A stretch of DNA of 64,000 nt, taken from Nocardioides sp. W7. Lineage in GTDB: Bacteria; Actinomycetota; Actinomycetes; Propionibacteriales; Nocardioidaceae. Below are positions 1 to 64,000 of this stretch, piece by piece. Location of the stretch: NCBI RefSeq assembly GCF_022919075.1, contig NZ_CP095078.1:1364001-1428000 (forward strand), read 5' to 3'. A program made the translations under genes and the position numbers. The number at the start of each line of letters is the position of its first letter. The stretch's first letter is position 1. Under the pieces are notes generated by a model. That model did not search any database. It was not told where the DNA came from and was given only the letters and a program-made list of their open reading frames with translations.

Positions 1-1
1 C

Positions 2-2452
2 GACGAGCTCTACCTCGCCACCGATGAGGACCGCGAGGGCGAGGCGATCGCCTGGCACCTCCTCGACGAGCTGAAGCCCAAGAAGGACGTCCCGGTCCAC
101 CGGATGGTCTTCCACGAGATCACCAAGCCCGCGATCCTCGCCGCGGTCGAGAACCCGCGCCAGATCAACGACGACCTCGTCGAGGCCCAGGAGGCACGCC
201 GGATCCTGGACCGCCTCTACGGCTACGAGGTCTCCCCGGTGCTGTGGAAGAAGGTCATGTCCGGCCTCTCCGCCGGCCGCGTGCAGTCGGTCGCGACCCG
301 GCTGGTGGTCGACAAGGAGCGCGAGCGGATGAAGTTCCGGCTCGCGTCGTACTGGGACCTCGAGGGCACCTTCGACGCCGGCAGCAAGCACGAGCAGCGG
401 ATGTTCCCCGCCAAGCTGCACTCCGTCGACGCCGTGCGCGTGGCCCGCGGCTCCGACTTCGGCCAGGACGGCCAGCTCAAGGCCGGCGCGAACGTCGTCC
501 ACCTCGACCGGACCCGCGCCGAGGCGCTGGTCGCGGGTCTGCAGGACACGACGTACGACGTCCGCTCCGTGGAGTCCAAGCCCTACCGTCGCTCGCCGTA
601 CGCGCCGTTCCGCACGACCACGCTGCAGCAGGAGGCCGGCCGCAAGCTCGGCATGAGCGCCTCGGTGGCGATGTCGGTCGCGCAGCGGCTGTACGAGAAC
701 GGCTTCATCACCTACATGCGTACCGACTCCACCACCCTCTCCGACGCCGCCGTCGGGGCGGCGCGGGCGCAGGTGCGTGAGCTGTACGGCGCCGAGTACG
801 TCCCCGACAGCCCCCGGGTCTACGCCTCCAAGGTGAAGAACGCCCAGGAGGCGCACGAGGCGATCCGTCCCGCCGGCGACACCTTCCGGACCCCGGCGCA
901 GACCGGGCTGAAGGGCGACCAGTTCCGGCTCTACGAGCTGATCTGGATGCGCACCGTCGCGTCGCAGATGAAGGACGCGGTCGGCAACTCCGTCACGATC
1001 CGCCTCGGCGGCGCGGCGAGCAGCGGCGAGGACGTCGTCTTCTCCGCCAGCGGTCGCGTGATCACCTTCCACGGCTTCCTCAAGGCGTACGTCGAGGGCA
1101 CCGACGACGCCGCCGACGCCAAGGACGACGCCCAGACCCGGCTGCCGAACCTCAGCGAGGGCGACTCCGTCTCCGCGGCGACCGTGTCCGCGTCGGGCCA
1201 CGAGACGAAGCCGCCGGCGCGCTACACCGAGGCCACCCTGATCAAGGAGCTGGAGGAGCGCGAGATCGGCCGCCCCTCGACGTACGCCTCGATCATCGGC
1301 ACGATCCTCAACCGCGGCTACGTCTACAAGAAGGGCACGGCTCTGGTGCCGGCCTGGCTGGCGTTCTCGGTGACCCGGCTGCTGGAGGAGCACTTCCCGC
1401 GGCAGATCTCGTACGAGTTCACCGCCGAGATGGAGGACATCCTCGACGAGATCGCGGCGGGTCGTAAGGACCGCAACACCGAGCTCGGCGAGTTCTACTT
1501 CGGCTCCGGTGACATCGAGGGGCTCAAGAAGCTCGTCGACGAGCTGGGCGAGATCGACGCGCGCGAGCTGGCGACGTTCCCGATCGGCGGTCCCGAGTCC
1601 GGCATCAACCTGCGGGTCGGCCGCTACGGCCCGTACCTGGAGGGCCCGGACGACGAGGGCAACCCGATCGGCAAGCGGGCCAACGTCCCGGACGACCTGC
1701 CGCCCGACGAGCTGACCCTCGAGAAGGCGACCGAGCTGTTCGCCAACCCCGCGGGCGAGGAGATCGAGCTCGGCGTGCACCCCGAGTCCGGCCTGCACGT
1801 GGTCGCGAAGAACGGCCGCTTCGGTCCGTACGTCACCGAGGTGCTGCCCGAGGATGCCCCCAAGTCGGCGAAGCCGCGGACCGGCTCGCTGTTCAAGTCG
1901 ATGACGCTCGACACGGTCTCGCTCGAGGACGCCGTCAAGCTGCTCTCGCTGCCCCGGGTGGTCGGCGTCGCCGAGGACGGCGAGGAGATCACCGCCCAGA
2001 ACGGCCGCTACGGGCCGTACCTGAAGAAGGGCACGGACTCCCGGTCGCTGACCAGCGAGGACCAGCTGCTCACCATCGGCCTCGACGAGGCGCTGAAGAT
2101 CTACGCCCAGCCCAAGCAGCGCGGCCGGGCCGCGGCCGCCCCGCCGCTCAAGGAGCTCGGCAACGACCCGGTCTCCGGGCAGCCCGTGGTCGTGAAGGCG
2201 GGCCGGTTCGGTGAGTACGTCACCGACGGCGAGTTCAACGCCACCCTCCGCAAGGAGGACACCGTCGAGTCGATCACCCTCGAGCGGGCCGCCGAGCTCC
2301 TCGAGGAGCGGCGCGCCAAGGGTCCGGCGAAGAAGGCGGCCAAGAAGGGCGCGAAGAAGGCGCCGGCCAAGAAGGCGACGGCGAAGAAGGCGACCACCAA
2401 GAAGACCGCCGCGAAGAAGACGACGAAGAAGGCTGCGGCCAAGAAGAGCTGA
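2..2452 (+). CDS. topA: DNA topoisomerase I (5' end outside window)
   Basis: Type IA topoisomerase that relaxes negatively supercoiled DNA by transient single-strand cleavage. The reading frame is open from base 2, so the start lies upstream; 816 residues are visible. The TOPRIM acidic motif D-E-D-R-E-G-E-A is seen at about bases 26-50. The catalytic tyrosine is in F-I-T-Y-M-R-T-D-S, with the Tyr codon at 713-715. Several C-terminal 'GRYGPY/GRFGPY' repeats follow (about 1600-2230). The protein ends in a Lys/Ala-rich tail (about 2320-2449) typical of actinobacterial TopA and likely to bind DNA. It is followed directly by a strong hairpin. Identification is secure. Confidence 0.98.
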   Translation, partial: DELYLATDEDREGEAIAWHLLDELKPKKDVPVHRMVFHEITKPAILAAVENPRQINDDLVEAQEARRILDRLYGYEVSPVLWKKVMSGLSAGRVQSVATRLVVDKERERMKFRLASYWDLEGTFDAGSKHEQRMFPAKLHSVDAVRVARGSDFGQDGQLKAGANVVHLDRTRAEALVAGLQDTTYDVRSVESKPYRRSPYAPFRTTTLQQEAGRKLGMSASVAMSVAQRLYENGFITYMRTDSTTLSDAAVGAARAQVRELYGAEYVPDSPRVYASKVKNAQEAHEAIRPAGDTFRTPAQTGLKGDQFRLYELIWMRTVASQMKDAVGNSVTIRLGGAASSGEDVVFSASGRVITFHGFLKAYVEGTDDAADAKDDAQTRLPNLSEGDSVSAATVSASGHETKPPARYTEATLIKELEEREIGRPSTYASIIGTILNRGYVYKKGTALVPAWLAFSVTRLLEEHFPRQISYEFTAEMEDILDEIAAGRKDRNTELGEFYFGSGDIEGLKKLVDELGEIDARELATFPIGGPESGINLRVGRYGPYLEGPDDEGNPIGKRANVPDDLPPDELTLEKATELFANPAGEEIELGVHPESGLHVVAKNGRFGPYVTEVLPEDAPKSAKPRTGSLFKSMTLDTVSLEDAVKLLSLPRVVGVAEDGEEITAQNGRYGPYLKKGTDSRSLTSEDQLLTIGLDEALKIYAQPKQRGRAAAAPPLKELGNDPVSGQPVVVKAGRFGEYVTDGEFNATLRKEDTVESITLERAAELLEERRAKGPAKKAAKKGAKKAPAKKATAKKATTKKTAAKKTTKKAAAKKS

Positions 2453-2459
2453 GGCGGAC

Positions 2460-2483
2460 CGCCGGGGAGGAACCTCCCCGGCG
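2460..2483 (+). terminator. Hairpin terminator after topA
   Basis: Perfect 11-bp inverted repeat, CGCCGGGGAGG then AA then CCTCCCCGGCG, starting 8 bases after the topA stop. There is no T-tract, as is common in high-GC actinobacteria. It lies in the 51-bp gap before the next gene and probably limits read-through. Confidence 0.7.
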
Positions 2484-2503
2484 ACCCGTCCGTTGGCGCT
2501 GGC

Positions 2504-2845
2504 ATGGACGTGCGTGCGGTGGGTCGGGGCCTGGTCGTGCTGGCGGTCCTGGGGTGGATCGTGATCGCGACCCTGGTCGGGATCGGCACCTTCGGCAACG
2601 CGTACTGCGTCGGCACCAGCGGCGAGCCCTACTGGATGGACTGGGCCCGCGGCCACCGGGTGTGCGGGATCGGCGGGCCCGACCTCTACCGGGGGGTGAT
2701 GTACCTCGGCGGGGTCGTGGCCCTCGCGGCTGCGGTGCAGGCCGGGTGGCTGACCGGCCGACGGTTCTGGCTGCGCTGCGCGGCCGCGGTGCTCACGCCG
2801 TTCGTGGCGTACGGCGTCCTGCGGGTCGTCGTCGCCCTCGGATGA
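2504..2845 (+). CDS. Small membrane protein of unknown function
   Basis: A 113-residue protein with about three hydrophobic segments (residues about 8-30, 65-82 and 88-110). The first two are separated by a loop containing two cysteines (motifs NAYC and HRVC) that could form a disulfide outside the membrane. ATG start at 2504 just after the topA terminator hairpin; no convincing Shine-Dalgarno sequence is visible. It converges on the gene ending at 2855. No family recognised. Confidence 0.65.
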   Translation: MDVRAVGRGLVVLAVLGWIVIATLVGIGTFGNAYCVGTSGEPYWMDWARGHRVCGIGGPDLYRGVMYLGGVVALAAAVQAGWLTGRRFWLRCAAAVLTPFVAYGVLRVVVALG

Positions 2846-2854
2846 TCGGGGTGC

Positions 2855-3439
2855 TCAGCTCCCCGTCTCGCTCGTGAGCAGCGCGCCGAGCTCGTCCGCC
2901 GAGACCCCGGGGCTGACCACTGCCGTCCACTTCGGGCCCTTCGGTGTGGTGGCCCGCAGGTAGAGCGCGCCGTCACCGGAGCGTCGGTCGGTCCCGATCC
3001 ACGCACGCTCAGGAGGTGTTCCGGGGAGGTCCAACGGCCGGGCGCCGTCCGGCAGCGATCCCGGCCGGAAGACGTGCAGCGTCATGGGGGCCTGGTCGGC
3101 CGGGCGCTGGTAGGCGACCGTGAAGCCGGCGACCTGGAACCTCTCGGTGACCAGCTCGAGCGGCGGCGCCGGGATCGATGGCGACGCAGCGGTGGTGTCC
3201 GCGGGGACCGGAGGCGTGCTGCTCGGCGGGTCGGCGACCGGGGCCACCGCGGCCTGGGGGCCGCCGACCACGACGGCGACCGTTGCGGCCGCGGCCGCAA
3301 CGGGCAGCGCGAGCCAGCCGCGCGAGGCCCAGGCCGGGGTACGGCGCACGGTGGGTGCCAGGCCGTCGTACAGCAGGGTGTCGGTGGCGTCCTGGAAGGC
3401 TCCGCGCAGGTCGCGGGTCAGGTCATCGTCGGTCAGCAT
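2855..3439 (-). CDS. Membrane-anchored protein paired with sigma factor (putative anti-sigma)
   Basis: 194 residues: a cytosolic N-terminus (about 1-40), one membrane segment (about 41-65, rich in Ala/Val), a Pro/Ser/Thr-rich linker (about 66-95), and an extracellular domain of about 95 residues. Its start overlaps the end of the sigma factor gene by 17 bp, so the two are translationally coupled. In this setting a single-pass partner usually acts as the anti-sigma or signal-sensing protein. No zinc-finger anti-sigma motif is visible, so the role is inferred from context only. Confidence 0.7.
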   Translation of the reverse strand: MLTDDDLTRDLRGAFQDATDTLLYDGLAPTVRRTPAWASRGWLALPVAAAAATVAVVVGGPQAAVAPVADPPSSTPPVPADTTAASPSIPAPPLELVTERFQVAGFTVAYQRPADQAPMTLHVFRPGSLPDGARPLDLPGTPPERAWIGTDRRSGDGALYLRATTPKGPKWTAVVSPGVSADELGALLTSETGS

Positions 3440-3944
3440 CGGCGTTCTCCCTGGTGGTGGCGGTGGTGGGGACGAGCGCGGACCGGAGCCGGTCCAGCGC
3501 GCGGGCGGTCTGTGACTTGACGGTTCCCTCGGAGCAGCCGAGGGCGGCGGCGGTCTCGGCGACGCTGAGGTCGTCGAAGTAGCGCAGCACCAGCACCGCC
3601 CGCTGCCCGGTGGGCAGCTGCCGGGCCGCCCGGAGCAGCTGGTCGCGGTCGGCGACGCCGTCGGTCACCGGGACCGCGACATCCATCTCCAGCGGCGCCT
3701 CGCCGGGTCGCCGGCGCAGGTCGCGCCACCGGTCCTTGGCGAGGTTCACCAGGACCCGGCGGGTGTACGGCGCCGGGTCCTGGCGCGCCGTGGACCACCG
3801 GCGGGCGGTCCGCAGCAGCGCCGTCTGCACCAGGTCCTCGGCGTGCCCGCGGTCGCCGGTCAGCAGGTACGCCGTGCGCAGCAGCCGGTCGGAGGTCTCG
3901 CGCACGAACGCGTCGAAGGCCAGCTGGTCGGCTCGACTGATCAC
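3423..3944 (-). CDS. SigE-family ECF RNA polymerase sigma factor
   Basis: ECF sigma factor with region 2 (LLRTAYLLTGDRGHAEDLVQ type) and region 4 (L-P-x-x-Q-R-A-V-L-V-L-R-Y-F-D-D-L-S-x-x-E followed by the helix-turn-helix G-C-S-E-G-T-V-K-S). The motifs match the SigE-family subgroup common in Streptomyces and Nocardioides. I prefer the GTG at 3944, giving 173 residues starting M-I-S-R-A-D; a GTG at 3986 would add 14 residues without similarity to the family. The downstream membrane protein overlaps it and probably controls it. Confidence 0.92.
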   Translation of the reverse strand: MISRADQLAFDAFVRETSDRLLRTAYLLTGDRGHAEDLVQTALLRTARRWSTARQDPAPYTRRVLVNLAKDRWRDLRRRPGEAPLEMDVAVPVTDGVADRDQLLRAARQLPTGQRAVLVLRYFDDLSVAETAAALGCSEGTVKSQTARALDRLRSALVPTTATTRENADADRR

Positions 3945-4112
3945 GTGGGGTTCCGTCTCGTCACGCCCCCCAGAACTCCGGGACACCGGTCGAGGTTGTC
4001 ACGCACCGGCCGGATTCCGCTTCGGCTTTCGGGCACCGTGCGCCCCCGCGCGCCCCGGCGTACGGCCCGACCCGTCTTGGCCGGTGTCGGCGACCCCCCG
4101 TAGGTTCACTGC

Positions 4113-4766
4113 GTGAGCTCCCCGGGTGTGTACGCCGACACCGGCGTCTTCGTGTGCTTCGAGGGTGGCGAGGGCTCCGGCAAGTCCACCCAGTCCCGGC
4201 GGCTCCGCGAGGCGCTGGAGGCCGCGGGCCGCACGGTCCTGCTGACGTTCGAGCCCGGCGACACCCCGGTGGGCCGCACCCTGCGCGAGATCGTGCTCAG
4301 CCCCGAGACCGGTGAGCTCTCCGACCGCACCGAGTCGCTGCTCTACGCCGCCGACAAGGCCGAGCACGTCGACACCGTGGTGTGGCCGGCGCTCCGGCGC
4401 GGCGAGGTGGTCGTCACCGACCGCTACGTCGACTCCGCGCTGGCCTACCAGGGGGCGGGCCGCGCGCTCGTCGTCGCCGAGGTCGAGGGGGTCATGCGGT
4501 GGGCCACCGGCGACCTGCGACCCCACGTGACGGTCCTCCTCGACCTCGAGCCCGACACCGGCCTGGGCCGGTTCGAGGGCCGCGACCGGATCGAGGGCGA
4601 GTCGCGGGAGTTCCACCAGCGGGTGCGCGCGGCATTCCTGCGGATGGCGGCCGCCGACCCCGATCACTACCTCGTGGTCGACGCCCGGCTGCCGGTCGAG
4701 GAGATCGCCGCGCTGGTGCTCGACCGGGTCCGGCCGCTGCTCGATCGCGCCGCGGTGGCCCCGTGA
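4113..4766 (+). CDS. tmk: Thymidylate kinase
   Basis: Phosphorylates dTMP to dTDP with ATP, an essential step of dTTP supply. 217 residues from a GTG start. The P-loop G-G-E-G-S-G-K-S-T lies at residues 18-26, and the dTMP-binding/LID signature D-R-Y-V-D-S-A-L-A-Y-Q-G is present. The stop overlaps the GTG of holB by 4 bp (GTGA), so the two are translationally coupled, the usual tmk-holB arrangement. Confidence 0.97.
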   Translation: MSSPGVYADTGVFVCFEGGEGSGKSTQSRRLREALEAAGRTVLLTFEPGDTPVGRTLREIVLSPETGELSDRTESLLYAADKAEHVDTVVWPALRRGEVVVTDRYVDSALAYQGAGRALVVAEVEGVMRWATGDLRPHVTVLLDLEPDTGLGRFEGRDRIEGESREFHQRVRAAFLRMAAADPDHYLVVDARLPVEEIAALVLDRVRPLLDRAAVAP

Positions 4767-5983
4767 GCGTCTGGGACGACCTGGTCGGCCAGCACCGCGC
4801 GGCCGAGGCCCTGCGGGAGGCCGCGGCGGGGCACGGCATGAGTCACGCCTGGCTCTTCACCGGTCCGCCCGGCTCGGGCCGTTCGAACGCCGCGGTCGCG
4901 TTCGCGGCCGCGCTGCAGTGCGAGCGGGGACGCGACAGCGGACCCGCTGATGGTGGTCGAGCGAGCGTCCCGGGTGTCGAGACCAGCGGGAGCGCCGAGG
5001 TCGGCTGCGGCGTGTGCCACGCCTGCCACACCGTCCTCGCCGGCTCGCACGCCGACGTCAAGCGGGTCAGCACCGAAGGCCTCTCGCTCGGCGTCGACTT
5101 CATCCGCGACCTGGTCCGGGCCTCCGCCCTCACCCCGGTCGGCCGCGGCTGGCAGGTGATCATCGTCGAGGACGCCGACCGGCTCACCGAGCGCGCGGTC
5201 AACGCCCTGCTCAAGGCGATCGAGGAGCCGGCCGTGCGGACCGTGTGGATGCTGTGCACCCCGACGGTCGAGGACGTGCTGCCGACGATCCGCTCCCGGT
5301 GCCGACTGGTCACGCTCACCACGCCGTCCGCGGCCGACGTCGCGGCGTTCCTGGTCCGGGCCGACGGCGTCTCGGACGCGCTGGCGTCGTACGCCGCCCG
5401 CGCCAGCCAGGGTCACATCGGCCGGGCCCGCGCGCTGGCCCGCGACGAGGGGACGCGCAACCGGCGTCGCGAGGTCGTCTCGATCCCCGTCGGCCTGACC
5501 AGCCTGGGGCGGTCCATGAAGGCCGCGCAGCGCCTCGCCGAGGTCACCAAGGAGGAGGCCGACCTCGTCACCGGCGAGCTCGACGCGCGCGAGAAGGTCG
5601 ACCTGGACTCGGCGTACGGCGTCGTCGAGCGTGGCCGCCGGCCGCGGGAGTACGCCCCGGCCCTCGCCCACCTGCTCAAGGAGCAGAAGTCCCGGGCCAA
5701 GCGGCGCCACCTCGACGTCGTCGACCGCAGCCTGATGGACCTGGTGTCGGTCTACCGCGACGCGGTCGCGCTCGCGACCGGGGCGCCCGGTGAGCTGGTC
5801 AACGCCGAGATCCGCGCCGACGTCGAGAAGATCGCGGCCGGCTCCACCCCCGAGCTCAACCTGCGCCGGATCGGCTGGATCTTCGAGGCCCGCGAGCAGA
5901 TGCTGGAGTTCAACGTGCAGCCCGCCCTCGCGCTGGAGTCGATGATGGTCGCCCTGCAGGCGCCGGACGGGGCGTCCGCATGA
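4763..5983 (+). CDS. holB: DNA polymerase III subunit delta' (clamp loader)
   Basis: Clamp-loader ATPase-fold subunit; 406 residues from the GTG that overlaps the tmk stop. Features in order: G-P-P-G-S-G-R P-loop-like motif, a C-x2-C-x2-C zinc element (CGVCHAC), D-A-D-R-L, the N-A-L-L-K-A-I-E-E-P helix, and the S-R-C motif. A roughly 24-residue low-similarity segment between the P-loop region and the zinc cysteines is encoded by a repeat-like palindrome (4951-4985), described in the findings. The stop overlaps the next ATG. Confidence 0.96.
   Translation: MSVWDDLVGQHRAAEALREAAAGHGMSHAWLFTGPPGSGRSNAAVAFAAALQCERGRDSGPADGGRASVPGVETSGSAEVGCGVCHACHTVLAGSHADVKRVSTEGLSLGVDFIRDLVRASALTPVGRGWQVIIVEDADRLTERAVNALLKAIEEPAVRTVWMLCTPTVEDVLPTIRSRCRLVTLTTPSAADVAAFLVRADGVSDALASYAARASQGHIGRARALARDEGTRNRRREVVSIPVGLTSLGRSMKAAQRLAEVTKEEADLVTGELDAREKVDLDSAYGVVERGRRPREYAPALAHLLKEQKSRAKRRHLDVVDRSLMDLVSVYRDAVALATGAPGELVNAEIRADVEKIAAGSTPELNLRRIGWIFEAREQMLEFNVQPALALESMMVALQAPDGASA
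4951..4985. repeat. Repeat-like palindrome inside holB
   Basis: TGGTGGTCGAGCGAGCG (4951-4967) and TCGAGACCA (4977-4985) form a degenerate inverted repeat. I recognise this pattern from intergenic repeats in Nocardioides-type genomes. Here it is in frame within holB and encodes a linker rich in Gly, Ser and Ala. Confidence 0.5.
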
Positions 5984-7545
5984 TGAGCCCGCGCACGGTC
6001 CGGGTCGTCGTCCTGGTGCTGGTGGTGGTGCTCTGCCTCGGCGGTCTCAGTGCGGCGGTGGTCGGCCTCGCCAGCGGCGGCGACAGCCGCAGCGACCTCC
6101 CGGTGCGGGCGAACCCGCCCACGCCGCCCCCACCGGGCGCGACGGACCCGCCGGAGCCGGCGCTGGCGTCGTACTACTCCCAGCGGCTGCGCTGGGAGAG
6201 CTGCCGCGACCGCTTCGAGTGCTCGACCCTCACCGTCCCGCTCGACTACGCCGAGCCCGCGGGCGAGACGATCGACCTGGCGCTGCTCCGGGCCCCGGCC
6301 GGTGACCCGGACGGCCGGGTCGGCTCGCTGGTGGTCAACCCGGGTGGCCCCGGTGCGCCCGGCACGGACTACGCGGCCAGCGGCCAGTTCGGGAAGCGGC
6401 TCGCCGCCGGCTTCGACATCGTCGGCTTCGACCCGCGCGGCACCGGTCAGAGCTCGCCCGTCGACTGCCTCTCCGACACCGACCTGGACGCCTACCTCGC
6501 GGCCGACCCCTCGCCCGACGACCCGGCGGAGGTCGACGCGCTGGTCGCCGCGACCAGCGGGCTGCAGCGCGGCTGCAGCGAGCGGTCGGGAGAGCTGGCC
6601 GGCCACCTCTCCACCGTCGAGGCGGCCCGTGACCTCGACGTACTCCGCGCGGCGCTGGGCGAGCCGGGGCTGCTCTACCTCGGGGCGTCGTACGGCACCT
6701 TCCTCGGGGCGACCTACGCCGAGCTCTTCCCGGCCAGGGTCGGACGCCTGGTCCTCGACGGCGCGGTCGACCCGAGCATCGACCGGCGGCAGCAGGCGCT
6801 CGCCCAGGCGGAGGGCTTCGAGACGGCGCTGCGCTCCTACGTCACCGACTGCGTCGACCGGGGTGACTGCTTCCTGGGCGACACCGTCGAGGCCGGCCTG
6901 GCCCGGATCGCCTCGTTCCTGGAGGAGGTCGACGCGGAGCCGCTGCCCTTGGACGACGGGCGGGAGCTGACGGAGGGGCTGGCGCTCCTCGGGGTGGTCC
7001 AGCCGCTCTACGTTCGCGACTTCTGGACGCTGCTCGACCGCGGCCTCGAGACCGCCTTCGACGGCGACGGCACCGTGCTCGCCCTGCTCGCCGACGCGTA
7101 CTCCTCGCGGTCCTCGGACGGCACCTTCCTCGACAACAGCACCGAGGCGAACGTCTCGATCAACTGCCTCGACGACCCGTCGTCGACCCCGGTCGAGCAG
7201 GTCGAGGCCGAGCTGCCGGCCTTCGAGCAGGCGGCGCCGACCCTGGCGACGAGCTTCGTGTGGGGTCTGGTGGGCTGCGTCGGCTTCGAGCCGCGCGCGG
7301 TCGAGGCCCCGCCCACCATCCGCGCCGAGGGCGCGGCGCCGATCGTCGTCGTCGGCACCACCCGCGACCCGGCCACGCCGTACTCCTGGGCGCTCGCGCT
7401 GGCCGAGCAGCTCGAGTCGGGTGTGCTGGTCAGCCGCGACGGCGACGGCCACACGGGCTACGGCTCCGACAACGCCTGCGTCGACGCCGCGGTCGAGGAC
7501 TACCTCGTCGATGCGACGGTGCCGGCGGACGGGCTGGAGTGCTGA
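5980..7545 (+). CDS. Exported alpha/beta hydrolase, tripeptidyl-aminopeptidase-like
   Basis: 521 residues. An N-terminal hydrophobic segment (about 8-33) acts as signal peptide or membrane anchor and is followed by a Pro-rich linker. The hydrolase fold has a G-G-P-G oxyanion-type motif (near residue 117), the nucleophile elbow G-A-S-Y-G-T with Ser237, and a C-terminal TAP-like region containing the acid and H-T-G-Y near residue 487. Related proteins remove N-terminal peptides or cleave esters outside the cell. The start overlaps the holB stop; a second ATG follows immediately at 5983. Confidence 0.9.
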   Translation: MMSPRTVRVVVLVLVVVLCLGGLSAAVVGLASGGDSRSDLPVRANPPTPPPPGATDPPEPALASYYSQRLRWESCRDRFECSTLTVPLDYAEPAGETIDLALLRAPAGDPDGRVGSLVVNPGGPGAPGTDYAASGQFGKRLAAGFDIVGFDPRGTGQSSPVDCLSDTDLDAYLAADPSPDDPAEVDALVAATSGLQRGCSERSGELAGHLSTVEAARDLDVLRAALGEPGLLYLGASYGTFLGATYAELFPARVGRLVLDGAVDPSIDRRQQALAQAEGFETALRSYVTDCVDRGDCFLGDTVEAGLARIASFLEEVDAEPLPLDDGRELTEGLALLGVVQPLYVRDFWTLLDRGLETAFDGDGTVLALLADAYSSRSSDGTFLDNSTEANVSINCLDDPSSTPVEQVEAELPAFEQAAPTLATSFVWGLVGCVGFEPRAVEAPPTIRAEGAAPIVVVGTTRDPATPYSWALALAEQLESGVLVSRDGDGHTGYGSDNACVDAAVEDYLVDATVPADGLEC

Positions 7546-7560
7546 TCGCCTCCGACTCCG

Positions 7561-8478
7561 TCAGACCGGCTCCGTGAGCGCCTGGATGCGCTTGGTGGCC
7601 AGGTCGATCATCAGCTGAGCGGCAGGGGAGAGGGTCGCCCCGGAGCGGTGCACGATGGCGAAGGTGTCGTACTGGCGCGGGCGCAGGCTGACCCAACCGG
7701 CACCGGGGGCCAGCCGCGGGACGAGCTGCGTGGCCGCGCCCATGGGGACGACGGAGTCGGCGTACCCCATCCCGACCAGCTCGACCGCGGTCTCGATGTC
7801 CTCGACCTCGATCCGGGTCTGCGGGTTGTGGCCGGTCTCGTGCAGCATCTGGCGCAGCGTGAGCCGCGTGCTGTCGACCGCGCGGTACGTCGTCTCCGGC
7901 ATCACCAGTGACGCCCGGGAGAGTCGATGGGCCGTGACCGGGCTGGCCACGTGCGTGGGGTCCGCGCTGAGGTAGACGAGCTCCTCGCGGGCCACGGGGG
8001 TCACGGTGAGTCCCTCGCTGGCCACCGTCGAGAGTGCGAGCATCGCCGCCTCCAGATAGCCCCGGCGCAGGTCGTCGGCGACCTCGGTGGAGTTCTGGCC
8101 GACCAGCTCGACGCGGACCCCCGGGTAGCGGGTGAGCACGTCGGCGATCAGGCCGGCGCCGGCGTACAGCCGGGCGATGCCGAACATCCCGAACCGGATG
8201 GTCCCGGTCTCGAGCGACTTCACCGCCTGGGCCGCCCGGCGGGTCTCCTCCGCGGCGGCGAGGGTGCGCTCGGCGTGCGGGCGCAGGGTGTCGGCGACCG
8301 TGGTGGGTACGACGCCGCGCCCGACCCGTCGGAACAGCTGGACGCCGAGGGACTTCTCGAGGGTCCGGATCTGCTCGGAGACGCTCGGCTGGGAGTAGCC
8401 GAGCTCCTCGGCGGCGCGGGTGAGCGAGCCGTGCTCGTAGGTCGCGAGGAAGCAGGTCAGCTGGTGCAGCGAAAGCAT
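7561..8478 (-). CDS. LysR-family transcriptional regulator
   Basis: 305 residues: an N-terminal winged helix-turn-helix (about 1-60, with L-G-Y-S-Q-P-S-V-S-E-Q-I in the recognition helix) and a C-terminal substrate-binding domain. It is convergent with the hydrolase and divergent from the small zinc-ribbon gene at 8584. The 105-bp divergent gap is the likely site of autoregulation. The ligand and targets cannot be told from sequence. Confidence 0.95.
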   Translation of the reverse strand: MLSLHQLTCFLATYEHGSLTRAAEELGYSQPSVSEQIRTLEKSLGVQLFRRVGRGVVPTTVADTLRPHAERTLAAAEETRRAAQAVKSLETGTIRFGMFGIARLYAGAGLIADVLTRYPGVRVELVGQNSTEVADDLRRGYLEAAMLALSTVASEGLTVTPVAREELVYLSADPTHVASPVTAHRLSRASLVMPETTYRAVDSTRLTLRQMLHETGHNPQTRIEVEDIETAVELVGMGYADSVVPMGAATQLVPRLAPGAGWVSLRPRQYDTFAIVHRSGATLSPAAQLMIDLATKRIQALTEPV

Positions 8479-8583
8479 AGGGAGATCCTATGGCTTCCGC
8501 AGGAAAGCGAGGCTACCCCTATGAGTTGGAGCGTCGGAGAATGGTGGTGTCATCCCGCCCTGACCCCTGAAGGAGGTCCCTCG

Positions 8584-8802
8584 ATGTTCGCCCACCACTG
8601 CACGTCGTGCACCCAGCGCCAGCTGATCTTCCCGAGCCAGGTGACCTCGCTCGTGAACACCGACCACGGCATCATCGTCGCCTTCACCTGCTGGTGCGGC
8701 GCCGACCAGACGCTGCTCACCGGCAGCCGGGCCGGCACCACCGCCGAGGCCCCCGCTGGCGCGACCGTCGCCGCCCGCGAGGACGCGGTCGCCGCCGCCT
8801 GA
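8584..8802 (+). CDS. Small zinc-ribbon-like protein
   Basis: 72 residues from the ATG at 8584, preceded by a strong Shine-Dalgarno sequence (AGGAGG at 8571-8576). Cysteines are paired as C6-x2-C9 and C36-x-C38, consistent with a small zinc ribbon, followed by an Ala/Thr-rich tail. It is divergent from the LysR gene and upstream of tRNA-Thr. Function unknown. Confidence 0.75.
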   Translation: MFAHHCTSCTQRQLIFPSQVTSLVNTDHGIIVAFTCWCGADQTLLTGSRAGTTAEAPAGATVAAREDAVAAA

Positions 8803-8811
8803 CCCCGGATT

Positions 8812-8840
8812 TTCGCGAGGCGGATCGCTCTCCGTATACT
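8812..8840 (+). promoter_or_regulatory. Putative tRNA-Thr promoter
   Basis: A good -10 hexamer TATACT (8835-8840) lies 17 bp after a weak -35 TTCGCG (8812-8817), placing transcription start about 30 bases before the mature tRNA. Confidence 0.5.
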
Positions 8841-8875
8841 TCCCCGGGTTGTCCGGACCTGGTGTCCGGCAACAC

Positions 8876-8951
8876 GCCGCCTTAGCTCAGTCGGTAGAGC
8901 GAGTCACTCGTAATGACTAGGTCGTCAGTTCGATTCTGACAGGCGGCTCCA
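8876..8951 (+). tRNA. tRNA-Thr (anticodon CGT)
   Basis: 76 bases including an encoded CCA (8949-8951). Acceptor GCCGCCT (8876-8882) pairs with AGGCGGC (8941-8947). The D-stem is GCTC/GAGC, the anticodon stem AGTCA/TGACT with loop CTCGTAA, and the T-stem GTCAG/CTGAC with loop TTCGATT. Anticodon CGT reads ACG (Thr). It is the likely attachment site of the accessory segment that follows. Confidence 0.97.
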
Positions 8952-8998
8952 CGTCAACATCCCTGACCTGCGGAAACGCGGATCGGGGATGTTGGCGT
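8951..8998 (+). terminator. Long hairpin immediately after tRNA-Thr
   Basis: ACGTCAACATCCC (8951-8963) pairs with GGGATGTTGGCGT (8986-8998), giving 13 bp with one T-G wobble. An inner GCG-GAAA-CGC tetraloop sits near the apex. It begins on the last base of the encoded CCA and probably ends the tRNA transcript. Confidence 0.65.
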
Positions 8999-9020
8999 TC
9001 GGGGCCGAAATCGCCGGATT

Positions 9021-9040
9021 GACACGTTTGCGACACGTTT
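9021..9040. repeat. Direct repeat GACACGTTT beside tRNA-Thr
   Basis: GACACGTTT at 9021-9029 and again at 9032-9040, an 11-bp (one helical turn) period. A variant, GACACGGTTT, occurs at 9461-9470. Short direct repeats beside a tRNA attachment site often serve as arm-type integrase binding sites; here this is an inference. Confidence 0.4.
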
Positions 9041-9183
9041 CAGATCGTTGCGGCTCGTCGAGACCCGCTCTGACGTGCAGCTTTGCGCGTCTCGGGCGGG
9101 TCGCCGGTGCCACGGTAGTGCGGGCCTCCGGGACTCGGGGCGGGCTCCCGCCGACGACGTTGTCGTGCTCCTGCCGTGCGCAC

Positions 9184-9465
9184 TCACCACGATCGGGGCG
9201 CTCCGAGGTCCCACCAATCGATCGGCGGTTCCTCCCGCAGGTGGAATGCGACGTTGCCGACGTTGCCGACGTTGCAGAACTTCCAGAGCTCCTTCGCGGC
9301 ACGCGAGTACTGGAACAGGACCTGGTCGACCTCGAACGCGTCAAGCTCGCCGGCGCGGAACCGATCGGTGGCGTCGGCTACGTGCGCGACGAGCTCGGCG
9401 AGTCGAGCCCGGTGGTAGGCGCTCACCGCGTCGCGTGCTTGTCGCCGGTCTGACTTTCGGGACAC
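9184..9465 (-). CDS. Conserved hypothetical protein (Y-S-R-A-A-K-E-L-W-K-F-C type)
   Basis: 93 residues from GTG at 9465. The core Y-H-R-A-R-L-A-E-L-V and the motif F-Q-Y-S-R-A-A-K-E-L-W-K-F-C recall a small helical protein family I have seen in actinobacterial mobile regions; its function is unknown to me. Near the C-terminus three copies of a 9-bp repeat (9250-9276) encode N-V-G-N-V-G-N-V. It is divergent from the frameshifted gene at 9563 with a 97-bp gap. Confidence 0.65.
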   Translation of the reverse strand: MSRKSDRRQARDAVSAYHRARLAELVAHVADATDRFRAGELDAFEVDQVLFQYSRAAKELWKFCNVGNVGNVAFHLREEPPIDWWDLGAPRSW

Positions 9466-9562
9466 GGTTTGAGGCTATTCCGAAGCGTGCGGACGTCAAC
9501 GGGGCAGCGCGCTCAGCCCGGCATGGGGCGTCGGAGGCGATCAAGGTGGCAGGATCGTCGGC

Positions 9563-9920
9563 GTGACCGACTCCCTCCTTGCGGCGCTGATGGAGGAGCA
9601 ACTGGAGTCGGTCGTGTTCGTCCGGGACTACTTGCAACTCGACTTCGCGAACGCACGATTGAGCGCCTACGTCTGGCCCACGGTGAGCATTGGTGACGTC
9701 AGCCGTGGTCTGGGGGGACCCGGGCTACCGCGACGCGCTGTGCGCCCTCATCTCTCACGAAGTCATCGAGACTGAGGAGTCGCCGGCGGCCGGACTGGTG
9801 ATCCGCCTTGGCCTGGGAGAAGTCGCCATCCACCCGGAGCCAACCGAGTTGAGTGGACCCGAGATCGCGATGTTGCAGGTCCACGCAGATGCCTTCCAAG
9901 ACGCTTCGTTGGCTGTCTGA
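9563..9920 (+). pseudogene. Frameshifted conserved hypothetical gene
   Basis: The first frame (GTG 9563) gives L-E-S-V-V-F-V-R-D-Y-L-Q-L-D-F, then A-Y-V-W-P-T-V. The second frame continues G-D-P-G-Y-R-D-A-L-C-A-L-I-S-H-E-V and ends at 9920 with L-G-L-G-E-V-A-I-H-P-E-P. The two parts join perfectly if one G is removed from the run of six G at 9712-9717, restoring about 118 residues. Either a real inactivating frameshift or a sequencing error in the homopolymer. Function unknown. Confidence 0.75.
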
Positions 9921-10020
9921 CGGCCCGGCGAAGATGTCTTTGCCAGCCGTGGTTGGTCCTGACCGCTACGTCCGCTCACAGGCACGCCTACGCCTTGTCG
10001 GCAGCAGAGAGTGCGGTTCT

Positions 10021-10182
10021 TTACGTCACTGACTCGACGTGGAAGTACCCAACGACAGTCGGTCCCTCCGTCACGACGATCACGTCGCCCGCCTCCACGT
10101 CATGTGGATAGCAGTAGTCGTCGACGAGCCAGCCTGCGTCGGCGGCGGATCGCCACGCACCTGGTGTGGCCGAACGAACCAC
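10021..10182 (-). CDS. Small ORF or C-terminal gene remnant
   Basis: 53 residues from GTG at 10182, with a natural-looking composition: T-P-G-A-W-R-S-A-A-D-A-G-W-L-V, then V-E-A-G-D-V-I-V-V-T-E-G-P-T-V-V-G-Y-F-H-V. The open frame extends upstream, without a start codon, to a TAA near 10293, so this may be the tail of a truncated gene. No family recognised. Confidence 0.35.
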   Translation of the reverse strand: MVRSATPGAWRSAADAGWLVDDYCYPHDVEAGDVIVVTEGPTVVGYFHVESVT

Positions 10183-10294
10183 CAGCGATGCCAACCCAGT
10201 GCTGACCGTCAGTGGCGGTACGAAGCCGTTTGCCGAGTAGTCGCGTTCAGCGACTGGCTCCGGCGGCCCGCCGTGACGACCGCCCTGATCTTAA

Positions 10295-10498
10295 GCGGCT
10301 GGTGGCAAACCCTCGGACTATCACCCGTTCGGCCTCGCTAAGACCGGGTTGGTTGAGCGCGAGCAGCACGTCATCTCGGTGGTCGCGACCTTGCTGAACG
10401 GCGGCGAGGTGGCCGCCCACCTGGACGGCAGGCCTGGGCGCGAGCCGCGCCACGCCGGGCACTGGAACCGTCAGACATTCGCGGCCGGCATGGCATGA
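10295..10498 (+). pseudogene. C-terminal gene fragment without a start codon
   Basis: Open frame after the TAA at 10292-10294, ending at TGA 10496-10498. It reads Y-H-P-F-G-L-A-K-T-G-L-V-E-R-E-Q-H-V-I-S and then L-L-N-G-G-E-V-A-A-H-L, like genuine protein, but has no ATG or GTG before its middle. It is followed 43 bases later by a hairpin. Probably the remnant of a gene broken near 10290. Confidence 0.35.
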
Positions 10499-10540
10499 GC
10501 CGGTCTGCGCGCCGCCTGACCACCGACTTCAGGCCCGTCC

Positions 10541-10557
10541 CCCGCCTGGGAGGCGGG
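10541..10557 (+). terminator. Hairpin after gene fragment
   Basis: CCCGCCT (10541-10547), loop GGG, AGGCGGG (10551-10557), followed by TCCTTCCT. A short GC-rich stem consistent with an intrinsic terminator for the fragment ending at 10498. Confidence 0.45.
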
Positions 10558-10601
10558 TCCTTCCTGGTGTCGCGCAGCAGCAGACGTGCGGTCGTCGCGC
10601 G

Positions 10602-10655
10602 TAGACGCATGAACGAGATGAGATAGACGCGTTGTGTACAACGGGTTCGCGTCTA
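10602..10655. promoter_or_regulatory. Repeat cluster upstream of HEPN module
   Basis: TAGACGC occurs at 10602-10608 and 10624-10630, and its inverse GCGTCTA at 10649-10655. Between the last two sits the palindrome CGTTGT-GT-ACAACG (10630-10643). The 22- and 25-bp spacings fit protein binding on one DNA face. This 450-bp stretch (10499-10948) otherwise holds no gene I can support and is the likely control region of the module starting at 10949. Confidence 0.4.
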
Positions 10656-10807
10656 ATCTGAACCGTTGACCACAAACACCCAGGTCACACGCAGGGTTCC
10701 TGCCCCTCGCACACACCCGTCGGGTGGAAGTAGACCGCATTCGCAAGACGTACATCTGAGCATCTGGCGACGTCGCGCAGGCGCGTTGGGTGATCAAGTG
10801 CCATCTA

Positions 10808-10832
10808 ACCTGGCAATACTTCGTAGCCAGGT
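10808..10832. promoter_or_regulatory. Inverted repeat upstream of HEPN module
   Basis: ACCTGGC (10808-10814) and GCCAGGT (10826-10832) are separated by 11 bases, about 115 bp before the GTG start at 10949. A possible operator or leader hairpin. Confidence 0.35.
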
Positions 10833-10948
10833 GAACGTGGCGGGATGTCCCTTGAGATGTGAATGAGATGCCCGTGACGCGATTCGTTGCGATGTCCACG
10901 TTCCGGGAGTACTCTTCGGTTCACATTCAAGCGACGGAAGGGTACGTA

Positions 10949-11602
10949 GTGGACGCGAGCAAGGTCCTGAAGGAGGCATGGGAGGCGGTCCAGGGCGCCA
11001 ACCTGCCGGAAGAAGTCCACGAGGTTGCGTTCCGGGAAGCTGTGCGGCTGCTGTCGCCGCCGCCGCCGCCCGTTGCCGGACCGGCAGCTCCGATCCGCCC
11101 CAACGGCGGTAACGGCCAGGCGCCGAAGTCCGACTCGGCGGGTAACGGCAGTGGCAGCACGAAGGACAGCGGCGCCACCGGCGGTAGCGGCGGCGACATC
11201 ACCGTGAGCGAGGACGACCTCTTGAGCAAGGTGGCTGCCGGCACTGGCACGTCACAGGAGAAGTTGGAGAGCCTGGTCCACCTTGACGACGGCGTGCTGA
11301 AGCTCAGCCTGCCCGGCATCAAGTTGGGCAAGAACAATGCAGACAAGACGCGGGCGATCGCGCAGGTGCTCAGCATCGTGCGCGCCTTCGGCCTGGACGA
11401 GGACGGCACGAGCGTCGAGTCAGTGCGCGTGGAGGCGCAGCGCCTCAAGTGCTACGACGGACCGAACTTCACGAAGCAGTTGGCCAGGCTGACGCCGGGC
11501 TATGTCATCACTGGGGGCGGCGCGAATAAGCGGGTGCGCGCCAAGGCTGGTGGCATCGCGTCGTTCCCGGCGCTGGTCGACCAGTTGGTCGGCGACTCGT
11601 GA
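10949..11602 (+). CDS. Unknown partner protein of HEPN-like gene
   Basis: 217 residues from the GTG at 10949; GGAAGGG lies about 6 bases upstream. The earlier in-frame ATG at 10859 would add an unlikely leader. Layout: a helical N-terminal part (1-35, with L-K-E-A-W-E-A-V and E-V-A-F-R-E-A-V-R-L-L), a poly-Pro then Gly/Ser/Asn-rich linker (about 36-88), and a C-terminal globular domain (about 90-217) with L-P-G-I-K-L-G-K-N-N-A-D-K-T-R-A. Its stop overlaps the next gene's start by 4 bp, so the two are co-translated. No family function known to me. Confidence 0.7.
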   Translation: MDASKVLKEAWEAVQGANLPEEVHEVAFREAVRLLSPPPPPVAGPAAPIRPNGGNGQAPKSDSAGNGSGSTKDSGATGGSGGDITVSEDDLLSKVAAGTGTSQEKLESLVHLDDGVLKLSLPGIKLGKNNADKTRAIAQVLSIVRAFGLDEDGTSVESVRVEAQRLKCYDGPNFTKQLARLTPGYVITGGGANKRVRAKAGGIASFPALVDQLVGDS

Positions 11603-12381
11603 GTTCAGCGCTCGATCCCGCGCAGACCCTGGGAAACCTGCCCCAGGGTCTGCGTGACGAGTTGCTGGCGGAGTACACCAAGATCACGAAGAACTTCGCA
11701 CGGGGTGAGTGGGGATCAGCCGAGTTGTACGGCGGTCGCTTCTGCGAGGTCGTCTACTCGATCCTGAAAGGCCATGTGGACGGGTCGTTTCCGACCTCAG
11801 CGTCGAAGCCAGCGAACTTCCCGCAGAAGTGCCGCGACCTGGAGCAGCAGGCCGACAAGGCCACGTTCCCGCAGTCGGTTCGGATCGGGATTCCTCGCCT
11901 GCTGATCGGGCTTTACGAGTTTCGCAACAACCGCGACAGCGGGCACGTTGGTGGCGAGGTGGATGCGAACCACATGGACGCCACCTACGTCCTGCATGCC
12001 GCGCAGTGGGTCATGGCTGAGTTGGTTCGACTCTTCCACACAACCGACGTGGCAACGGCCACCGCAACCGTCGACGCTTTGGTCGAGCGGACGTTGCCCC
12101 TCATCTGGGAGGTCAACGGCCGGCGTCGCATCATGGATCCGACGATGCGCTTGGCGGACAAGACGCTGTTGCTGCTGTACGGCTCCGCCGGCGGCATGAC
12201 TGACGCGGACCTGGCCGCCGACATCAAGCACGGTCGGCTTCGTGACTACAAGAAGACGTTGCGGACCCTCGACGACCAAGTGCTGGTGGAGTACAACGAG
12301 CAGAGTGGGCTGGTGGTCATCTCTCCGAAGGGAGAGGCGGACGTCGAGGACCGTCTGCTGCCAGCTTTGGTCCTGGACTAG
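11599..12381 (+). CDS. HEPN-motif protein with C-terminal winged helix (unknown function)
   Basis: 260 residues. An all-helical N-terminal domain carries R109-N110-N-R-D-S-G-H116, which fits the HEPN ribonuclease signature R-x4-6-H with a polar residue directly after the Arg. The C-terminal part (about 168-255) looks like a winged helix: K-T-L-L-L-L-Y-G, then L-A-A-D-I-K-H, then a beta hairpin with V-V-I-S-P-K-G. Coupled to the preceding gene. HEPN proteins are common effectors in toxin-antitoxin, abortive infection and other defence systems; a role here is inferred from motif, coupling and position in an integrase island. Convergent with the integrase. Confidence 0.65.
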   Translation: MSSALDPAQTLGNLPQGLRDELLAEYTKITKNFARGEWGSAELYGGRFCEVVYSILKGHVDGSFPTSASKPANFPQKCRDLEQQADKATFPQSVRIGIPRLLIGLYEFRNNRDSGHVGGEVDANHMDATYVLHAAQWVMAELVRLFHTTDVATATATVDALVERTLPLIWEVNGRRRIMDPTMRLADKTLLLLYGSAGGMTDADLAADIKHGRLRDYKKTLRTLDDQVLVEYNEQSGLVVISPKGEADVEDRLLPALVLD

Positions 12382-12449
12382 CCCCGAGCGCACTCCGTTG
12401 CCCGCGTCATAGTGGGCAGTTAGCCGCAGGTTGGACTCCCGCCGCGTGG

Positions 12450-13493
12450 CTAGTCGTCCGCTGCCAGGAGCCGGTCCAATGTGGCGCGAAGGTCGGGTGC
12501 GGTGGCGCGACGACCGACGTAGTGCCGAAAGGTGATCGACGGGTCCCGGTGTTCGAGCTGATCGCGAGCGGCGTCCAAAGAGATCTCGTGCGCGATGAGG
12601 GTGCCGACCGTCCGGCGCAGGGTATGGAAGGTCGTGCCGGCGATGGCGAGATCGAGCTCGCTGGGCGGTTCCTCGACCCGAGTGAGCGCCGTCCGGAGAC
12701 GGGTGCGCAGGTTCGAGGGGTGCAGCCAGTTGCCGGTGCGGGCACGGAAGACCGGTGTCTCGCCGTCGGCGGGTAGGAGTGCGAGCCGTTGTCGGAGCAT
12801 CTTGACGACTGCGTCAGGGAGGATCAGCGTCCGGTCCTCTCGGGTCTTGGTCCAGTCCTGGCGGTGGAGCGTGGTGACGTAGCCGGCGCGGGGGTTGACG
12901 ATGGTGCCGCCGACGTGGAGGAGCGGCAGCGGCCCGTCGAGATCGACGTCGCAGCGGCGGGTGGCGAGGGCTTCGCCCTCCCGGCAGCCGGTGCCGAGGA
13001 TGAGGTCGACGAGGTCTTCGAGGTCGGCGTTGGGCATGCGCTGGTCGGGGATGCGGATCGTGTCGCGTCGTACTCGGCGGCGTAGGTGGTTGGCCTGTTC
13101 GACGGTGAGGAACTTGACCTCGCGGACGTGGACCTGACCGAGGGCGGGGATGACGACCTGGCGGATCTCGTTGGCGTAGATGGCCAGCGTCTGCGGTGCG
13201 AGTGGTCCTTCGGATCGGCTCTTGCCGTGCTCGGCGCGGTGGGCGATCCAGATCTCGGCCAGCGCTTCCAGCGTGGTGTCGCGCCGGATGCCTTGGGTGC
13301 CCGGGTCGGAGCGAGCGGCGAGGTTGCGTTGCAGCAGGCGGGTCGCGGCTCCCTTCGTGTCGGCGAGGGCGCGAACGGAGCTTATGCGGCCGTCGGCGTT
13401 GCGTACTTGGGCTCGGGCGAGCCACCGCCCGTCCGGCTGACGGGCGGTGGCGATCGAGCTGTGCTCGCCGCGGGGGATGCGGTTCTGAGGCAA
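12450..13493 (-). CDS. Tyrosine site-specific integrase
   Basis: 347 residues. N-terminal arm/core-binding region (1-150) and a catalytic domain with Arg171 (G-T-G-C-R-E-G-E), Lys216, H290-x2-R293 (H-T-L-R-R), His315 (L-E-H-R-D) and nucleophile Tyr325 (R-H-Y-V-G). All catalytic residues are present, so it may be active. It starts 3 bp after the excisionase-like gene stop, forming an xis-int operon. Unusually for tRNA-linked elements it lies 3.5 kb from the tRNA. Confidence 0.95.
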   Translation of the reverse strand: MPQNRIPRGEHSSIATARQPDGRWLARAQVRNADGRISSVRALADTKGAATRLLQRNLAARSDPGTQGIRRDTTLEALAEIWIAHRAEHGKSRSEGPLAPQTLAIYANEIRQVVIPALGQVHVREVKFLTVEQANHLRRRVRRDTIRIPDQRMPNADLEDLVDLILGTGCREGEALATRRCDVDLDGPLPLLHVGGTIVNPRAGYVTTLHRQDWTKTREDRTLILPDAVVKMLRQRLALLPADGETPVFRARTGNWLHPSNLRTRLRTALTRVEEPPSELDLAIAGTTFHTLRRTVGTLIAHEISLDAARDQLEHRDPSITFRHYVGRRATAPDLRATLDRLLAADD

Positions 13494-13496
13494 TGC

Positions 13497-13739
13497 TCAG
13501 GTCTCCATCCAGGCGGCGGCCTCGTCGTCCTTGCGGCGCAGCCACTCCTCGACGGCCGAGCGGCGGTACCGGACGTGCCGGCCGATGTGCAGGCACGTCG
13601 GTCCTTGGCGCTCGGTTCGCCAGCGCTTCAGGCTGCCGACGGGTACGCCGCCGAGCATCTGCGACACCTGCTCGGGCGAGAGCAGGGGGTCGTTGGCCTC
13701 GCGCTCCGGTTGCAGGTCGCGAGTGAACTGGTCGGTCAT
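13497..13739 (-). CDS. Excisionase-like helix-turn-helix protein
   Basis: 80 residues from the ATG at 13739, preceded by GGAGG. Contains an HTH_17/MerR-like domain: L-L-S-P-E-Q-V-S-Q-M-L, then S-L-K-R-W-R, then a wing ending R-H-V-R-Y-R-R-S-A-V-E-E-W-L. The position directly before the integrase fits a recombination directionality factor or a regulator of it. Confidence 0.85.
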   Translation of the reverse strand: MTDQFTRDLQPEREANDPLLSPEQVSQMLGGVPVGSLKRWRTERQGPTCLHIGRHVRYRRSAVEEWLRRKDDEAAAWMET

Positions 13740-13879
13740 GTTTCCTCCACGGGTCGGGTCATCCGGTCGTGCTGGGCCGAGGTCGTCGTGGATCGCTGCG
13801 ACCTGCCCGGCATCCTCCAGAAGCAACACGTGCTCCCGCGGAATGGCCAGCGTGGCGATGGTGAGCGGGCGCGGACCCG

Positions 13880-13897
13880 GTGGTGAGCGTTCACCAC
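13880..13897. promoter_or_regulatory. Palindrome upstream of xis-int
   Basis: GTGGTGA (13880-13886), GCGT, TCACCAC (13891-13897). It sits 140 bp upstream of the excisionase-like gene and 110 bp upstream of the divergent zinc-ribbon gene. Suitable as an operator for either transcript. Confidence 0.45.
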
Positions 13898-14008
13898 TGC
13901 GGTGGGGAGACCCCGTGGTGACGGCGATCCTGTGGAAACGTCCGGTCGATATCCCCAGATACGCACCGGGTCCCGCGTCGAGGACGTAGCAGCGACATCA
14001 CTGAGGAC

Positions 14009-14374
14009 ATGCCGAGCTCGTCGTCAGCACCTGATCGTTGTCCTCGCTGTGATGATCCGATCCCTCCGTATCAAGGAGGGAGACCGCGGACGTGGTGCTC
14101 TCACCGGTGCCGGCGTGCCGCCTACGAGGAGCGGCGGGCGGCGGCGAACGGTGCGATCGCGGTCAAGATCGTGGAGTCCTCCCAGCGCCCCCACGATCTC
14201 GACGCGTGCGTCGCCGCGGTCGTCGGCTCGTCGACGGCCTGTCGGCGCGTGCTGGATGCCCTGGCGTCGGCCGCTGCGCGGGGCGAGCTCACGTCGGATC
14301 CACGCTGGGAGCCCACGCTGCGCTCTCTTCTTCGTCTCCTCGACGGGCTGGATCGGACGCGTTCGCGGCGCTGA
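14009..14374 (+). CDS. Small zinc-ribbon hypothetical protein
   Basis: 121 residues with an N-terminal zinc-binding element C-P-R-C ... R-P-R-T-W-C-S-H-R-C-R-R-A-A-Y, a pattern often found in actinobacterial mobile elements, followed by a helical region. GAGGA precedes the ATG. Divergent from xis-int. Possibly a DNA- or RNA-binding accessory factor; function not established. The following 190 bp hold no supported gene. Confidence 0.7.
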   Translation: MPSSSSAPDRCPRCDDPIPPYQGGRPRTWCSHRCRRAAYEERRAAANGAIAVKIVESSQRPHDLDACVAAVVGSSTACRRVLDALASAAARGELTSDPRWEPTLRSLLRLLDGLDRTRSRR

Positions 14375-14566
14375 TCCCGTCGTCGGTGAGCGGCCTCGGG
14401 GCGGCGTCAGGGCTTTCGTACGGGCGACTCACCACTCCTGAGGTGCATGAGGTGTGATGGCTGGCGGCTTCATCGCTGGGGGACGGGACTCGGGCGGTGA
14501 GGTCGACGCGGCAGACGTACGGACGGAACTCGTAGCATGCGTGCCGCTGATTGGGCGGGGGCTGGA

Positions 14567-15301
14567 TCAGCGGCTCAGCTTCGCCGCGCGTTCCAGGCGG
14601 TCGAGGGCGCTCCCGGATTCGTCGACTGCCATGGCAGCGGGATCGTCGCGGCAGTGGGCGAGCATTTTGCTCAGCCGCTGCTTGTCCTTCCTGGTGGGCT
14701 CGGTGTCGCGGAAGTCGCGAGCGGAGATGAGTCCGGCGAGGACGACGAAGTCAGAGCAGTGACGCGCCCGCGCGCTGTCGCTGATGACCTCGGTCCGGGC
14801 GGCCGCTTTGGCCACGAGTGCGCCCACCAGGTTGGGGCGCAGGAGGGTGCCGACTCGGTCTCCGACCTGGACCCTTACGGGTTCGCTGCGAGCCAGCGCT
14901 TGGGTGGTGCCTGGGGCCGAGATCGTGGGAGCTCCGCCGGCGCCTGGTCGCGCGGCGGCGCGCTCCCCGACGCCCTCGGGGATGAGGACGTCGATCTGGG
15001 AGTGGTGGCGACGCCAGCGGTGCTGGACGCCGTCACCCGAGGTGTCCGGAGTGAAGCCCAGGTGGGCCAGGGCGCCGGTGAACGACTGGAGGATCGTCTG
15101 GGAGGCGCGGATGTCGACGACGGTGTCGATGTCGAGCGTCGGGCGGTGGGGGCTGGCTCCGCGTTCGGCGCAGTGCAGATGGACGAGCTGACCGCCGATC
15201 AGTGCCCAGTCGGCGGGCACGCGCTCGTACAGGTCCATGAGCGCGTGCCACGTCAGCTCCTGATCGGGGGCCATGACGGGCATGAGGATGGGCTCAGGCA
15301 C
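14567..15301 (-). CDS. Nucleotidyltransferase-fold protein (AbiEii-like toxin candidate)
   Basis: 244 residues. The motif W-A-L-I-G-G-Q-L-V-H-L-H followed by T-L-D-I-D-T-V-V-D (G36-G37, D57-x-D59) matches the nucleotidyltransferase signature of AbiEii/MNT-type proteins, which transfer nucleotides to tRNA or protein targets. It overlaps the upstream DNA-binding gene by 8 bp, the expected antitoxin-first order. The toxin assignment is inferred from fold motif and gene pairing. Confidence 0.75.
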   Translation of the reverse strand: MPEPILMPVMAPDQELTWHALMDLYERVPADWALIGGQLVHLHCAERGASPHRPTLDIDTVVDIRASQTILQSFTGALAHLGFTPDTSGDGVQHRWRRHHSQIDVLIPEGVGERAAARPGAGGAPTISAPGTTQALARSEPVRVQVGDRVGTLLRPNLVGALVAKAAARTEVISDSARARHCSDFVVLAGLISARDFRDTEPTRKDKQRLSKMLAHCRDDPAAMAVDESGSALDRLERAAKLSR

Positions 15302-16043
15302 GACGCTCCTCCCGCGCGACGATGCGACCCAGGTCGGCGATCAAGCGCAGGGCTTCGTGCTTTTCGCGCACGCCGTCGTACTCCGCCAGGTCGGCCGCGA
15401 GGGTGAGGGGGGAGCGGGCCATGTCGGCGAGGTCGACGGCGCGGCGCCCGGGCGAGTCGGCGGCCGGCGCGACGTGCAGGATGACGTTGGCTCGGTCGCG
15501 ATCAGCGGGCGAGAGCAGATAGTCATCGACCAGCCCGTCGAGGCGATCGACGAGCACGTAGCCCTCGACGCTGTCTCCGGCGGCCAGGTTCGATTCGGGG
15601 AGAGAGAGCCCGGACAGGTGAACGCGCTCGTCGGCCCGGAGGTCGGGCAGGTCACGCGGGGAGGCGACGTACGGGACTCGTTCGGCGCGGTTGCGCAGTG
15701 CGCGCCCGAGGAGGGCGGAGATGTCGCCGGCGTCGGCGTCGCTGGCCGACGCGAGTAGCTCTCGTAGGCGAGATCGAGCCCGGCTGCGCGACACGGGGCT
15801 GAGCTCGCTGGCGGAGGAGTCGCCCAGGCAGACCGCGAAGACGTCCCATGCGGACTTCGAGGACAGGGGGCGTCCCGGGCTCGAGCGCTCGGCGACCCGC
15901 CGCACGTCGGCTTCGTCCATGAGCCACTGGTTGCCGATCTTCTCGGCGGCCAGCGAGCCCGCGCGGATGCGCTGATGGACGCGTTGAGGATGGACGCCAA
16001 GCATCTCGGCCGCCTGGGAGACGGTCACCTGAGAGCGGGACAT
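15294..16043 (-). CDS. Helix-turn-helix protein upstream of nucleotidyltransferase (antitoxin candidate)
   Basis: 249 residues. An N-terminal excisionase-type HTH (V-S-Q-A-A-E-M-L-G-V-H-P-Q-R-V-H-Q-R-I, then W-L-M-D-E-A-D-V) is followed by a long helical domain of unknown family. ATG at 16043 with GAGGAAA upstream. The 8-bp overlap with the nucleotidyltransferase gene and the DNA-binding domain suggest an autoregulating antitoxin-like partner. Confidence 0.7.
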   Translation of the reverse strand: MSRSQVTVSQAAEMLGVHPQRVHQRIRAGSLAAEKIGNQWLMDEADVRRVAERSSPGRPLSSKSAWDVFAVCLGDSSASELSPVSRSRARSRLRELLASASDADAGDISALLGRALRNRAERVPYVASPRDLPDLRADERVHLSGLSLPESNLAAGDSVEGYVLVDRLDGLVDDYLLSPADRDRANVILHVAPAADSPGRRAVDLADMARSPLTLAADLAEYDGVREKHEALRLIADLGRIVAREERRA

Positions 16044-16481
16044 GCGGTTTCCTCTTCGGTTTCAGGGTCTCTAGATTTCCTGGAACTCTATAAATACTTC
16101 AAGGGTTCCTGCAATCGAATAGATGGCTTCTCGGCGGATGCGGGCAGCGAACAGACAAAGCGTGCGGTCCCGCGCCGAGGGCACTCGGCGGCTCGTCCTG
16201 CTTCAGTCGGACTGCCCGAGACGCCTGGCGCGGTCGTCTCGCGTCGTCGAGCGAGCCCGCTGTCACTGGCGAGGGGTCGGGTCAGTCGTGCGGGGCAGGT
16301 CGACTGATCGGTGCTCCATCAGAGCTGGAGGATGGCCGCCGAGATCACGCCTGCTCCGTGAGGCGGGTGTGTGGTCAGAGCCGGACGCCGCAGAGGTTCG
16401 GCTGACGCTGATTCGCGGCGAAGCGACGCGCCGAGGGGCGACTCACCGGCGTCCGCGCGCCCACCGATTCGAAGCGCACAG
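16044..16481. other. Gene-free stretch with AT-rich control region
   Basis: 438 bp without a supported gene. The first 90 bp are AT-rich compared with the rest of the window and contain the inverted repeat GGAAC (16082-16086) / GTTCC (16105-16109), just upstream of the HTH/nucleotidyltransferase operon: a candidate promoter-operator. The remainder is GC-rich and shows no clear structure. It may contain the right edge of the island. Confidence 0.4.
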
Positions 16482-16931
16482 CTACCGGGACGGCGAACGT
16501 GGAGTCACGGTGTTGCCACCCCACTGCTCGGGCGCGACATCGGTCAGCGTCTGGTTGAGAACCCACTGGTGCCCGAACGGGTCATCGGTGGTGGCCTGCC
16601 GCTCGCCGTACTCCCAGTCGTGGGGCGGCTCGACCAGCCGCGCCTCCCGTGCCACCGCAGCCGCGACGACCTCCTCGACGTCGGCGACCTTCAGCATTAC
16701 TTGGTGCGAGCGTTCCCGCTCCGGTGTTCGCCGTCCCGGCCGCACCTCTGCCACCACCAGCTCGGCCGGCGGCCCGTCCGGGAGGCCGAGCTGCGAGCGA
16801 TGCCCGTCGCCGATGCGGACGTGTTCGACGAAGCCGAGGACCTCGGCGTACCACGCCACGGCCGATCGGACGTCGGCCACGGTCAGGACGGGGGTCACTC
16901 GCGCGTGCGGCGCCGACCGGTTGGTGAGCAC
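16482..16931 (-). CDS. VOC-superfamily (glyoxalase/PhnB-like) protein
   Basis: 149 residues with the VOC beta-alpha-beta pattern: L-T-V-A-D-V-R-S-A-V-A-W-Y near the N-terminus, H-Q-V-M-L-K-V-A-D-V in the middle, and D-P-F-G-H-Q-W near the end. Such proteins bind a metal or small molecule for isomerase, dioxygenase or antibiotic-sequestration roles; the substrate is unknown. Confidence 0.85.
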   Translation of the reverse strand: MLTNRSAPHARVTPVLTVADVRSAVAWYAEVLGFVEHVRIGDGHRSQLGLPDGPPAELVVAEVRPGRRTPERERSHQVMLKVADVEEVVAAAVAREARLVEPPHDWEYGERQATTDDPFGHQWVLNQTLTDVAPEQWGGNTVTPRSPSR

Positions 16932-17092
16932 CCGATCAGACTAGATCGCGGTGGCGCCCTTGGCTGTCGCCGTCGAGGGGCGTCCGTGCTGCGAGGGACG
17001 GGTGCGCCGAGCCGCCTCCGGCGCCCGTCGCGGCGGAGAAGCGTGGGCAGTGCGGCGGCAGGTTCTCCAGCCAGCCAAGGGGCATTCTCGTT

Positions 17093-17117
17093 CCACGCCA
17101 CGCCACGCCACGCCACG
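17093..17117. repeat. Tandem pentanucleotide (CCACG)x5
   Basis: Five exact copies of CCACG in the 226-bp gap between the VOC gene and the acetyltransferase. A short repeat with potential for length variation. Confidence 0.8.
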
Positions 17118-17157
17118 CAACCACCCGCCCCCATCGGTGAACCAGACGGGGCACTGC

Positions 17158-17733
17158 TCAGCTGAGGTCTCGCCGCATGATCAGGCGCGGCATTCCGCTC
17201 GCCACGGCGTCGGTGGTGCCCACGACCCGGAACCCGGCCCGGTCGAACATCGACCTCGTTCCCACGAACGCCATGGTCAGGTCCATCCGGTTCGGCGGGT
17301 CGACCGGGTGTGCCTCCACCGCGGGCGCGCCGTGCGAGGCGGCGTAGGCAACGGCACCTTCGAGCAGAGGTGCCGTCACCCCTTGTCGACGGCGGCCCGA
17401 GCGAACCACGACGCACACGATGCTCCACACCGGCAGGTCGTCGATGGGTCGGATGAGACGTGAGTTGGCCAGCCGGGTGATCTCGGCGCGAGGACCGATG
17501 TTGCACCAGCCCACGGGCTCGCCGTCTCGGTAGGTCACGACCCCTGGGGGATGGTCACGCTCGCACAGGGCCCGCATGGCCTGCTCCCGGCTTCCGCCGC
17601 CCAGCTCCTCGATCTCACCAGCCCGCAGCCTGTGGGACAGGCACCAGCAGTGATGGGCGCGTCGGGTGCGGTTGACGACGTCAGCGAAGTCCTCGAAACG
17701 GTCCGGGGTCAGCGGATGCGTCTCCCACGTCAT
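17158..17733 (-). CDS. GNAT-family N-acetyltransferase
   Basis: 191 residues. The acetyl-CoA-binding motif A is seen as V-C-V-V-V-R-S-G-R-R-R-Q-G-V-T-A-P-L-L, with V-G-W-C-N-I-G-P-R preceding it and an F-D-R-A-G-F motif near the C-terminus. Substrate unknown. Confidence 0.88.
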   Translation of the reverse strand: MTWETHPLTPDRFEDFADVVNRTRRAHHCWCLSHRLRAGEIEELGGGSREQAMRALCERDHPPGVVTYRDGEPVGWCNIGPRAEITRLANSRLIRPIDDLPVWSIVCVVVRSGRRRQGVTAPLLEGAVAYAASHGAPAVEAHPVDPPNRMDLTMAFVGTRSMFDRAGFRVVGTTDAVASGMPRLIMRRDLS

Positions 17734-17879
17734 GGGGCCACTCCATCACGGCCCGGCGACAGTCGCCGCGACGGAGTTCTCGTAGAACTCCCCAGCCGGC
17801 CCACGTCTCGGTCTGGGCTTGGCGAGAAGGCGGCCACGCCCGCGACCAGCCGGCATGCCGGGCCCGAGTGCGAAGGGGA

Positions 17880-18353
17880 TCAGTCGAACAGGTGGGGCAG
17901 GATCCGCAGCTCGCGGACGAGCGCGGCGTACCGCTCCGAGCCGAGGCCCATGGCGATGTCGGTCTCGATGTCGCGCTCGGTGGCCCGCAGGCGCAGGGCC
18001 AGCTCACGACCCATCGGCGAGAGCGCCGTCACGGCCCGCCGCTTGTCGTGCGTGTCGATGCGGCGTACGACGAGGGCCCGCTCCACCAGCCGGTCGACGT
18101 GGCGGGTCAGGCTCGCGCTCGGCAGTACGGCCGCCTCCGCGAGCGCGGACATCGGGAGACCGGGCCGCTCGAGGAGCACCGCCACGATCCGCCAGTGCTC
18201 GAAGGTCAGGCCCTCCTCGAAGAGGGCGGGCGTGAGCCGGGTGCGGAGCGCGTGCTCCACGCGGGCGACCAGGAGCGCGAGGCTGTCCCGCTCGCCGGTC
18301 ACGGCGTCGGCCGGCGTCTGGGGCGCGAGCAGGCGTCCGAGGCCCTCGTCCAT
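17880..18353 (-). CDS. MarR-family transcriptional regulator
   Basis: 157 residues from the ATG at 18353, with GGGAGG just upstream. The winged helix includes L-P-M-S-A-L-A-E-A-A-V-L-P-S-A-S-L-T-R-H-V-D-R-L and the wing D-T-H-D-K-R-R-A-V-T-A-L-S. It is divergent from the UrtA-like binding protein gene; the shared 157-bp gap has two palindromes that could be its operators. Confidence 0.92.
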   Translation of the reverse strand: MDEGLGRLLAPQTPADAVTGERDSLALLVARVEHALRTRLTPALFEEGLTFEHWRIVAVLLERPGLPMSALAEAAVLPSASLTRHVDRLVERALVVRRIDTHDKRRAVTALSPMGRELALRLRATERDIETDIAMGLGSERYAALVRELRILPHLFD

Positions 18354-18393
18354 GTCGCCTCCCTGGCGAAGTGGAATTCGTCTCATCCACGCG

Positions 18394-18426
18394 ATCCGGA
18401 TCACACCGGATGTGTGTCCACTAGTG
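18394..18426. promoter_or_regulatory. Palindromes in MarR / binding-protein divergent region
   Basis: ATCCGG-ATCACA-CCGGAT (18394-18411) and the perfect 8-mer CACTAGTG (18419-18426) lie between the divergent starts at 18353 and 18511. They suit a dimeric MarR repressor controlling both genes. Confidence 0.45.
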
Positions 18427-18510
18427 TAGGCGCACGCCTGACGCGACCACCGACGCTCGCGGGGGCTTCTCGAGATTCCCGCCGAGGTCAGTTGCCCACC
18501 GGGAGGCTCC

Positions 18511-19602
18511 GTGCACGAGGATGCCGTGCCGTACGTCGCCACCGGCGACGTCCTCCGTGTCGCGTTCGTCGTCCCGCTGCAGGGTCCGACCGGGATCTAC
18601 GGTCCCTCGTGCCTCGCGTGCGGGCAGCTGGCCGTCGAGCAGCTCAACCGCGTCGACGGCATCGCCGGCCGGGCGGTGGAGCTCGTCGTCGTCGATGCGG
18701 GCCGGGATCCCGAGGTGGTGGCCGACGAGGTCGGCGCCCTGGTCGACGCCGGCCGGGTCGAGGCGGTCGCGGGGTGGCACATCTCGGCGGTCCGGGTCGC
18801 GGTGACCCGCCGCATCGGCGGGCGGGTGGTCTATGCCTACGCCGCGATGCACGAGGGCCGCGACGACACCCCCGGTGTCTTCATGCTGGGGGAGCGGCCG
18901 ATCAACCAGCTGCTGCCGGCCGCGCACTGGATGCGCGAGCAGCTCGGCGTCGGGCGCTGGGCGGTGGTCGGCAACGACTACGTCTTCCCGCGGGTGACCG
19001 GCGCGACCGCGCGCGCGGCCCTTCACGGCACCCGCTCGGAGATCGTCAGCGAGACCTATGTGCCGCTCGGCACCACCAACTTCCGCGGGGTCCTCGACAC
19101 CCTCGACCCGGGCCGGGTCGACGGCGTGATCATGCTGCTGATGGGCCAGGACGCCGTGCACTTCAACCGGCAGTTCGCCCGGCTCGGGCTCAGCGAGACC
19201 ATCCACCGGCTCAGCCCGGCCGTCGAGGAGAACACCCTGCTCGGCGGCGGAGCGGGCGCGCACGACGGGCTGTACGCCGCGGCGGCGTACTTCGACGGTC
19301 TCGGCACGGCCGAGAGCGTCGAGCTGAGCACCGCCTACCACGAGCGCTTCGGGCCATGGGCGCCGACGCTGAACGCGGTGGGCGAGTCCTGCTACGAGGC
19401 GATCCGGTTCCTGGCTCGGATGGGGCAGGTGTGCGGGAGCCTCGACGTCGCCGCGGTGGGGGCGATGGCGCCCGGGCACTTCTACGACAGTCCCCGCGGG
19501 CTGCTCCGCCTCGACGGCAACCTGCTCAACCAGGACGTCTACCTCGCGGCGGCCGACGGCCTGGAGTTCGTGGTCCAGGAGCAGATCGCTCGGACCACCT
19601 GA
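18511..19602 (+). CDS. UrtA/AmiC-like amide-binding protein without signal peptide
   Basis: 363 residues from GTG at 18511 (GGGAGG upstream). It resembles the urea-binding protein encoded at 27723-28973: G-N-D-Y-V-F-P-R against G-S-D-Y-V-F-P-R, and T-Y-V-P-L-G against E-Y-V-P-L-D. This places it in the branched-chain amino acid/amide binding family (Peripla_BP_5/6). The N-terminus is not a signal peptide and lacks a lipobox, so it probably works in the cytosol as a sensor, as AmiC does for the amidase operon. It converges on ureD with a 5-bp gap. Confidence 0.85.
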   Translation: MHEDAVPYVATGDVLRVAFVVPLQGPTGIYGPSCLACGQLAVEQLNRVDGIAGRAVELVVVDAGRDPEVVADEVGALVDAGRVEAVAGWHISAVRVAVTRRIGGRVVYAYAAMHEGRDDTPGVFMLGERPINQLLPAAHWMREQLGVGRWAVVGNDYVFPRVTGATARAALHGTRSEIVSETYVPLGTTNFRGVLDTLDPGRVDGVIMLLMGQDAVHFNRQFARLGLSETIHRLSPAVEENTLLGGGAGAHDGLYAAAAYFDGLGTAESVELSTAYHERFGPWAPTLNAVGESCYEAIRFLARMGQVCGSLDVAAVGAMAPGHFYDSPRGLLRLDGNLLNQDVYLAAADGLEFVVQEQIARTT

Positions 19603-19607
19603 GCCGG

Positions 19608-20372
19608 TCACCCACCGACGGCGGCCGTCGAGCGGCTCCAGGCCGCCGCGAGGGTGGCGCGGTGGGCCTCCCCGGCCAGGGCCCGCACGAGCGTGCCGCC
19701 GCACTCCAGCCGGAGGCACTGCGGCGAGTCCGGCTCGCCGGGGTCGGCCCCGAGGGTGAGGACGGTGGCGAGCACCCGGCGCCCGCCGAGCAGCATCCCG
19801 GTGCTCTCGGGTGCGAGGTCGATCTCCTCGACGAGCAACGGCGTCCCGTCGTCCGAGGTGGCGTCCAGCCGGTGCCGCACCCGCCCGGGCCACTCGCCGT
19901 ACCGGCCCAGGACCAGCTGTTCCCGGAGCGCCAGGCGGGCGCCGAGGGCCAGGCGGAGGCGCGTGCGGCGTCGTACGTCGGAGCCGGCGGCGGCGACGAA
20001 CGGCTCGCCGTGCCAGAGCAGCCGGGCATCCTGGTCCAGGCGGACGTCGACGTCCCAGGTGGCGCTGCCGCCGCGCATGTCGTAGGCGACCGTGCCGGCC
20101 GGCTCGAGGAGCTCGAGGGTGGCGCCGGCTCCGACGTGGACCTCGACGACCATGGCGTCGCGGGCGAGGAGCAACGCCCCCTCGGCCACCAGGGCGACCC
20201 GTGCGGAGGCGGATCCCGCGGCCACGAGCACCGGCCGGAGCAGGGGCAGGTCCGGCCGGGCGGACGCCTCGAGCCCCACCCGGACGCGGCCGACGTCCGA
20301 CCGCTCGACGGTGATCCGGGTGCGGCTCGCGGTGGCGAAGCCGACGTCCGGCTCAGGCGTGGACGTGACCAT
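19608..20372 (-). CDS. ureD: Urease accessory protein UreD
   Basis: 254 residues; the scaffold that holds apo-urease with UreF and UreG during nickel insertion. Recognisable UreD features include [21 protein letters not shown] and W-H-G-E-P-F. Last gene of the urea operon, overlapping the ureG end by 20 bp. Confidence 0.92.
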
Positions 20373-21087
20373 GCTCGAGTCCGTGCTGGTGGTCGTGGTC
20401 GGGCGCGTGCCAGTGCGGCGCCATCGGCCCGGGGTCGACGGGGACCAGGCGGCCGTCCCGGTGCCGGGCGAGCTGGCCGCGCACCCACGCCGTGAGCTCG
20501 TCGACGGAGGCCCGGTCGGTGCGGGAGAGCGCGATGACCGGCCGGCCGTCGCGGGCCGCGCGGGCGTCGGCGACCATCTGGTCCCGGTCGACGCCGACGT
20601 ACGGCGCCAGGTCGGTCTTGTTGACGATCAGGAGGTCGGCCCGCTCGATCCCCGGCCCGCCCTTGCGGGCGACGTCGCCACCGCCCGCGATGTCGAGGAC
20701 GAACACCTGCACGTCGACCAGCGCGGGGGAGAAGGTCGCCGTGAGGTTGTCACCGCCGGACTCCAGCAGGACGAGGTCGAGCGGGCTGAAGTCCGCCTCG
20801 AGCTCCTCGACGGCCAGCAGGTTGGCGGTGATGTCGTCGCGGATCGCGGTGTGGGGGCACGCCCCCGTCTCGACCGCGCGGATCCGCTCCGGGTCGAGGA
20901 CCCCCGCGGAGCGGAGCAGGCGGGCGTCCTCGTCGGTGTAGATGTCGTTGGTGACGACGCCGAGCCGCAGCCCGCCCGCGAGCTCGCGGCACAGCAACGC
21001 GATCAGCGAGCTCTTGCCGGTGCCCACGGGGCCGCAGACGCCCAGGCGCATCGCGCGGGTCGGGCTGGGACGGGTCTGGTCAGGCAC
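20353..21087 (-). CDS. ureG: Urease GTPase UreG with C-terminal histidine tail
   Basis: 244 residues. GTPase that drives nickel delivery to urease. P-loop G-P-V-G-T-G-K-S-S near residue 19, [11 protein letters not shown], the nickel-binding Cys-Pro-His motif in [18 protein letters not shown] and N-K-T-D-L. The last roughly 20 residues form a His-rich tail (H-W-H, D-H-D-H-Q-H, H-G-H-V-H). His-rich stretches of UreG are more often N-terminal; with no ureE in the cluster this tail may supply nickel storage. Overlaps ureF by 8 bp. Confidence 0.97.
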
Positions 21088-21748
21088 TGAACAACCTCCG
21101 GCTCGAGACGGCGTGGGTCTCGGCCCACACCTCGACTTGGGGCATCGCGCCGGCCGGGACGGCCGACGGACAGGTCAGGGCGGCGAGGTCGTCGGCCAGC
21201 CGGTCGACCTCGACGAGGGCGTCGTGGACCCAGCCGGTCGCGGTCGCCGGGTCCAGGGGGAGCAGCTTGAGGGCGGCGGACGCGATCGTCTGCGCGTCGT
21301 CGTACCCCACCACCCGGGCGAGGGACGCCGCCCCCAGGTCGGCGGCCACCGCGACCGCGCCGAGGACCACGGCCCGCGAGGGCGCGGGCCCGGCGCGCAC
21401 GGTCTCGACGGCGGGATGCTCCGGCCACAGGCGTACGGCGAGGCGCAGCAGCGCCTGGGCCTGGGCGCGGGACGTGCGGCGCATCGCCGCGCTGGGGGTG
21501 CGGGCCGCCCACGCCGCCTCCACCGGCGCCACGGGCAGGTCCAGGAGGAGGAGGTGGCGGGCCACGACGGCGGTGCCGGCCTCGACCCGGGTCACCGACC
21601 GCAGCCGGGCCCGCAGGTAGACCGGGACGTGCGCCGCGCCGAGCCCGTCGCGGACCGCCGGCTCGAGCGAGCCCGACTGGGTGTGCCCCGCGACCGGCAG
21701 GCGCGCGTCGGCCAGCAGCATCATCACGAGCTCGGGGGAGACGGTCAT
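21080..21748 (-). CDS. ureF: Urease accessory protein UreF
   Basis: 222 residues from the ATG at 21748, 2 bp after the ureC stop. All-helical UreF with the typical opening ([15 protein letters not shown]) and C-terminal R-L-F-S-A. Recruits UreG to the UreD-urease complex and gates GTP hydrolysis. Upstream in-frame codons lie inside ureC and are not part of it. Confidence 0.94.
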
Positions 21749-21750
21749 GG

Positions 21751-23466
21751 CTAGAACAGGGAGTAGAGCTGCGCGAGCGGGAGGACGCCGGCCGGTGCGG
21801 GCTCGACCACCTCGCCGTCGATGGTGATCGCGAAGGTCTCGGGGTCGACCTCGATCTCGGGCAGCGCGCTGTTGTTGACCATGTCGGCCTTGCCGATGTC
21901 CCGCGTCGGCGCGACCGCCAGCAGCCGACGCCGCAGGCCGAGCTCGTCGGCGAGACCCGCGTCGAGCGCCGCCGGGGCGACGAAGGTGACGGCGTGGTCG
22001 GCGCCGCTCCCGTCCGCGGGGTCCACCAGCGTCGGGCGCATCAGCACCGGCTGTGGTGTCGGGATGGACGCGTTCGGGTCGCCGAGCGCGCCCCACACCA
22101 GGGCGCCGCCCTTCATCACCACCTGGGGCCGGATCCCGAAGAAACGGGGGTCCCAGAGCACCAGGTCGGCGAGCTTGCCGGGCTCGACCGAGCCGACCTC
22201 GTGGGCGATCCCGTGGGCGATCGCCGGGTTGATCGTGTACTTCGCGACGTAGCGCCGCGCGCGGGCGTTGTCGGCCGGCCCGACGGGCAGGTGGGCGTCG
22301 CCCAGCCGGTGCTTCATCACGTGGGCGACCTGCCAGGTGCGGCAGACCACCTCACCGATCCGCCCCATCGCCTGGGCGTCCGAGGACGTGATGGAGAGCG
22401 CGCCCAGGTCGTGCAGGAGGTCCTCCGCCGCGATCGTGGTGGCCCGGATCCGGGACTCGGCGAAGGCGAGGTCCTCTGGCACCTGCGGGTTGAGGTGGTG
22501 GCACACCATCAGCATGTCGAGGTGCTCCGCGACGGTGTTGACCGTGTGCGGCAGGGTCGGGTTGGTCGACCCGGGGATGACGTGCGGCAGGGAGGCGATC
22601 TTCAGGATGTCGGGCGCGTGGCCGCCGCCGGCGCCCTCGGCGTGGAAGGCGTGGATCGAGCGCCCGGCGATGGCGCGGACCGTCGAGTCCAGGTAGCCGG
22701 CCTCGTTGAGGCTGTCGGAGTGCAGCGCGACCTGGAGGCCGAACTCGTCGGCGGCCCGGAGTGCGCTGTCGATCGCCGCGGGGGTGGAGCCCCAGTCCTC
22801 GTGCACCTTGTACGCCGCCGCTCCGCCGAGCGCCTGCTCGGCGAGGCCGGCCGCGCTCACGGTGTTGCCCTTGCCGAACAGCAGCAGGTTGACCGGCAGC
22901 GAGTCCAGGGCGCGGTGCACGGTGCGCAGGTGCCACGCGCCCGGGGTCACGGTCGTCGCCTTGGACCCCTCCGACGGTCCGGTGCCGCCGCCGCCGATGG
23001 TGGTGATGCCGGTCGCCAGCGCCTCGGCGATCTGGGAGCGCGACAGCAGGTGGACGTGGACGTCGATCGCCCCGGCCGTGAGGATCCGGCCCTCGCCGGA
23101 GATCACGTCGGTCGACGGGCCGATCTCCATCAGCGGGTGCACCCCGTCGGCGACGTCGGGGTTGCCGGCCCGCCCGAGGGCGACGATCCGGCCGTCGCGG
23201 ATGCCCACGTCGGCCCGGACGATCCCCCAGTGGTCCAGGACCACGGCGTTCGTGATCACCGTGTCGAGCGCGCCGTCGGCCCGGGTGGCACTGCCCTGGG
23301 CCATCGACTCGCGGATCGACTTCCCGCCGCCGAACACCGCCTCCTCGCCGCCGAAGGTCAGGTCCTCCTCGACCTCGATCCACAGGTCGGTGTCGCCCAG
23401 GCGGACCTGGTCGCCGACGGTCGGTCCGTAGAGGGCGGCGTACGCCGCGCGCGAGAGCTCAGCCAC
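21751..23466 (-). CDS. ureC: Urease alpha subunit
   Basis: 571 residues, the full length of a bacterial UreC. Hydrolyses urea to ammonia and carbamate. Nickel ligands H-V-H, the carbamylated lysine in [28 protein letters not shown], the mobile-flap motif V-C-H-H-L, and the nickel Asp region S-S-D-A-Q-A-M are all present. The first codons overlap the ureB stop. Confidence 0.99.
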
Positions 23467-23803
23467 CGGTCGGGCCCCCTTGCTGGCCGGCCTTGACCTG
23501 GATCCCGGGCACGAGCCGGCGTCCGCGGAGGGCGACGATCCCGATCTCGATCGACGCGCCCGGCTCGAACCGGCGCGACGTCCCCGACGCGATGTCGAGC
23601 CGGAAGCCGGTCGAGAGCTGCCGGTCGAACGCCAGGGCGGCGTTCACCTCGGCCAGGTGGATGTGCGAGCCGATCTGCACGGGCCGGTCCCCGGTGTTCA
23701 CGATGACCAGCGTCCGGCGCTCGTCGGGGCCGCGGTCGGCGTTGATCTCGACGGTGCCGGGAGCGACCCGGATCGCTCCGGGACCGGCGGACTGGCTGGC
23801 CAT
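23459..23803 (-). CDS. ureB: Urease beta subunit
   Basis: 114 residues from the ATG at 23803, with GAGGAGAAGAGG upstream. Core [22 protein letters not shown] and [15 protein letters not shown] are classical UreB. Structural subunit of the alpha-beta-gamma trimer. Confidence 0.98.
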
Positions 23804-23832
23804 CGTGGTCCTCTTCTCCTCGGGTGCCGGGG

Positions 23833-24135
<303 letters not shown>

Positions 24136-24145
24136 CGCGCGGCCC

Positions 24146-24838
24146 TCAGACGGCCATCGCCGCGCGAACGGCGTCGACCGCGTCCGGACCACCCTCACCG
24201 TGGGAGGTCACCCGGCCCGACTCCAGCACGTAGTAGCGGTCGGTGACCCGGAGTGCGAAGCCGACATGCTGCTCGACCAGCAGGACGGCGAGGTCACCGC
24301 GCCCGGTGAGCGCGGTGATCACCCGCTCGATCTCGGCGACCACGTTGGGCTGGATGCCTTCGGTCGGCTCGTCGAGGATCAGCATCCGCGGCTCGGTCAG
24401 GAGCGTCCGGGCGATGGCGAGCTGTTGGCGCTGGCCACCGGAGAGCAGGCCGGCCTTGCGGGCGAGCAACCCCGTCAGGGCCGGGAACGTGTCCAGCACC
24501 TCGTCGATCAGGCGGGCCGCGCCCGCCCGTTGGTGGGCGACGAGCTGGAGATTCTCGAGGGTGGTCAGCTGCGGGAAGGACAGCTGCCCCTGCGGCACGT
24601 AGCCGAGGCCGCGCCGTACCCGCTGGTTGGGCCGCAGCCGGGTGACGTCCTCACCGTCGAGGCGGATGGTCCCGGAAGTGACGGGCAGCAGCCCGACGGC
24701 GGCCCGCAGCAGCGTGGTCTTGCCCGCGCCGTTGTGGCCCATGACCGCAGCCGCCTGGCCGGTCGGTACGACCAGGTCGACGTCGTGGACGACGGCGGTG
24801 CGGCCGTAGCCGATGCTGACGCCGGTGAGCTCGAGCAT
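24146..24838 (-). CDS. urtE: Urea ABC transporter ATPase UrtE
   Basis: 230 residues from ATG 24838, LivF-like ATPase. Walker [10 protein letters not shown], signature L-S-G-G-Q-R-Q-Q, Walker [13 protein letters not shown] (the E-G-I-Q-P end is typical of UrtE). Powers urea import together with UrtD; shares 1 bp with the urtD stop. Confidence 0.96.
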
Positions 24839-25638
24839 CAGCCCTCCCCTCCTGCGGCCTCGGCGACGACCGCCTCGGGATCGGCGTTGACGGCGTCGGC
24901 CGTGCGGCCCAGGTAGACCTCCTGGACCCGGTCGTCGGCCTGGATCTGGGCCACGGTCCCCTCCGTGAGTACCTTGCCGGCGTGCATGACGGTGACCTTG
25001 TCCGCGAAGCTGCGGACGAACTCCATGTCGTGCTCGATGACGACGATGGTGCGCTCCCCACCGATCCGCCGGAGCAGCTCGCCGGTCGCCTCGCGCTCCT
25101 CGGCGCTCATCCCGGCGACCGGCTCGTCGAGCAGCATCACCTTCGCGTCCTGGACGAGCAGCATGCCGATCTCGAGCCACTGCTTCTGGCCGTGCGCCAG
25201 GATGCCGGCCGGCCGGTCCCGCAGGGCGCTCAGCCCGATGGTCTCGAGCACGGTCTCGACCGCCTCCGGCACCCCGCGCCGCGGCAGGGCCAGCCGCCAG
25301 GCCCGGCGGTGCAGCCCGCCGGCGATGTCGAGGTTCTGCAGCACGCTGAGCTCGTCGAAGACGGTCGCGGTCTGGAAGGTCCGCCCGATGCCGGCGCGCA
25401 CGATCTGGTGTGCCTTGAGTGCGAGCAGGTCCTGGTTCCCGTAGCGGGCCAGACCGGTGCCCCTGACCAGGCCGGTGAGGGCGTCCACCAGGGTGGTCTT
25501 GCCGGCGCCGTTCGGCCCGATCAGGAAGTGCAGCTCGCCCTGCAGCAGGGTGAGGTCGACCCCGTCGATCGCCTTGAACCCGTCGAAGTCGACGGACAGG
25601 CCCTGGACCTCCAGGTAGTCCATGCCGCGGCCGCTCAT
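24838..25638 (-). CDS. urtD: Urea ABC transporter ATPase UrtD
   Basis: 266 residues from ATG 25638 (overlapping the urtC stop, ATGA); a second ATG follows five codons later at 25623. LivG-like ATPase with Walker A G-P-N-G-A-G-K-T-T, the UrtD-type signature A-H-G-Q-K-Q-W-L-E-I-G, and Walker B V-M-L-L-D-E-P-V-A-G-M. Dimerises with UrtE below the UrtBC channel. Confidence 0.96.
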   Translation of the reverse strand: MSGRGMDYLEVQGLSVDFDGFKAIDGVDLTLLQGELHFLIGPNGAGKTTLVDALTGLVRGTGLARYGNQDLLALKAHQIVRAGIGRTFQTATVFDELSVLQNLDIAGGLHRRAWRLALPRRGVPEAVETVLETIGLSALRDRPAGILAHGQKQWLEIGMLLVQDAKVMLLDEPVAGMSAEEREATGELLRRIGGERTIVVIEHDMEFVRSFADKVTVMHAGKVLTEGTVAQIQADDRVQEVYLGRTADAVNADPEAVVAEAAGGEG

Positions 25639-26756
25639 ACCGCCTCCGCCTGCTCGGTCCGGCCGCGTCGTACGACGGAGGACCAGGCCCGCCGTCGTAC
25701 GACGGAGGACCACACCCTCGGCGGCAGCGAGGCGAAGCCGGCCGGGATCAGCAGGATGACCCCGATGAACAGGGCACCCTGGAAGTACGTCCACTGGTTG
25801 GGGAACGACTCGGACAGCGCCGATTGGCCGTAGCCCACGGCGAGGGCACCGAGCGCCGGGCCGAGCAGCGAGGCCCGGCCGCCGAGGGCGACGCCGGCGA
25901 TCATCAGGATCGACGCGGTCGCGTTGACGTCGGACGGCGAGATGATGCCCGCGATCGGCGCGAACATCGCACCGCCGATGCTCGCCATGATGGCCGCGAG
26001 CACGAACGCGGTGAGCTTGACGTTCGCCGGGTCGTAGCCGAGGAAGCGCACCCGCTCCTCGGCGTCGCGGGTCGCGATCAGCAGCTCGCCGAACCGGCTC
26101 CGGTTGAGGTGCCACACCAGGACCAGACAGCCGATCAGCAGGCCCGCGACGATGAAGTAGAGCATCCGCTTGTTCACCGGGTCGTAGAGGTTGTAGCCGA
26201 AGAACGTCGTGAAGCTGTTGAGCCCGTTGAAGCCGCCGGTCTGCTTGATGGTCGCGACCAGCAGGGTCGCGAAGGCCACCGCCATCGCCTGGGTGAGGAT
26301 CGCGAAGTACGCGCCCCGGACGCGGCGCTTGAAGATCGCGTAGCCGAGGATCCCCGCGACGACCGCGGGGAGCACCACGATCACGACCAGGGTGAACGCG
26401 CCGCTGCGGAACGGCTCCCACCAGCCGGGCATGGTCGCGTCGCCGTACAGCACCATGAAGTCGGGGACGTTGCCCGGTCCGGCGGCCTCGAGCTTCAGGT
26501 GCATCGCCATGGCGTAGCCGCCCAGGCCGAAGAAGACGCCCTGGCCCATCACGAGCATGCCGCCGCGGCCCCAGGCCAGGCCGATGCCGACGGCGGCGAT
26601 CGCCCAGCAGCAGTACTTCGCGAGGTTGCTGAGCCGGAAGTCGCTCAGGACGGCGGGCGCGAGCACCAGCAGCCCGACCGCGACCGCCGCGATGCCGAGC
26701 AGCCCGCCCCAGGTCCGCAGGTCGAGGCGGGGTGACGCCGTCGTACGGGCGCTCAT
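25635..26756 (-). CDS. urtC: Urea ABC transporter permease UrtC
   Basis: 373 residues, LivM-like, with about eight to ten membrane spans and the EAA-like loop near G-Y-D-P-A-N-V-K-L-T-A-F. The cytoplasmic C-terminus carries an in-frame 27-bp duplication that repeats W-S-S-V-V-R-R twice. Overlaps urtB and urtD by 4 bp each. Confidence 0.95.
   Translation of the reverse strand: MSARTTASPRLDLRTWGGLLGIAAVAVGLLVLAPAVLSDFRLSNLAKYCCWAIAAVGIGLAWGRGGMLVMGQGVFFGLGGYAMAMHLKLEAAGPGNVPDFMVLYGDATMPGWWEPFRSGAFTLVVIVVLPAVVAGILGYAIFKRRVRGAYFAILTQAMAVAFATLLVATIKQTGGFNGLNSFTTFFGYNLYDPVNKRMLYFIVAGLLIGCLVLVWHLNRSRFGELLIATRDAEERVRFLGYDPANVKLTAFVLAAIMASIGGAMFAPIAGIISPSDVNATASILMIAGVALGGRASLLGPALGALAVGYGQSALSESFPNQWTYFQGALFIGVILLIPAGFASLPPRVWSSVVRRRAWSSVVRRGRTEQAEAV
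25666..25712. repeat. 27-bp tandem duplication in the urtC tail
   Basis: CGTCGTACGACGGAGGACCA occurs at 25666-25685 and 25693-25712. Both copies contain the palindrome CGTCGTACGACG. In frame, it duplicates nine codons of UrtC. Confidence 0.85.
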
Positions 26757-27637
26757 GCCAGGCCCCGGGTGCGGACCGTGAACAGGCCCTGCGGGCGGAC
26801 CTGCAGGAAGACGACCACCAGGGCGAACGTGACGACCTGCGCCGTGCTGCCGCTGAACCGGTCGGTCAGGAAGGCGGTCGCGACACCGACCAGCCAGGCC
26901 GCGATCACGGTTCCCTTGAGCTGGCCGAGCCCGCCCGCGACGACGACGAGGAACGCCGGGATGATGTAGCTGGTCCCGAGGTTGGGATTGGTGCCCGACG
27001 CGAGCGCCAGGGCGACGCCCCCGATGCCGGCCAGCCCGGAGCCGACGAAGAAGGTGATCCGGTCGACGCGCCGCGTCGAGATCCCCAGCGTCTCGGCGAG
27101 ATCACGGTTCTGCACCGTCGCCCGGATCTGTCGGCCGAAGGAGCTGTAGCGCAGCAGCGCCGACAGGGCCGCCAGTGACGCGATCGCGAGGACGATCGTG
27201 AAGATGCGGGTGAAGGGCCAGTTGTAGCCGGCGACGGCGATGCTGCCGTCGAGCCAACCCGGCTCGCGGACCGGGTCGCCCTGGGCGCCGAAGAGGTCCT
27301 TGGCGAGCTGCTGGAGAACCATCGAGACGCCGACCGTGACCAGGAGCGTGTCGAGCGGTCGGGCGTACATCCAGCGGATGACCCCCGCCTCCAGCGCGAG
27401 GCCGAGCAGCCCGGTCACCACGAAGGCGACGGGGATCGCGACGAGCAGCGAGATGTCGGCACTGGTGACGACCTGCTGGGTGAGGTAGGTCGTGTAGGCA
27501 CCGGCCATCAGGAACTCGCCGTGGGCCATGTTGATGACGCCCATCTGGCCGAACGTGAGGGCGAGACCCAGGGCGGCGAGCAGCAGGATCGCGGCCGTCG
27601 AGGTGCCGGTGAGCAGGGGGGTGGTGAAGGAGTCCAT
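26753..27637 (-). CDS. urtB: Urea ABC transporter permease UrtB
   Basis: 294 residues from the ATG at 27637 (GGAAAGG upstream). LivH-like: about eight spans, G-L-A-L-T-F-G-Q-M-G-V-I-N-M-A-H-G-E near the N-terminus, and the conserved loop A-E-T-L-G-I-S-T-R-R-V-D. Forms the translocation path with UrtC. Confidence 0.96.
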   Translation of the reverse strand: MDSFTTPLLTGTSTAAILLLAALGLALTFGQMGVINMAHGEFLMAGAYTTYLTQQVVTSADISLLVAIPVAFVVTGLLGLALEAGVIRWMYARPLDTLLVTVGVSMVLQQLAKDLFGAQGDPVREPGWLDGSIAVAGYNWPFTRIFTIVLAIASLAALSALLRYSSFGRQIRATVQNRDLAETLGISTRRVDRITFFVGSGLAGIGGVALALASGTNPNLGTSYIIPAFLVVVAGGLGQLKGTVIAAWLVGVATAFLTDRFSGSTAQVVTFALVVVFLQVRPQGLFTVRTRGLA

Positions 27638-27722
27638 GCCGACCTTTCCAGTCGGTGGTCCCGCGCCCGGAGCAGGGCGCGGGACCACCGGTCGTCGTGC
27701 TGGCGTCTGGTTCAGGGCCGGG

Positions 27723-28973
27723 TCACTCGGCCTTCGGGTCCCACCAGTCGTAGCCCTCGAGGAACGGGTCGGGCTCGATCGGCTCCTCGGAGCTCCACAC
27801 CACGTCGAACTGGTTGTCGGAGTTGATCTGACCGATCAGGCCGGTCTTGGCGATGTGGTGGTTCTCGCCGTTGATGGTGACGGTGCCCTCGGGTGCGTCG
27901 AAGCTGACGCCGTCGGAGGCAGCGTTGACGTCGTCGACGTCGAAGGACTCGGCCTTCTCGACGATGTTCTTGTAGAGGTAGAGCGAGGTGTACGCCGCCT
28001 CCATCGGGTCGGAGGTCGGGCGGTCCGCGCCGTACTCGGCCTGGAACGCCTTGATGAACGCGGCGTTGTCGGGGGACTCCACGGACTGGAAGTAGTTCCA
28101 GGCCGCGAACTGCCCGGTGACGTCCTTGCCCATCGCGGGGGCCTCCTCCTCGGCGATGGACACCGAGATGATCGGGGAGCTGTCCGGGCCGAGGCCCTGC
28201 TCGTAGTAGGCCTTGATGAAGCCGACGTTGGACGAGCCGTTGATGGTGTTGAAGACGAAGTCGGGCTTGGCCTCGACGATCTTCGCCACCTGCGTCGACC
28301 AGTCGTCGCTGTCGAGCGGGACGTACTCCTCGCCGACGATCTCGATCCCGAGCTCGGCGGCGTACTGCTTGATGATCTTGTTGGCGGTCCGCGGGAAGAC
28401 GTAGTCGGACCCCGCGAGGAACAACGTCTTGACGCCCTTGCCGGCGAGGAAGTCCATCGCCGGGATGATCTGCTGGTTCGTGGTCGCGCCGGTGTAGTAG
28501 ATGTTCTCGGACGCCTCGAGGCCCTCGTACTGGACCGGGTAGAAGAGCAGGCCGTTGGCACCCTCGACGACCGGCAGCATCGCCTTGCGCGATGCGGAGG
28601 TCCAGCCGCCGAAGACCGAGGCGACGCAGTCGCTGGTGAGCAGCTTCTCGACCTTCTCCGCGAAGACCGCCGGGTCGCTGGCGCCGTCCTCCTCGACCGG
28701 CTCGATCTGCTTGCCCAGGATTCCGCCGGCGGCGTTGATCTCGGACGCGGCGAGGAGCAGCGAGTCGCGGACGGTCTGCTCGCTGATGGCCATGGCGCCC
28801 GACGTGGAGTTCAGGAAGCCGAGCTTGATGGTGTCGCCCGAGGTGTTGACACAGCTCTCGGTGGAGGCTGCGTCGGATCCGTCCTCAGACTTGCTGCCGC
28901 AGTTGCTCAGGACCAGGGACGCGGCCAGGGCCGCTGCGGTACTCGCCGCCAGGCGAGTGCGTGATGTGGACAC
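27723..28973 (-). CDS. urtA: Urea-binding lipoprotein UrtA
   Basis: 416 residues from the GTG at 28973 (GAGAGG upstream). The signal peptide ends L-V-L-S-N-C, making Cys25 the lipidation site; Asn before the Cys is unusual for a lipobox. The mature part matches the UrtA family, with G-S-D-Y-V-F-P-R, Y-V-P-L-D-S-D-D-W and N-G-S-S-N-V-G-F. Captures urea at the cell surface for UrtBCDE. First gene of the urea operon. Confidence 0.95.
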   Translation of the reverse strand: MSTSRTRLAASTAAALAASLVLSNCGSKSEDGSDAASTESCVNTSGDTIKLGFLNSTSGAMAISEQTVRDSLLLAASEINAAGGILGKQIEPVEEDGASDPAVFAEKVEKLLTSDCVASVFGGWTSASRKAMLPVVEGANGLLFYPVQYEGLEASENIYYTGATTNQQIIPAMDFLAGKGVKTLFLAGSDYVFPRTANKIIKQYAAELGIEIVGEEYVPLDSDDWSTQVAKIVEAKPDFVFNTINGSSNVGFIKAYYEQGLGPDSSPIISVSIAEEEAPAMGKDVTGQFAAWNYFQSVESPDNAAFIKAFQAEYGADRPTSDPMEAAYTSLYLYKNIVEKAESFDVDDVNAASDGVSFDAPEGTVTINGENHHIAKTGLIGQINSDNQFDVVWSSEEPIEPDPFLEGYDWWDPKAE

Positions 28974-29049
28974 GGATGGGACCTCTCGGGATGAAGACCG
29001 CCACGAGCACGTCGCTGTGCTCCCTATGGCCGAGGACGTTAGGAATCCG

Positions 29050-29094
29050 GGATTTCGAATTACTACCAAGTGGAATTAAATCCGTGTAACACGG
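29050..29094 (-). promoter_or_regulatory. Putative urea-operon promoter and operator
   Basis: On the minus strand TTACAC (29089-29084), 18 bp, then TAGTAA forms a plausible -35/-10 pair, about 85-110 bp before the urtA start. The -35 lies within the palindrome CCGTGT-A-ACACGG (29082-29094). GTTAC/GTAAC here matches one GlnR-type half site, but the second half is poor, so nitrogen control is only suggested. Confidence 0.4.
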
Positions 29095-29219
29095 TTCGGC
29101 GGCCGACCACGCTTGCCGTCTGGGCCCCGGGGTGACCTCGCCCGAATCCCCTGTTTGGGCTAGGCGCCCGGTCTCGTCGTGCTGCGAGACTCCGTGGACG
29201 CCGAATCCTTGGAGGGACG

Positions 29220-31520
29220 ATGGCGACGAGCGTGCTGGGCGTCGACCGCAACTACTCGAGCCTGTCCGTGCGGGACCTGCTCGAGGCCCGCGACCACTAC
29301 CACTGGCATCTGACCCACCTGGCCAACGTCGTGGGGACCGCGGTCGGGCTCTACTACATCCGCACCCAGGACCCCTGGCCCTCGCGAGAGGCGTCGTACC
29401 GGACGATCAGGCAGCAGCGGACGGAGTCCGAGGAGGTCAGGCCTCCGCGGACGTTCGCGAACAGCGAGATTCGCGAGTACTCGTGGCCGTGCGTGCTCGT
29501 CCTCGTCGACACCTGGCTCGACACGGGTGAGTTCGGCAGCGGGCCCGGTGCGAGTGCCGCACCGACCGACATGGTGCCGAAGACGCTCTTCCTCCCGGAC
29601 GGCCGGACCGTTCCCGTGTGCGTCGTCCTGGTCAGTCGCGAGCAGCCGACGGCCGAGCTGATGCCGCGGTGGTCCTGGCCACGGACCCGGGTGGGCGGCG
29701 GATGCCCGCTCATCAGTGCCGTGCAGGGCCGCGACAATGTCGCGAGCGTGGGGGCGCTCGTCACCGACGGGCACACGACGTACGCGCTGACGAGCCGCCA
29801 CGTGGCCGGACCCGAGGGCCACCCGGCGAGCACGATCCTCGGCGGACGTCGGGTCGAGATCGGCAGGTCCGCCTCGCGCCAGATCACGCGCCTGCCGTTC
29901 TCCGAGGCCTACCCCGAGTACGCCGGCCGCCGCTCCCACCTGACGGTCGACGTCGGCCTGGTCGCCGTGGAGGATCTCGACGACTGGACGTCCCAGGTGC
30001 TCGGGCTGCCGCACGTCGGCGAGCTGGCGGACCTCAGCGAGCGCAACATCGGGACCCGGCTCATCGACGCCCCTGTCACGGCGTACGGCGCCGCCTCCGG
30101 CCTGCTGAGGGGCCGGGTCGCGGCCTTGTTCTTCCGGCACCGCAGCCGTGGTGGGTACGACGACGTCACCGACTTCCTGATCGCTCCGGTCCCCGGCACC
30201 GCCGGATCCCAACCCGGTGACTCCGGCACGGTGTGGCACCTGGCCGAGACCGACGACACCGGTCTCGAGACGCTTCGACCGCTCGCCGTGCAGTGGGGAG
30301 GCCAGCGGTTCGGCTCGTCCGCGGTGGGTGCGGAGGGATTCAACTTCGCCCTCGCCGCCAGCATGACCACGGTCCTGCGCCTGCTCGACGTCGAGCTGGT
30401 CGTCGAGCACAACACCAGCGCCCAGCCCTTCTGGGGGAAGACCGGTCACTACTCGATCGCCGCGCTGGCGTGCACGACCCTCGCCCCTGGTCAGCTCGCG
30501 ACCCTGATGACCGCGAACACGGACCGGATCAGCTTCGACGTCGACCAGCTGGACCCCCGGCACGTCAACGACGCGACCGTGGCCGCGAAGAAGGCAGGCG
30601 AGTTCATCCCGCTCGCGGACGTCCCCGACCTGGTCTGGAAGACCACGCCCGACCAGGTCCAGGGGGGACGGGATGTCCGAGCGCGCGTCGGACCCGAGCA
30701 TCCGGCGCACCACGCGGACGGCGACGTCGCCGACGCGGACGGAGCGACCTTGCGCGGACTCACGCTCGCGGACCCCGCCAACCTGTCCGTCGAGGTGTGG
30801 CAGGACTTCTACACCCGCACGGGCCACGCTCAGTCCCGGGAGCGTGGCCTGCTCCCGTTCCGGGTGTGGCAGTTCTTCGACGAGATGACCGAGGCCGCGG
30901 CACGAGGAGACACGGCGAGGTTCGTCTGTGCCGCAGGCCTGCTCTCCCACTACGTCGGAGACGCCTGCCAGTCCCTGCACGGATCGCAGCACGCCGACGG
31001 GATCCGTGGAGACGAGCTGATCGGCCAGGGTGTCCACTCCGCCTACGAGAGCGCCATGGTCGACCATCACGCCGTCGAACTGCTCGCGGGGATGCACGAG
31101 GCGATCGATGGACAGGCTGTCGTCACGCCCCAGCTGGTCGGAACGGGTCACCAGGCCGCCTCGGCCGTCGTCGGACTGATGGAGCGAAGCGCCCGACGGG
31201 TGGACCCGCTCGCCTTGGCAACGGCCTACGCGGTGACTCAGCAGGGCCGGACCGCGAAGCACCCCACCAAGAACAAGACCGTCACCACTGCCCTGTGGCA
31301 GCAGTTCGGTGAGGGCACGACACTCAACATGGCGGACGGAGTCGTCACTCTGGCCATGCTGTGGGAGTCGGCCTGGGAGGCGGGTTCCAGCGGGGACCCC
31401 CTTCCCGCCCACCTGCTCGGCCCGGCCGACCGTGACGAGCTCAGGGCTCTGTATGAGGATCCGAAGTTCGTCGAGTCACTCGACCTGGACCAGGTCGGCG
31501 CGGTCCTGTCGCCACCCTGA
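29220..31520 (+). CDS. Trypsin-like protease fused to zinc phospholipase C/P1-nuclease-fold domain
   Basis: 766 residues; GGAGGGACG precedes the ATG; no signal peptide. N-terminal helical part (1-150). Trypsin-like domain (about 160-395): His194 in L-T-S-R-H-V-A-G, Asp244 in L-T-V-D-V-G, Ser335 in G-D-S-G-T. C-terminal domain (about 400-760): W405-G-K-T-G-H410 and H577-Y-V-G-D581-x5-H587, matching the zinc sites of S1/P1 nuclease and phospholipase C, plus H606-x3-E610 as in phospholipase C. This suggests an intracellular hydrolase that might be proteolytically controlled. The natural role is unknown. Stands alone; convergent with the LuxR regulator. Confidence 0.8.
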   Translation: MATSVLGVDRNYSSLSVRDLLEARDHYHWHLTHLANVVGTAVGLYYIRTQDPWPSREASYRTIRQQRTESEEVRPPRTFANSEIREYSWPCVLVLVDTWLDTGEFGSGPGASAAPTDMVPKTLFLPDGRTVPVCVVLVSREQPTAELMPRWSWPRTRVGGGCPLISAVQGRDNVASVGALVTDGHTTYALTSRHVAGPEGHPASTILGGRRVEIGRSASRQITRLPFSEAYPEYAGRRSHLTVDVGLVAVEDLDDWTSQVLGLPHVGELADLSERNIGTRLIDAPVTAYGAASGLLRGRVAALFFRHRSRGGYDDVTDFLIAPVPGTAGSQPGDSGTVWHLAETDDTGLETLRPLAVQWGGQRFGSSAVGAEGFNFALAASMTTVLRLLDVELVVEHNTSAQPFWGKTGHYSIAALACTTLAPGQLATLMTANTDRISFDVDQLDPRHVNDATVAAKKAGEFIPLADVPDLVWKTTPDQVQGGRDVRARVGPEHPAHHADGDVADADGATLRGLTLADPANLSVEVWQDFYTRTGHAQSRERGLLPFRVWQFFDEMTEAAARGDTARFVCAAGLLSHYVGDACQSLHGSQHADGIRGDELIGQGVHSAYESAMVDHHAVELLAGMHEAIDGQAVVTPQLVGTGHQAASAVVGLMERSARRVDPLALATAYAVTQQGRTAKHPTKNKTVTTALWQQFGEGTTLNMADGVVTLAMLWESAWEAGSSGDPLPAHLLGPADRDELRALYEDPKFVESLDLDQVGAVLSPP

Positions 31521-31595
31521 GCAGCCGACGTGCCCTCGCTCCCGCTGTAGGGCCGTCAGCGTCCAGGTCGACCCGCACCCGGGATCCAGGGCCCG

Positions 31596-34118
31596 TCAGC
31601 CGAGCAGGCCGAGCTGGTAGCCGCGGCGTACGGCGTCGTGCCGGTCGCGGACGCCGAGCTTGCGGTACAGCGAGGAGGCCTGGGTCTTCACGGTGTTGCG
31701 GGAGACGAACAGCTCCCGGGCGGCCTGGTCGAGGGAGAGCCCCCGGGCGAGGGCGCTGAGCACCGTGGTCTCCCGGGGGGTGAGGTCGGGGAGGTCGTGC
31801 ACCTCCGTCTGCGGGGGGCGGACGCGGGCCTCGTCCAGCATCGCCAGGATCTCCGCGAGTCCTGGCACGGCGGCGCGGTGTGCGTCCAGGAGTCGGCGCG
31901 GCACCCGGGAGAACGGCAGCGCGAGTCGCTCGCGCTGGGCGATCCGGACGGCATCCGTCAGCAGCTCCCGGGCGGCGACGTGGTCGGGCTCGTCCTGGCA
32001 CCACGCGGCCAGCACCAGGGCCTCGATCCGGGCCGAGACGAAGGGGTGGCCGGTCGAGAGCGCCGGCTGCAGGAGGAGCTGCGCGTCCTCGGCCCGTCCC
32101 GTGGAGAGCGCCAGCCGGGCGCGCGTGACGGCGGCGAACGCCGACCCGGGGTCCAGCTCGGCCAGGACCTGGGTCGCGGGCCCGGTGCGGCCCAGCGAGA
32201 GCCAGATCTCGGCCTCGGCGGCGCCGAGCAGTCCGGCGATCCAGTCCCGGCCCGGCTGGGCCCGCTCGCGCGCGCCGGCGAGCCGGGCGCTCACCCGCGA
32301 GCGTCCGCCCCAGGCCAGGGCGTGCTGGGACTCGACCCACAGCGTGAACGGCCACAGCTCGTGGTCGACGGGGACCTCCTGGCGCAGCGCCCGCAGCTCG
32401 GTGTCGTCGGGGTCGAGGGCCTGGACCCGGTCGGCGGCCTGGGCGATCCGGGCGGCGGCGTCGACGGCGGGGGCCGGGCCGGTGTCGGGTGGGCGGACGG
32501 CGCGCCACTGGTCCTGCCAGTGCGAGGCGGCCTCACGGTCGCCCTGGAGTACGGCGCCGAGGGCCAGCCGTCCCGCGGCGTCGGCAGCGACGGCATCGCG
32601 GCCGTCGGTGCCGTCGACGGCGGTGCGCAGGTCCGTGGTCGCGGCGGTCGTCTCCCCGGTCAGCAGCCAGACCGTGCCGGTCTGCCAGGCGGCGCGGCGC
32701 AGGACGGGGGCGGCCGGTCCCGGCCCGGAGGTGCGCAGCGCCGCAGCCAGGGGCTCGGCTCGCCGGGCGAGTCGCGCCGCCGCGGCCAGGTCGCCGCGGC
32801 CGATCTCGCGGCGGACGAGGAGGGCCAGGAGATCCAGGGCCTGGGCGACGCTCTCGGGGGCGCGGGCGGCGTGGTCCTCGTCGGACGTCGACAGCAGGTC
32901 CGCCGTCCACGCCCGGAGGGCGGGGGACTCGGGATCGGTCTCGTCGGGAGCGATGAGCTGGCGGCCGATCTCGACCCGGGGCCGGTCGCGTATCTCGCTC
33001 GGAGGGATCCGCCGCAGGTCCCGGCGCAGCCCGGCCGGGTCCTCGACGAGGAGCTCCCACCAGTGCTCGTCGACGATGTCGACCGCCAGCGGCCACGCCC
33101 GACCCGCCACGGCCTGCCGGAGGGCACGCCCGGGCTCGGCCGCAGCCAGCCAGTGCCGCGCGACCGACGCGTGCAGGACCGCGGGCGGGCCGAGCTCGGC
33201 GTCGTCGTAGCAGCCGCGGAAGTAGTCCCGCATCACGGGCGGGAGCCGGACCAGCGGCTCTCCGGAGCTGATCAGCGGATCGAGGATCCCGATGATCTCC
33301 AGGGGGATCCGGGCGTCGTCGTCCAGGGGACCGGTGGCGGCGAGGACGGCGCCGTACGTCGGCTCCTCGACCAGCGCGGCCCGCCGGAGGGCGGACCAGG
33401 CCGCCGACGGCAGCGTGGGCACCAGGTTGACGGTCAGGAACCAGGCGACGTGCCGCGGGGACCACCGGGTCACGGTGCGGCCGTCGCTGTCGGGGAGGGA
33501 CTCGAGACCGGTCCGGAGGAGCGCCGCCGACCCCCCGGTCGCAGCGCGGACGTCCTCGGCCTCGGCCTCGTCCAGGACCAGGTCGTGGAGGAGCGCCAGC
33601 TGCTGGACCTCCGCGGTCGTGAACAGGAAGTCGGCCGCGCCGACGATCCGTGTCTCGGCCTCCAGGAGAGCCTTGGCCACCGGGTCGAGGCGGCGACGCA
33701 GGCACGCGACGAGGTGGACGTCGTGGCAGTCGCGGACCACCTCGACGAGCCCGTCCCCGATGGCCTCGAGGATCGGCTCGGCGTTGTTCATGACGAGCGC
33801 GAGTCGCCGGTCGAGTCCCTGGAGGCGCCGGCGCATCAGGCGCAGCGTGGTCGACGGGTCGGGGCTCGGGTCGACCCCGGCGTGCCGGGCCAGAGCGGCC
33901 ACGACGTCGGCCGGCTCGTCCACCTCCCCGTCCACCCAGATGACGTCATCGCCCTCGGTGACGGCGTGCGTCGCCCACCGGGTCGCCAGGACCGCCTTGC
34001 CGGCGCCGGACGGCGCGAGCAGCACGGTGATCGGCGACCAGCGGTCGAGCAGCGCCATCAGCTGCGGGCGCACCAGGAAGTCGGGGTTGACGCGCGGCAG
34101 TGGGAAGCGGGGACTCAT
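31596..34118 (-). CDS. LuxR/MalT-like large regulator with degenerate P-loop
   Basis: 840 residues: N-terminal STAND-type ATPase region, a long helical repeat region (about 300-760), and a C-terminal LuxR DNA-binding domain (L-T-P-R-E-T-T-V-L-S-A-L-A-R-G-L-S, then N-T-V-K-T-Q-A-S-S-L-Y-R-K-L-G). The Walker A is A-P-S-G-A-G-K41-A42, lacking the usual Ser/Thr after Lys, and the Walker B position reads L-V-M-N-N-A-E with Asn in place of Asp. Nucleotide hydrolysis is therefore probably lost. Target unknown. Confidence 0.92.
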   Translation of the reverse strand: MSPRFPLPRVNPDFLVRPQLMALLDRWSPITVLLAPSGAGKAVLATRWATHAVTEGDDVIWVDGEVDEPADVVAALARHAGVDPSPDPSTTLRLMRRRLQGLDRRLALVMNNAEPILEAIGDGLVEVVRDCHDVHLVACLRRRLDPVAKALLEAETRIVGAADFLFTTAEVQQLALLHDLVLDEAEAEDVRAATGGSAALLRTGLESLPDSDGRTVTRWSPRHVAWFLTVNLVPTLPSAAWSALRRAALVEEPTYGAVLAATGPLDDDARIPLEIIGILDPLISSGEPLVRLPPVMRDYFRGCYDDAELGPPAVLHASVARHWLAAAEPGRALRQAVAGRAWPLAVDIVDEHWWELLVEDPAGLRRDLRRIPPSEIRDRPRVEIGRQLIAPDETDPESPALRAWTADLLSTSDEDHAARAPESVAQALDLLALLVRREIGRGDLAAAARLARRAEPLAAALRTSGPGPAAPVLRRAAWQTGTVWLLTGETTAATTDLRTAVDGTDGRDAVAADAAGRLALGAVLQGDREAASHWQDQWRAVRPPDTGPAPAVDAAARIAQAADRVQALDPDDTELRALRQEVPVDHELWPFTLWVESQHALAWGGRSRVSARLAGARERAQPGRDWIAGLLGAAEAEIWLSLGRTGPATQVLAELDPGSAFAAVTRARLALSTGRAEDAQLLLQPALSTGHPFVSARIEALVLAAWCQDEPDHVAARELLTDAVRIAQRERLALPFSRVPRRLLDAHRAAVPGLAEILAMLDEARVRPPQTEVHDLPDLTPRETTVLSALARGLSLDQAARELFVSRNTVKTQASSLYRKLGVRDRHDAVRRGYQLGLLG

Positions 34119-34311
34119 CGGGAGCCATCATCACCGGCCGGTCAAGACGTCGTCCTGCCCGGTGGGCCGGGCTCGGGCGCGCTACGGCGCACCCTCCGCG
34201 TGGGTCTCGAGTGGTCGCTCATCGCCGCGGATGGTCTGGACCACGCGGTGCACGGCGTCATGCCCACCCGGCTCGACCGTCTCCCCGGCAACAGCCGACG
34301 ACGAGAGGTGA

Positions 34312-34602
34312 GTGGCCGTGGCACGCATCGAACAGCAGATCGCACGGATGAGTGAGGGGCGGGTGCGGTTCGACCCGCACCGGAGAAGACTGGCGGTCGT
34401 CGCCGAGGACGGGGCGGTGCAGGCCCAGGCGACGGTGCGCGAGGTCCAGCTGCGCAACCGGCTGCAGCGCCTGCTGCTCAACGCTCCGAACGCCGGGGCC
34501 GGCGAGCCCGAGGAGATCTCCATCCGGCTGCTGCTGACGCAGGTGGAGGGCGTCACGTCGGCTCCCGCGCCCAGCGAGGCGCTCCAGCGACTCGTGAGCT
34601 GA
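34312..34602 (+). CDS. Small hypothetical protein
   Basis: 96 residues from GTG 34312 (GAGAGG upstream). Soluble and charged; begins R-I-E-Q-Q-I-A-R-M and contains the helix R-E-V-Q-L-R-N-R-L-Q-R-L-L. No family recognised. It is divergent from the LuxR-type regulator (193-bp gap) and converges on the sigma-fusion gene 5 bp away, so it is a monocistronic unit. Confidence 0.6.
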   Translation: MAVARIEQQIARMSEGRVRFDPHRRRLAVVAEDGAVQAQATVREVQLRNRLQRLLLNAPNAGAGEPEEISIRLLLTQVEGVTSAPAPSEALQRLVS

Positions 34603-34607
34603 ACCGC

Positions 34608-36263
34608 TCAGCCGGTGAAGTGCAGCTCGTCGTTGCCGGGCTCCGGATCCAGGTTGTCCGCGGCGGACACCCGGGCGGTCGCATCGAGTGCGCCCTGCGC
34701 GCCGGTGACCACGAGGTCGATGGCGAAGCTCCCGCCGGTCGGCTCCAGGAGGCAGGAGAGCGTGCTCAGGTCGCCGTCCGTCGCCGACGTCGTACAGGTG
34801 CCGGGGACGTACGCCGCCTCGCTGTGCACGGTGTAGCTCTCCAGACCGCGGACCACGACGGTCAGGATCGTCGGGTCGGCGCCGCCGGCCACCTGCATCC
34901 CCACATGATGGTGCGGGCCGTACCAGACGACCGACCCGCCCGTGAGCCCCAGGTCGAGGTGGGTGAGGACGGGGTCCGGGGTCGGGGACGTCGTGACGGT
35001 CGGGCTGGGCTCGGTCGGAGTCGTGCTCGGTGTCGGGGCAGCGGTCGGGGCCGTCGAGGGCGTTCCCGTCGGCGTGTCCTTGCCGCCCCCCGGGGCGGCG
35101 CCCGTCGGCGTCTCGGAGGGCTCCGGTGTCGGTGCGGTCGAACCGCTCGGGGCGCTGCTCGGTGTCGCCGACGGCGAGGCGGGTGTCAGGCCGGGTCGGG
35201 CGGAGGCCCGGGGGCGTTCGTCGAGCGTGGGTGCCGGGTCCTCGTGGGAGTCGATCCCGGCTGTGCCGGACGGCTCGTCGGGGACCGTCGACGCCCCCGC
35301 GCTGGTCGACCCGGCCCCAGTGCCCGCCTCGGACGGGCCGAGGGCGGACACGAGGGCGAAGGAGGCAGTCGTGACCACCACCGTCGCGGCGACGGCGACA
35401 CCGGTCGCGGTGGCACCGCGGTGGACGCGTGCCCAGTGCCGGAGCGGGCTGCCGCCGGCCAGACCGACGGCCCCGCCGGTCCCGCCGGTCAGGACCGCAT
35501 AGCTGGCCGCCGTGACTCCGAGCAGGGCCGGGGCGAGCACCGCACCGAGATTCGCGTTGATCGCGGAGAGCTCGAGGTAGCCGGCGGTGCATGCGGGGCA
35601 GTCGCCGAGGTGCCGCTGCACCTCCTCGCGACGGCGGGTGCGGAGGTGCCCGCGGACGTAGGGAGCCAGGAGCTCACGGTAGGGACGGCAGTGCTCGTCG
35701 GCCGCCCCGAGGTGCGCGTCGAGGTAGGCCCGGCGCAGACCGTCGCGGGCGCGAAACCCGAGGGCGGCGACCGCGTTGGGCTTCAGCCCGAGGCGCCGGC
35801 CGATCGTGACGTGGTCCTCGTCCTCCACGGTGCTGTGCCACAGCACCGCCTGCCACCGCTCGGGCAGCGTGGCGAAGGCGGCGGCGAGCAGTGCCGACTC
35901 GTGACGGTGGTCGGTGACGTCGGCGTCGGTCGGCCGGTCGAGGCTGCTCTCGTGGTCGTCCACCCACACATGGCGGCTGTCGCGGCGGACGTGGCTGACG
36001 TAGGTGTTGCGCACGGCGGTCAGCAGGTAGGGGCGGAACGCCACGGAGGGTCCGCCGCCGGACCGGATCGACTCCAGGACCTTGACGAAGGCCTCGGCCA
36101 CCACGTCCTCGGCGGTGACCGGGTCGGTGAGGCTCCGTGCGAATCGCAGCGCCGGCTCCCGGTGCCGGCGATAGAGCTCCTCGATCGCCTCCTCGTCCCC
36201 GGTCCTGGCGTCGCCGATCAGGTCGACATCGCTGACGCTCTCGCGCTCGATGGAGGACGTCAC
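34608..36263 (-). CDS. ECF sigma factor fused to zinc finger, membrane and stalk region
   Basis: 551 residues from GTG 36263. Sigma regions 2 and 4 (about 13-180: F-A-R-S-L-T-D-P-V-T-A-E-D-V-V-A-E-A-F and I-G-R-R-L-G-L-K-P-N-A-V-A), an anti-sigma-like zinc finger (C192, H218-x3-C222-x2-C225), two hydrophobic segments (about 240-262 and 285-308), a long Pro/Thr/Ser stalk (about 310-440), and an extracellular beta domain of about 110 residues. A sigma factor and its membrane anti-sigma/sensor are joined in one chain, implying that release needs proteolysis or conformational change. The upstream in-frame region is outside the likely start. Confidence 0.88.
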   Translation of the reverse strand: MTSSIERESVSDVDLIGDARTGDEEAIEELYRRHREPALRFARSLTDPVTAEDVVAEAFVKVLESIRSGGGPSVAFRPYLLTAVRNTYVSHVRRDSRHVWVDDHESSLDRPTDADVTDHRHESALLAAAFATLPERWQAVLWHSTVEDEDHVTIGRRLGLKPNAVAALGFRARDGLRRAYLDAHLGAADEHCRPYRELLAPYVRGHLRTRRREEVQRHLGDCPACTAGYLELSAINANLGAVLAPALLGVTAASYAVLTGGTGGAVGLAGGSPLRHWARVHRGATATGVAVAATVVVTTASFALVSALGPSEAGTGAGSTSAGASTVPDEPSGTAGIDSHEDPAPTLDERPRASARPGLTPASPSATPSSAPSGSTAPTPEPSETPTGAAPGGGKDTPTGTPSTAPTAAPTPSTTPTEPSPTVTTSPTPDPVLTHLDLGLTGGSVVWYGPHHHVGMQVAGGADPTILTVVVRGLESYTVHSEAAYVPGTCTTSATDGDLSTLSCLLEPTGGSFAIDLVVTGAQGALDATARVSAADNLDPEPGNDELHFTG

Positions 36264-36317
36264 CGGACCGGCCCGCGTCCCGGCGTAAGGACGGGCGTAC
36301 GACGGCGTCCCTGATGC

Positions 36318-36464
36318 GTGACCGAGCTGACGTGGGAATCCCTGAGCGACGAGGATCGAGCTGCGCTCGCGGAGTTGTGGCGCGAGGAGCTGGCGCGAGG
36401 CTGGATCCCGCGCGCGGCCGACCTCGCCGCCGGCCTCGAGGTGGTGCGCTGGCGCTCGACCTGA
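36318..36464 (+). CDS. Candidate 48-residue protein
   Basis: GTG at 36318, TGA at 36462-36464, divergent from the sigma-fusion gene (54-bp gap). Natural-looking acidic then basic composition: T-E-L-T-W-E-S-L-S-D-E-D-R-A-A-L-A-E-L-W, then G-W-I-P-R-A-A-D-L-A-A-G-L-E-V-V. It recalls the start of small helical regulators. No Shine-Dalgarno is visible, so it could be leaderless; moderate support only. Confidence 0.4.
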   Translation: MTELTWESLSDEDRAALAELWREELARGWIPRAADLAAGLEVVRWRST

Positions 36465-36942
36465 GCCACGTGACCGATCATCAAGAACTCTTCCCCCCGG
36501 AGGTCGCCCCGAGAGCCGGGAGTCCCGGTCGGCGGCGCCGAGGACAGCATCGCGGCTCTGCCGGCCCCGCACCGTCGGAATTCTCGGTCCCCGCGCGCTT
36601 CGCCGGAGTTTTCACCCGGGAAATCACCCGATAGCGCCCGTGTCGAGCTCGGTCGGCAGATCGCGACGGGCTCGCGCGCTCGTCGTCGCCGTACTGCGGT
36701 GGTTCGCGGTGCCGGTCGCCGGCGGGGCTGTGGCTGGGGGCTGGGGGGCGCGGACCGGGCGGGAGAGTTTCATCGGTTAGCCGATAGAACTCCTGCTTGG
36801 ACGATGAACCTTCGTCGTCCCGGGATGAGGTTCATCGGCTAACCGATGAAACTCCCCGGGGCGGTCCGCGCCCCTCAGCGCGTCGGCCGGCGGCACCGGG
36901 CGTCGGGCGCCGGACCGGCCGCAGGGGCACTACCCTGCGGCC
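36465..36942. other. Gene-free stretch containing a 130-bp palindrome
   Basis: 478 bp with no supported gene. Its main content is the concentric palindrome at 36745-36874; the left part (36465-36740) shows nothing I can interpret. The right end should contain the promoter of the acyltransferase gene at 36943. Confidence 0.6.
36745..36874. repeat. 130-bp concentric intergenic palindrome
   Basis: Outer arms GGGGCGCGGACCG (36745-36757) and CGGTCCGCGCCCC (36862-36874). Within them lie near-palindromes at 36766-36791 and 36831-36850 (TTCATCGGCTAACCGATGAA) that are reverse complements of each other. A central 22-bp palindrome, GGACGATGAA-CC-TTCGTCGTCC, lies at 36799-36820. All share the centre 36809.5. 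It may fold as one long hairpin or hold paired operator sites for the downstream gene. Confidence 0.85.
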
Positions 36943-37599
36943 GTGAGTCGACGTAGGAGATGGGTCAGCGCCACCGTCCAGGCCGCGTGGGGCTGGCTGG
37001 ACCGGGCCGGCGAGATCGCGCCCGGCACGCGGGCGGCGGACGGGTTCGGGAGCTTCGGCGCCGGCAGCTGCATCGGCTTCCCGACGGCGACGCTGATGAA
37101 CGTGGGGTCGATCCACCTCGGCACCCGCACGCTGATCGGTCGCCAGGCCACCCTGTCGGTCGGCTACTCCCCGGACGACGCGGTGCTGCCCGAGCGCGGG
37201 CTCGTCATCGGCGACCGCTGCGTGATCGGCGCGCGCACCAGCCTCACCGCCCACGAGTCGATCGTCCTCGGGAACGACGTCTGGTGCGGGCAGGACGTCT
37301 TCGTCTCCGACGCGAGCCACGGCTACCAGGAGGTCGCGACCCCGATCGGGCGGCAGTTCGGCACGCACAGCCCGGTCGTCATCGGGGACGGGTGCTGGAT
37401 CGGGCACGGCGCGATCGTGCTGCCCGGCACCAGGCTCGGCCGCAACGTGGTCGTCGCGGCCGGCTCGGTCGTCCGCGGCGAGGTCGACGACCACGCGGTC
37501 GTCGCCGGGGTGCCCGCCCGCGTGGTGCGGCGTCATGAGCCGGGGGTCGGCTGGGTCGCCGCGAGCGGCGACGTACGCCCTGAGCTGCCGTCTGCCTGA
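36943..37599 (+). CDS. Hexapeptide-repeat acyltransferase
   Basis: 218 residues with left-handed beta-helix repeats: I-G-D-R-C-V-I-G-A-R, I-V-L-G-N-D-V-W-C-G, V-V-I-G-D-G-C-W-I-G-H-G-A-I-V-L-P-G and L-G-R-N-V-V-V-A-A-G-S-V-V-R-G. The catalytic-type histidine is in S-H-G-Y; A-G-V-P-A-R-V-V ends the fold. Related to O-acetyltransferases of sugars or surface polymers; substrate unknown. The palindrome lies just upstream. Confidence 0.9.
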   Translation: MSRRRRWVSATVQAAWGWLDRAGEIAPGTRAADGFGSFGAGSCIGFPTATLMNVGSIHLGTRTLIGRQATLSVGYSPDDAVLPERGLVIGDRCVIGARTSLTAHESIVLGNDVWCGQDVFVSDASHGYQEVATPIGRQFGTHSPVVIGDGCWIGHGAIVLPGTRLGRNVVVAAGSVVRGEVDDHAVVAGVPARVVRRHEPGVGWVAASGDVRPELPSA

Positions 37600-37669
37600 G
37601 GCCGTGGTCTCGCCGAAGAGGTAGCCGCACCACCACCGGCGCCGATGCGTCTGTTCGGGGCGCTTTGCC

Positions 37670-38950
37670 GTGGCTACCGTGTGGCACGTGCTGACCCCCA
37701 TCTCGTATCCCGCCTACCCCGCCCCGTCCCCCCGCGCGCTGGAGCTGTACGACGCGATGGTGGCGTTCATGCGCGAGGAGGTGTTCCCCGCCGAGGCGTC
37801 GTACGACGCGTTCCGGCAGGCGGCCGGTCCGGGCGACCACACGGTCCCGCCGGTGGTCGAGGAGCTGAAGGCCAAGGCCCGCGAGCGGGGGCTGTGGAAC
37901 CTCTTCCTGCCCGCGGAGTCGGGCCTGTCGCAGCTGGAGTACGCGCCGATCGCGGAGCTGTCGGGCTGGAGCATCGAGATCGCGCCGGAGGCGATCAACT
38001 GCCAGGCGCCGGACACCGGCAACATGGAGCTGCTGCACATGCTCGGCACGCCGGCGCAGCAGGAGCGGTGGCTGGTGCCGCTGCTGGCCGGGGAGATCCG
38101 CTCGGGGTTCGCGATGACCGAGCCGGGGGTCGCGAGCTCGGACGCGACGAACATCGAGACCCGGATGGTGCGCGACGGCGACGAGTACGTCGTCAACGGC
38201 CGCAAGTGGTGGACCAGCGGTGCGGCCGACCCGCGCTGCGAGGTGCTGATCGTGATGGGCAAGACCGACCCGGCCGCGGCGACGCACCGCCAGCAGTCGA
38301 TGCTCGTGGTGCCGGTCGACACCCCCGGCGTCGATGTCCAGCGGTCGCTGCCGGTCTTCGGTCGCCAGGACCAGCACGGTCACAACGTGGTCGTCTTCAC
38401 CGACGTCCGGGTGCCGGTCACGGCGGTGATCGGTGAGGAGGGCGGCGGGTTCGCGGCCGCCCAGGCCCGGCTCGGGCCGGGCCGGATCCACCACGTGATG
38501 CGGGCCCTGGGCGCGGGTGAACGGGCGCTGGCGATGATGGTCAAGCGTGCCCAGACCCGGGAGGCGTTCGGCGGACCGCTGGCCGAGCAGTCCGCGGTGC
38601 GCGAGCGGATCGCGGAGTCGCGCATCGAGCTGGAGCAGGCCCGGGCGCTCTGCCACCGGGCGGCGTACACGGTCGACGCGGAGGGCAACAAGGCCGCGCG
38701 GCACCTGATCGCGGCCGCCAAGGTCGCCGTACCGCGCGCGGTGCTGTCGGTGATCGACCGGGCGATCCAGCTGCACGGCGGCGCCGGGGTCACCGACGCC
38801 ACGGTGCTCTCGATGCTCTACGGGTGGCACCGCGCGATGCGGATCTTCGACGGACCCGACGAGGCCCACCTGACCACGCTGGCGCGAGCCGAGCTGAAGC
38901 GCGAGCCGCTGTTCGAGCTGCCCGAGCCGATCCTCGGCCAGTTCTCCTAG
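37670..38950 (+). CDS. Acyl-CoA dehydrogenase (ACAD10/11-like)
   Basis: Up to 426 residues; in-frame GTG starts at 37670, 37679 and 37688 are possible and none has a clear Shine-Dalgarno, so the true start may be 37688 (M-L-T-P-I-S-Y). FAD enzyme that oxidises acyl-CoA to enoyl-CoA. Seen: F-A-M-T-E-P-G-V-A-S-S-D-A-T, W-W-T-S-G-A (FAD-binding region), R-L-G-P-G-R-I-H-H, Q-L-H-G-G-A-G-V-T. Followed by palindromic repeat copy A. Confidence 0.95.
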   Translation: MATVWHVLTPISYPAYPAPSPRALELYDAMVAFMREEVFPAEASYDAFRQAAGPGDHTVPPVVEELKAKARERGLWNLFLPAESGLSQLEYAPIAELSGWSIEIAPEAINCQAPDTGNMELLHMLGTPAQQERWLVPLLAGEIRSGFAMTEPGVASSDATNIETRMVRDGDEYVVNGRKWWTSGAADPRCEVLIVMGKTDPAAATHRQQSMLVVPVDTPGVDVQRSLPVFGRQDQHGHNVVVFTDVRVPVTAVIGEEGGGFAAAQARLGPGRIHHVMRALGAGERALAMMVKRAQTREAFGGPLAEQSAVRERIAESRIELEQARALCHRAAYTVDAEGNKAARHLIAAAKVAVPRAVLSVIDRAIQLHGGAGVTDATVLSMLYGWHRAMRIFDGPDEAHLTTLARAELKREPLFELPEPILGQFS

Positions 38951-39001
38951 CGCCGGGCGGGTGGCGGCTTGACGTCGCTGCTGGGCCTGCGTCGGGCCGT
39001 A

Positions 39002-39090
39002 GGTTCATCACGGTATGCAGGTGAGTTCGCACCTCCCATGGTGGGTACGCCGTGGGGACTGCCGATCCGGCTGCATACCGTGATGAAGCC
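39002..39090. repeat. Intergenic palindromic element, copy A
   Basis: Arms TTCATCACGGTATGCAG (39004-39020) and CTGCATACCGTGATGAA (39071-39087) pair perfectly (17 bp). An inner partly decayed hairpin lies at 39030-39043 / 39048-39061. It is the same family as 58269-58356, in opposite orientation. It lies in the 215-bp gap between the acyl-CoA dehydrogenase and the VOC gene. Confidence 0.9.
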
Positions 39091-39165
39091 GCGGGCCTCC
39101 CACCGACCAGAACCGCCCACGACTCAGGTCAGGAACTGACCGCAACCGCTCGTACCGTGGTCGTC

Positions 39166-39537
39166 ATGGACTACAAGATCGAGCTCATCCCCCTTGCCGT
39201 CTCCGACGTCGACCGCTCCGTCGCCTTCTACGGCGACGGGCTCGGCTGGAGTGTCGACCACGACCGCACCGTCTCGCCGGAGCTCCGGTTCGTGCAGGTC
39301 ACCCCGCCCGGCTCGGCGTGCTCGATCTGCTTCGGCATCGGGCTCGAGATGATGCCGGCGGGCTCGAGCCAGTTCATCCAGGTCGTCGTCGCGGACGCCG
39401 ATGCGGCCCTCGCCGAGCTCCGCGGTCGAGGGATCGCCTGCGAGGGCGTCGACGAGCAGCCGTGGGGCCGGTTCGTCCACTTCCAGGACCCGGACGGCAA
39501 CCGGTGGGCGCTCCAGCAGATCGTCATCCCGTCCTGA
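39166..39537 (+). CDS. VOC-superfamily protein
   Basis: 123 residues from ATG 39166. Glyoxalase/bleomycin-resistance fold: L-A-V-S-D-V-D-R-S-V-A-F-Y-G-D-G-L-G-W, Q-F-I-Q-V-V-V-A-D-A-D-A-A-L-A-E-L, F-Q-D-P-D-G-N-R-W-A-L-Q-Q. Substrate unknown. Convergent with the DUF1905 gene. Confidence 0.88.
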   Translation: MDYKIELIPLAVSDVDRSVAFYGDGLGWSVDHDRTVSPELRFVQVTPPGSACSICFGIGLEMMPAGSSQFIQVVVADADAALAELRGRGIACEGVDEQPWGRFVHFQDPDGNRWALQQIVIPS

Positions 39538-39552
39538 GCGAGACCGCGCGCC

Positions 39553-39849
39553 TCAGCGCGGGCGCACGTCGACGCTCAGGCGCACCGTCACGACGTCGCC
39601 CAGCGCGATCCCCTCGGCGGCGCGCAGCTTGTCCTTCAGGGGCACGACGTACCCGCCGTCCTTGGGCCACAGCGAGGTGGTGACCGAGGTGTCGCCCACG
39701 GTCACGGTGACGGGGATCATCCCCCAGCCGTACGACACCAGGGCGGCCGCCTCGGCGAGCTCGACGCACTCGTCCTCGGGCACCGAGACGAAGTGGTACG
39801 GCGCGGGGCCGCGCCACTCCCAGACCACGCCGTCGAACTCCAGGATCAC
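39553..39849 (-). CDS. DUF1905-type protein
   Basis: 98 residues from GTG 39849. F-D-G-V-V-W-E-W-R-G-P-A-P-Y-H-F, then W-G-M-I-P-V-T-V-T-V-G and L-P-L/V-P-L-K-D-K-L-R with D-V-V-T-V-R-L match the DUF1905 small beta-barrel family. It starts immediately after the histidine kinase stop and may be co-transcribed with it. Molecular function unknown. Confidence 0.82.
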   Translation of the reverse strand: MILEFDGVVWEWRGPAPYHFVSVPEDECVELAEAAALVSYGWGMIPVTVTVGDTSVTTSLWPKDGGYVVPLKDKLRAAEGIALGDVVTVRLSVDVRPR

Positions 39850-39850
39850 G

Positions 39851-42592
39851 CTAGTCAGCACCACCGCTGAGCGCGTCCTGCGCACGCTCCACCTCGGCGG
39901 CGGCGGCCGCGGCGAGCCGGGCCACCGTTCCCGGGTCGGCGCCGTTGCGGGCGACGGACTCGAGCTCGGTGAACAGGTGCGCGACCCGCAGGGCGCCCAG
40001 GGCCGCGCTCGCCGAGCGCATGCTGTGGGCGATGTCGGCCGCGGCGGGTGCGTCGGACGCGGCCACGGCCGAGGCGAGCCGGGTGAGCTGCTGGTCGGAG
40101 TCGGTGACCCAGGCACCGATCAGCCGCTGCCGGAAGGCGCCTGCGTCGGGGCCGAGGTGCCCGACGAGCGTCTTGAGGACGGTGGGATCGAGCACGGGCG
40201 GGAGCCCGTCGTCGTCCGACGAAGTCGGCTCCTCCGCCGGGGGCGCGGGCCGGACCCTCGCCAGGGCGGCGGCGAGCTCCTCGGCACGGACCGGCTTGGA
40301 CAGGTGGTCGTCCATGCCGGCGGCGAAGGTGGCCTCGATGTCCTCGACGAGCGCGCCGGCGGTCATGGCGACGATCCGGGGCTGCCGCTCCGGGGGCAGC
40401 TCGGCGCGGATCCGACGGGTGGCCTCGTGCCCGTCCATGACCGGCATGTGCACGTCCATCAGCACCAGGTCGTACGGCGCCGCGTGCACGGCTGCCAGCG
40501 CCTCCTCGCCGTTGGCGACCACCAGCGGGCGCTGGCCGAGCCGCTCGAGCATCAGCGTCGCGACCTTCTGGTTCACGGTGTTGTCCTCGGCGAGCAGGAT
40601 CCGCAGCGGGCCCACCGGCTCGGGCACGGCGGTCGGCGCCGGGACCGGCTCGCGGGCGCCGAGCAGGTGCGCGACGGTGTCGCGGAGGGCCGCGGCCTTG
40701 ACCGGCTTGGTGAGGTGGGCGAGGCCGACCCCGGCCGCCCCGGGCAGCCGCTCGCCGAGCGAGGTCAGCAGGAGCAGGGGCACGTCGGCCCAGCCGGGCA
40801 GCTCGCGCAGCCCGCGGGCCAGTCCGAGGCCGTCGAGCTCGGGCATGTGCATGTCGAGCACGCCCAGGTCGAAGACCTCGGGGCCGGCCGCCATGGCCTC
40901 GAGCGCCCGGACGGGGTCGGCGTGGTCGACGACCTGCATGCCCCACGCCTCGAGCTGGGCGCGCAGGATGTGGCGGTTGGTGTCGTTGTCGTCGACGACC
41001 AGCGCCCGCCGGCCCCGGAGCTCGGCGGGGGCCACCCGAGCCCGGTCCTCCTCGGCGCCGGCGGCCCGGGTCATCGGGACGACCATGGTGAACGTCGAGC
41101 CGGCGCCGGCTTCGCTCTCGACGAGGAGCCGGCCGCCCAGCGCCTGGGCGAGCCGCTGGCTGATCGCCAGGCCCAGCCCGGTGCCGCCGTACACGCGGGT
41201 GGTGGTGCTGTCGACCTGGGTGAAGGAGCGGAACAGCCGGTGCATCCGGTCCTCGGGGATGCCGATGCCCGTGTCGCGGACGGCGAACGCCAGGGTCGGC
41301 CGGTCGGGGTCGGTCCCGTCCTCGACCCGGACCCGCACCAGGACCTCGCCCTCGGCGGTGAACTTCACGGCGTTGCTGAGCAGGTTGACCAGCACCTGGC
41401 GGACCCGGGTCACGTCGCTCTCGACCACCGCGGGCACGTCCGGGTCGATCTGGCAGACCAGGTCGATTCCCTTCGCGCCGGCCTGGGCGGCGACCAGGTC
41501 CAGCGAGGACTCGACGCACTCGCGCAGCGCGAAGGCGTGCTCCTCGAGGTCGAGCTCGCCGGACTCGATCTTCGAGAAGTCGAGGACGTCGTTGATGATC
41601 GTGAGCAGCGCGTCACCCGAGGTCCGGACGGTCTCGGCGTAGTCGCGTTGCTGGTCGTCCAGGTCGGTGGACAGCAGCAGCCCGCTCATCCCGATGACCG
41701 CGTTCATCGGGGTGCGGATCTCGTGGGACATGGTGGCCAGGAACGCCGACTTCGCGACGTTGGCGGCCTCGGCCTCCAGGCGCGCCGCCACCAGGTCGCG
41801 CTCCCGCTCGGCGAGCGCCCCGGCCATGTCGTCCAAGCCCTCGCCGATCAGGCGCAGCTCGGCCGGGGCGGGCTTGCGGGGGCGCGGCTCGAGGTCGCCG
41901 TCGCGGATCCGGCCGATCGTGTCCAGCAGCTCGTCGACGGGCTCCACCACCGCCGCGCGGAGGGTCCGGCGCTGGCGGGTGACGATGTACGCCGCACCGG
42001 TCAGCAGCAGCACCTCGAGGAAGAGGGCCAGGACCAGCACCGTGGTCTGCTGGTTCTGCTCGGTCGCCCGCAGCTCGTCCGCGGCGGTCTCGAGCTCGTC
42101 GTGGCTGTTGCGGTAGTCGTCGAAGAGGCTCCGGCCCCGCTCGACGAAGTCCGTCTTCGCGGCGCTGCCCGGCTGGGCGGCCAGGCCGTCGCCGAGCGAC
42201 ATCGCCTCGGCCACCCAGTCCGCGCTCCAGGTTTCGATCGAGGCCTGCTGACGGATCAGCAGGGGACCGACTCCGTCGAGGTCGCCGATGAGCTCCTCCG
42301 CCTCGGCGAGCTGCGTGGCGGCGTCCTTGCGTCCCTGCATGTACGGCGCGAGGTCGGCCTCGTCGCCGGTCAGGAGGTACGCCCGGACGCCGGTCTCCTG
42401 GTCGAGCATGGCGAGGTGGGCGAGCCGGACCGCACGGGCGCCGTCGGTGACCTCCTCGAGGTCGCGGTTCTGGACGAGGGCGAGATACATGAGGATCGCG
42501 CCGTTGACCACGGCCACGAGAGCAACGGCGAGCAGGCCCGTGAGCGTGACCCGGCCGACCTGCCGCGCGAGGGACACGGTCGATGGTCTCAT
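39851..42592 (-). CDS. Hybrid sensor histidine kinase with two receiver domains and Hpt
   Basis: 913 residues from ATG 42592. Order: TM1 (about 12-38), CHASE3-like extracellular region, TM2, HAMP, HisKA H-box S-H-E-I-R-T-P-M-N, HATPase ([23 protein letters not shown]), receiver 1 (Asp in V-L-D-M-H-M-P-E), receiver 2 (Asp in [11 protein letters not shown]), and a terminal Hpt domain with His in [10 protein letters not shown] complete phosphorelay in one protein, resembling BarA/TorS-type kinases. The final response regulator is not encoded nearby. Confidence 0.95.
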
Positions 42593-42770
42593 GGTCGCGC
42601 GAGGCGTACGTCGCCCAGTCTCGCCCAGGTCTGGCTGAGGTCTGCGCCACGCGTGCGATGGGGGTCGGCTACCTCCTGGCCCTCGTGGAGCATCCGTCCC
42701 AGACCTGAGTCCCGCGAGTCCCGGACCTTCGACCCTGCCCGGGGACCGGCGGGCCGGCGAGGCTCGTCGC

Positions 42771-43085
42771 GTGACGAACGAGATGAACCCCGGCAGCTTC
42801 AACTTCGGCCCGCTCTGGTGGGCGATCTTCATCGCGATCGCGGCGTTCGCCGTGGTGGGCGTGATGATGCTGTTCCTGTGGCAGGCCAGCAAGGAGTCCG
42901 TCCCGCGGACCCGCGTGCATCAGCGCATCGACCGCCCCCTCGGGGCGGGGCGCCAGCAGGTCGGGCGTGAGCTGGGCGCGGCCCAGGACGACCCTCGCGC
43001 CGACCTCCTCGATCAGCCTCAGCCCCGTGCCGAGGAGGGGCTTGTGGTTTCGGGAAGCCCGCTGATCGCCCGTCCCACGCCCTGA
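42771..43085 (+). CDS. Small single-span membrane protein (C-terminus uncertain)
   Basis: GTG at 42771. [17 protein letters not shown], then one membrane span (about 17-42). Residues after about 50 look out of frame or random and overlap the convergent IclR gene by 67 bp, so the real protein may end earlier through a frameshift or be a remnant. Divergent from the histidine kinase. Confidence 0.5.
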
Positions 43086-43807
43086 GCGGCGACCTGGAGT
43101 GCGGCGACCAGCCTGGGGCGGTCGTTCTTCAGGGACGGTACGACCATGCCGAGCGCGGCGACCACGTCCGTGCCGCGCCGGATCGGCACCGCGACCGAGC
43201 AGGCACCGAGGCTCATCTCCTCGACCGTGGTGGCCCAGCCCTCCCTGGCGGCGCGGGTCAGCTGGCGGCGCAGCGTCCCCGGCTGGGTGACGGTGTACGG
43301 CGTGATCCGGGCCAGGTCGCTCCCGAGGATCTGGGTCTGCACGTCGGCCGGTGCGTGCGCGAGCAGGATCTTGCCGACCCCGGTGGCGTGCAGCGGCAGC
43401 CGGGAGCCGACCGTGCTCACGACCGGCACGGACGCGTGGCCCGCGAGCCGGTCGAGGTAGAGCACCTCGGCCCCGTCGCGCACCGCGAGGTGGACGGTGG
43501 CCAGGGTGGCGCCGTACAGGTCGTGCAGGAACGGCGAGGCGACCTCGACGAGACCCGCGTTGAACGGCGCCAGCAGGCCGATGTCCCACAGCCGCCGGCC
43601 CACGACGTACCGACCGTCGACGGCGCGGGCGAGCGCACCCCACGCGACCAGCTCGGCGACCAGCCGGTGCGCGGTCGGCAGCGGCAGCTCGGCCCGCACC
43701 GCCAGCTCGGTCAGGGTGAGCCGGCGGTGGTCCTCGTCGAACGCGCCGATCAGCGCGAGCGCCCGCCCGGTGACCGTGGTGCCGGGGCGGGAGACGTTGC
43801 CGGCCAT
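43019..43807 (-). CDS. IclR-family regulator (PcaR-like)
   Basis: 262 residues from ATG 43807. Winged helix (L-T-L-T-E-L-A-V-R-A-E-L-P-L-P-T-A-H-R-L-V-A-E-L) and the IclR effector domain (A-T-G-V-G-K-I-L-L-A near residue 140). Located directly downstream of the aromatic-acid transporter and close to pcaHGBL, so it probably responds to protocatechuate or beta-ketoadipate. It has three copies of a CCGAGTCAGCA motif just upstream. Confidence 0.92.
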   Translation of the reverse strand: MAGNVSRPGTTVTGRALALIGAFDEDHRRLTLTELAVRAELPLPTAHRLVAELVAWGALARAVDGRYVVGRRLWDIGLLAPFNAGLVEVASPFLHDLYGATLATVHLAVRDGAEVLYLDRLAGHASVPVVSTVGSRLPLHATGVGKILLAHAPADVQTQILGSDLARITPYTVTQPGTLRRQLTRAAREGWATTVEEMSLGACSVAVPIRRGTDVVAALGMVVPSLKNDRPRLVAALQVAAQGVGRAISGLPETTSPSSARG

Positions 43808-43842
43808 GCACCCGAGTCTTCCACCCACCGGAACCCCCCTCG

Positions 43843-43896
43843 CCGAGTCAGCAGGAGTAGCGGGCCGAGTCAGCACCACTGGTGCTGACTCGGCCC
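43843..43896. promoter_or_regulatory. Hairpin and direct repeats before the IclR gene
   Basis: CCGAGTCAGCA occurs at 43843-43853 and 43865-43875 (22-bp period) and inverted at 43883-43893. The last two belong to a perfect 17-bp stem, GGGCCGAGTCAGCACCA (43862-43878) / TGGTGCTGACTCGGCCC (43880-43896). It ends the transporter transcript and/or is an operator for IclR autoregulation. Confidence 0.6.
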
Positions 43897-43901
43897 ACCA
43901 T

Positions 43902-45098
43902 TCATGAGGACTCGGCGTGGGCCGGCTCGCGGACGTGGGCCGGGACGGTCGCCAGGGCCAGTACGGCGAGGAGGGCCGCGACTGCGAACGCGTAGAAGCC
44001 CCAGGGGTAGGCGACGCCGGCGGTGACGAGCAGGCCGCCGAGCGAGGGGCCGACGATGGCGCCGACCCGGCCGATGCCGGCGGCCGCGCCGAGCGCGGTG
44101 CCGCGGATCTCCGGCGGGTAGAGGTGCCCGACGAACGCGTAGACGAGCACCTGGGCGCTGAAGACGAAGATGCCGGTGAGCAGCACGGCGACGTAGACGA
44201 GGAGCGAGCTCTCCAGCTTGATCGACAGCAGGGCGAGGAAGACGGCCGCCAGCCCGAACCACAGCAGCACGGTCGGCTTGTTGCCGCGGGAGTCGGAGAT
44301 GACCCCGGCGACCAGCAGGCCGATGACGGCGCCGACGTTGAGCACCAGCAGCAGGCTGGTGCCGGCCTTGATGGAGTAGCCGGCCTCGCCCATGATCTTC
44401 GGCAGCCAGGTGTTGAGCCCGTAGACCAGCAGCAGACCCATGAACGACGCGACCCACAGGCCCAGGCTGATCCGCAGGTACTGGCCGCTGACGACGTCGG
44501 TGCTGCGCGGCGGCTTCTCGGCGGTACGACGCAGGTAGGTCTCGGACTCGGGCAGCTTGGCCCACATCAGCGGCAGGGTGAGCAGGCCGGCGACGCCGCC
44601 GATCACGAACATCGCCTCCCAGCCGAACGCGTCGATCACCCACAGGGCGAGCAGGGCCGTGAGCACCGCGCCGACGTGGTAGCCGGTCATCATCCGGGTG
44701 ACCGCCGAGCCGCCGCGGCCCGCGGGGGCGTGCTCGCTCATGTAGGCGAGCGCGGTCGGCAGGCAGGCGCCGAGGCCCAGGCCGGCGAAGAAGCGCAGCG
44801 CGGTGAACTGGGTCGTCGTCTGGGCGAACGCGACCGCGATCGTCAGCACCGAGAAGAGCGCGATGCTGCTGATCAGACTGATCCGCCGCCCGAACCGGTC
44901 GGTGAGCGGGCCGATGGCGACCGCGCCGATCCCGACGCCGACCAGGCCGATCGTGGAGGCGGTGGTCAGGGAGGCGTCGGTGAAGCCGAGGTCGCCGGAC
45001 TTCGACAGGGTCGGGATCACCGCGCCGAGGACGACGAGGTCGAAGCCGTCGAGTGCTACGGCGATCCAACAGAGGAGGACGGGCCAGCTGCGGTTCAT
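43902..45098 (-). CDS. MFS aromatic-acid transporter (PcaK-like)
   Basis: 398 residues, twelve spans. The aromatic acid:H+ symporter signature D-G-F-D-L-V-V-L-G lies in span 1, and G-P-L-T-D-R-F-G-R-R in loop 2-3; W-L-P-K-I-M is typical of the family. Probably imports protocatechuate or 4-hydroxybenzoate for the divergent pca genes. No Shine-Dalgarno upstream of the ATG. Confidence 0.9.
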   Translation of the reverse strand: MNRSWPVLLCWIAVALDGFDLVVLGAVIPTLSKSGDLGFTDASLTTASTIGLVGVGIGAVAIGPLTDRFGRRISLISSIALFSVLTIAVAFAQTTTQFTALRFFAGLGLGACLPTALAYMSEHAPAGRGGSAVTRMMTGYHVGAVLTALLALWVIDAFGWEAMFVIGGVAGLLTLPLMWAKLPESETYLRRTAEKPPRSTDVVSGQYLRISLGLWVASFMGLLLVYGLNTWLPKIMGEAGYSIKAGTSLLLVLNVGAVIGLLVAGVISDSRGNKPTVLLWFGLAAVFLALLSIKLESSLLVYVAVLLTGIFVFSAQVLVYAFVGHLYPPEIRGTALGAAAGIGRVGAIVGPSLGGLLVTAGVAYPWGFYAFAVAALLAVLALATVPAHVREPAHAESS

Positions 45099-45101
45099 GG
45101 G

Positions 45102-45112
45102 GTGACCGTCAC
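45102..45112. promoter_or_regulatory. Palindrome in transporter/pcaH divergent region
   Basis: GTGAC-C-GTCAC, 4 bases before the transporter ATG, in the 104-bp divergent gap shared with pcaH. A possible regulator site. Confidence 0.35.
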
Positions 45113-45202
45113 ACCGCGGTCCTGGTCTAGACGACCGATGCCTTCCGGTGAGTGGAAGGCGAGCGGGTCGATGACGGCGGCGGGCGTCGTACCGTCCCTG
45201 AC

Positions 45203-46012
45203 GTGACAGCCACCTCCGTTCCTGCTGACGCCCCTGCTGATTCCGACGCGGCGGCCACCTCGCAGGCCGAGGTCAGTGCCGAGATCGCGACGATCGCCGA
45301 GGAGTACGCCGCCGACGGCGGGGTCGAGGACCGGGTGCGGCTCGACTACCCGCCGTACCGCAGCAGCATCCTGCGGCACCCCACCAAGGACCCGCACCAC
45401 GCCGACCCCGAGGGGATCGAGCTGTGGTCGCCGGCCTTCGGCCACCGCGACGTCGACCCGCTGGAGGCCGACCTGACCATCCAGCACACCGGCGAGCCGG
45501 TCGGCGAGCGGATGGTCGTCACCGGCCGGGTCCTCGACGGCGACGGGCGCCCGGTGCGGCACCAGCTGGTCGAGGTCTGGCAGGCCAACGCCGGCGGGCG
45601 CTACCTCCACCAGCGCGACCAGCACCCGGCCGCGATCGACCCGAACTTCACCGGCGTCGGCCGCTGCCTGACCGACGGCGACGGGACCTACCGGTTCACC
45701 ACGATCAGGCCGGGGCCCTATCCCTGGAAGAACCACCGCAACGCCTGGCGGCCCGCGCACATCCACTTCTCGGTCTTCGGAGCTGCGTTCACCCAGCGCC
45801 TGGTCACCCAGATGTACTTCCCGGGCGACCCGCTGTTCGCGCTCGACCCGATCTACCAGGCGATCGTCGACCCGGGGGCGCGCGAGCGGCTGGTGGCGTC
45901 GTACGACCACGACGTCACGCAGCCCGAGTGGTGCACCGGCTACCGCTGGGACATCGTGCTCACCGGCTCGCACCGCACCCCGCTCTCGTCGGACACGGAG
46001 GACGACCGGTGA
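45203..46012 (+). CDS. pcaH: Protocatechuate 3,4-dioxygenase beta subunit
   Basis: 269 residues from GTG 45203. Intradiol ring cleavage of protocatechuate to beta-carboxy-cis,cis-muconate. Ferric ligands lie in G-G-R-Y-L-H, G-P-Y-P-W-K-N and R-P-A-H-I-H-F-S (two Tyr, two His). The C-terminal W-D-I-V-L matches the family. Shares GTGA with pcaG. Confidence 0.97.
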   Translation: MTATSVPADAPADSDAAATSQAEVSAEIATIAEEYAADGGVEDRVRLDYPPYRSSILRHPTKDPHHADPEGIELWSPAFGHRDVDPLEADLTIQHTGEPVGERMVVTGRVLDGDGRPVRHQLVEVWQANAGGRYLHQRDQHPAAIDPNFTGVGRCLTDGDGTYRFTTIRPGPYPWKNHRNAWRPAHIHFSVFGAAFTQRLVTQMYFPGDPLFALDPIYQAIVDPGARERLVASYDHDVTQPEWCTGYRWDIVLTGSHRTPLSSDTEDDR

Positions 46013-46563
46013 TCCCCACCCCCGGACAGACCATCGGCCCGTTCTTCGGCTACGCGCTGCCGTACGACGGCGACAGCGAGCTCGTGCCACCGGGCAGCGC
46101 GCGGGCGATCCGGCTCTCCGGGCGGGTGCTCGACGGCGCCGGCGAGCCGGTGCCGGACGCGCTGATCGAGCTCTGGCAGACCGACGCCGACGGGGTCGTC
46201 CCGCGGGCGGAGGGGTCGCTGCGCCGCGACGGGTTCTCGTTCACCGGCTGGGGCCGGGCGGCGACCGACAACACCGGTCGCTACTCGTTCACCACCGTCG
46301 CGCCGGGGGCGACCGAGCCGGGCGCGGCGCCGTTCTTCGCGCTGACCGTCTTCGCGCGCGGGCTGCTGGACCGGCTCCTCACGCGCGCCTACCTGCCGGG
46401 TCCGGACACGGCTCGGGACCGGCTGCTCGCCGGGCTGCCGGCCGAGCGCCGCGACACCCTGGTGGCCCGTCCCGACGAGCACGGCTTCGCCTTCGATCTC
46501 CGGCTCCAGGGCGAGGGGGAGACCGTCTTCCTGTCGCACGGGTTGGCGCACGGGCGAGACTGA
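46009..46563 (+). CDS. pcaG: Protocatechuate 3,4-dioxygenase alpha subunit
   Basis: 184 residues. T-P-G-Q-T-I-G-P-F-F-G opening, D-A-L-I-E-L-W-Q-T-D-A-D-G, and F-F-A-L-T-V-F-A-R-G-L replaces the iron-binding histidines of the beta chain, as usual for alpha. Partner of PcaH in the alpha-beta dioxygenase. Confidence 0.97.
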   Translation: MIPTPGQTIGPFFGYALPYDGDSELVPPGSARAIRLSGRVLDGAGEPVPDALIELWQTDADGVVPRAEGSLRRDGFSFTGWGRAATDNTGRYSFTTVAPGATEPGAAPFFALTVFARGLLDRLLTRAYLPGPDTARDRLLAGLPAERRDTLVARPDEHGFAFDLRLQGEGETVFLSHGLAHGRD

Positions 46564-46567
46564 GCGC

Positions 46568-47692
46568 ATGGGTGACCTCTTCTGGCCGGGCGACGACCGG
46601 GCCGGCGACCACTTCACGTCCGAGTCGTTCCTCGAGGCGATGGTCGCGGTCGAGGAGGAGTGGGCGGGGGTCGACCTCGACGGCGTCGTAGGGCCGGACC
46701 ACCTCGAGTGGCTGGAGAACGAGTCCGAGGTCGGTGGCAACCCGGTCATCGGGCTGGTCGAGCGGCTCCGTGACGGCACCGGGATCGCGCGCCTCCACCG
46801 AGGACTGACGAGCCAGGACGTCGTCGACTCGGCCCTGATGCGGATGGCGGAGGCCGCGGTCGCCGACCTCCTGGGCGATCTCGACCGGATCGTCGACGGG
46901 CTCGCCGCCCTGGCGACCGCGCACCGCGACACCCCGATGGTCGCGCGCACGCTGACCCAGCACGCGATCCCGACGACGTTCGGCTTCCGGGTCGCGCAGT
47001 GGCTGACCGGCGTCCTCGACGCCCGCGACGACGTACGCCGGCTGGCCTTCCCGGCGCAGCTCGGCGGCGCGGCGGGCACCCGCGCCGGGATGGTCGAGCT
47101 CGGCCGCGACGTGGCCCTGGACCCGCTGCCGTGGCACACCACCCGGGCGAGCGTGACCCGGATCGGCGACGCGCTCGCGGGCTGCACCGACGCGTGCGGG
47201 CGGATCGCCAACGACGTGCTGGCGATGGGTCGCCCCGAGCTCGGCGAGCTCGCCGAAGGGTCGGGCGGCGGCTCGTCGACCATGCCCAACAAGGCCAACC
47301 CCGTCCTGTCGGTGCTGGTACGACGCGCCGCGCTGACCACGCCCCAGCTCGCCGCGACCCTGCACCTGGCGGCCGCGAGCCAGGTCGACGACCGCGCCGA
47401 CGGCGGCTGGCACGCCGAGTGGGCGACCCTGCGCGACCTGGTCCGCCGGACGCTGGTCGCGGTCTCCCAGACCCACGACCTGCTCGACGGGCTGGAGGTC
47501 CGGCCCGACCGGATGGCTCGGACACTCGCGGGAGCCGGAGACGACGTGCTCGCCGAGCAGCGGTCGCTGGCCGAGCAGGCGGGTCACGACCCCGCACCGT
47601 CGTACCTCGGACAGGCGGGGGCGATCGTCGACGCCGTCGTGCACCGCGCCACCGTCCCGAACACCCTTCCGAAGACGCAGGAGAACCGATGA
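46568..47692 (+). CDS. pcaB: 3-carboxy-cis,cis-muconate cycloisomerase
   Basis: 374 residues, fumarase/adenylosuccinate lyase superfamily signature G-S-S-T-M-P-N-K-A-N-P; L-T-S-Q-D-V-V-D-S-A near residue 79. Converts beta-carboxymuconate to gamma-carboxymuconolactone. Shorter than proteobacterial PcaB (about 450) because the C-terminal lyase extension is missing, which I think is common in actinobacteria. Overlaps pcaL by 4 bp. Confidence 0.95.
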   Translation: MGDLFWPGDDRAGDHFTSESFLEAMVAVEEEWAGVDLDGVVGPDHLEWLENESEVGGNPVIGLVERLRDGTGIARLHRGLTSQDVVDSALMRMAEAAVADLLGDLDRIVDGLAALATAHRDTPMVARTLTQHAIPTTFGFRVAQWLTGVLDARDDVRRLAFPAQLGGAAGTRAGMVELGRDVALDPLPWHTTRASVTRIGDALAGCTDACGRIANDVLAMGRPELGELAEGSGGGSSTMPNKANPVLSVLVRRAALTTPQLAATLHLAAASQVDDRADGGWHAEWATLRDLVRRTLVAVSQTHDLLDGLEVRPDRMARTLAGAGDDVLAEQRSLAEQAGHDPAPSYLGQAGAIVDAVVHRATVPNTLPKTQENR

Positions 47693-48888
47693 CCCCCGCG
47701 ATCACCGCCGTCCGGCTGACCGGCTCGGCCCGGCGGGCGGAGCTGCCGCTGCTGGTGCTCGGGCCCTCGCTCGGCACCTCCGCGAGCACCCTCTGGACGG
47801 CTTGCGCCGCCGGCCTCACCGACGTCTTCGACGTGCTCGCCTGGGACCTGCCCGGCCACGGCCACAACAAGTCGGTGCCGGACGAGCCGTTCACGATGGC
47901 CGACCTGGCCCGCGGCGTGCTGGCCGTCGTCACCGACGTCCTGGAGCAGCGGGGCGACGCCGGCGGGACCTTCGGGTACGCCGGCGACTCGGTCGGCGGC
48001 GCCGTCGGGCTGCAGCTGCTCCTCGACGCCCCCGAGCGCGTGGACGGCGCCGTACTGCTGTGCACGGGCGCGCAGATCGGCGACCCCGCGTCGTGGGCGG
48101 CTCGGATCGACCAGGTCCGCGCCTCCGGCACCCCGGCGCTGGTGGCGGGCTCCGCCGAGCGCTGGTTCGCCCCGGGCTTCCTCGACCGCCAGCCGGCGAT
48201 CGGGTCCGCGCTGCTGCACGCGCTGCAGGACACCGTCGACGCCGGCTACGCGCAGGTCTGCCAGGCGCTGGCGGACTTCGACGTGCGCGACCGGCTCGGC
48301 GAGATCGCGGCGCCGGTGCTCGCCGTGGCCGGTGCGGTCGACCCGGCCACCCCGCCGTCCTCGCTGGAGGAGATCGCGACCGGCGTGCGGGACGGCCGGG
48401 TCGTCGTCCTCGACGACGTCGCCCACCTCGCGCCCGCCGAGGCGCCCGAGGTGGTCGCCACCCTGGTGCGCCAGCACCTGCTGGGCGAGGAGCCGCCGAC
48501 CGAGGTCGTCCGCTCGGCGAGGTACGACGCGGGGATGGTTGTGCGCCGCGAGGTGCTCGGCGACGCCCACGTCGACCGCGCGAGCGCCAACGCCACCGAC
48601 TTCACCCGCGACTACCAGGAGTTGATCACCGAGTACGCCTGGGGCGAGATCTGGACCCGCCCCGGCCTGGACCGCCGCAGCCGCTCGCTGATCACCCTCA
48701 CCGCCATGGTCGCCCGCGGCCACCACGAGGAGCTCGCGATGCACGTGCGCGCGGCCCTGCGCAACGGGCTCACGGTCGAGGAGATCAAGGAGCTGCTGCT
48801 CCAGACGGCGATCTACTGCGGCGTCCCCGACGCCAACACCGCCTTCCGGATCGCCCAGGGCGTGCTCGCGGAGGAGGGCCTCGCCTGA
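47689..48888 (+). CDS. pcaL: Fused 3-oxoadipate enol-lactonase / 4-carboxymuconolactone decarboxylase
   Basis: 399 residues. The N-terminal alpha/beta hydrolase (about 1-260; nucleophile elbow G-D-S-V-G-G, terminal His in D-V-A-H-L-A-P) is PcaD. The C-terminal decarboxylase (about 275-399; W-G-E-I-W-T-R-P-G-L-D-R-R-S-R-S and H-V-R-A-A-L-R-N-G-L) is PcaC. The fusion channels carboxymuconolactone to beta-ketoadipate. Last gene of the pca operon; the CoA transferase and thiolase steps are not in the window. Confidence 0.96.
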   Translation: MTPAITAVRLTGSARRAELPLLVLGPSLGTSASTLWTACAAGLTDVFDVLAWDLPGHGHNKSVPDEPFTMADLARGVLAVVTDVLEQRGDAGGTFGYAGDSVGGAVGLQLLLDAPERVDGAVLLCTGAQIGDPASWAARIDQVRASGTPALVAGSAERWFAPGFLDRQPAIGSALLHALQDTVDAGYAQVCQALADFDVRDRLGEIAAPVLAVAGAVDPATPPSSLEEIATGVRDGRVVVLDDVAHLAPAEAPEVVATLVRQHLLGEEPPTEVVRSARYDAGMVVRREVLGDAHVDRASANATDFTRDYQELITEYAWGEIWTRPGLDRRSRSLITLTAMVARGHHEELAMHVRAALRNGLTVEEIKELLLQTAIYCGVPDANTAFRIAQGVLAEEGLA

Positions 48889-48905
48889 CGCTGGGTCCCT
48901 CGTGG

Positions 48906-48958
48906 GGCGGTGAGTGGTCCACCGTTCCGGCGAAGCGTCTCGTGGATGACTCACCGCC
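48906..48958 (+). terminator. Inverted repeat after the pca operon
   Basis: GGCGGTGAGT (48906-48915) and ACTCACCGCC (48949-48958), 10 bp each with a 33-base loop, 18 bases after the pcaL stop. Likely a transcript end; the sequence further right holds more GGTGA/TCACC motifs. Confidence 0.45.
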
Positions 48959-49039
48959 GACGCGGCGTTTAGGCTCGGCACACCGGACCGGCGGTGGGTG
49001 ATCCCCCGTCCGTCGGGCGGAATCGGTGGACAGTTCACC

Positions 49040-49069
49040 GCCCGCCCGCCCGCCCGCCCGCCCGCCCGC
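49040..49069. repeat. Tandem tetranucleotide (GCCC)x7
   Basis: Seven uninterrupted GCCC units in the 232-bp gap between pcaL and the convergent PucR gene. Prone to slippage; no coding role seen. Confidence 0.85.
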
Positions 49070-49120
49070 ACGCCACGCCCGCCTCCCCGACCCGCGCCGC
49101 GCGCTCGCGGGTGACCTGGT

Positions 49121-50701
49121 CTAGCCCCCGAGCTCGGCGGCCAGGATCGCGGCGTGCAGGGAGACCCGGATGTCGGGGTCGTCGAGACGCTCGCCGAGGA
49201 CGGCCTCGGCGCGGGCCAGCCGGGCGTAGTACGACGGCCGTGACAGGTGCAGGCTGGCCGCGGCCTGGGCCTTGCCGGCGGGGTGCAGCAGCAGGGCCCG
49301 GACGGCGGCGAGCAGCTCGGTGCCGTGCTCGGCGTCGTGGCGGCGCAGCGGCTCTAGCTCGCGTGCGACGAAGAGCCGGAGCCGGTCGTCGTCGGCGAGC
49401 AGGGCGAGCAGTCCGCGCAGGTGCACGTCCTCCAGGCGGTGCACGGACCGCCCGGTCGAGGCGTCGGCGCGCACGGCGTCGACGACCTGCCGGGACTCAC
49501 GCAGGGTGCGGTCCGCGGTCGCCAGCGACGGGGCCGGGCGACCGGCCCCGACCAGTGCCGCGTGTCGGCGCAGCACCGTCGCGGCCAGCCGGTCGACGAC
49601 CGCGTCCGAGGCGGTGGGGGCGACCGCGAGCAGCGCGCGTACGTCGTGGTCCAGCTCGCAGATCAGCGCGGGCAGACCCGCCTCGTGGGCCGCGTGCACG
49701 ACGGCCGCGAGCACCTCGCCGGCCGACGACCGCCGGCCGGCCCCGGCCTCGTCGGGCCGCGGCCGCACCGTCAGCCCGACGTAGGACCGCCGGGTCGTCG
49801 GCAGACCGGCCAGCTCGCAGCGTCGTACGACGTCCGCACCGGCGGGGTCGGTCTGCAGTGCGAGCAGCAGCTCGTGGTGGGTGCGCCGGAGGTGGTTGTC
49901 GCGGTCGCGGTCGTGCAGCCGGTGCAGCGCGAGCGCGGCGGCCCCGCGCTCGGCGATCGCGACCAGTCGCTGCGACGGCGGGCGCGCGGACCGCACGACC
50001 AGCCTGCCCCAGCCCCGCTCGCGCGGGCCGAGCCGGGTGAGCAGCCAGCCCTGCTGCTCGTCCCAGGTGGTGCGCCCGGCGAGCGGCACCCGCGCGGAGA
50101 CGGCGGTCCAGCCGTCGAGGAGCGCGTCGAGGTCCTCCGGCCCTGCGAGGTAGTCGACGACCTGGTGCTGCTCGCTCTCCAGGACGACGGCGGCCCCGGA
50201 GAGGCGCTGCACGGCGGCCAGGATCTCGCCCGGGTCGGCCTCGGCGAGGCTGAGCGCGGTGAACGTCTCGTGCACCCGCTCGGCCTCCCGCAGCTCGGCG
50301 AGCTGCTCGTCGACCACCCGCTCGCCGACGGCCTGGGTGATCGCCGCGAACCGGGTCACCCGCCGCAGGCACACCAGCGGCAGCCCGGCGTCCGCGCACG
50401 AGTCGACCAGCGCCTCGGGCACGACCGTCCAGCGCCGGCCGAGCTCGACCATCAGCCCGGCCGCGCCGACCTCGGCGAGACTCGACGCGAAGGCGCGCAG
50501 CCCCGCCTCGGCCTCGGGCAGGGCGATGCCGGTGGTCAGCACCAGGTCGCCGCCGCGCAGCAGCGGCGCGATGTCGGGCAGCTCGGTCGCGTGCACCCAG
50601 CGCACCCGCCGGTCCAGGCCGTCCTCGCCGGCCAGCACGACGGGGTCGGCGGCGCGCAGCACCGCCATCGCGAGCACGTCGCGCAGGGTGACGTCGGACA
50701 T
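49121..50701 (-). CDS. PucR-family transcriptional regulator
   Basis: 526 residues. An N-terminal PucR ligand domain (V-R-W-V-H-A-T-E-L-P-D-I-A-P-L-L-R-G-G-D), a central GGDEF-like region, and a C-terminal HTH_30 (A-A-S-L-H-L-S-R-P-S-Y-Y-A-R-L). It is divergent from mmsA with an 89-bp gap. In actinobacteria this type commonly controls catabolism of purine or amino compounds, fitting the adjacent aminotransferase and semialdehyde dehydrogenase. Confidence 0.94.
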   Translation of the reverse strand: MSDVTLRDVLAMAVLRAADPVVLAGEDGLDRRVRWVHATELPDIAPLLRGGDLVLTTGIALPEAEAGLRAFASSLAEVGAAGLMVELGRRWTVVPEALVDSCADAGLPLVCLRRVTRFAAITQAVGERVVDEQLAELREAERVHETFTALSLAEADPGEILAAVQRLSGAAVVLESEQHQVVDYLAGPEDLDALLDGWTAVSARVPLAGRTTWDEQQGWLLTRLGPRERGWGRLVVRSARPPSQRLVAIAERGAAALALHRLHDRDRDNHLRRTHHELLLALQTDPAGADVVRRCELAGLPTTRRSYVGLTVRPRPDEAGAGRRSSAGEVLAAVVHAAHEAGLPALICELDHDVRALLAVAPTASDAVVDRLAATVLRRHAALVGAGRPAPSLATADRTLRESRQVVDAVRADASTGRSVHRLEDVHLRGLLALLADDDRLRLFVARELEPLRRHDAEHGTELLAAVRALLLHPAGKAQAAASLHLSRPSYYARLARAEAVLGERLDDPDIRVSLHAAILAAELGG

Positions 50702-50790
50702 GGGACCGGCTTTACAGATCGTCGGGTCGGTACGCCGAATCGTACGGTCCGTCGGCCGCTGCCGACCCGAGTCGGCGCGAGGATGAGCGC

Positions 50791-52299
50791 ATGACCATCT
50801 CCCACTGGGCCGCCGGAGTGTCGTACGCCGGGACGAGTGACCGCACCGCCGACGTCACGAACCCCGCCACCGGCCAGGTCAGCGGCCAGGTCGCGCTGGC
50901 CAGCCGCGCGGACGCCGACCACGTGATCGCCGCGGCGAAGGCCGCCGCGAAGGCCTGGGGCGAGACCTCGCTGGCGCGGCGTACGCAGGTCATGTTCGCG
51001 TTCCGCGAGCTGCTGAACTCCCGCAAGGGCGAGCTGGCCGAGCTGATCACCGCCGAGCACGGCAAGGTGCACTCCGACGCCCTCGGCGAGATCGCCCGCG
51101 GCCAGGAGGTCGTGGAGTTCGCCTGCGGCATCTCGCACCTGCTCAAGGGCGGCCACTCGCCGAGCGCCTCGACCGGCGTGGACGTGCACTCGACCCGCCA
51201 GCCGCTCGGCGTCGTGGGCATCATCAGCCCCTTCAACTTCCCGGCGATGGTCCCGATGTGGTTCTTCCCCGTCGCGATCGCGGCCGGCAACGCCGTGGTC
51301 CTCAAGCCCAGCGAGAAGGACCCGTCCGCCTCGCTCTGGCTGGCGGCACTGTGGCAGGAGGCCGGTCTCCCCGACGGCGTCTTCAACGTGCTGCAGGGCG
51401 ACAAGGTCGCCGTCGACGCGCTGCTGGAGAGCCCGGACGTGGCGGCGATCAGCTTCGTCGGGTCGACCCCCATCGCGGAGTACGTCTACGAGCAGGCGAG
51501 CAGGAACGGCAAGCGCGTGCAGGCCCTCGGCGGCGCCAAGAACCACATGGTCGTGCTCCCCGACGCCGACCTCGACCTGGCCGCGGACGCCGCGGTCAAC
51601 GCCGGCTACGGCAGCGCCGGCGAGCGCTGCATGGCGATCAGCGTGCTGGTCGCCGTCGAGCCGGTCGCCGACGAGCTGGTCGCGCGGATCGCCGACCGCA
51701 CCCGCACCCTGGTCATCGGCGACGGGAGCAAGGGCGTCGAGCACGAGTCCGACATGGGTCCGCTCGTGACCCGCGCGCACCGCGACAAGGTGGCGTCGTA
51801 CGTCGACTCCGGCCAGGCCGCCGGCGCCAAGCTGGTGGTCGACGGCCGCGAGGTCCGGGCCGCCGGCGAGGCCGACGGCTTCTGGCTCGGCCCGACGCTC
51901 TTCGACCACGTCACCCCCGACATGGCGATCTACACCGACGAGATCTTCGGCCCGGTGCTCTCCGTCGTCCGGGTGGCGTCGTACGACGAGGCCGTGGCGC
52001 TGGTCAACAGCAACCACTACGGCAACGGCACCGCGATCTTCACCAACGACGGCGGGGCGGCCCGCCGCTACGAGAACGAGGTCGAGGTCGGGATGATCGG
52101 CGTGAACGTGCCGATCCCGGTCCCGGTCGCCTACTACTCCTTCGGCGGCTGGAAGCGCTCGCTCTTCGGCGACACCCACGCCCACGGCTCCGAGGGCGTG
52201 CACTTCTTCACCCGGGGCAAGGTCGTCACGACCCGCTGGATCGACCCCGCCAACCGGCCGCAGGGCGGCCTCGAGCTGGGGTTCCCGCAGAATGACTGA
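50791..52299 (+). CDS. mmsA: CoA-acylating methylmalonate/malonate-semialdehyde dehydrogenase
   Basis: 502 residues. Aldehyde dehydrogenase with catalytic Cys in S-A-G-E-R-C-M-A, F-N-F-P-A-M-V-P-M-W, P-S-E-K-D-P-S and F-V-G-S-T-P-I. Produces acetyl-CoA or propionyl-CoA from the semialdehyde. With the following aminotransferase it would complete beta-alanine (or beta-aminoisobutyrate) breakdown. Overlaps the next gene by 8 bp. Confidence 0.94.
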   Translation: MTISHWAAGVSYAGTSDRTADVTNPATGQVSGQVALASRADADHVIAAAKAAAKAWGETSLARRTQVMFAFRELLNSRKGELAELITAEHGKVHSDALGEIARGQEVVEFACGISHLLKGGHSPSASTGVDVHSTRQPLGVVGIISPFNFPAMVPMWFFPVAIAAGNAVVLKPSEKDPSASLWLAALWQEAGLPDGVFNVLQGDKVAVDALLESPDVAAISFVGSTPIAEYVYEQASRNGKRVQALGGAKNHMVVLPDADLDLAADAAVNAGYGSAGERCMAISVLVAVEPVADELVARIADRTRTLVIGDGSKGVEHESDMGPLVTRAHRDKVASYVDSGQAAGAKLVVDGREVRAAGEADGFWLGPTLFDHVTPDMAIYTDEIFGPVLSVVRVASYDEAVALVNSNHYGNGTAIFTNDGGAARRYENEVEVGMIGVNVPIPVPVAYYSFGGWKRSLFGDTHAHGSEGVHFFTRGKVVTTRWIDPANRPQGGLELGFPQND

Positions 52300-53632
52300 G
52301 CTGATGGGCGACCCGCGCCGCACCTACGAGCTGGACCGCAGGCACGTCTTCCACTCCTGGTCCGCCCAGGCCGAGATCACCCCCATGGTGGTCACCAAGG
52401 CCGAGGGCTCCTGGGTCTGGGACGGCGACGGCAACCGGCTCCTCGACTTCACCTCGCAGCTGGTCTTCACCAACCTCGGCCACCAGCACCCGCGGGTCGT
52501 CAAGGCGATCCAGGAGCAGGCGGCGACGCTGTGCACCATCGCGCCGACGGCGGCCAACGACGCCCGCTCCGAGGCGGCCCGCCTGATCGCGAGCCACACC
52601 CCCGAGGGCCTGGACAAGATCTTCTTCACCAACGGCGGCGCCGACGCCAACGAGCACGCGGTCCGGATGGCGCGCCTGCACACCGGCCGGCACAAGGTGC
52701 TCTCGCGCTACCGCAGCTACCACGGCGGCACCCAGCTCGCGATCAACCTGACCGGCGACCCGCGCCGCTGGCCCAACGACCACGCGTCCGACGGGGTCGT
52801 GCACTTCTTCGGCCCGTTCCTCTACCGCAGCGCGTTCCACGCGACCACGGAGGCCGAGGAGTGCCAGCGGGCCCTCGAGCACCTCGAGCAGGTCATCGTC
52901 CTCGAGGGGCCGGCCACCATCGCCGCGATCCTGCTCGAGTCGATCCCCGGGACGTCCGGGATCATGGTCCCGCCTCCGGGCTACCTGACCGGCGTCCGCG
53001 AGCTGTGCGACCGGCACGGCATCGTGCTGATCGCCGACGAGGTGATGGCCGGCTTCGGCCGGGCCGGGAAGTGGTTCGCGGTCGAGCACGATGCTGTCGT
53101 CCCCGACCTGCTCACCTTCGCCAAGGGCGTGAACTCCGGCTACGTCCCGCTCGGCGGCGTCGCCATCAACGAGCAGATCGCGGCGACCTTCGACCACCGG
53201 CCCTACCCGGGCGGGCTCACCTACTCCGGCCACCCGCTGGCCTGTGCCGCCGCGGTCGCCACCATCCAGACGATGGAGGACGACCGGGTCGTCGAGCACG
53301 CCGCCGCGCTGGGCGAGGAGGTCTTCGGACCCGGGCTCGGCGAGCTCGCCGGCCGGCACGACTGGATCGGAGAGGTCCGCGGCACCGGGGTCTTCTGGGC
53401 GCTCGACCTGGTCGCCGATCGAGCCACCCGGGAGCCGCTGGCGCCGTACGGCGGGAGCAGTCCCGCGATGGCGGCCGTGCTCGCTGCGTGCCGGGCCGAG
53501 GGGCTGCTGCCGTTCGCGAACTACCACCGGATCCACGTCGTCCCGCCGCTGACGATCTCCGCCGAGGACGCCCGCGCCGGACTCGCCATGCTCGACCGGG
53601 CGCTCACCCGGGCGGTGGCCGCCGTATCGTGA
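52292..53632 (+). CDS. Class III aminotransferase (beta-alanine/omega-amino acid type)
   Basis: 446 residues. PLP-dependent: Y-H-G-G-T-Q, L-I-A-D-E-V-M-A-G-F-G-R, Schiff-base lysine in F-A-K-G-V-N-S-G-Y, and P-L-G-G-V. Coupling to mmsA suggests that the product is malonate semialdehyde or its methyl analogue, made from beta-alanine or beta-aminoisobutyrate. Exact substrate unproven. Confidence 0.92.
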   Translation: MTELMGDPRRTYELDRRHVFHSWSAQAEITPMVVTKAEGSWVWDGDGNRLLDFTSQLVFTNLGHQHPRVVKAIQEQAATLCTIAPTAANDARSEAARLIASHTPEGLDKIFFTNGGADANEHAVRMARLHTGRHKVLSRYRSYHGGTQLAINLTGDPRRWPNDHASDGVVHFFGPFLYRSAFHATTEAEECQRALEHLEQVIVLEGPATIAAILLESIPGTSGIMVPPPGYLTGVRELCDRHGIVLIADEVMAGFGRAGKWFAVEHDAVVPDLLTFAKGVNSGYVPLGGVAINEQIAATFDHRPYPGGLTYSGHPLACAAAVATIQTMEDDRVVEHAAALGEEVFGPGLGELAGRHDWIGEVRGTGVFWALDLVADRATREPLAPYGGSSPAMAAVLAACRAEGLLPFANYHRIHVVPPLTISAEDARAGLAMLDRALTRAVAAVS

Positions 53633-53636
53633 CCGC

Positions 53637-54851
53637 GTGATCCCCGGCAGCCCGGCGTACCTGAAGGCCCAGCGGGCCGACCTGCTGCGGTTCGCCGCGG
53701 GGTCGCGGCACGAGCTCGGCTTCGGCTGGCTCGACGAGACCGGGGCGCTCGACCCGACCAGACCGGTCGAGCTGTGGATCACCTGCCGGATGACGCACAT
53801 CTTCAGCCTCGCCAAGATGGCGAAGGAGCCGCCGGCACCGGGCGGGCCGGACGCGGACCAGCTCGCCGAGCTGGCCGAGCACGGCGTGGACGCGCTGCTC
53901 ACGCACCTCGCCGACCACGAGTACCGCGGGTGGTACGCCGCGGTCGGGCCGGACGGGGTCGTCGACGATTCGAAGCAGGCCTACGGGCACGCGTTCGTGC
54001 TGCTGGCGGCGTGCTCCGCGCTGATCGCGGAGGTGCCCGGCGCCGACGAGCTGGTCGCCCTGGCCCTCACCGCGCAGGAGCTACACTTCTGGGATGACGA
54101 GGCCGGCCTGGTCGTCGACCAGTGGGACCGCACCTGGACCCGGCTCGCGGACTACCGCGGCGTCAACGCCAACATGCACACCGTCGAGGCCTACCTCGCC
54201 GCCGCCGACGTCACCTCGCCCGCGTTCGGGAGCGACTCGGTCTGGTACACCCGCGCCGGTCGGATCGCCGCCCGCGTCCTGGACTGGGCCGAGGCCAACG
54301 AGTGGCGGGTGCCCGAGCACTTCGACTCCGCGTGGCAGCCGCTGCTCGAGCACCACCGCGACGAGCCCGCCCACCCGTTCCAGCCGTACGGCGCGACCGT
54401 CGGGCACGGCCTGGAGTGGGCCCGGCTGGTGCTGCCGTTCGGCCTCACCCAGGCCGCGACGGACCTCGCGGACCGGGCGGTCGCCGACGGCTGGGCCGCC
54501 GACGGCGCCGACGGCTTCGTCTACACGACCGACTGGTCCGGACAGCCCGTCGTCCGCACCCGGATGCACTGGGTCGCGGCCGAGGCGCTCAGCGCCGCGT
54601 TCGCGCTGCACGAGGCCACCGGGGAGGAGCGCTGGGCCGACGCCGGCGTGGAGTGGTGGGCGTACGTCGACCGCTGCCTGGTCGACCACGAGCGTGGCTC
54701 GTGGCACCACGAGCTCGACGAGCACAACCGGCCGGCCGGCACCGTCTGGTCGGGGAAGCCCGACGTCTACCACGCCTACCAGGCCGCACTGCTGCCCCTG
54801 CTGCCCGCCGGGTTCTCGGTCGCGGGCTCGATCGATCCCGGTGGCTGCTGA
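53637..54851 (+). CDS. AGE-family sugar epimerase/isomerase (YihS-like)
   Basis: 404 residues from GTG 53637, an (alpha/alpha)6-barrel. Motifs: T-C-R-M-T-H-I-F-S, R-G-W-Y-A-A-V, Q-A-Y-G-H-A-F-V, N-A-N-M-H-T-V-E-A-Y-L and S-G-K-P-D-V-Y-H-A. These resemble mannose or sulfoquinovose aldose-ketose isomerases of the N-acylglucosamine 2-epimerase superfamily. Only 4 bp after the aminotransferase, so probably co-transcribed; no obvious link to amine catabolism. Confidence 0.88.
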   Translation: MIPGSPAYLKAQRADLLRFAAGSRHELGFGWLDETGALDPTRPVELWITCRMTHIFSLAKMAKEPPAPGGPDADQLAELAEHGVDALLTHLADHEYRGWYAAVGPDGVVDDSKQAYGHAFVLLAACSALIAEVPGADELVALALTAQELHFWDDEAGLVVDQWDRTWTRLADYRGVNANMHTVEAYLAAADVTSPAFGSDSVWYTRAGRIAARVLDWAEANEWRVPEHFDSAWQPLLEHHRDEPAHPFQPYGATVGHGLEWARLVLPFGLTQAATDLADRAVADGWAADGADGFVYTTDWSGQPVVRTRMHWVAAEALSAAFALHEATGEERWADAGVEWWAYVDRCLVDHERGSWHHELDEHNRPAGTVWSGKPDVYHAYQAALLPLLPAGFSVAGSIDPGGC

Positions 54852-54979
54852 CCTGCCCGGTCCGCTGCCAGGACGGGGTGGACCCCGTTGTCCATGTGAC
54901 GTCCGTGACAAGGGTCGGGTGGGGTACCGGCCGAGTCCAGCGAGTAGGTTGCGGGACACCCCACCCGGAGGACGGCGCG

Positions 54980-55837
54980 ATGGACGATGAGCAGCACGTC
55001 GTACCCGTGTTCTTCCTGTCCGACAGCACCGGCATCAGCGCCGAGACCATGGGCAACGCGTTGCTCATCCAGTTCCCGGAGACCCGCTTCGAACGGACCC
55101 TGATCCCGTTCATCCACACCGTCGAGGACGCCCGCCGGGTGGTGGCGCAGCTCGACGAGGCGATGGCCGGGCCGATCACTCCGCTGGTCTTCTGCACCGC
55201 GGCCACCGACGACGTCCGGGCGGAGCTGCACAAGACCCGGGCACCGCTCATCGACTTCTTCGAGATGCACATGACGAAGGTCGAGTCGATCATCGGGCAG
55301 CGCGGGGTGCGCGAGGCCGCCCGGCTGCACGGGGTCGGCGACATCAAGCGCTACAACACCCGGATGGCGGCGGTGGAGTTCACCATCGAGCACGACGACG
55401 GCCAGAGCCTGCGGGCGCTGGAGAAGTCCGACGTCATCCTGCTGGCGCCCTCGCGCTGCGGCAAGACGCCGACCAGCATGTACCTCGCCCTCCAGCACGG
55501 GCTGTTCGTCGCGAACTACCCGCTCGTCGACGAGGACCTGGAGGCCGACAGCCTCCCGCAGCCGATCCAGCCGTTCGTCGAGCGCTGCTTCGGCCTCACC
55601 ACCACGGTCGACCGACTGAGCCGGGTGCGCAACGAGCGTCGCCCGGGTAGTCGGTACGCGTCTCCCGAGCAGTGTCGCTGGGAGCTCCGCCGGGCCAGTG
55701 AGCTGTTCCGGGCTCACCGGCTCCCGGTGATCGACTCGGCGGCGAAGTCCGTCGAGGAGATCTCCGCGCTGATCCTGCAGACCCTCAAGTCCGACGCCAC
55801 GTCCCGGCGCCGGCAGCCCGAAGGGAAGACCTCATGA
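54980..55837 (+). CDS. ppsR: PEP synthase regulatory kinase/phosphorylase
   Basis: 285 residues from ATG 54980. DUF299 family: bifunctional ADP-dependent kinase and Pi-dependent phosphorylase that inactivates and reactivates PEP synthase. Seen: [14 protein letters not shown]-loop [13 protein letters not shown], and K-R-Y-N-T-R. Overlaps ppsA by 4 bp (ATGA). Confidence 0.94.
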
Positions 55838-58236
55838 CCACCCCCGACAGCAACGTGAACGTCCGCTGGTTCTCCGAGCTCGGCCTCGGCGACCTGGAGC
55901 AGGTCGGTGGCAAGAACGCCTCGCTCGGCGAGATGGTCTCCCAGCTGTCCGACCTCGGGGTGCGCGTCCCCAACGGCTTCGCCACCACCTCGGACGCGTT
56001 CCACCGCTTCATCGGCGAGACCGGTCTGCGGGAGCGGATCGCCGGGCTCCTCGACGGCCTCGACACCGACGACGTACGCCGCCTCGCCGAGGTCGGTCTC
56101 GAGATCCGCACCGAGGTGGTCGAGCAGCCGTTCCCCGAGGACCTCGAGGCCGACATCCGCACCGCCTACGAGCAGCTGGCTGCCGAGACCGAGGGCGAGC
56201 CGTCGTTCGCCGTACGCTCCAGCGCCACCGCCGAGGACCTGCCGGACGCGTCGTTCGCGGGGCAGCAGGAGACGTTCCTCAACGTGCGCGGGATCGACGC
56301 GATCCTGCTCGCGATCCGCGAGGTCTTCGCCTCGCTCTACAACGACCGCGCGATCGCCTACCGGGTGCACCACGGCTTCGCGCACGGCGACGTCGGGCTG
56401 TCGGCGGGCGTGCAGCGGATGGTCCGCTCCGACATCGGCTCCTCGGGCGTGCTGTTCACGATGGACACCGAGTCGGGCTTCACCGACGCGGTCTTCGTGA
56501 CCTCGGCCTACGGCCTCGGCGAGGGCGTCGTCCAGGGGGCCGTGAACCCCGACGAGTTCTACGTCTACAAGCCCGCGCTGCGCGCGGGCCGGCCCGCGAT
56601 CCTCAAGCGCGGGGTGGGCGGCAAGGCGACCAAGATGGTCTACACCGACGACGCGAGGGTCGGTCGGACGACCGAGTTCATCGACGTCGCCCCGGCCGAC
56701 TCGCGGCTGCTGTCGCTCACCGACGCGGAGGTCGAGGAGCTGGCCCGGCACGCGCTGGTCATCGAGGAGCACTACGGCCGACCGATGGACGTCGAGTGGG
56801 GCAAGGACGGCATCGACGGCCGGCTCTACATCCTGCAGGCCCGCCCGGAGACCGTGCAGTCGCGCGCGACCGGCGCGCTGGAGCGGTACAAGATGCCGAA
56901 GGGCGTCACCTCCGACGTCCTGGTCGAGGGTCGCGCGATCGGCCAGAAGATCGGCGCGGGCGCCGTACGCGTGATGTCGTCGATCGAGAGCATGCACGAG
57001 TTCAACGCCGGCGAGGTGCTGGTCGCCGACATGACCGACCCCGACTGGGAGCCGATCATGAAGCGGGCCTCGGCGATCGTCACGAACCGCGGCGGGCGCA
57101 CCTGCCACGCGGCGATCATCGCCCGCGAGCTCGGCATCCCCGCCGTCGTCGGCACCGGCTCGGCCACCAAGGACCTCGCCGACGGCCGCGAGGTGACGGT
57201 GTCCTGCGCCGAGGGCGACACCGGGCTGGTCTACGAGGGGCTGCTCGACTTCTCCGTCGAGCGCACCGAGCTGGACTCGATGCCCGACGTACCCGTGAAG
57301 ATCATGATGAACGTCGGCACCCCGGAGCAGGCCTTCGCGTTCTCCCGGCTGCCCAACAAGGGCGTCGGTCTCGCGCGGCTGGAGTTCATCATCAACCGCC
57401 AGATCGGCATCCACCCGAAGGCGCTGCTCGACCTGGCCGCCGACCCGTCCTCGATCGACGCCGGCCTGCGCGCCCGGATCGAGGAGACGATCGCGGCGTA
57501 CGACGGCCCGCGCGACTTCTTCGTCAAGCGGGTCGCCGAGGGGATCGCGATGATCGCGGCGGCGTTCGCGCCCGAGCCGGTGATCGTACGGATGAGTGAC
57601 TTCAAGTCCAACGAGTACGCCAACCTGGTCGGCGGCGAGGCCTACGAGCCGGAGGAGGAGAACCCGATGCTCGGCTACCGCGGCGCGTCGCGGTACCTCT
57701 CCGCCGACTTCGCCGAGTGCTTCGCCATGGAGTGCGAGGCGCTGCGCCACGTGCGCGACGAGATGGGCCTGACCAACGTCCAGGTGATGATCCCGTTCGT
57801 CCGCACGCTGAAGGAGGCCCGCGGCGTCATCGACCTGCTCGCCCAGCATGGCCTCAAGCGCGGCGAGAACGGCCTGCAGGTCGTGATGATGTGCGAGCTG
57901 CCCTCGAACGCCGTGATCGCCTCGCAGTTCCTGGAGCACTTCGACGGCTTCTCGATCGGCTCCAACGACATGACCCAGCTGACCCTCGGCCTGGACCGCG
58001 ACTCCGGCCTGGTCGCCGACGGCTTCGACGAGCGCGACCCCGCCGTACTCCACATGCTCGACCTGGCCATCACCGCCTGCCGCGACGCGGGCAAGTACGT
58101 CGGCATCTGCGGCCAGGGTCCCTCCGACCACCCGGACCTCGCCGAGTGGCTGCTGGAGCGGGGCATCGAGTCGATGTCGCTCAACCCGGACACGGTCGTG
58201 GACACCTGGTTGCGGTTGGCGAAGAAGTCGGTCTGA
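55834..58236 (+). CDS. ppsA: Phosphoenolpyruvate synthase (pyruvate, water dikinase)
   Basis: 800 residues. Makes PEP from pyruvate and ATP for gluconeogenesis. ATP-grasp domain ([22 protein letters not shown]), phosphohistidine swivel ([13 protein letters not shown]), and C-terminal barrel with the active-site Cys in G-I-C-G-Q-G-P-S. Paired with its regulator. Useful for growth on aromatics and acetate-forming substrates, which the window supports. Followed by palindromic repeat copy B. Confidence 0.97.
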
Positions 58237-58268
58237 GTCTCTGCTTGCGGCCGGGCCGGTCGCCCGCA

Positions 58269-58356
58269 GGTTCATCACGGTATGCAGACGAGCCGGCACC
58301 TCCCACGGTGTACCCACCGTGGGAGGTGCGAATTGATCTGCATACCGTGATGAACC
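58269..58356. repeat. Intergenic palindromic element, copy B
   Basis: Outer arms GGTTCATCACGGTATGCAG (58269-58287) and CTGCATACCGTGATGAACC (58338-58356) are a perfect 19-bp match. Nine-base internal loops lie on both sides. The inner perfect 14-bp stem is CACCTCCCACGGTG (58297-58310) / CACCGTGGGAGGTG (58315-58328). Both stems share the centre 58312.5. It lies between the convergent ppsA and MerR genes and could also act as a bidirectional terminator. Confidence 0.95.
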
Positions 58357-58380
58357 CGGGGCTCCCGGGATCGAGTCCTC

Positions 58381-59151
58381 CTAGGTCCGGAACACCGGCC
58401 ACGCCAGCTCGGTCCGCCAGGCCGCGGGATCCGGGTCGTCGCCCGGCCCGACCAGGTAGACCTCCTGGACCGGTCCGGCGACGCCGATCTCGTGCTCGGC
58501 GACGTGGCTGCCGAGCACCGCGTACGAGACGTCGATGCCGTCGTGCGGGCCGGGGTGGGTGACGACCGCGACCTCCCGCGCGGGCAGCGTCAGCTTCCCG
58601 GCGTCGGTGGGGACGTAGACCAGCGCCTCGCCGACGCCGTCGGTGAACAGCTCGTGGTCGTAGAGGCCGCCCGGCGGTCCGCTTCGCGGGACGTCCGCGA
58701 GGGACGCCATCGCGTCGGCGTACCACTGCAGCACCTCGTCGTGCCGGACCCGCGCCCGCACCGCCTCGACGCGCAACGACGGGGTACGCCGCACCGACAC
58801 CGCCGGCGGGGCGGCGGGCTCGAGCAGTCGGCGCAGCGCGGCCACGGCGCCGCGGGTGCGGTCGAGCTCGCGCTCGAGGCGGTCGAGGTGCACCGTCACG
58901 AGGGCGGTACGACGGTCCGGGTCGTCGGTCGCCAGCAGGGCCCGGACGTCGGCGAGCGGCATGTCGAGCTGGCGGAACCGGTGGATGACCTGGGCCTGCG
59001 GCACCTGGTCGAGCGCGTAGCTGCGGTAGCCCGACGCCGGGTCGACGGCGGCCGGCTCCAGCAGCCCGGCCTCGTGGTAGCGCCGCAGGGTGCGGATGCT
59101 CAGGTGGGTGATCCGGGAGAACTCCCCGATGGTCAGGCCGCTGCGCGTCAT
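58381..59151 (-). CDS. MerR-family regulator with GyrI-like effector domain
   Basis: 256 residues. N-terminal MerR HTH (T-I-G-E-F-S-R-I-T-H-L-S-I-R-T-L-R-R-Y-H-E-A-G-L-L), coiled-coil (about 75-115), and a C-terminal GyrI/AraC effector-binding-like domain. Such BmrR-type regulators sense hydrophobic or cationic drugs. Start overlaps the stop of the SnoaL-like gene upstream, so it is the second gene of the pair. Confidence 0.92.
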   Translation of the reverse strand: MTRSGLTIGEFSRITHLSIRTLRRYHEAGLLEPAAVDPASGYRSYALDQVPQAQVIHRFRQLDMPLADVRALLATDDPDRRTALVTVHLDRLERELDRTRGAVAALRRLLEPAAPPAVSVRRTPSLRVEAVRARVRHDEVLQWYADAMASLADVPRSGPPGGLYDHELFTDGVGEALVYVPTDAGKLTLPAREVAVVTHPGPHDGIDVSYAVLGSHVAEHEIGVAGPVQEVYLVGPGDDPDPAAWRTELAWPVFRT

Positions 59152-59465
59152 GCCTCGATCCTCAGGCCTCGGACCAATCCGGCGGCGTCGTACTCGAAGG
59201 AGAAGCGGAGCTCGACCGGGCTGCCGGGGAAGTTGCCGGCGACCTCTGCGACCGCGAGCGCGCGATCCTCGGACCCGGCGACGGAACGGACGGTGTAGGT
59301 GACGTCGGGGACGTAGGCGCGCCAGCGTCGTACGTCGTCCAGGCCGCGCCAGGTCCGGCCGTCGTCCTCGACGACGACGTCGGGGGAGAAGAGGGCGACG
59401 TACGACTCGCGGTCGGGGTCGAGTGCGCGGGCGAAGTAGCTGGCGACGAGGGCGTGGTGGTCCAT
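59148..59465 (-). CDS. SnoaL/NTF2-like small protein
   Basis: 105 residues from ATG 59465. Pattern S-Y-F-A-R-A-L-D-P-D, Y-V-A-L-F-S-P-D-V-V-V-E-D-D-G-R-T-W-R-G, L-R-F-S-F-E-Y-D-A fits the cone-shaped NTF2-like fold. Binds or acts on a small molecule, unknown. Coupled to the MerR gene by a 4-bp overlap. Confidence 0.82.
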   Translation of the reverse strand: MDHHALVASYFARALDPDRESYVALFSPDVVVEDDGRTWRGLDDVRRWRAYVPDVTYTVRSVAGSEDRALAVAEVAGNFPGSPVELRFSFEYDAAGLVRGLRIEA

Positions 59466-59522
59466 GTCGCCGAGCGTGGACCCTCTCCCCGGGGGAGACA
59501 CCAGAGACGGCATCCTTGGGGG

Positions 59523-59900
59523 ATGCGGTTCACCGAGCGGGAGATGACGGAGGGGCTCACGGGCGCGGCGAAGCTGGTCGCCGCTCGTGGCAAGGCCGAC
59601 AAGGCCGACGAGGCGTGGGAGAAGCTGAGCCGCTTCCAGCGCTACCAGCTGCTCGACTCCCTCGGCACCCAGGTGCTCGCGACCCTGGTCGCGCTGCCCG
59701 ACGTCGAGGTCGCCATCGGCACCCGCCCGACCTTCACCGACGCGCAGGTCACCGAGGCCGTCGAGTCCACCCTGGGCGACGTCGGCCGGATCAAGCGCAA
59801 GATGCAGGTCGCCGCTCGCGTGGCGCTGGTGCGGACCGTGCTGCAGAACGTCCCGCCCCGCCAGGACCCGGACGCGCTGATCATCCCCGACCACCTCTGA
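59523..59900 (+). CDS. Hypothetical helical protein
   Basis: 125 residues from ATG 59523. Soluble and charged: M-R-F-T-E-R-E-M-T-E-G-L-T-G-A-A-K-L-V, R-F-Q-R-Y-Q-L-L-D-S-L-G. Resembles conserved actinobacterial proteins of unknown function. Divergent from the SnoaL-like gene (57-bp gap); ends before a hairpin. Confidence 0.7.
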   Translation: MRFTEREMTEGLTGAAKLVAARGKADKADEAWEKLSRFQRYQLLDSLGTQVLATLVALPDVEVAIGTRPTFTDAQVTEAVESTLGDVGRIKRKMQVAARVALVRTVLQNVPPRQDPDALIIPDHL

Positions 59901-59922
59901 GGTGTATCCGGACGCCCGTCGC

Positions 59923-59953
59923 CGACTCCTCTTCCCAGAAGAGGCGAGAGTCG
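59923..59953 (+). terminator. Hairpin between two hypothetical genes
   Basis: CCTCTTC (59928-59934), loop CCA, GAAGAGG (59938-59944), extended by CGACT (59923-59927) / AGTCG (59949-59953) across a 4-base bulge. Twenty-two bases after the stop at 59900; probable terminator. Confidence 0.55.
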
Positions 59954-59970
59954 CCCCGGGAAGGTTCGTC

Positions 59971-60495
59971 ATGAGGTCCTCGATCCACGCCATCGTCCAT
60001 CTGTGGGGCAAGGACGGCCCCGACCGTCAGGGCGGCCGGTCCGTCTGGCCGACCCGTCGGACCACCAGGCGCGGCCGCGCGCCGAGCAAGGGGCACCCGT
60101 CGTCCGGAGGAGGGTCGGTCGCGAAGTCCACGATCCTCCCCCTGCTGCTCGTCGCGGGCGCCCTGACCGCGTCCGCCACCCTGGTGCCGGCCCAGGCGGC
60201 GCCCGCCCGGGCCGAGGTCACCGTCACCATCACCGCGCAGGGCACCGACATGTCCGGCGTCGTGAAGAGCCCGCGGCCGAAGCGCTGCGCCGCCGACCGG
60301 ACCGTGAAGGTCTTCAAGCTCGTCGGCGGCGAGCCGCACCTGTGGGCCACCGACACCACCGACCTCCAGAACGGTCGCTACGCCTGGTCGACCGGCAACA
60401 CCGGCACCGAGGGCCGCTTCTTCGCCAAGGTGGCGCGCAAGGCCGGCTGCCGGGGCGACGTCAGCCCGACGATCCGGGTACGCCGCAACGACTGA
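59971..60495 (+). CDS. Small secreted protein (start uncertain)
   Basis: The ATG at 59971 gives 174 residues, with 49 basic residues before the hydrophobic signal segment I-L-P-L-L-L-V-A-G-A-L-T-A-S-A-T, which ends A-Q-A-A-P-A-R-A. A very good Shine-Dalgarno (GGAGGAGGG, 60106-60114) stands just before a GTC codon at 60118, where a normal signal peptide M/V-A-K-S-T would begin; no ATG, GTG or TTG is there. The mature part (about 90 residues, two Cys) resembles a small beta-sandwich. Function unknown. Confidence 0.7.
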   Translation: MRSSIHAIVHLWGKDGPDRQGGRSVWPTRRTTRRGRAPSKGHPSSGGGSVAKSTILPLLLVAGALTASATLVPAQAAPARAEVTVTITAQGTDMSGVVKSPRPKRCAADRTVKVFKLVGGEPHLWATDTTDLQNGRYAWSTGNTGTEGRFFAKVARKAGCRGDVSPTIRVRRND

Positions 60496-60507
60496 CCAGG
60501 TGCCGCC

Positions 60508-61452
60508 TCAGGCCACCGAGCGCGCGGTCATCACGCCGAAGCCGGCGATGTACTCCCTGATCGGCCGGTAGAACGACGTCTCCACCGCGTAGGGGCCGGC
60601 CGCCGAGAGGGCTGCGAACGCCGCGATCCAGGTGCGGACCTCGTGGGCGGAGTTGCCGGCGTCCTCGGCCATCTGCGCGGGGGTCATCGCGTCGACGGGG
60701 GAGAGGTCGCCGCGGGCGAGGACGTCCATCAGCGCCTGGTCCCAGACGGGGTTGAGGTCGCGGATCGTGGCCGTGCCGGCGGCGAACTCCCGCGCGGTCC
60801 GGATGACGTTCTGCTGCCGGGCGTCGCGCGCCGCGGCGGTCGGGTGCCGGCCGTCGAGCAGCAGCGCGCGCTGGGTCTCGGTGGCGGTGGCCCACTGCGG
60901 GACCGGTGGGTCGTGGGACAGCCCGCCGGAGCCGAGGAGCAGCACCCGCTCGCCCTCCAGAGCGGCCAGGAACGTCCCGATGGCCTCGCCGAGGCGCCGG
61001 ATGCGTCGTAGCCGGGTGAACGGGGCGGCCACGCCGTTGACGAAGACCGGGATGGTGGGGACCGTGTCGATGCCGCCGAAGAGGATCTCCAGCGGCTGGA
61101 TCGCCCCGTGGTCGACCTCCATCCGCCGCGAGATGGCCAGGTCGACGTCGTGGTCGACGACGTGCTGGGCGAGGCGCTCGGCGAGCTCCGTCGGCACGTC
61201 CAGCGGGCCCTCCGCGGTGCCGTAGTCGCCGACGCCGAGGGCCTCGAAGCCCACGCAGAACGGCGGCATCAGGTCGTGGAAGAACCCGTTGTAGTGGTCG
61301 GGGGCGAAGGAGACCACCAGCGTCGGGTCGTAGTCCGCCACGAACGCGCGGGCCGCCGCGAAGGCGCCGTCGACGGCGGCCTTCACCTCGGCGGGCGGGT
61401 CGGCGTGGTCCAGCAGCGGGCTGTGGGACATCGTCACCAGCGCGAGGCTCAT
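60508..61452 (-). CDS. mhpB: 2,3-dihydroxyphenylpropionate 1,2-dioxygenase
   Basis: 314 residues, the normal MhpB length, from ATG 61452. Class III extradiol dioxygenase: M-S-H-S-P-L, F-A-P-D-H-Y-N-G-F-F, E-V-D-H-G-A-I-Q-P-L-E, G-S-G-G-L-S-H-D-P-P supply the Fe(II) and acid-base residues. Opens the ring of 2,3-dihydroxyphenylpropionate (or a 2,3-dihydroxycinnamate). Overlaps mhpA by 4 bp. Confidence 0.94.
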   Translation of the reverse strand: MSLALVTMSHSPLLDHADPPAEVKAAVDGAFAAARAFVADYDPTLVVSFAPDHYNGFFHDLMPPFCVGFEALGVGDYGTAEGPLDVPTELAERLAQHVVDHDVDLAISRRMEVDHGAIQPLEILFGGIDTVPTIPVFVNGVAAPFTRLRRIRRLGEAIGTFLAALEGERVLLLGSGGLSHDPPVPQWATATETQRALLLDGRHPTAAARDARQQNVIRTAREFAAGTATIRDLNPVWDQALMDVLARGDLSPVDAMTPAQMAEDAGNSAHEVRTWIAAFAALSAAGPYAVETSFYRPIREYIAGFGVMTARSVA

Positions 61453-63164
61453 CGGACGGCTCCTTCCGGGGCCCGCGAGGGCTGGTACGACGCCGCGTCC
61501 AGGACGGCCCGCAGCGTCGGAGAGGTCTCCTGGGCCAGGCAGGCGGCGGCGACGAACCGGTCGGGACGCAGGAAGACCACGCCGCAGGCCCGGGTGTCGA
61601 ACCAGGTCTTCAGACGCCCGTCCACGTCGCCGACGATGCTGACCGGGACGGGGGAGTCGGCGTACCGCTTCTCGGCCCACTCGCGCTGGGTCTCGGAGAA
61701 GACCGCGACCAGGTGGATCCCCAGCCGCTGGGCGGCGGCCAGGTCGGCGTCGCTCAGGTGGCGGGTCGGGTCGTTGCCCCAGGCGAGGATCGTCCAGCCG
61801 TGGCCGACGACGTCGTCGAGGAGTACGCCGGTCCCGGCGCAGGTGTTCACCCGCGGCTGGATGAACTGCCGACCGACCGGAGAGGTGGAGCCGGGGGCGT
61901 CGACGAACGGGGCGATCCGGCGGGTGAGGCGGAGCGCCGAGGAGCCGGGGGTGCGGCTGCTCTGGTCGACGACCACCCCCGCGGCGTAGCGCGGCATCGG
62001 CTTGAAGCGCATGTCGGTGAACCACGACTTCAGCGAGGGCACGGCGTTGAGGGCGCCGGCGACGGTGTCGCGGACCCGGGCGGCGACCGGCCCGCACTTC
62101 ATCAGCGCGCCGGCGTACATGTTGATCTCGATCATGTCGGCGGCGTGCTGGCGGCGCTCCTCGTCGTAGGTGTCGAGCAGACGGTCGTCGCTGAGGCCGG
62201 ACAGGACCGCGCTCAGCTTCCAGGCCAGGTTGGTGGCGTCGCGGACGCCGGAGTTCCAGCCCTGGCCGAGCCAGACCGGCATCAGGTGCGCGGCGTCGCC
62301 GGCCAGCAGCACCCGGCCCTTGCGGAACGACGAGGCGATCCGGCCGTGGTGGGTGAAGACCCGCTGGCCGATCACGTCGAGGGTGGTCGGGTCGGGGACG
62401 TGCGGCTCCAGCAGGCGGTGCATGAACTCAGGGCTCTCGACCAGCTCGGTCGGCTCGTCCTCGAAGAGCATGAACTCCCAGCGGCGGATGCCGTGCGGCA
62501 GCCCGATGGAGACGTACGGCCGTCGGGGGTCGGCGCCGAGGTAGACGTTGGGCGTGCCGAGCGGGTCGTTGTCGACGTCGATCACGAGCCACCGGGTGGA
62601 GGGGGACCTGCCCTCGAAGTCGACGCCCATCCAGGTCCGGGTGAGGGAGCGCCCGCCTTCGCAGCCGACGACGTACCTGGCGGTGAGCTCGACGGTGGTT
62701 GCCGGCTCGCCCTCGCGGACGACCCGGGCGACGACGCGCACGTGGTCGCCCTCGTCGACGATGTCCACGCCCTCGTGGCAGAAGCGGAGCTCGACGTCCT
62801 CGAAACGGTCCAGGCCGGACGCGAGCTCGCGGTCGACCAGCGGCTGGTTGAAGCCGTGCTTGCGGGGGAAGCCGAACTCGTCGGTGCGCGGGTCGTTGGT
62901 GACGAGCACCTGGCCCTTGCCGTTGACCATCCGCGAGATGTGCTGCGGGACGGTGTAGGGACGGATCTCCTCGAGCAGGCCAGCGGTCTGAATGGTGCGC
63001 AGGGACTCGTCGTCGAGGCCGACGCCGCGGGGGTAGTCGATCAGCTCGGAGCGAGCCTCCAGCACGATCGCGCTCCGGCCGCGGACGCCGAGGAGGTTGG
63101 CGGTCATCAGCCCGACCGGCCCGGCGCCGATGATCAGGACGTCGGTGTCGACGGCGGCGCTCAT
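61449..63164 (-). CDS. mhpA: 3-(3-hydroxyphenyl)propionate hydroxylase-type FAD monooxygenase
   Basis: 571 residues from ATG 63164. FAD-binding G-A-G-P-V-G-L-M-T-A, the DG-type motif in V-V-G-C-E-G-G-R-S, G-D-A-A-H-L-M-P-V-W-L-G-Q-G, and a C-terminal thioredoxin-like domain as in MhpA/PheA. Ring-hydroxylates a 3-hydroxyphenylpropionate-type substrate to the catechol cut by MhpB. The substrate is inferred from the neighbours. Confidence 0.93.
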   Translation of the reverse strand: MSAAVDTDVLIIGAGPVGLMTANLLGVRGRSAIVLEARSELIDYPRGVGLDDESLRTIQTAGLLEEIRPYTVPQHISRMVNGKGQVLVTNDPRTDEFGFPRKHGFNQPLVDRELASGLDRFEDVELRFCHEGVDIVDEGDHVRVVARVVREGEPATTVELTARYVVGCEGGRSLTRTWMGVDFEGRSPSTRWLVIDVDNDPLGTPNVYLGADPRRPYVSIGLPHGIRRWEFMLFEDEPTELVESPEFMHRLLEPHVPDPTTLDVIGQRVFTHHGRIASSFRKGRVLLAGDAAHLMPVWLGQGWNSGVRDATNLAWKLSAVLSGLSDDRLLDTYDEERRQHAADMIEINMYAGALMKCGPVAARVRDTVAGALNAVPSLKSWFTDMRFKPMPRYAAGVVVDQSSRTPGSSALRLTRRIAPFVDAPGSTSPVGRQFIQPRVNTCAGTGVLLDDVVGHGWTILAWGNDPTRHLSDADLAAAQRLGIHLVAVFSETQREWAEKRYADSPVPVSIVGDVDGRLKTWFDTRACGVVFLRPDRFVAAACLAQETSPTLRAVLDAASYQPSRAPEGAVR

Positions 63165-64000
63165 CGACCGCTGCCGGCCTGGGTGCGGTCGAGCAGGAAG
63201 TCGAGCTGGATCCTGTTGAAGATCTCGGTCTGCTCGTACTGCGGCCAGTGGCCGGCGTTCTCGATGACCGCGAGACGGCCGTTCGGGATCAGCTCGGCGA
63301 TCCGGCGGCCCTCGTCGACCGGGCCCGAGGGGTCCTTGGTGGTCCACACGACCAGTGCCTCGGCCTTGATCTCGCGCAGGTCGTCGTCGGAGAGCATGTT
63401 GCGCCGGCGGGTCTCGAGGTCCTGCAGCGCCATGTTCATCTCGCACGCCAGCTTCCAGTCGGGCTGCTCGAAGATCGCCTGGCGGGTGCGGATCAGGTCG
63501 TCGGTGACCATCGCGGGGTCGGCCATCAGCCACTCCAGGCGAGCCTTGACCCGCTCCCACGACGGGTCCTCGGCCGCCTCCGACGACAGCGTCAGCAGCC
63601 GCTCCATCACCTTCGGGTTGGCCATCGTGCCGCCCATGGTGTTGAGCACGATGCGCTCGGTCCGCTCGGGGTGCAGCTGCGCGAACCGCGCGGTCACCCA
63701 GCCGCCGAGCGACTCGCCGGAGAAGTACGCCGTCTCCTGGCCCAGTGCGTCCAGGACGTGGTGGACCTGCTCCAGGTAGTGCGGGATCTCCAGCGGGTGC
63801 TCGGGCTTGGTCGAGTAGCCGTGCCCGATGAAGTCGATCGCGTAGACGTTGAAGTGCTCCGCGTGCGCCGCCAGGTTCCGCACGTACGCCTCGGCGTGCC
63901 CGGTGATGCCGTGCAGCATCAGCAGCAGCGGCTTGCCCTCGCTGCCCGCCTGCAGGAACCGGGTCCGGTACGGACCGGCCTGCAGGAAGCCCTGCCGGAA
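63161..64000 (-). CDS. mhpC: Meta-cleavage product hydrolase (MhpC-like), 5' end outside window
   Basis: The open frame reaches the window end; 279 residues are visible. Alpha/beta hydrolase: oxyanion H-G-I-T-G-H, nucleophile in S-G-E-S-L-G-G-W, acid Asp in W-T-T-K-D-P-S-G, His in N-A-G-H-W-P-Q-Y-E. Hydrolyses the ring-fission dienedioate. Overlaps mhpA by 4 bp; first visible gene of the mhpC-A-B order on the minus strand. Confidence 0.93.
   Translation of the reverse strand, partial: FRQGFLQAGPYRTRFLQAGSEGKPLLLMLHGITGHAEAYVRNLAAHAEHFNVYAIDFIGHGYSTKPEHPLEIPHYLEQVHHVLDALGQETAYFSGESLGGWVTARFAQLHPERTERIVLNTMGGTMANPKVMERLLTLSSEAAEDPSWERVKARLEWLMADPAMVTDDLIRTRQAIFEQPDWKLACEMNMALQDLETRRRNMLSDDDLREIKAEALVVWTTKDPSGPVDEGRRIAELIPNGRLAVIENAGHWPQYEQTEIFNRIQLDFLLDRTQAGSGR

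What the first reader, a model, noticed from the sequence alone, without database searches (positions are those of the whole stretch)
29220..31520. Trypsin-like protease fused to a zinc phospholipase C/P1-nuclease-like domain
One 766-residue cytosolic protein carries a full Ser protease triad (H194, D244, S335) and, after it, W405-G-x2-G-H410, H577-x3-D581-x5-H587 and H606-x3-E610, the metal ligand pattern of S1/P1 nuclease and PC-phospholipase C. Zinc PLC/P1 enzymes are normally exported single-domain proteins with an N-terminal Trp ligand released by processing; here Trp405 lies just after the protease domain. Self-cleavage before W405 could activate the nuclease/lipase, an arrangement suited to a conflict effector.
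Basis: partly seen in the sequence, partly recalled or inferred. Interest (0 to 1): 0.75.

Follow-up and report, generated by a model that had tools for sequence, protein, structure and literature searches.

The report
Protease fused to zinc P1-type nuclease
A single bacterial protein joins a protein-cutting enzyme to a zinc enzyme of the S1/P1 nuclease and phospholipase C kind, whose active site normally needs a freed chain end, so the protein may switch its own nuclease or lipase on by cutting itself.

Summary
One 766-residue ORF (29220-31520, +) has a NAL1-like trypsin-fold protease (about residues 8-401; H194/D244/S335) and, from Trp405, an S1/P1-nuclease/zinc-PLC fold: for residues 405-766 alone, all 29 S1/P1/PLC entries listed align residue 405 to their mature N-terminus at Z 15.2-18.7, the next unrelated entry at 3.6. 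The fusion is found in eight phylum-level groups but rarely (1 of 294 genomes of its own family), with no N-terminal hydrophobic segment (41 of 41) and no recurrent partner gene. Residue 404 before Trp405 is bulky or Thr and switches with residue 361 of the protease's substrate strand (45 of 45 rows), over only 1-2 evolutionary events. Best reading: a self-activating zymogen and likely conflict effector. Fold and ligands are shown; cleavage, substrate and defence role are inferred. Two Leifsonia copies lack any such protease, which counts against strict self-dependence. New variant of a known kind (protease-activated nuclease effectors).

The parts
29220..31520 (+). Single-gene CDS, 766 aa (P0001): NAL1-like protease + S1/P1-PLC-fold domain
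29220..30404 (+). Residues 1-395: NAL1-like trypsin-fold protease region
   Evidence: Pfam Nal1_C 28.7 bits against cut-off 26.1; NAL1 8pn2 Z 35.7, 3.0 A over 330 residues; profile against NAL1 7y77 E 1e-17
29799..29801 (+). His194 of the catalytic triad
   Evidence: 46 of 47 rows
29949..29951 (+). Asp244 of the catalytic triad
   Evidence: 48 of 48 rows
30222..30224 (+). Ser335, nucleophile (GDSG)
   Evidence: 49 of 49 rows
30300..30302 (+). Gly361, substrate-strand residue (chymotrypsin position 216 or 217, unresolved) that switches together with residue 404
   Evidence: Gly in 31/31 rows without Thr404, never Gly in 14/14 rows with Thr404; 1-2 events
30387..30431 (+). Residues 390-404: linker; predicted self-cleavage between Phe404 and Trp405
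   Evidence: residue 389 to Trp405 is 16 residues in 45 of 47 rows, 17 in 2; 400-405 pLDDT <50; cleavage inferred
30432..31517 (+). Residues 405-766: S1/P1 nuclease / zinc-PLC fold domain, predicted mature enzyme
   Evidence: alone pLDDT 92.7, pTM 0.93; S1 nuclease 5fb9 Z 18.7, 3.5 A over 235 residues
30432..30434 (+). Trp405 = mature N-terminal Trp of S1/P1/PLC enzymes
   Evidence: 50 of 51 rows, one masked
30447..30449 (+). His410, predicted zinc ligand (His6 of P1)
30618..30620 (+). Asp467, predicted zinc ligand (Asp470 is the alternative)
   Evidence: 51/51; assignment by order and spacing only
30708..30710 (+). His497, predicted zinc ligand
   Evidence: 51/51; assignment by order and spacing only
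30948..30980 (+). His577-x3-Asp581-x5-His587, predicted zinc ligands
   Evidence: 51/51; aligned to AtBFN2 and SmNuc1 motifs
31035..31049 (+). His606-x3-Glu610, predicted zinc ligands (Asp in S1/P1, Glu in B. cereus PLC as recalled)
   Evidence: 51/51; aligned

Best explanation
A one-polypeptide zymogen. The NAL1-like serine protease (residues about 8-401) is kept idle until an unknown trigger acts. It then cuts the flexible linker between residues 404 and 405, in cis or between protomers. The cut makes Trp405 the chain's N-terminus, and its freed amino group and carbonyl complete the three-zinc centre (Trp405, His410, Asp467/470, His497, His577, Asp581, His587, His606, Glu610), switching on a P1-type phosphodiesterase in the cytosol: most likely a nuclease, less likely a phospholipase C. 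The likely outcome is destruction of nucleic acid (or membrane) in an infected or stressed cell. SHOWN here: both folds, the triad, the ligand set, the place of Trp405, lack of an N-terminal hydrophobic segment, rare and scattered occurrence. INFERRED: the cleavage, its activating effect, the substrate, the trigger and the conflict role.
For: S1/P1/PLC fold with residue 405 on mature residue 1 in all 29 family entries, Z 15.2-18.7 against 3.6 for the next entry and likewise in the 16 such rows for the full-length model. Profile alignment puts W405 on Trp1 and the ligand motifs in register. In SmNuc1 the N-terminal Trp27 binds zinc through its main chain (passages, PMC11705217), so an invariant but internal Trp (50 of 51, one masked) makes sense mainly if it is freed. 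With Trp405 as first residue the model's first ten residues have mean pLDDT 97; in the full-length model the block 401-410 has 59 and 400-405 are below 50. The linker has fixed length (16 in 45 of 47 rows) and residue 404 is Y20/F10/T14/L2/R1; Thr404 goes with a non-Gly residue 361 and the others with Gly361 in 45 of 45 rows; 361 is the only column of residues 1-395 that is at least 95% one residue in the non-Thr rows and at most 15% in the Thr rows. No secretion signal seen (41 of 41), so signal peptidase cannot free the Trp; in the Mesorhizobium locus L035 a canonical S1/P1 nuclease next door has its Trp at residue 29, after a hydrophobic leader. Precedents: protease-activated pro-nuclease HamM (PMC12799240); trypsin+NucA fusions (PMC7159879 passages; PMC13236601).
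Against: No experiment. Two Leifsonia loci encode the zinc domain alone, without secretion signal, with about 17 residues before the Trp, and their genomes have no NAL1-like protease at E<=0.001, so the Trp is kept without the cognate protease. The P1 residue is not single. The 404/361 link is 1-2 events; monophyly of the Thr rows is not rejected (p-AU 0.073) and the independent-pairs test had 1 pair on supported branches; hhalign placed 361 at position 217 rather than 216, with a weak score. pTM of the full model is 0.59, so the domain arrangement is unknown. Foldseek alone gave no E<=0.001 for the zinc domain (best 0.0042, ranks 1-34 all of this family). The query's Pfam scores for S1-P1_nuclease and Zn_dep_PLPC are under the curated cut-offs. 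No defence-island context, no phage or viral copies. In LypC, a trypsin+nuclease fusion, mutating the nuclease had no effect on lysis.
Confidence: 0.5

Rival explanations
1. The protease is the working part and cuts other proteins; the zinc domain senses or binds a ligand, or stabilises the protein, and its catalysis is secondary.
For: In LypC (trypsin + NucA-type nuclease) the protease serine is essential for lysis while the nuclease residues are dispensable (PMC13236601 section 9). NAL1 relatives in plants act on other proteins (recalled; PMC12915138 passages mention in vitro degradation assays).
Against: All metal ligands are invariant in 51 of 51 rows, and the zinc domain survives alone in two Leifsonia genomes while the protease is never seen alone in the 48+4 foreign loci; the search was seeded with the fusion, so lone proteases could be missed.
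Confidence: 0.17
2. A zymogen as above, but the zinc domain is a phospholipase C that attacks the cell's own membrane.
For: B. cereus PLC entries score Z 17.3-17.7 beside 18.7 for S1 nuclease, a difference within about one unit; 42 of 47 members hit Zn_dep_PLPC against 43 for S1-P1; the last ligand is Glu; phospholipases replace gasdermins in some CARD-NLR systems (PMC13236601).
Against: The Trp-x4-His spacing and WGxxGH start are those of S1/P1, and sequence-profile hits in the PDB are nucleases only (6 of 6). Tools cannot assign the substrate.
Confidence: 0.15
3. A bifunctional cytosolic enzyme without processing: an internal Trp405 suffices and both domains work constitutively in ordinary turnover.
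For: Leifsonia keeps a Trp with a 17-residue leader and no protease; the gene stands alone between a urea-transport operon and a LuxR-type regulator gene, with no mobile or defence genes recognised beside it.
Against: Patchy presence (1 of 294 family genomes, 1 of 296 in a phylum sample), carriage on rhizobial and Sphingobium plasmids and at least four broken copies (L003, L004, L018, L019) do not look like housekeeping; the Trp's known role is through its chain end.
Confidence: 0.15

Closest known systems
HamM/Avs1 MBL-fold pro-nuclease with trypsin-like protease (Tuck et al. 2025, PMC12799240)
   Same: A trypsin-like protease paired with a nuclease; published data show the nuclease is a proenzyme switched on by proteolysis.
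   Different: There the nuclease is an MBL fold in a separate gene, gated by inserted loops, and the protease is fused to a core defence protein; here one polypeptide, S1/P1 fold, proposed activation by creating a metal-binding chain end.
NucA-trypsin systems, including LypC (Kaur et al. 2020, PMC7159879; PMC13236601)
   Same: Trypsin-like peptidase and nuclease, sometimes in one protein; [quoted passage not shown]
   Different: NucA/EndA-type (HNH superfamily) nuclease, EAD1 or CARD-NLR partner genes; none of these seen here.
S1/P1 nucleases and zinc-dependent PLC (SmNuc1, P1, AtBFN2, B. cereus PLC)
   Same: Fold, ligand order, Trp at the first position of the domain.
   Different: Those are single-domain exported enzymes whose leader frees the Trp (general statement recalled; SmNuc1 Trp27); here cytosolic, preceded by a protease, with Glu as last ligand and a longer Asp-His interval (30 residues against 17 in SmNuc1).
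Rice NARROW LEAF 1 (NAL1)
   Same: Protease region and N-terminal extension align over 330 residues, Z 35.7.
   Different: Plant regulator without a zinc domain in the solved chains.
PADLOC PDLC03017 'trypsin-like'
   Same: Matches residues 8-724 at E 4.4e-47; the Leifsonia lone zinc domains match its positions 324-608 and 345-608, so the model itself spans both domains.
   Different: The library name mentions only the protease; which candidate system it belongs to is not told by the tool.
Het-C domain of polymorphic toxins (PMC3482391 passages)
   Same: Proposed relative of zinc PLC and S1-P1 nuclease used as a conflict effector.
   Different: Another family in secreted toxins; no protease of this kind described in the passages seen.

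Membership tests
S1/P1 nuclease / zinc-PLC superfamily | Overall fold | tested here: met
   29 entries Z 15.2-18.7, next 3.6; Foldseek ranks 1-34 all of this family though E only 0.0042-0.17
S1/P1 nuclease / zinc-PLC superfamily | Nine ligand residues in order | tested here: met
   Invariant in 51 of 51 rows (W405 50 of 51, one masked); seven confirmed by profile alignment, D467/D470 and H497 by order only; Glu610 for Asp
S1/P1 nuclease / zinc-PLC superfamily | Trp as the free N-terminus of the mature enzyme | not testable with these tools
   Trp405 is at the right place; its release is inferred
S1/P1 nuclease (Pfam PF02265) | Score above curated cut-off | tested here: not met
   17.5 bits against 29.5 for the query domain; hence filed as a divergent branch of the superfamily, not as a PF02265 member
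S1/P1 nuclease (canonical) | Secretion signal | tested here: not met
   No hydrophobic N-terminal segment in 41 of 41 rows
NAL1-like trypsin-fold protease (Pfam Nal1_C) | Profile score above cut-off | tested here: met
   28.7 bits against 26.1; 35 of 43 members at E<0.01
NAL1-like trypsin-fold protease (Pfam Nal1_C) | Fold and catalytic triad | tested here: met
   8pn2 Z 35.7; H194/D244/S335 conserved
HamM-type nuclease-protease pair | MBL-fold nuclease in a separate gene | tested here: not met
   The second domain is S1/P1 fold in the same polypeptide
NucA-trypsin system | NucA/Endonuclease_NS domain | tested here: not met
   Pfam scan shows Nal1_C, Zn_dep_PLPC, S1-P1 only
PADLOC PDLC03017 trypsin-like | Profile match over most of its length | tested here: met
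   E 4.4e-47, profile 4-575 of 611
Anti-phage defence system | Protects against phage | not testable with these tools
   No experiment; neighbours not enriched in defence genes

The most novel reading that the evidence does not exclude
The first zinc enzymes of the S1/P1-PLC superfamily that mature in the cytosol by their own fused protease: proteolysis does not unmask the active site but creates the last metal ligand, the amino terminus of Trp405, so that the switch is built into the metal centre. The two domains keep a matched cleavage site (residue 404) and substrate strand (residue 361) across eight phylum-level groups.
Probability: 0.42. Interest if true: 0.82.

Novelty: new variant of a known kind. 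Interest (0 to 1): 0.68.

Why it matters
Proteolytic switching of nucleases is a young theme in bacterial immunity. [quoted passage not shown] This family would be such a class with the whole switch in one chain and a chemically sharp mechanism that a single N-terminal sequencing experiment can test. In the searches made (of an open-access library only) no paper describing a trypsin-S1/P1 fusion was seen.

Tried and rejected
Rejected: chance ORF or chance motif (48 genome loci plus 4 plasmid records with relatives; 0 of 20,000 shuffles). Rejected: conserved operon partner (107 of the 359 selected neighbour ORFs scanned; no Pfam family in more than 3 of 107, no PADLOC family in more than 1; only the first 25 of 109 Pfam families were shown). 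Rejected: phage-borne gene in the collections searched. Tried without profit: an empty site in a sister genome. In G265 the urea operon is collinear with 20000-28861 at 78%, then the genes differ, so no clean insertion could be read. Tried: numbering residue 361 on trypsin by hhalign; the score was weak and gave 217, while anchoring on the conserved Gly211 (recalled alignment) gives 216; unresolved. Tried: which PADLOC system PDLC03017 belongs to; neither genome searches nor papers told it. Paper search for NAL1 biochemistry gave nothing used; one search gave nothing relevant; one search returned only PMC13236601. Foldseek's list for the full-length model shows only the protease in its first 50 rows; this was not taken as evidence about the zinc domain.

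Full report
What is there. The window (64 kb of a 5.51-Mb single-contig genome) holds one ORF at 29220-31520 (+) of 766 aa. By the ORF list it lies between the urea-transport genes on the minus strand (urtA-like protein 27723-29069) and a LuxR-type regulator-like ORF (31596-34118, minus strand); names of these two are read from sequence and context, not from a search. It is alone on its strand. Codon-position GC is that of a gene. Only this genome of 294 sampled in its family has it (262 of them at least 90% complete and at most 5% contaminated), and 1 of 296 in a phylum sample with the PADLOC model.

Relatives. tblastn found 4 plasmid records (Sphingobium, Sinorhizobium, Neorhizobium, Ensifer) and a genome-contig scan found 48 loci; the scan is seeded by two peptide patterns, so it is not exhaustive. 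By the origins printed with the trees, the rows come from eight phylum-level groups: Pseudomonadota, Actinomycetota, Bacteroidota, Acidobacteriota, Planctomycetota, Myxococcota, Ignavibacteriota and Candidatus Melainabacteria, many from metagenome bins. Nothing was found in IMG/VR in one scan or in the phage records. At least four copies are broken: L003, L004, L018, L019.

Protease half. Pfam Nal1_C is above its cut-off. The AlphaFold2 model (mean pLDDT 84.7, pTM 0.59) matches rice NAL1 over residues 8-401 (for example 8pn2, Z 35.7, 3.0 A, 330 residues) and, more weakly, alpha-lytic-type proteases (Z about 20). The triad is conserved; the only row with a changed His is L018, a decaying copy.

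Zinc half. Pfam hits to S1-P1_nuclease and Zn_dep_PLPC are weak for the query (below cut-offs) but recur: 43 and 42 of 47 members at E<0.01. A profile of 47 rows finds 6 PDB sequences at E<=0.1, all S1/P1-type nucleases (best AtBFN2, 8.6e-6), with W405 on residue 1 and the H-D-H and H-D/E motifs in register. Modelled alone from Trp405 the domain is confident (pLDDT 92.7, pTM 0.93) and all 29 S1/P1/PLC entries in the list begin at model residue 1, Z 15.2-18.7; the next entry has Z 3.6. Foldseek itself gives only E 0.0042 at best, with this family filling ranks 1-34. SmNuc1's ligands are W27, H32, D71, H88, H141, D145, H151, H175, D179 (passages, PMC11705217). The counterparts here are W405, H410, D467 (or D470), H497, H577, D581, H587, H606, E610, all invariant. 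The tools give no coordinates, so the metal site was not measured.

Why a zymogen. In SmNuc1 the N-terminal Trp binds zinc through its main chain; in secreted relatives a leader is removed just before it. Here the Trp is invariant yet internal, and none of 41 full rows has an N-terminal hydrophobic segment, whereas the canonical S1/P1 nuclease beside the Mesorhizobium copy does, ending just before its Trp29. The linker is disordered in the full model (400-405, pLDDT <50) and fixed in length (16 residues in 45 of 47). Residue 404 is Y20, F10, T14, L2, R1. In 45 of 45 rows that have both positions, Thr404 goes with a non-Gly residue 361 and a bulky 404 with Gly361. Residue 361 follows the W-G of the strand that binds substrate in this fold (chymotrypsin 216 or 217; unresolved), where Gly opens and larger residues narrow the S1 pocket in known proteases (recalled). 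Of columns 1-395 it alone is at least 95% one residue in the bulky-404 rows and at most 15% in the Thr rows. This is what self-cleavage at 404/405 predicts, but it is 1-2 events: both traits change twice on the same branches of the tree, one clade is not rejected (p-AU 0.073), and only one independent pair stands on supported branches. Of the plasmid copies, Sphingobium (Tyr, Gly) and Sinorhizobium (Thr, Ala) agree; for Ensifer and Neorhizobium BLAST put a gap beside 361, while the MAFFT alignment reads Arg with Thr in Ensifer.

What speaks against. Leifsonia L045 and L046 encode the zinc domain alone, about 17 residues before the Trp and no leader, and no NAL1-like protease elsewhere in the two genomes. 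They are the closest by zinc domain to the query (tree support 89/84, not starred), so they probably lost the protease. Either another protease frees the Trp there or freeing is not needed. The published LypC fusion shows that in a similar architecture the nuclease can be dispensable (PMC13236601).

Conflict role. For: rare, scattered, on plasmids in four records, broken copies, and the PADLOC model PDLC03017, which spans both domains. Against: 107 neighbour proteins gave no recurrent defence family (17 PADLOC families, one member each). Kaur et al. (PMC7159879, passages) describe NucA and trypsin, sometimes in one protein, as a conflict system likely run by a proteolytic cascade. Tuck et al. 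(PMC12799240; abstract, first part of Results, Discussion) show the principle for MBL-fold pro-nucleases. The present family fits this kind with a different nuclease fold and a single chain.

Verdict. Fold and ligand claims: about 0.97 sure. Self-activating zymogen: 0.5. Nuclease rather than phospholipase given a zymogen: about 3 to 1, on sequence likeness only. Organism: not named by the tools; a high-GC actinobacterium is inferred.

Noticed in passing
L007 10341-11171, L012 10329-11156, L017 2319-3305 (CHAD); L002 10388-10927 (CYTH); L048 4454-6733 (polyphosphate kinase): Genes of the polyphosphate theme (CHAD, CYTH, PPK1) sit next to the fusion gene in three lineages (Burkholderiaceae, Sphingobium, Acetobacteraceae). 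Seen after the fact, no background frequency measured; it could hint at a trigger or substrate.
   Followed up: partly
L003 10374-11381 and L044 10247-11278: A DUF3616 gene lies directly downstream on the same strand in Sinorhizobium and in an Obscuribacterales bin.
   Followed up: no
L035 10344-11204: A canonical S1/P1 nuclease (PF02265 E 4.9e-48) with hydrophobic leader lies 46 bp downstream of the Mesorhizobium fusion gene.
   Followed up: partly
L045 8001-9107, L046: Leifsonia encodes the zinc domain alone (368 aa in L045), closest by zinc domain to the window protein; protease lost or never present.
   Followed up: partly
L003, L004, L018, L019: Broken copies of the fusion gene in Sinorhizobium and Neorhizobium plasmids, Lichenibacterium and Paraburkholderia panacisoli; intact relatives exist.
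   Followed up: partly
window 30651-30686 (residues 478-489): A low-confidence loop between the D467 and H497 ligand positions (30 residues apart, 17 in SmNuc1); a possible second gate like the HamM insertions.
   Followed up: no
window 20000-28861: Urease/urea-transport cluster, collinear at 78% identity in one genus member, G265; urtA-like gene in 4 of 16 genus genomes searched at E<=1e-50.
   Followed up: partly
L008, L009, L010 just downstream: HipA-like genes convergent with the fusion gene in three Paraburkholderia.
   Followed up: no
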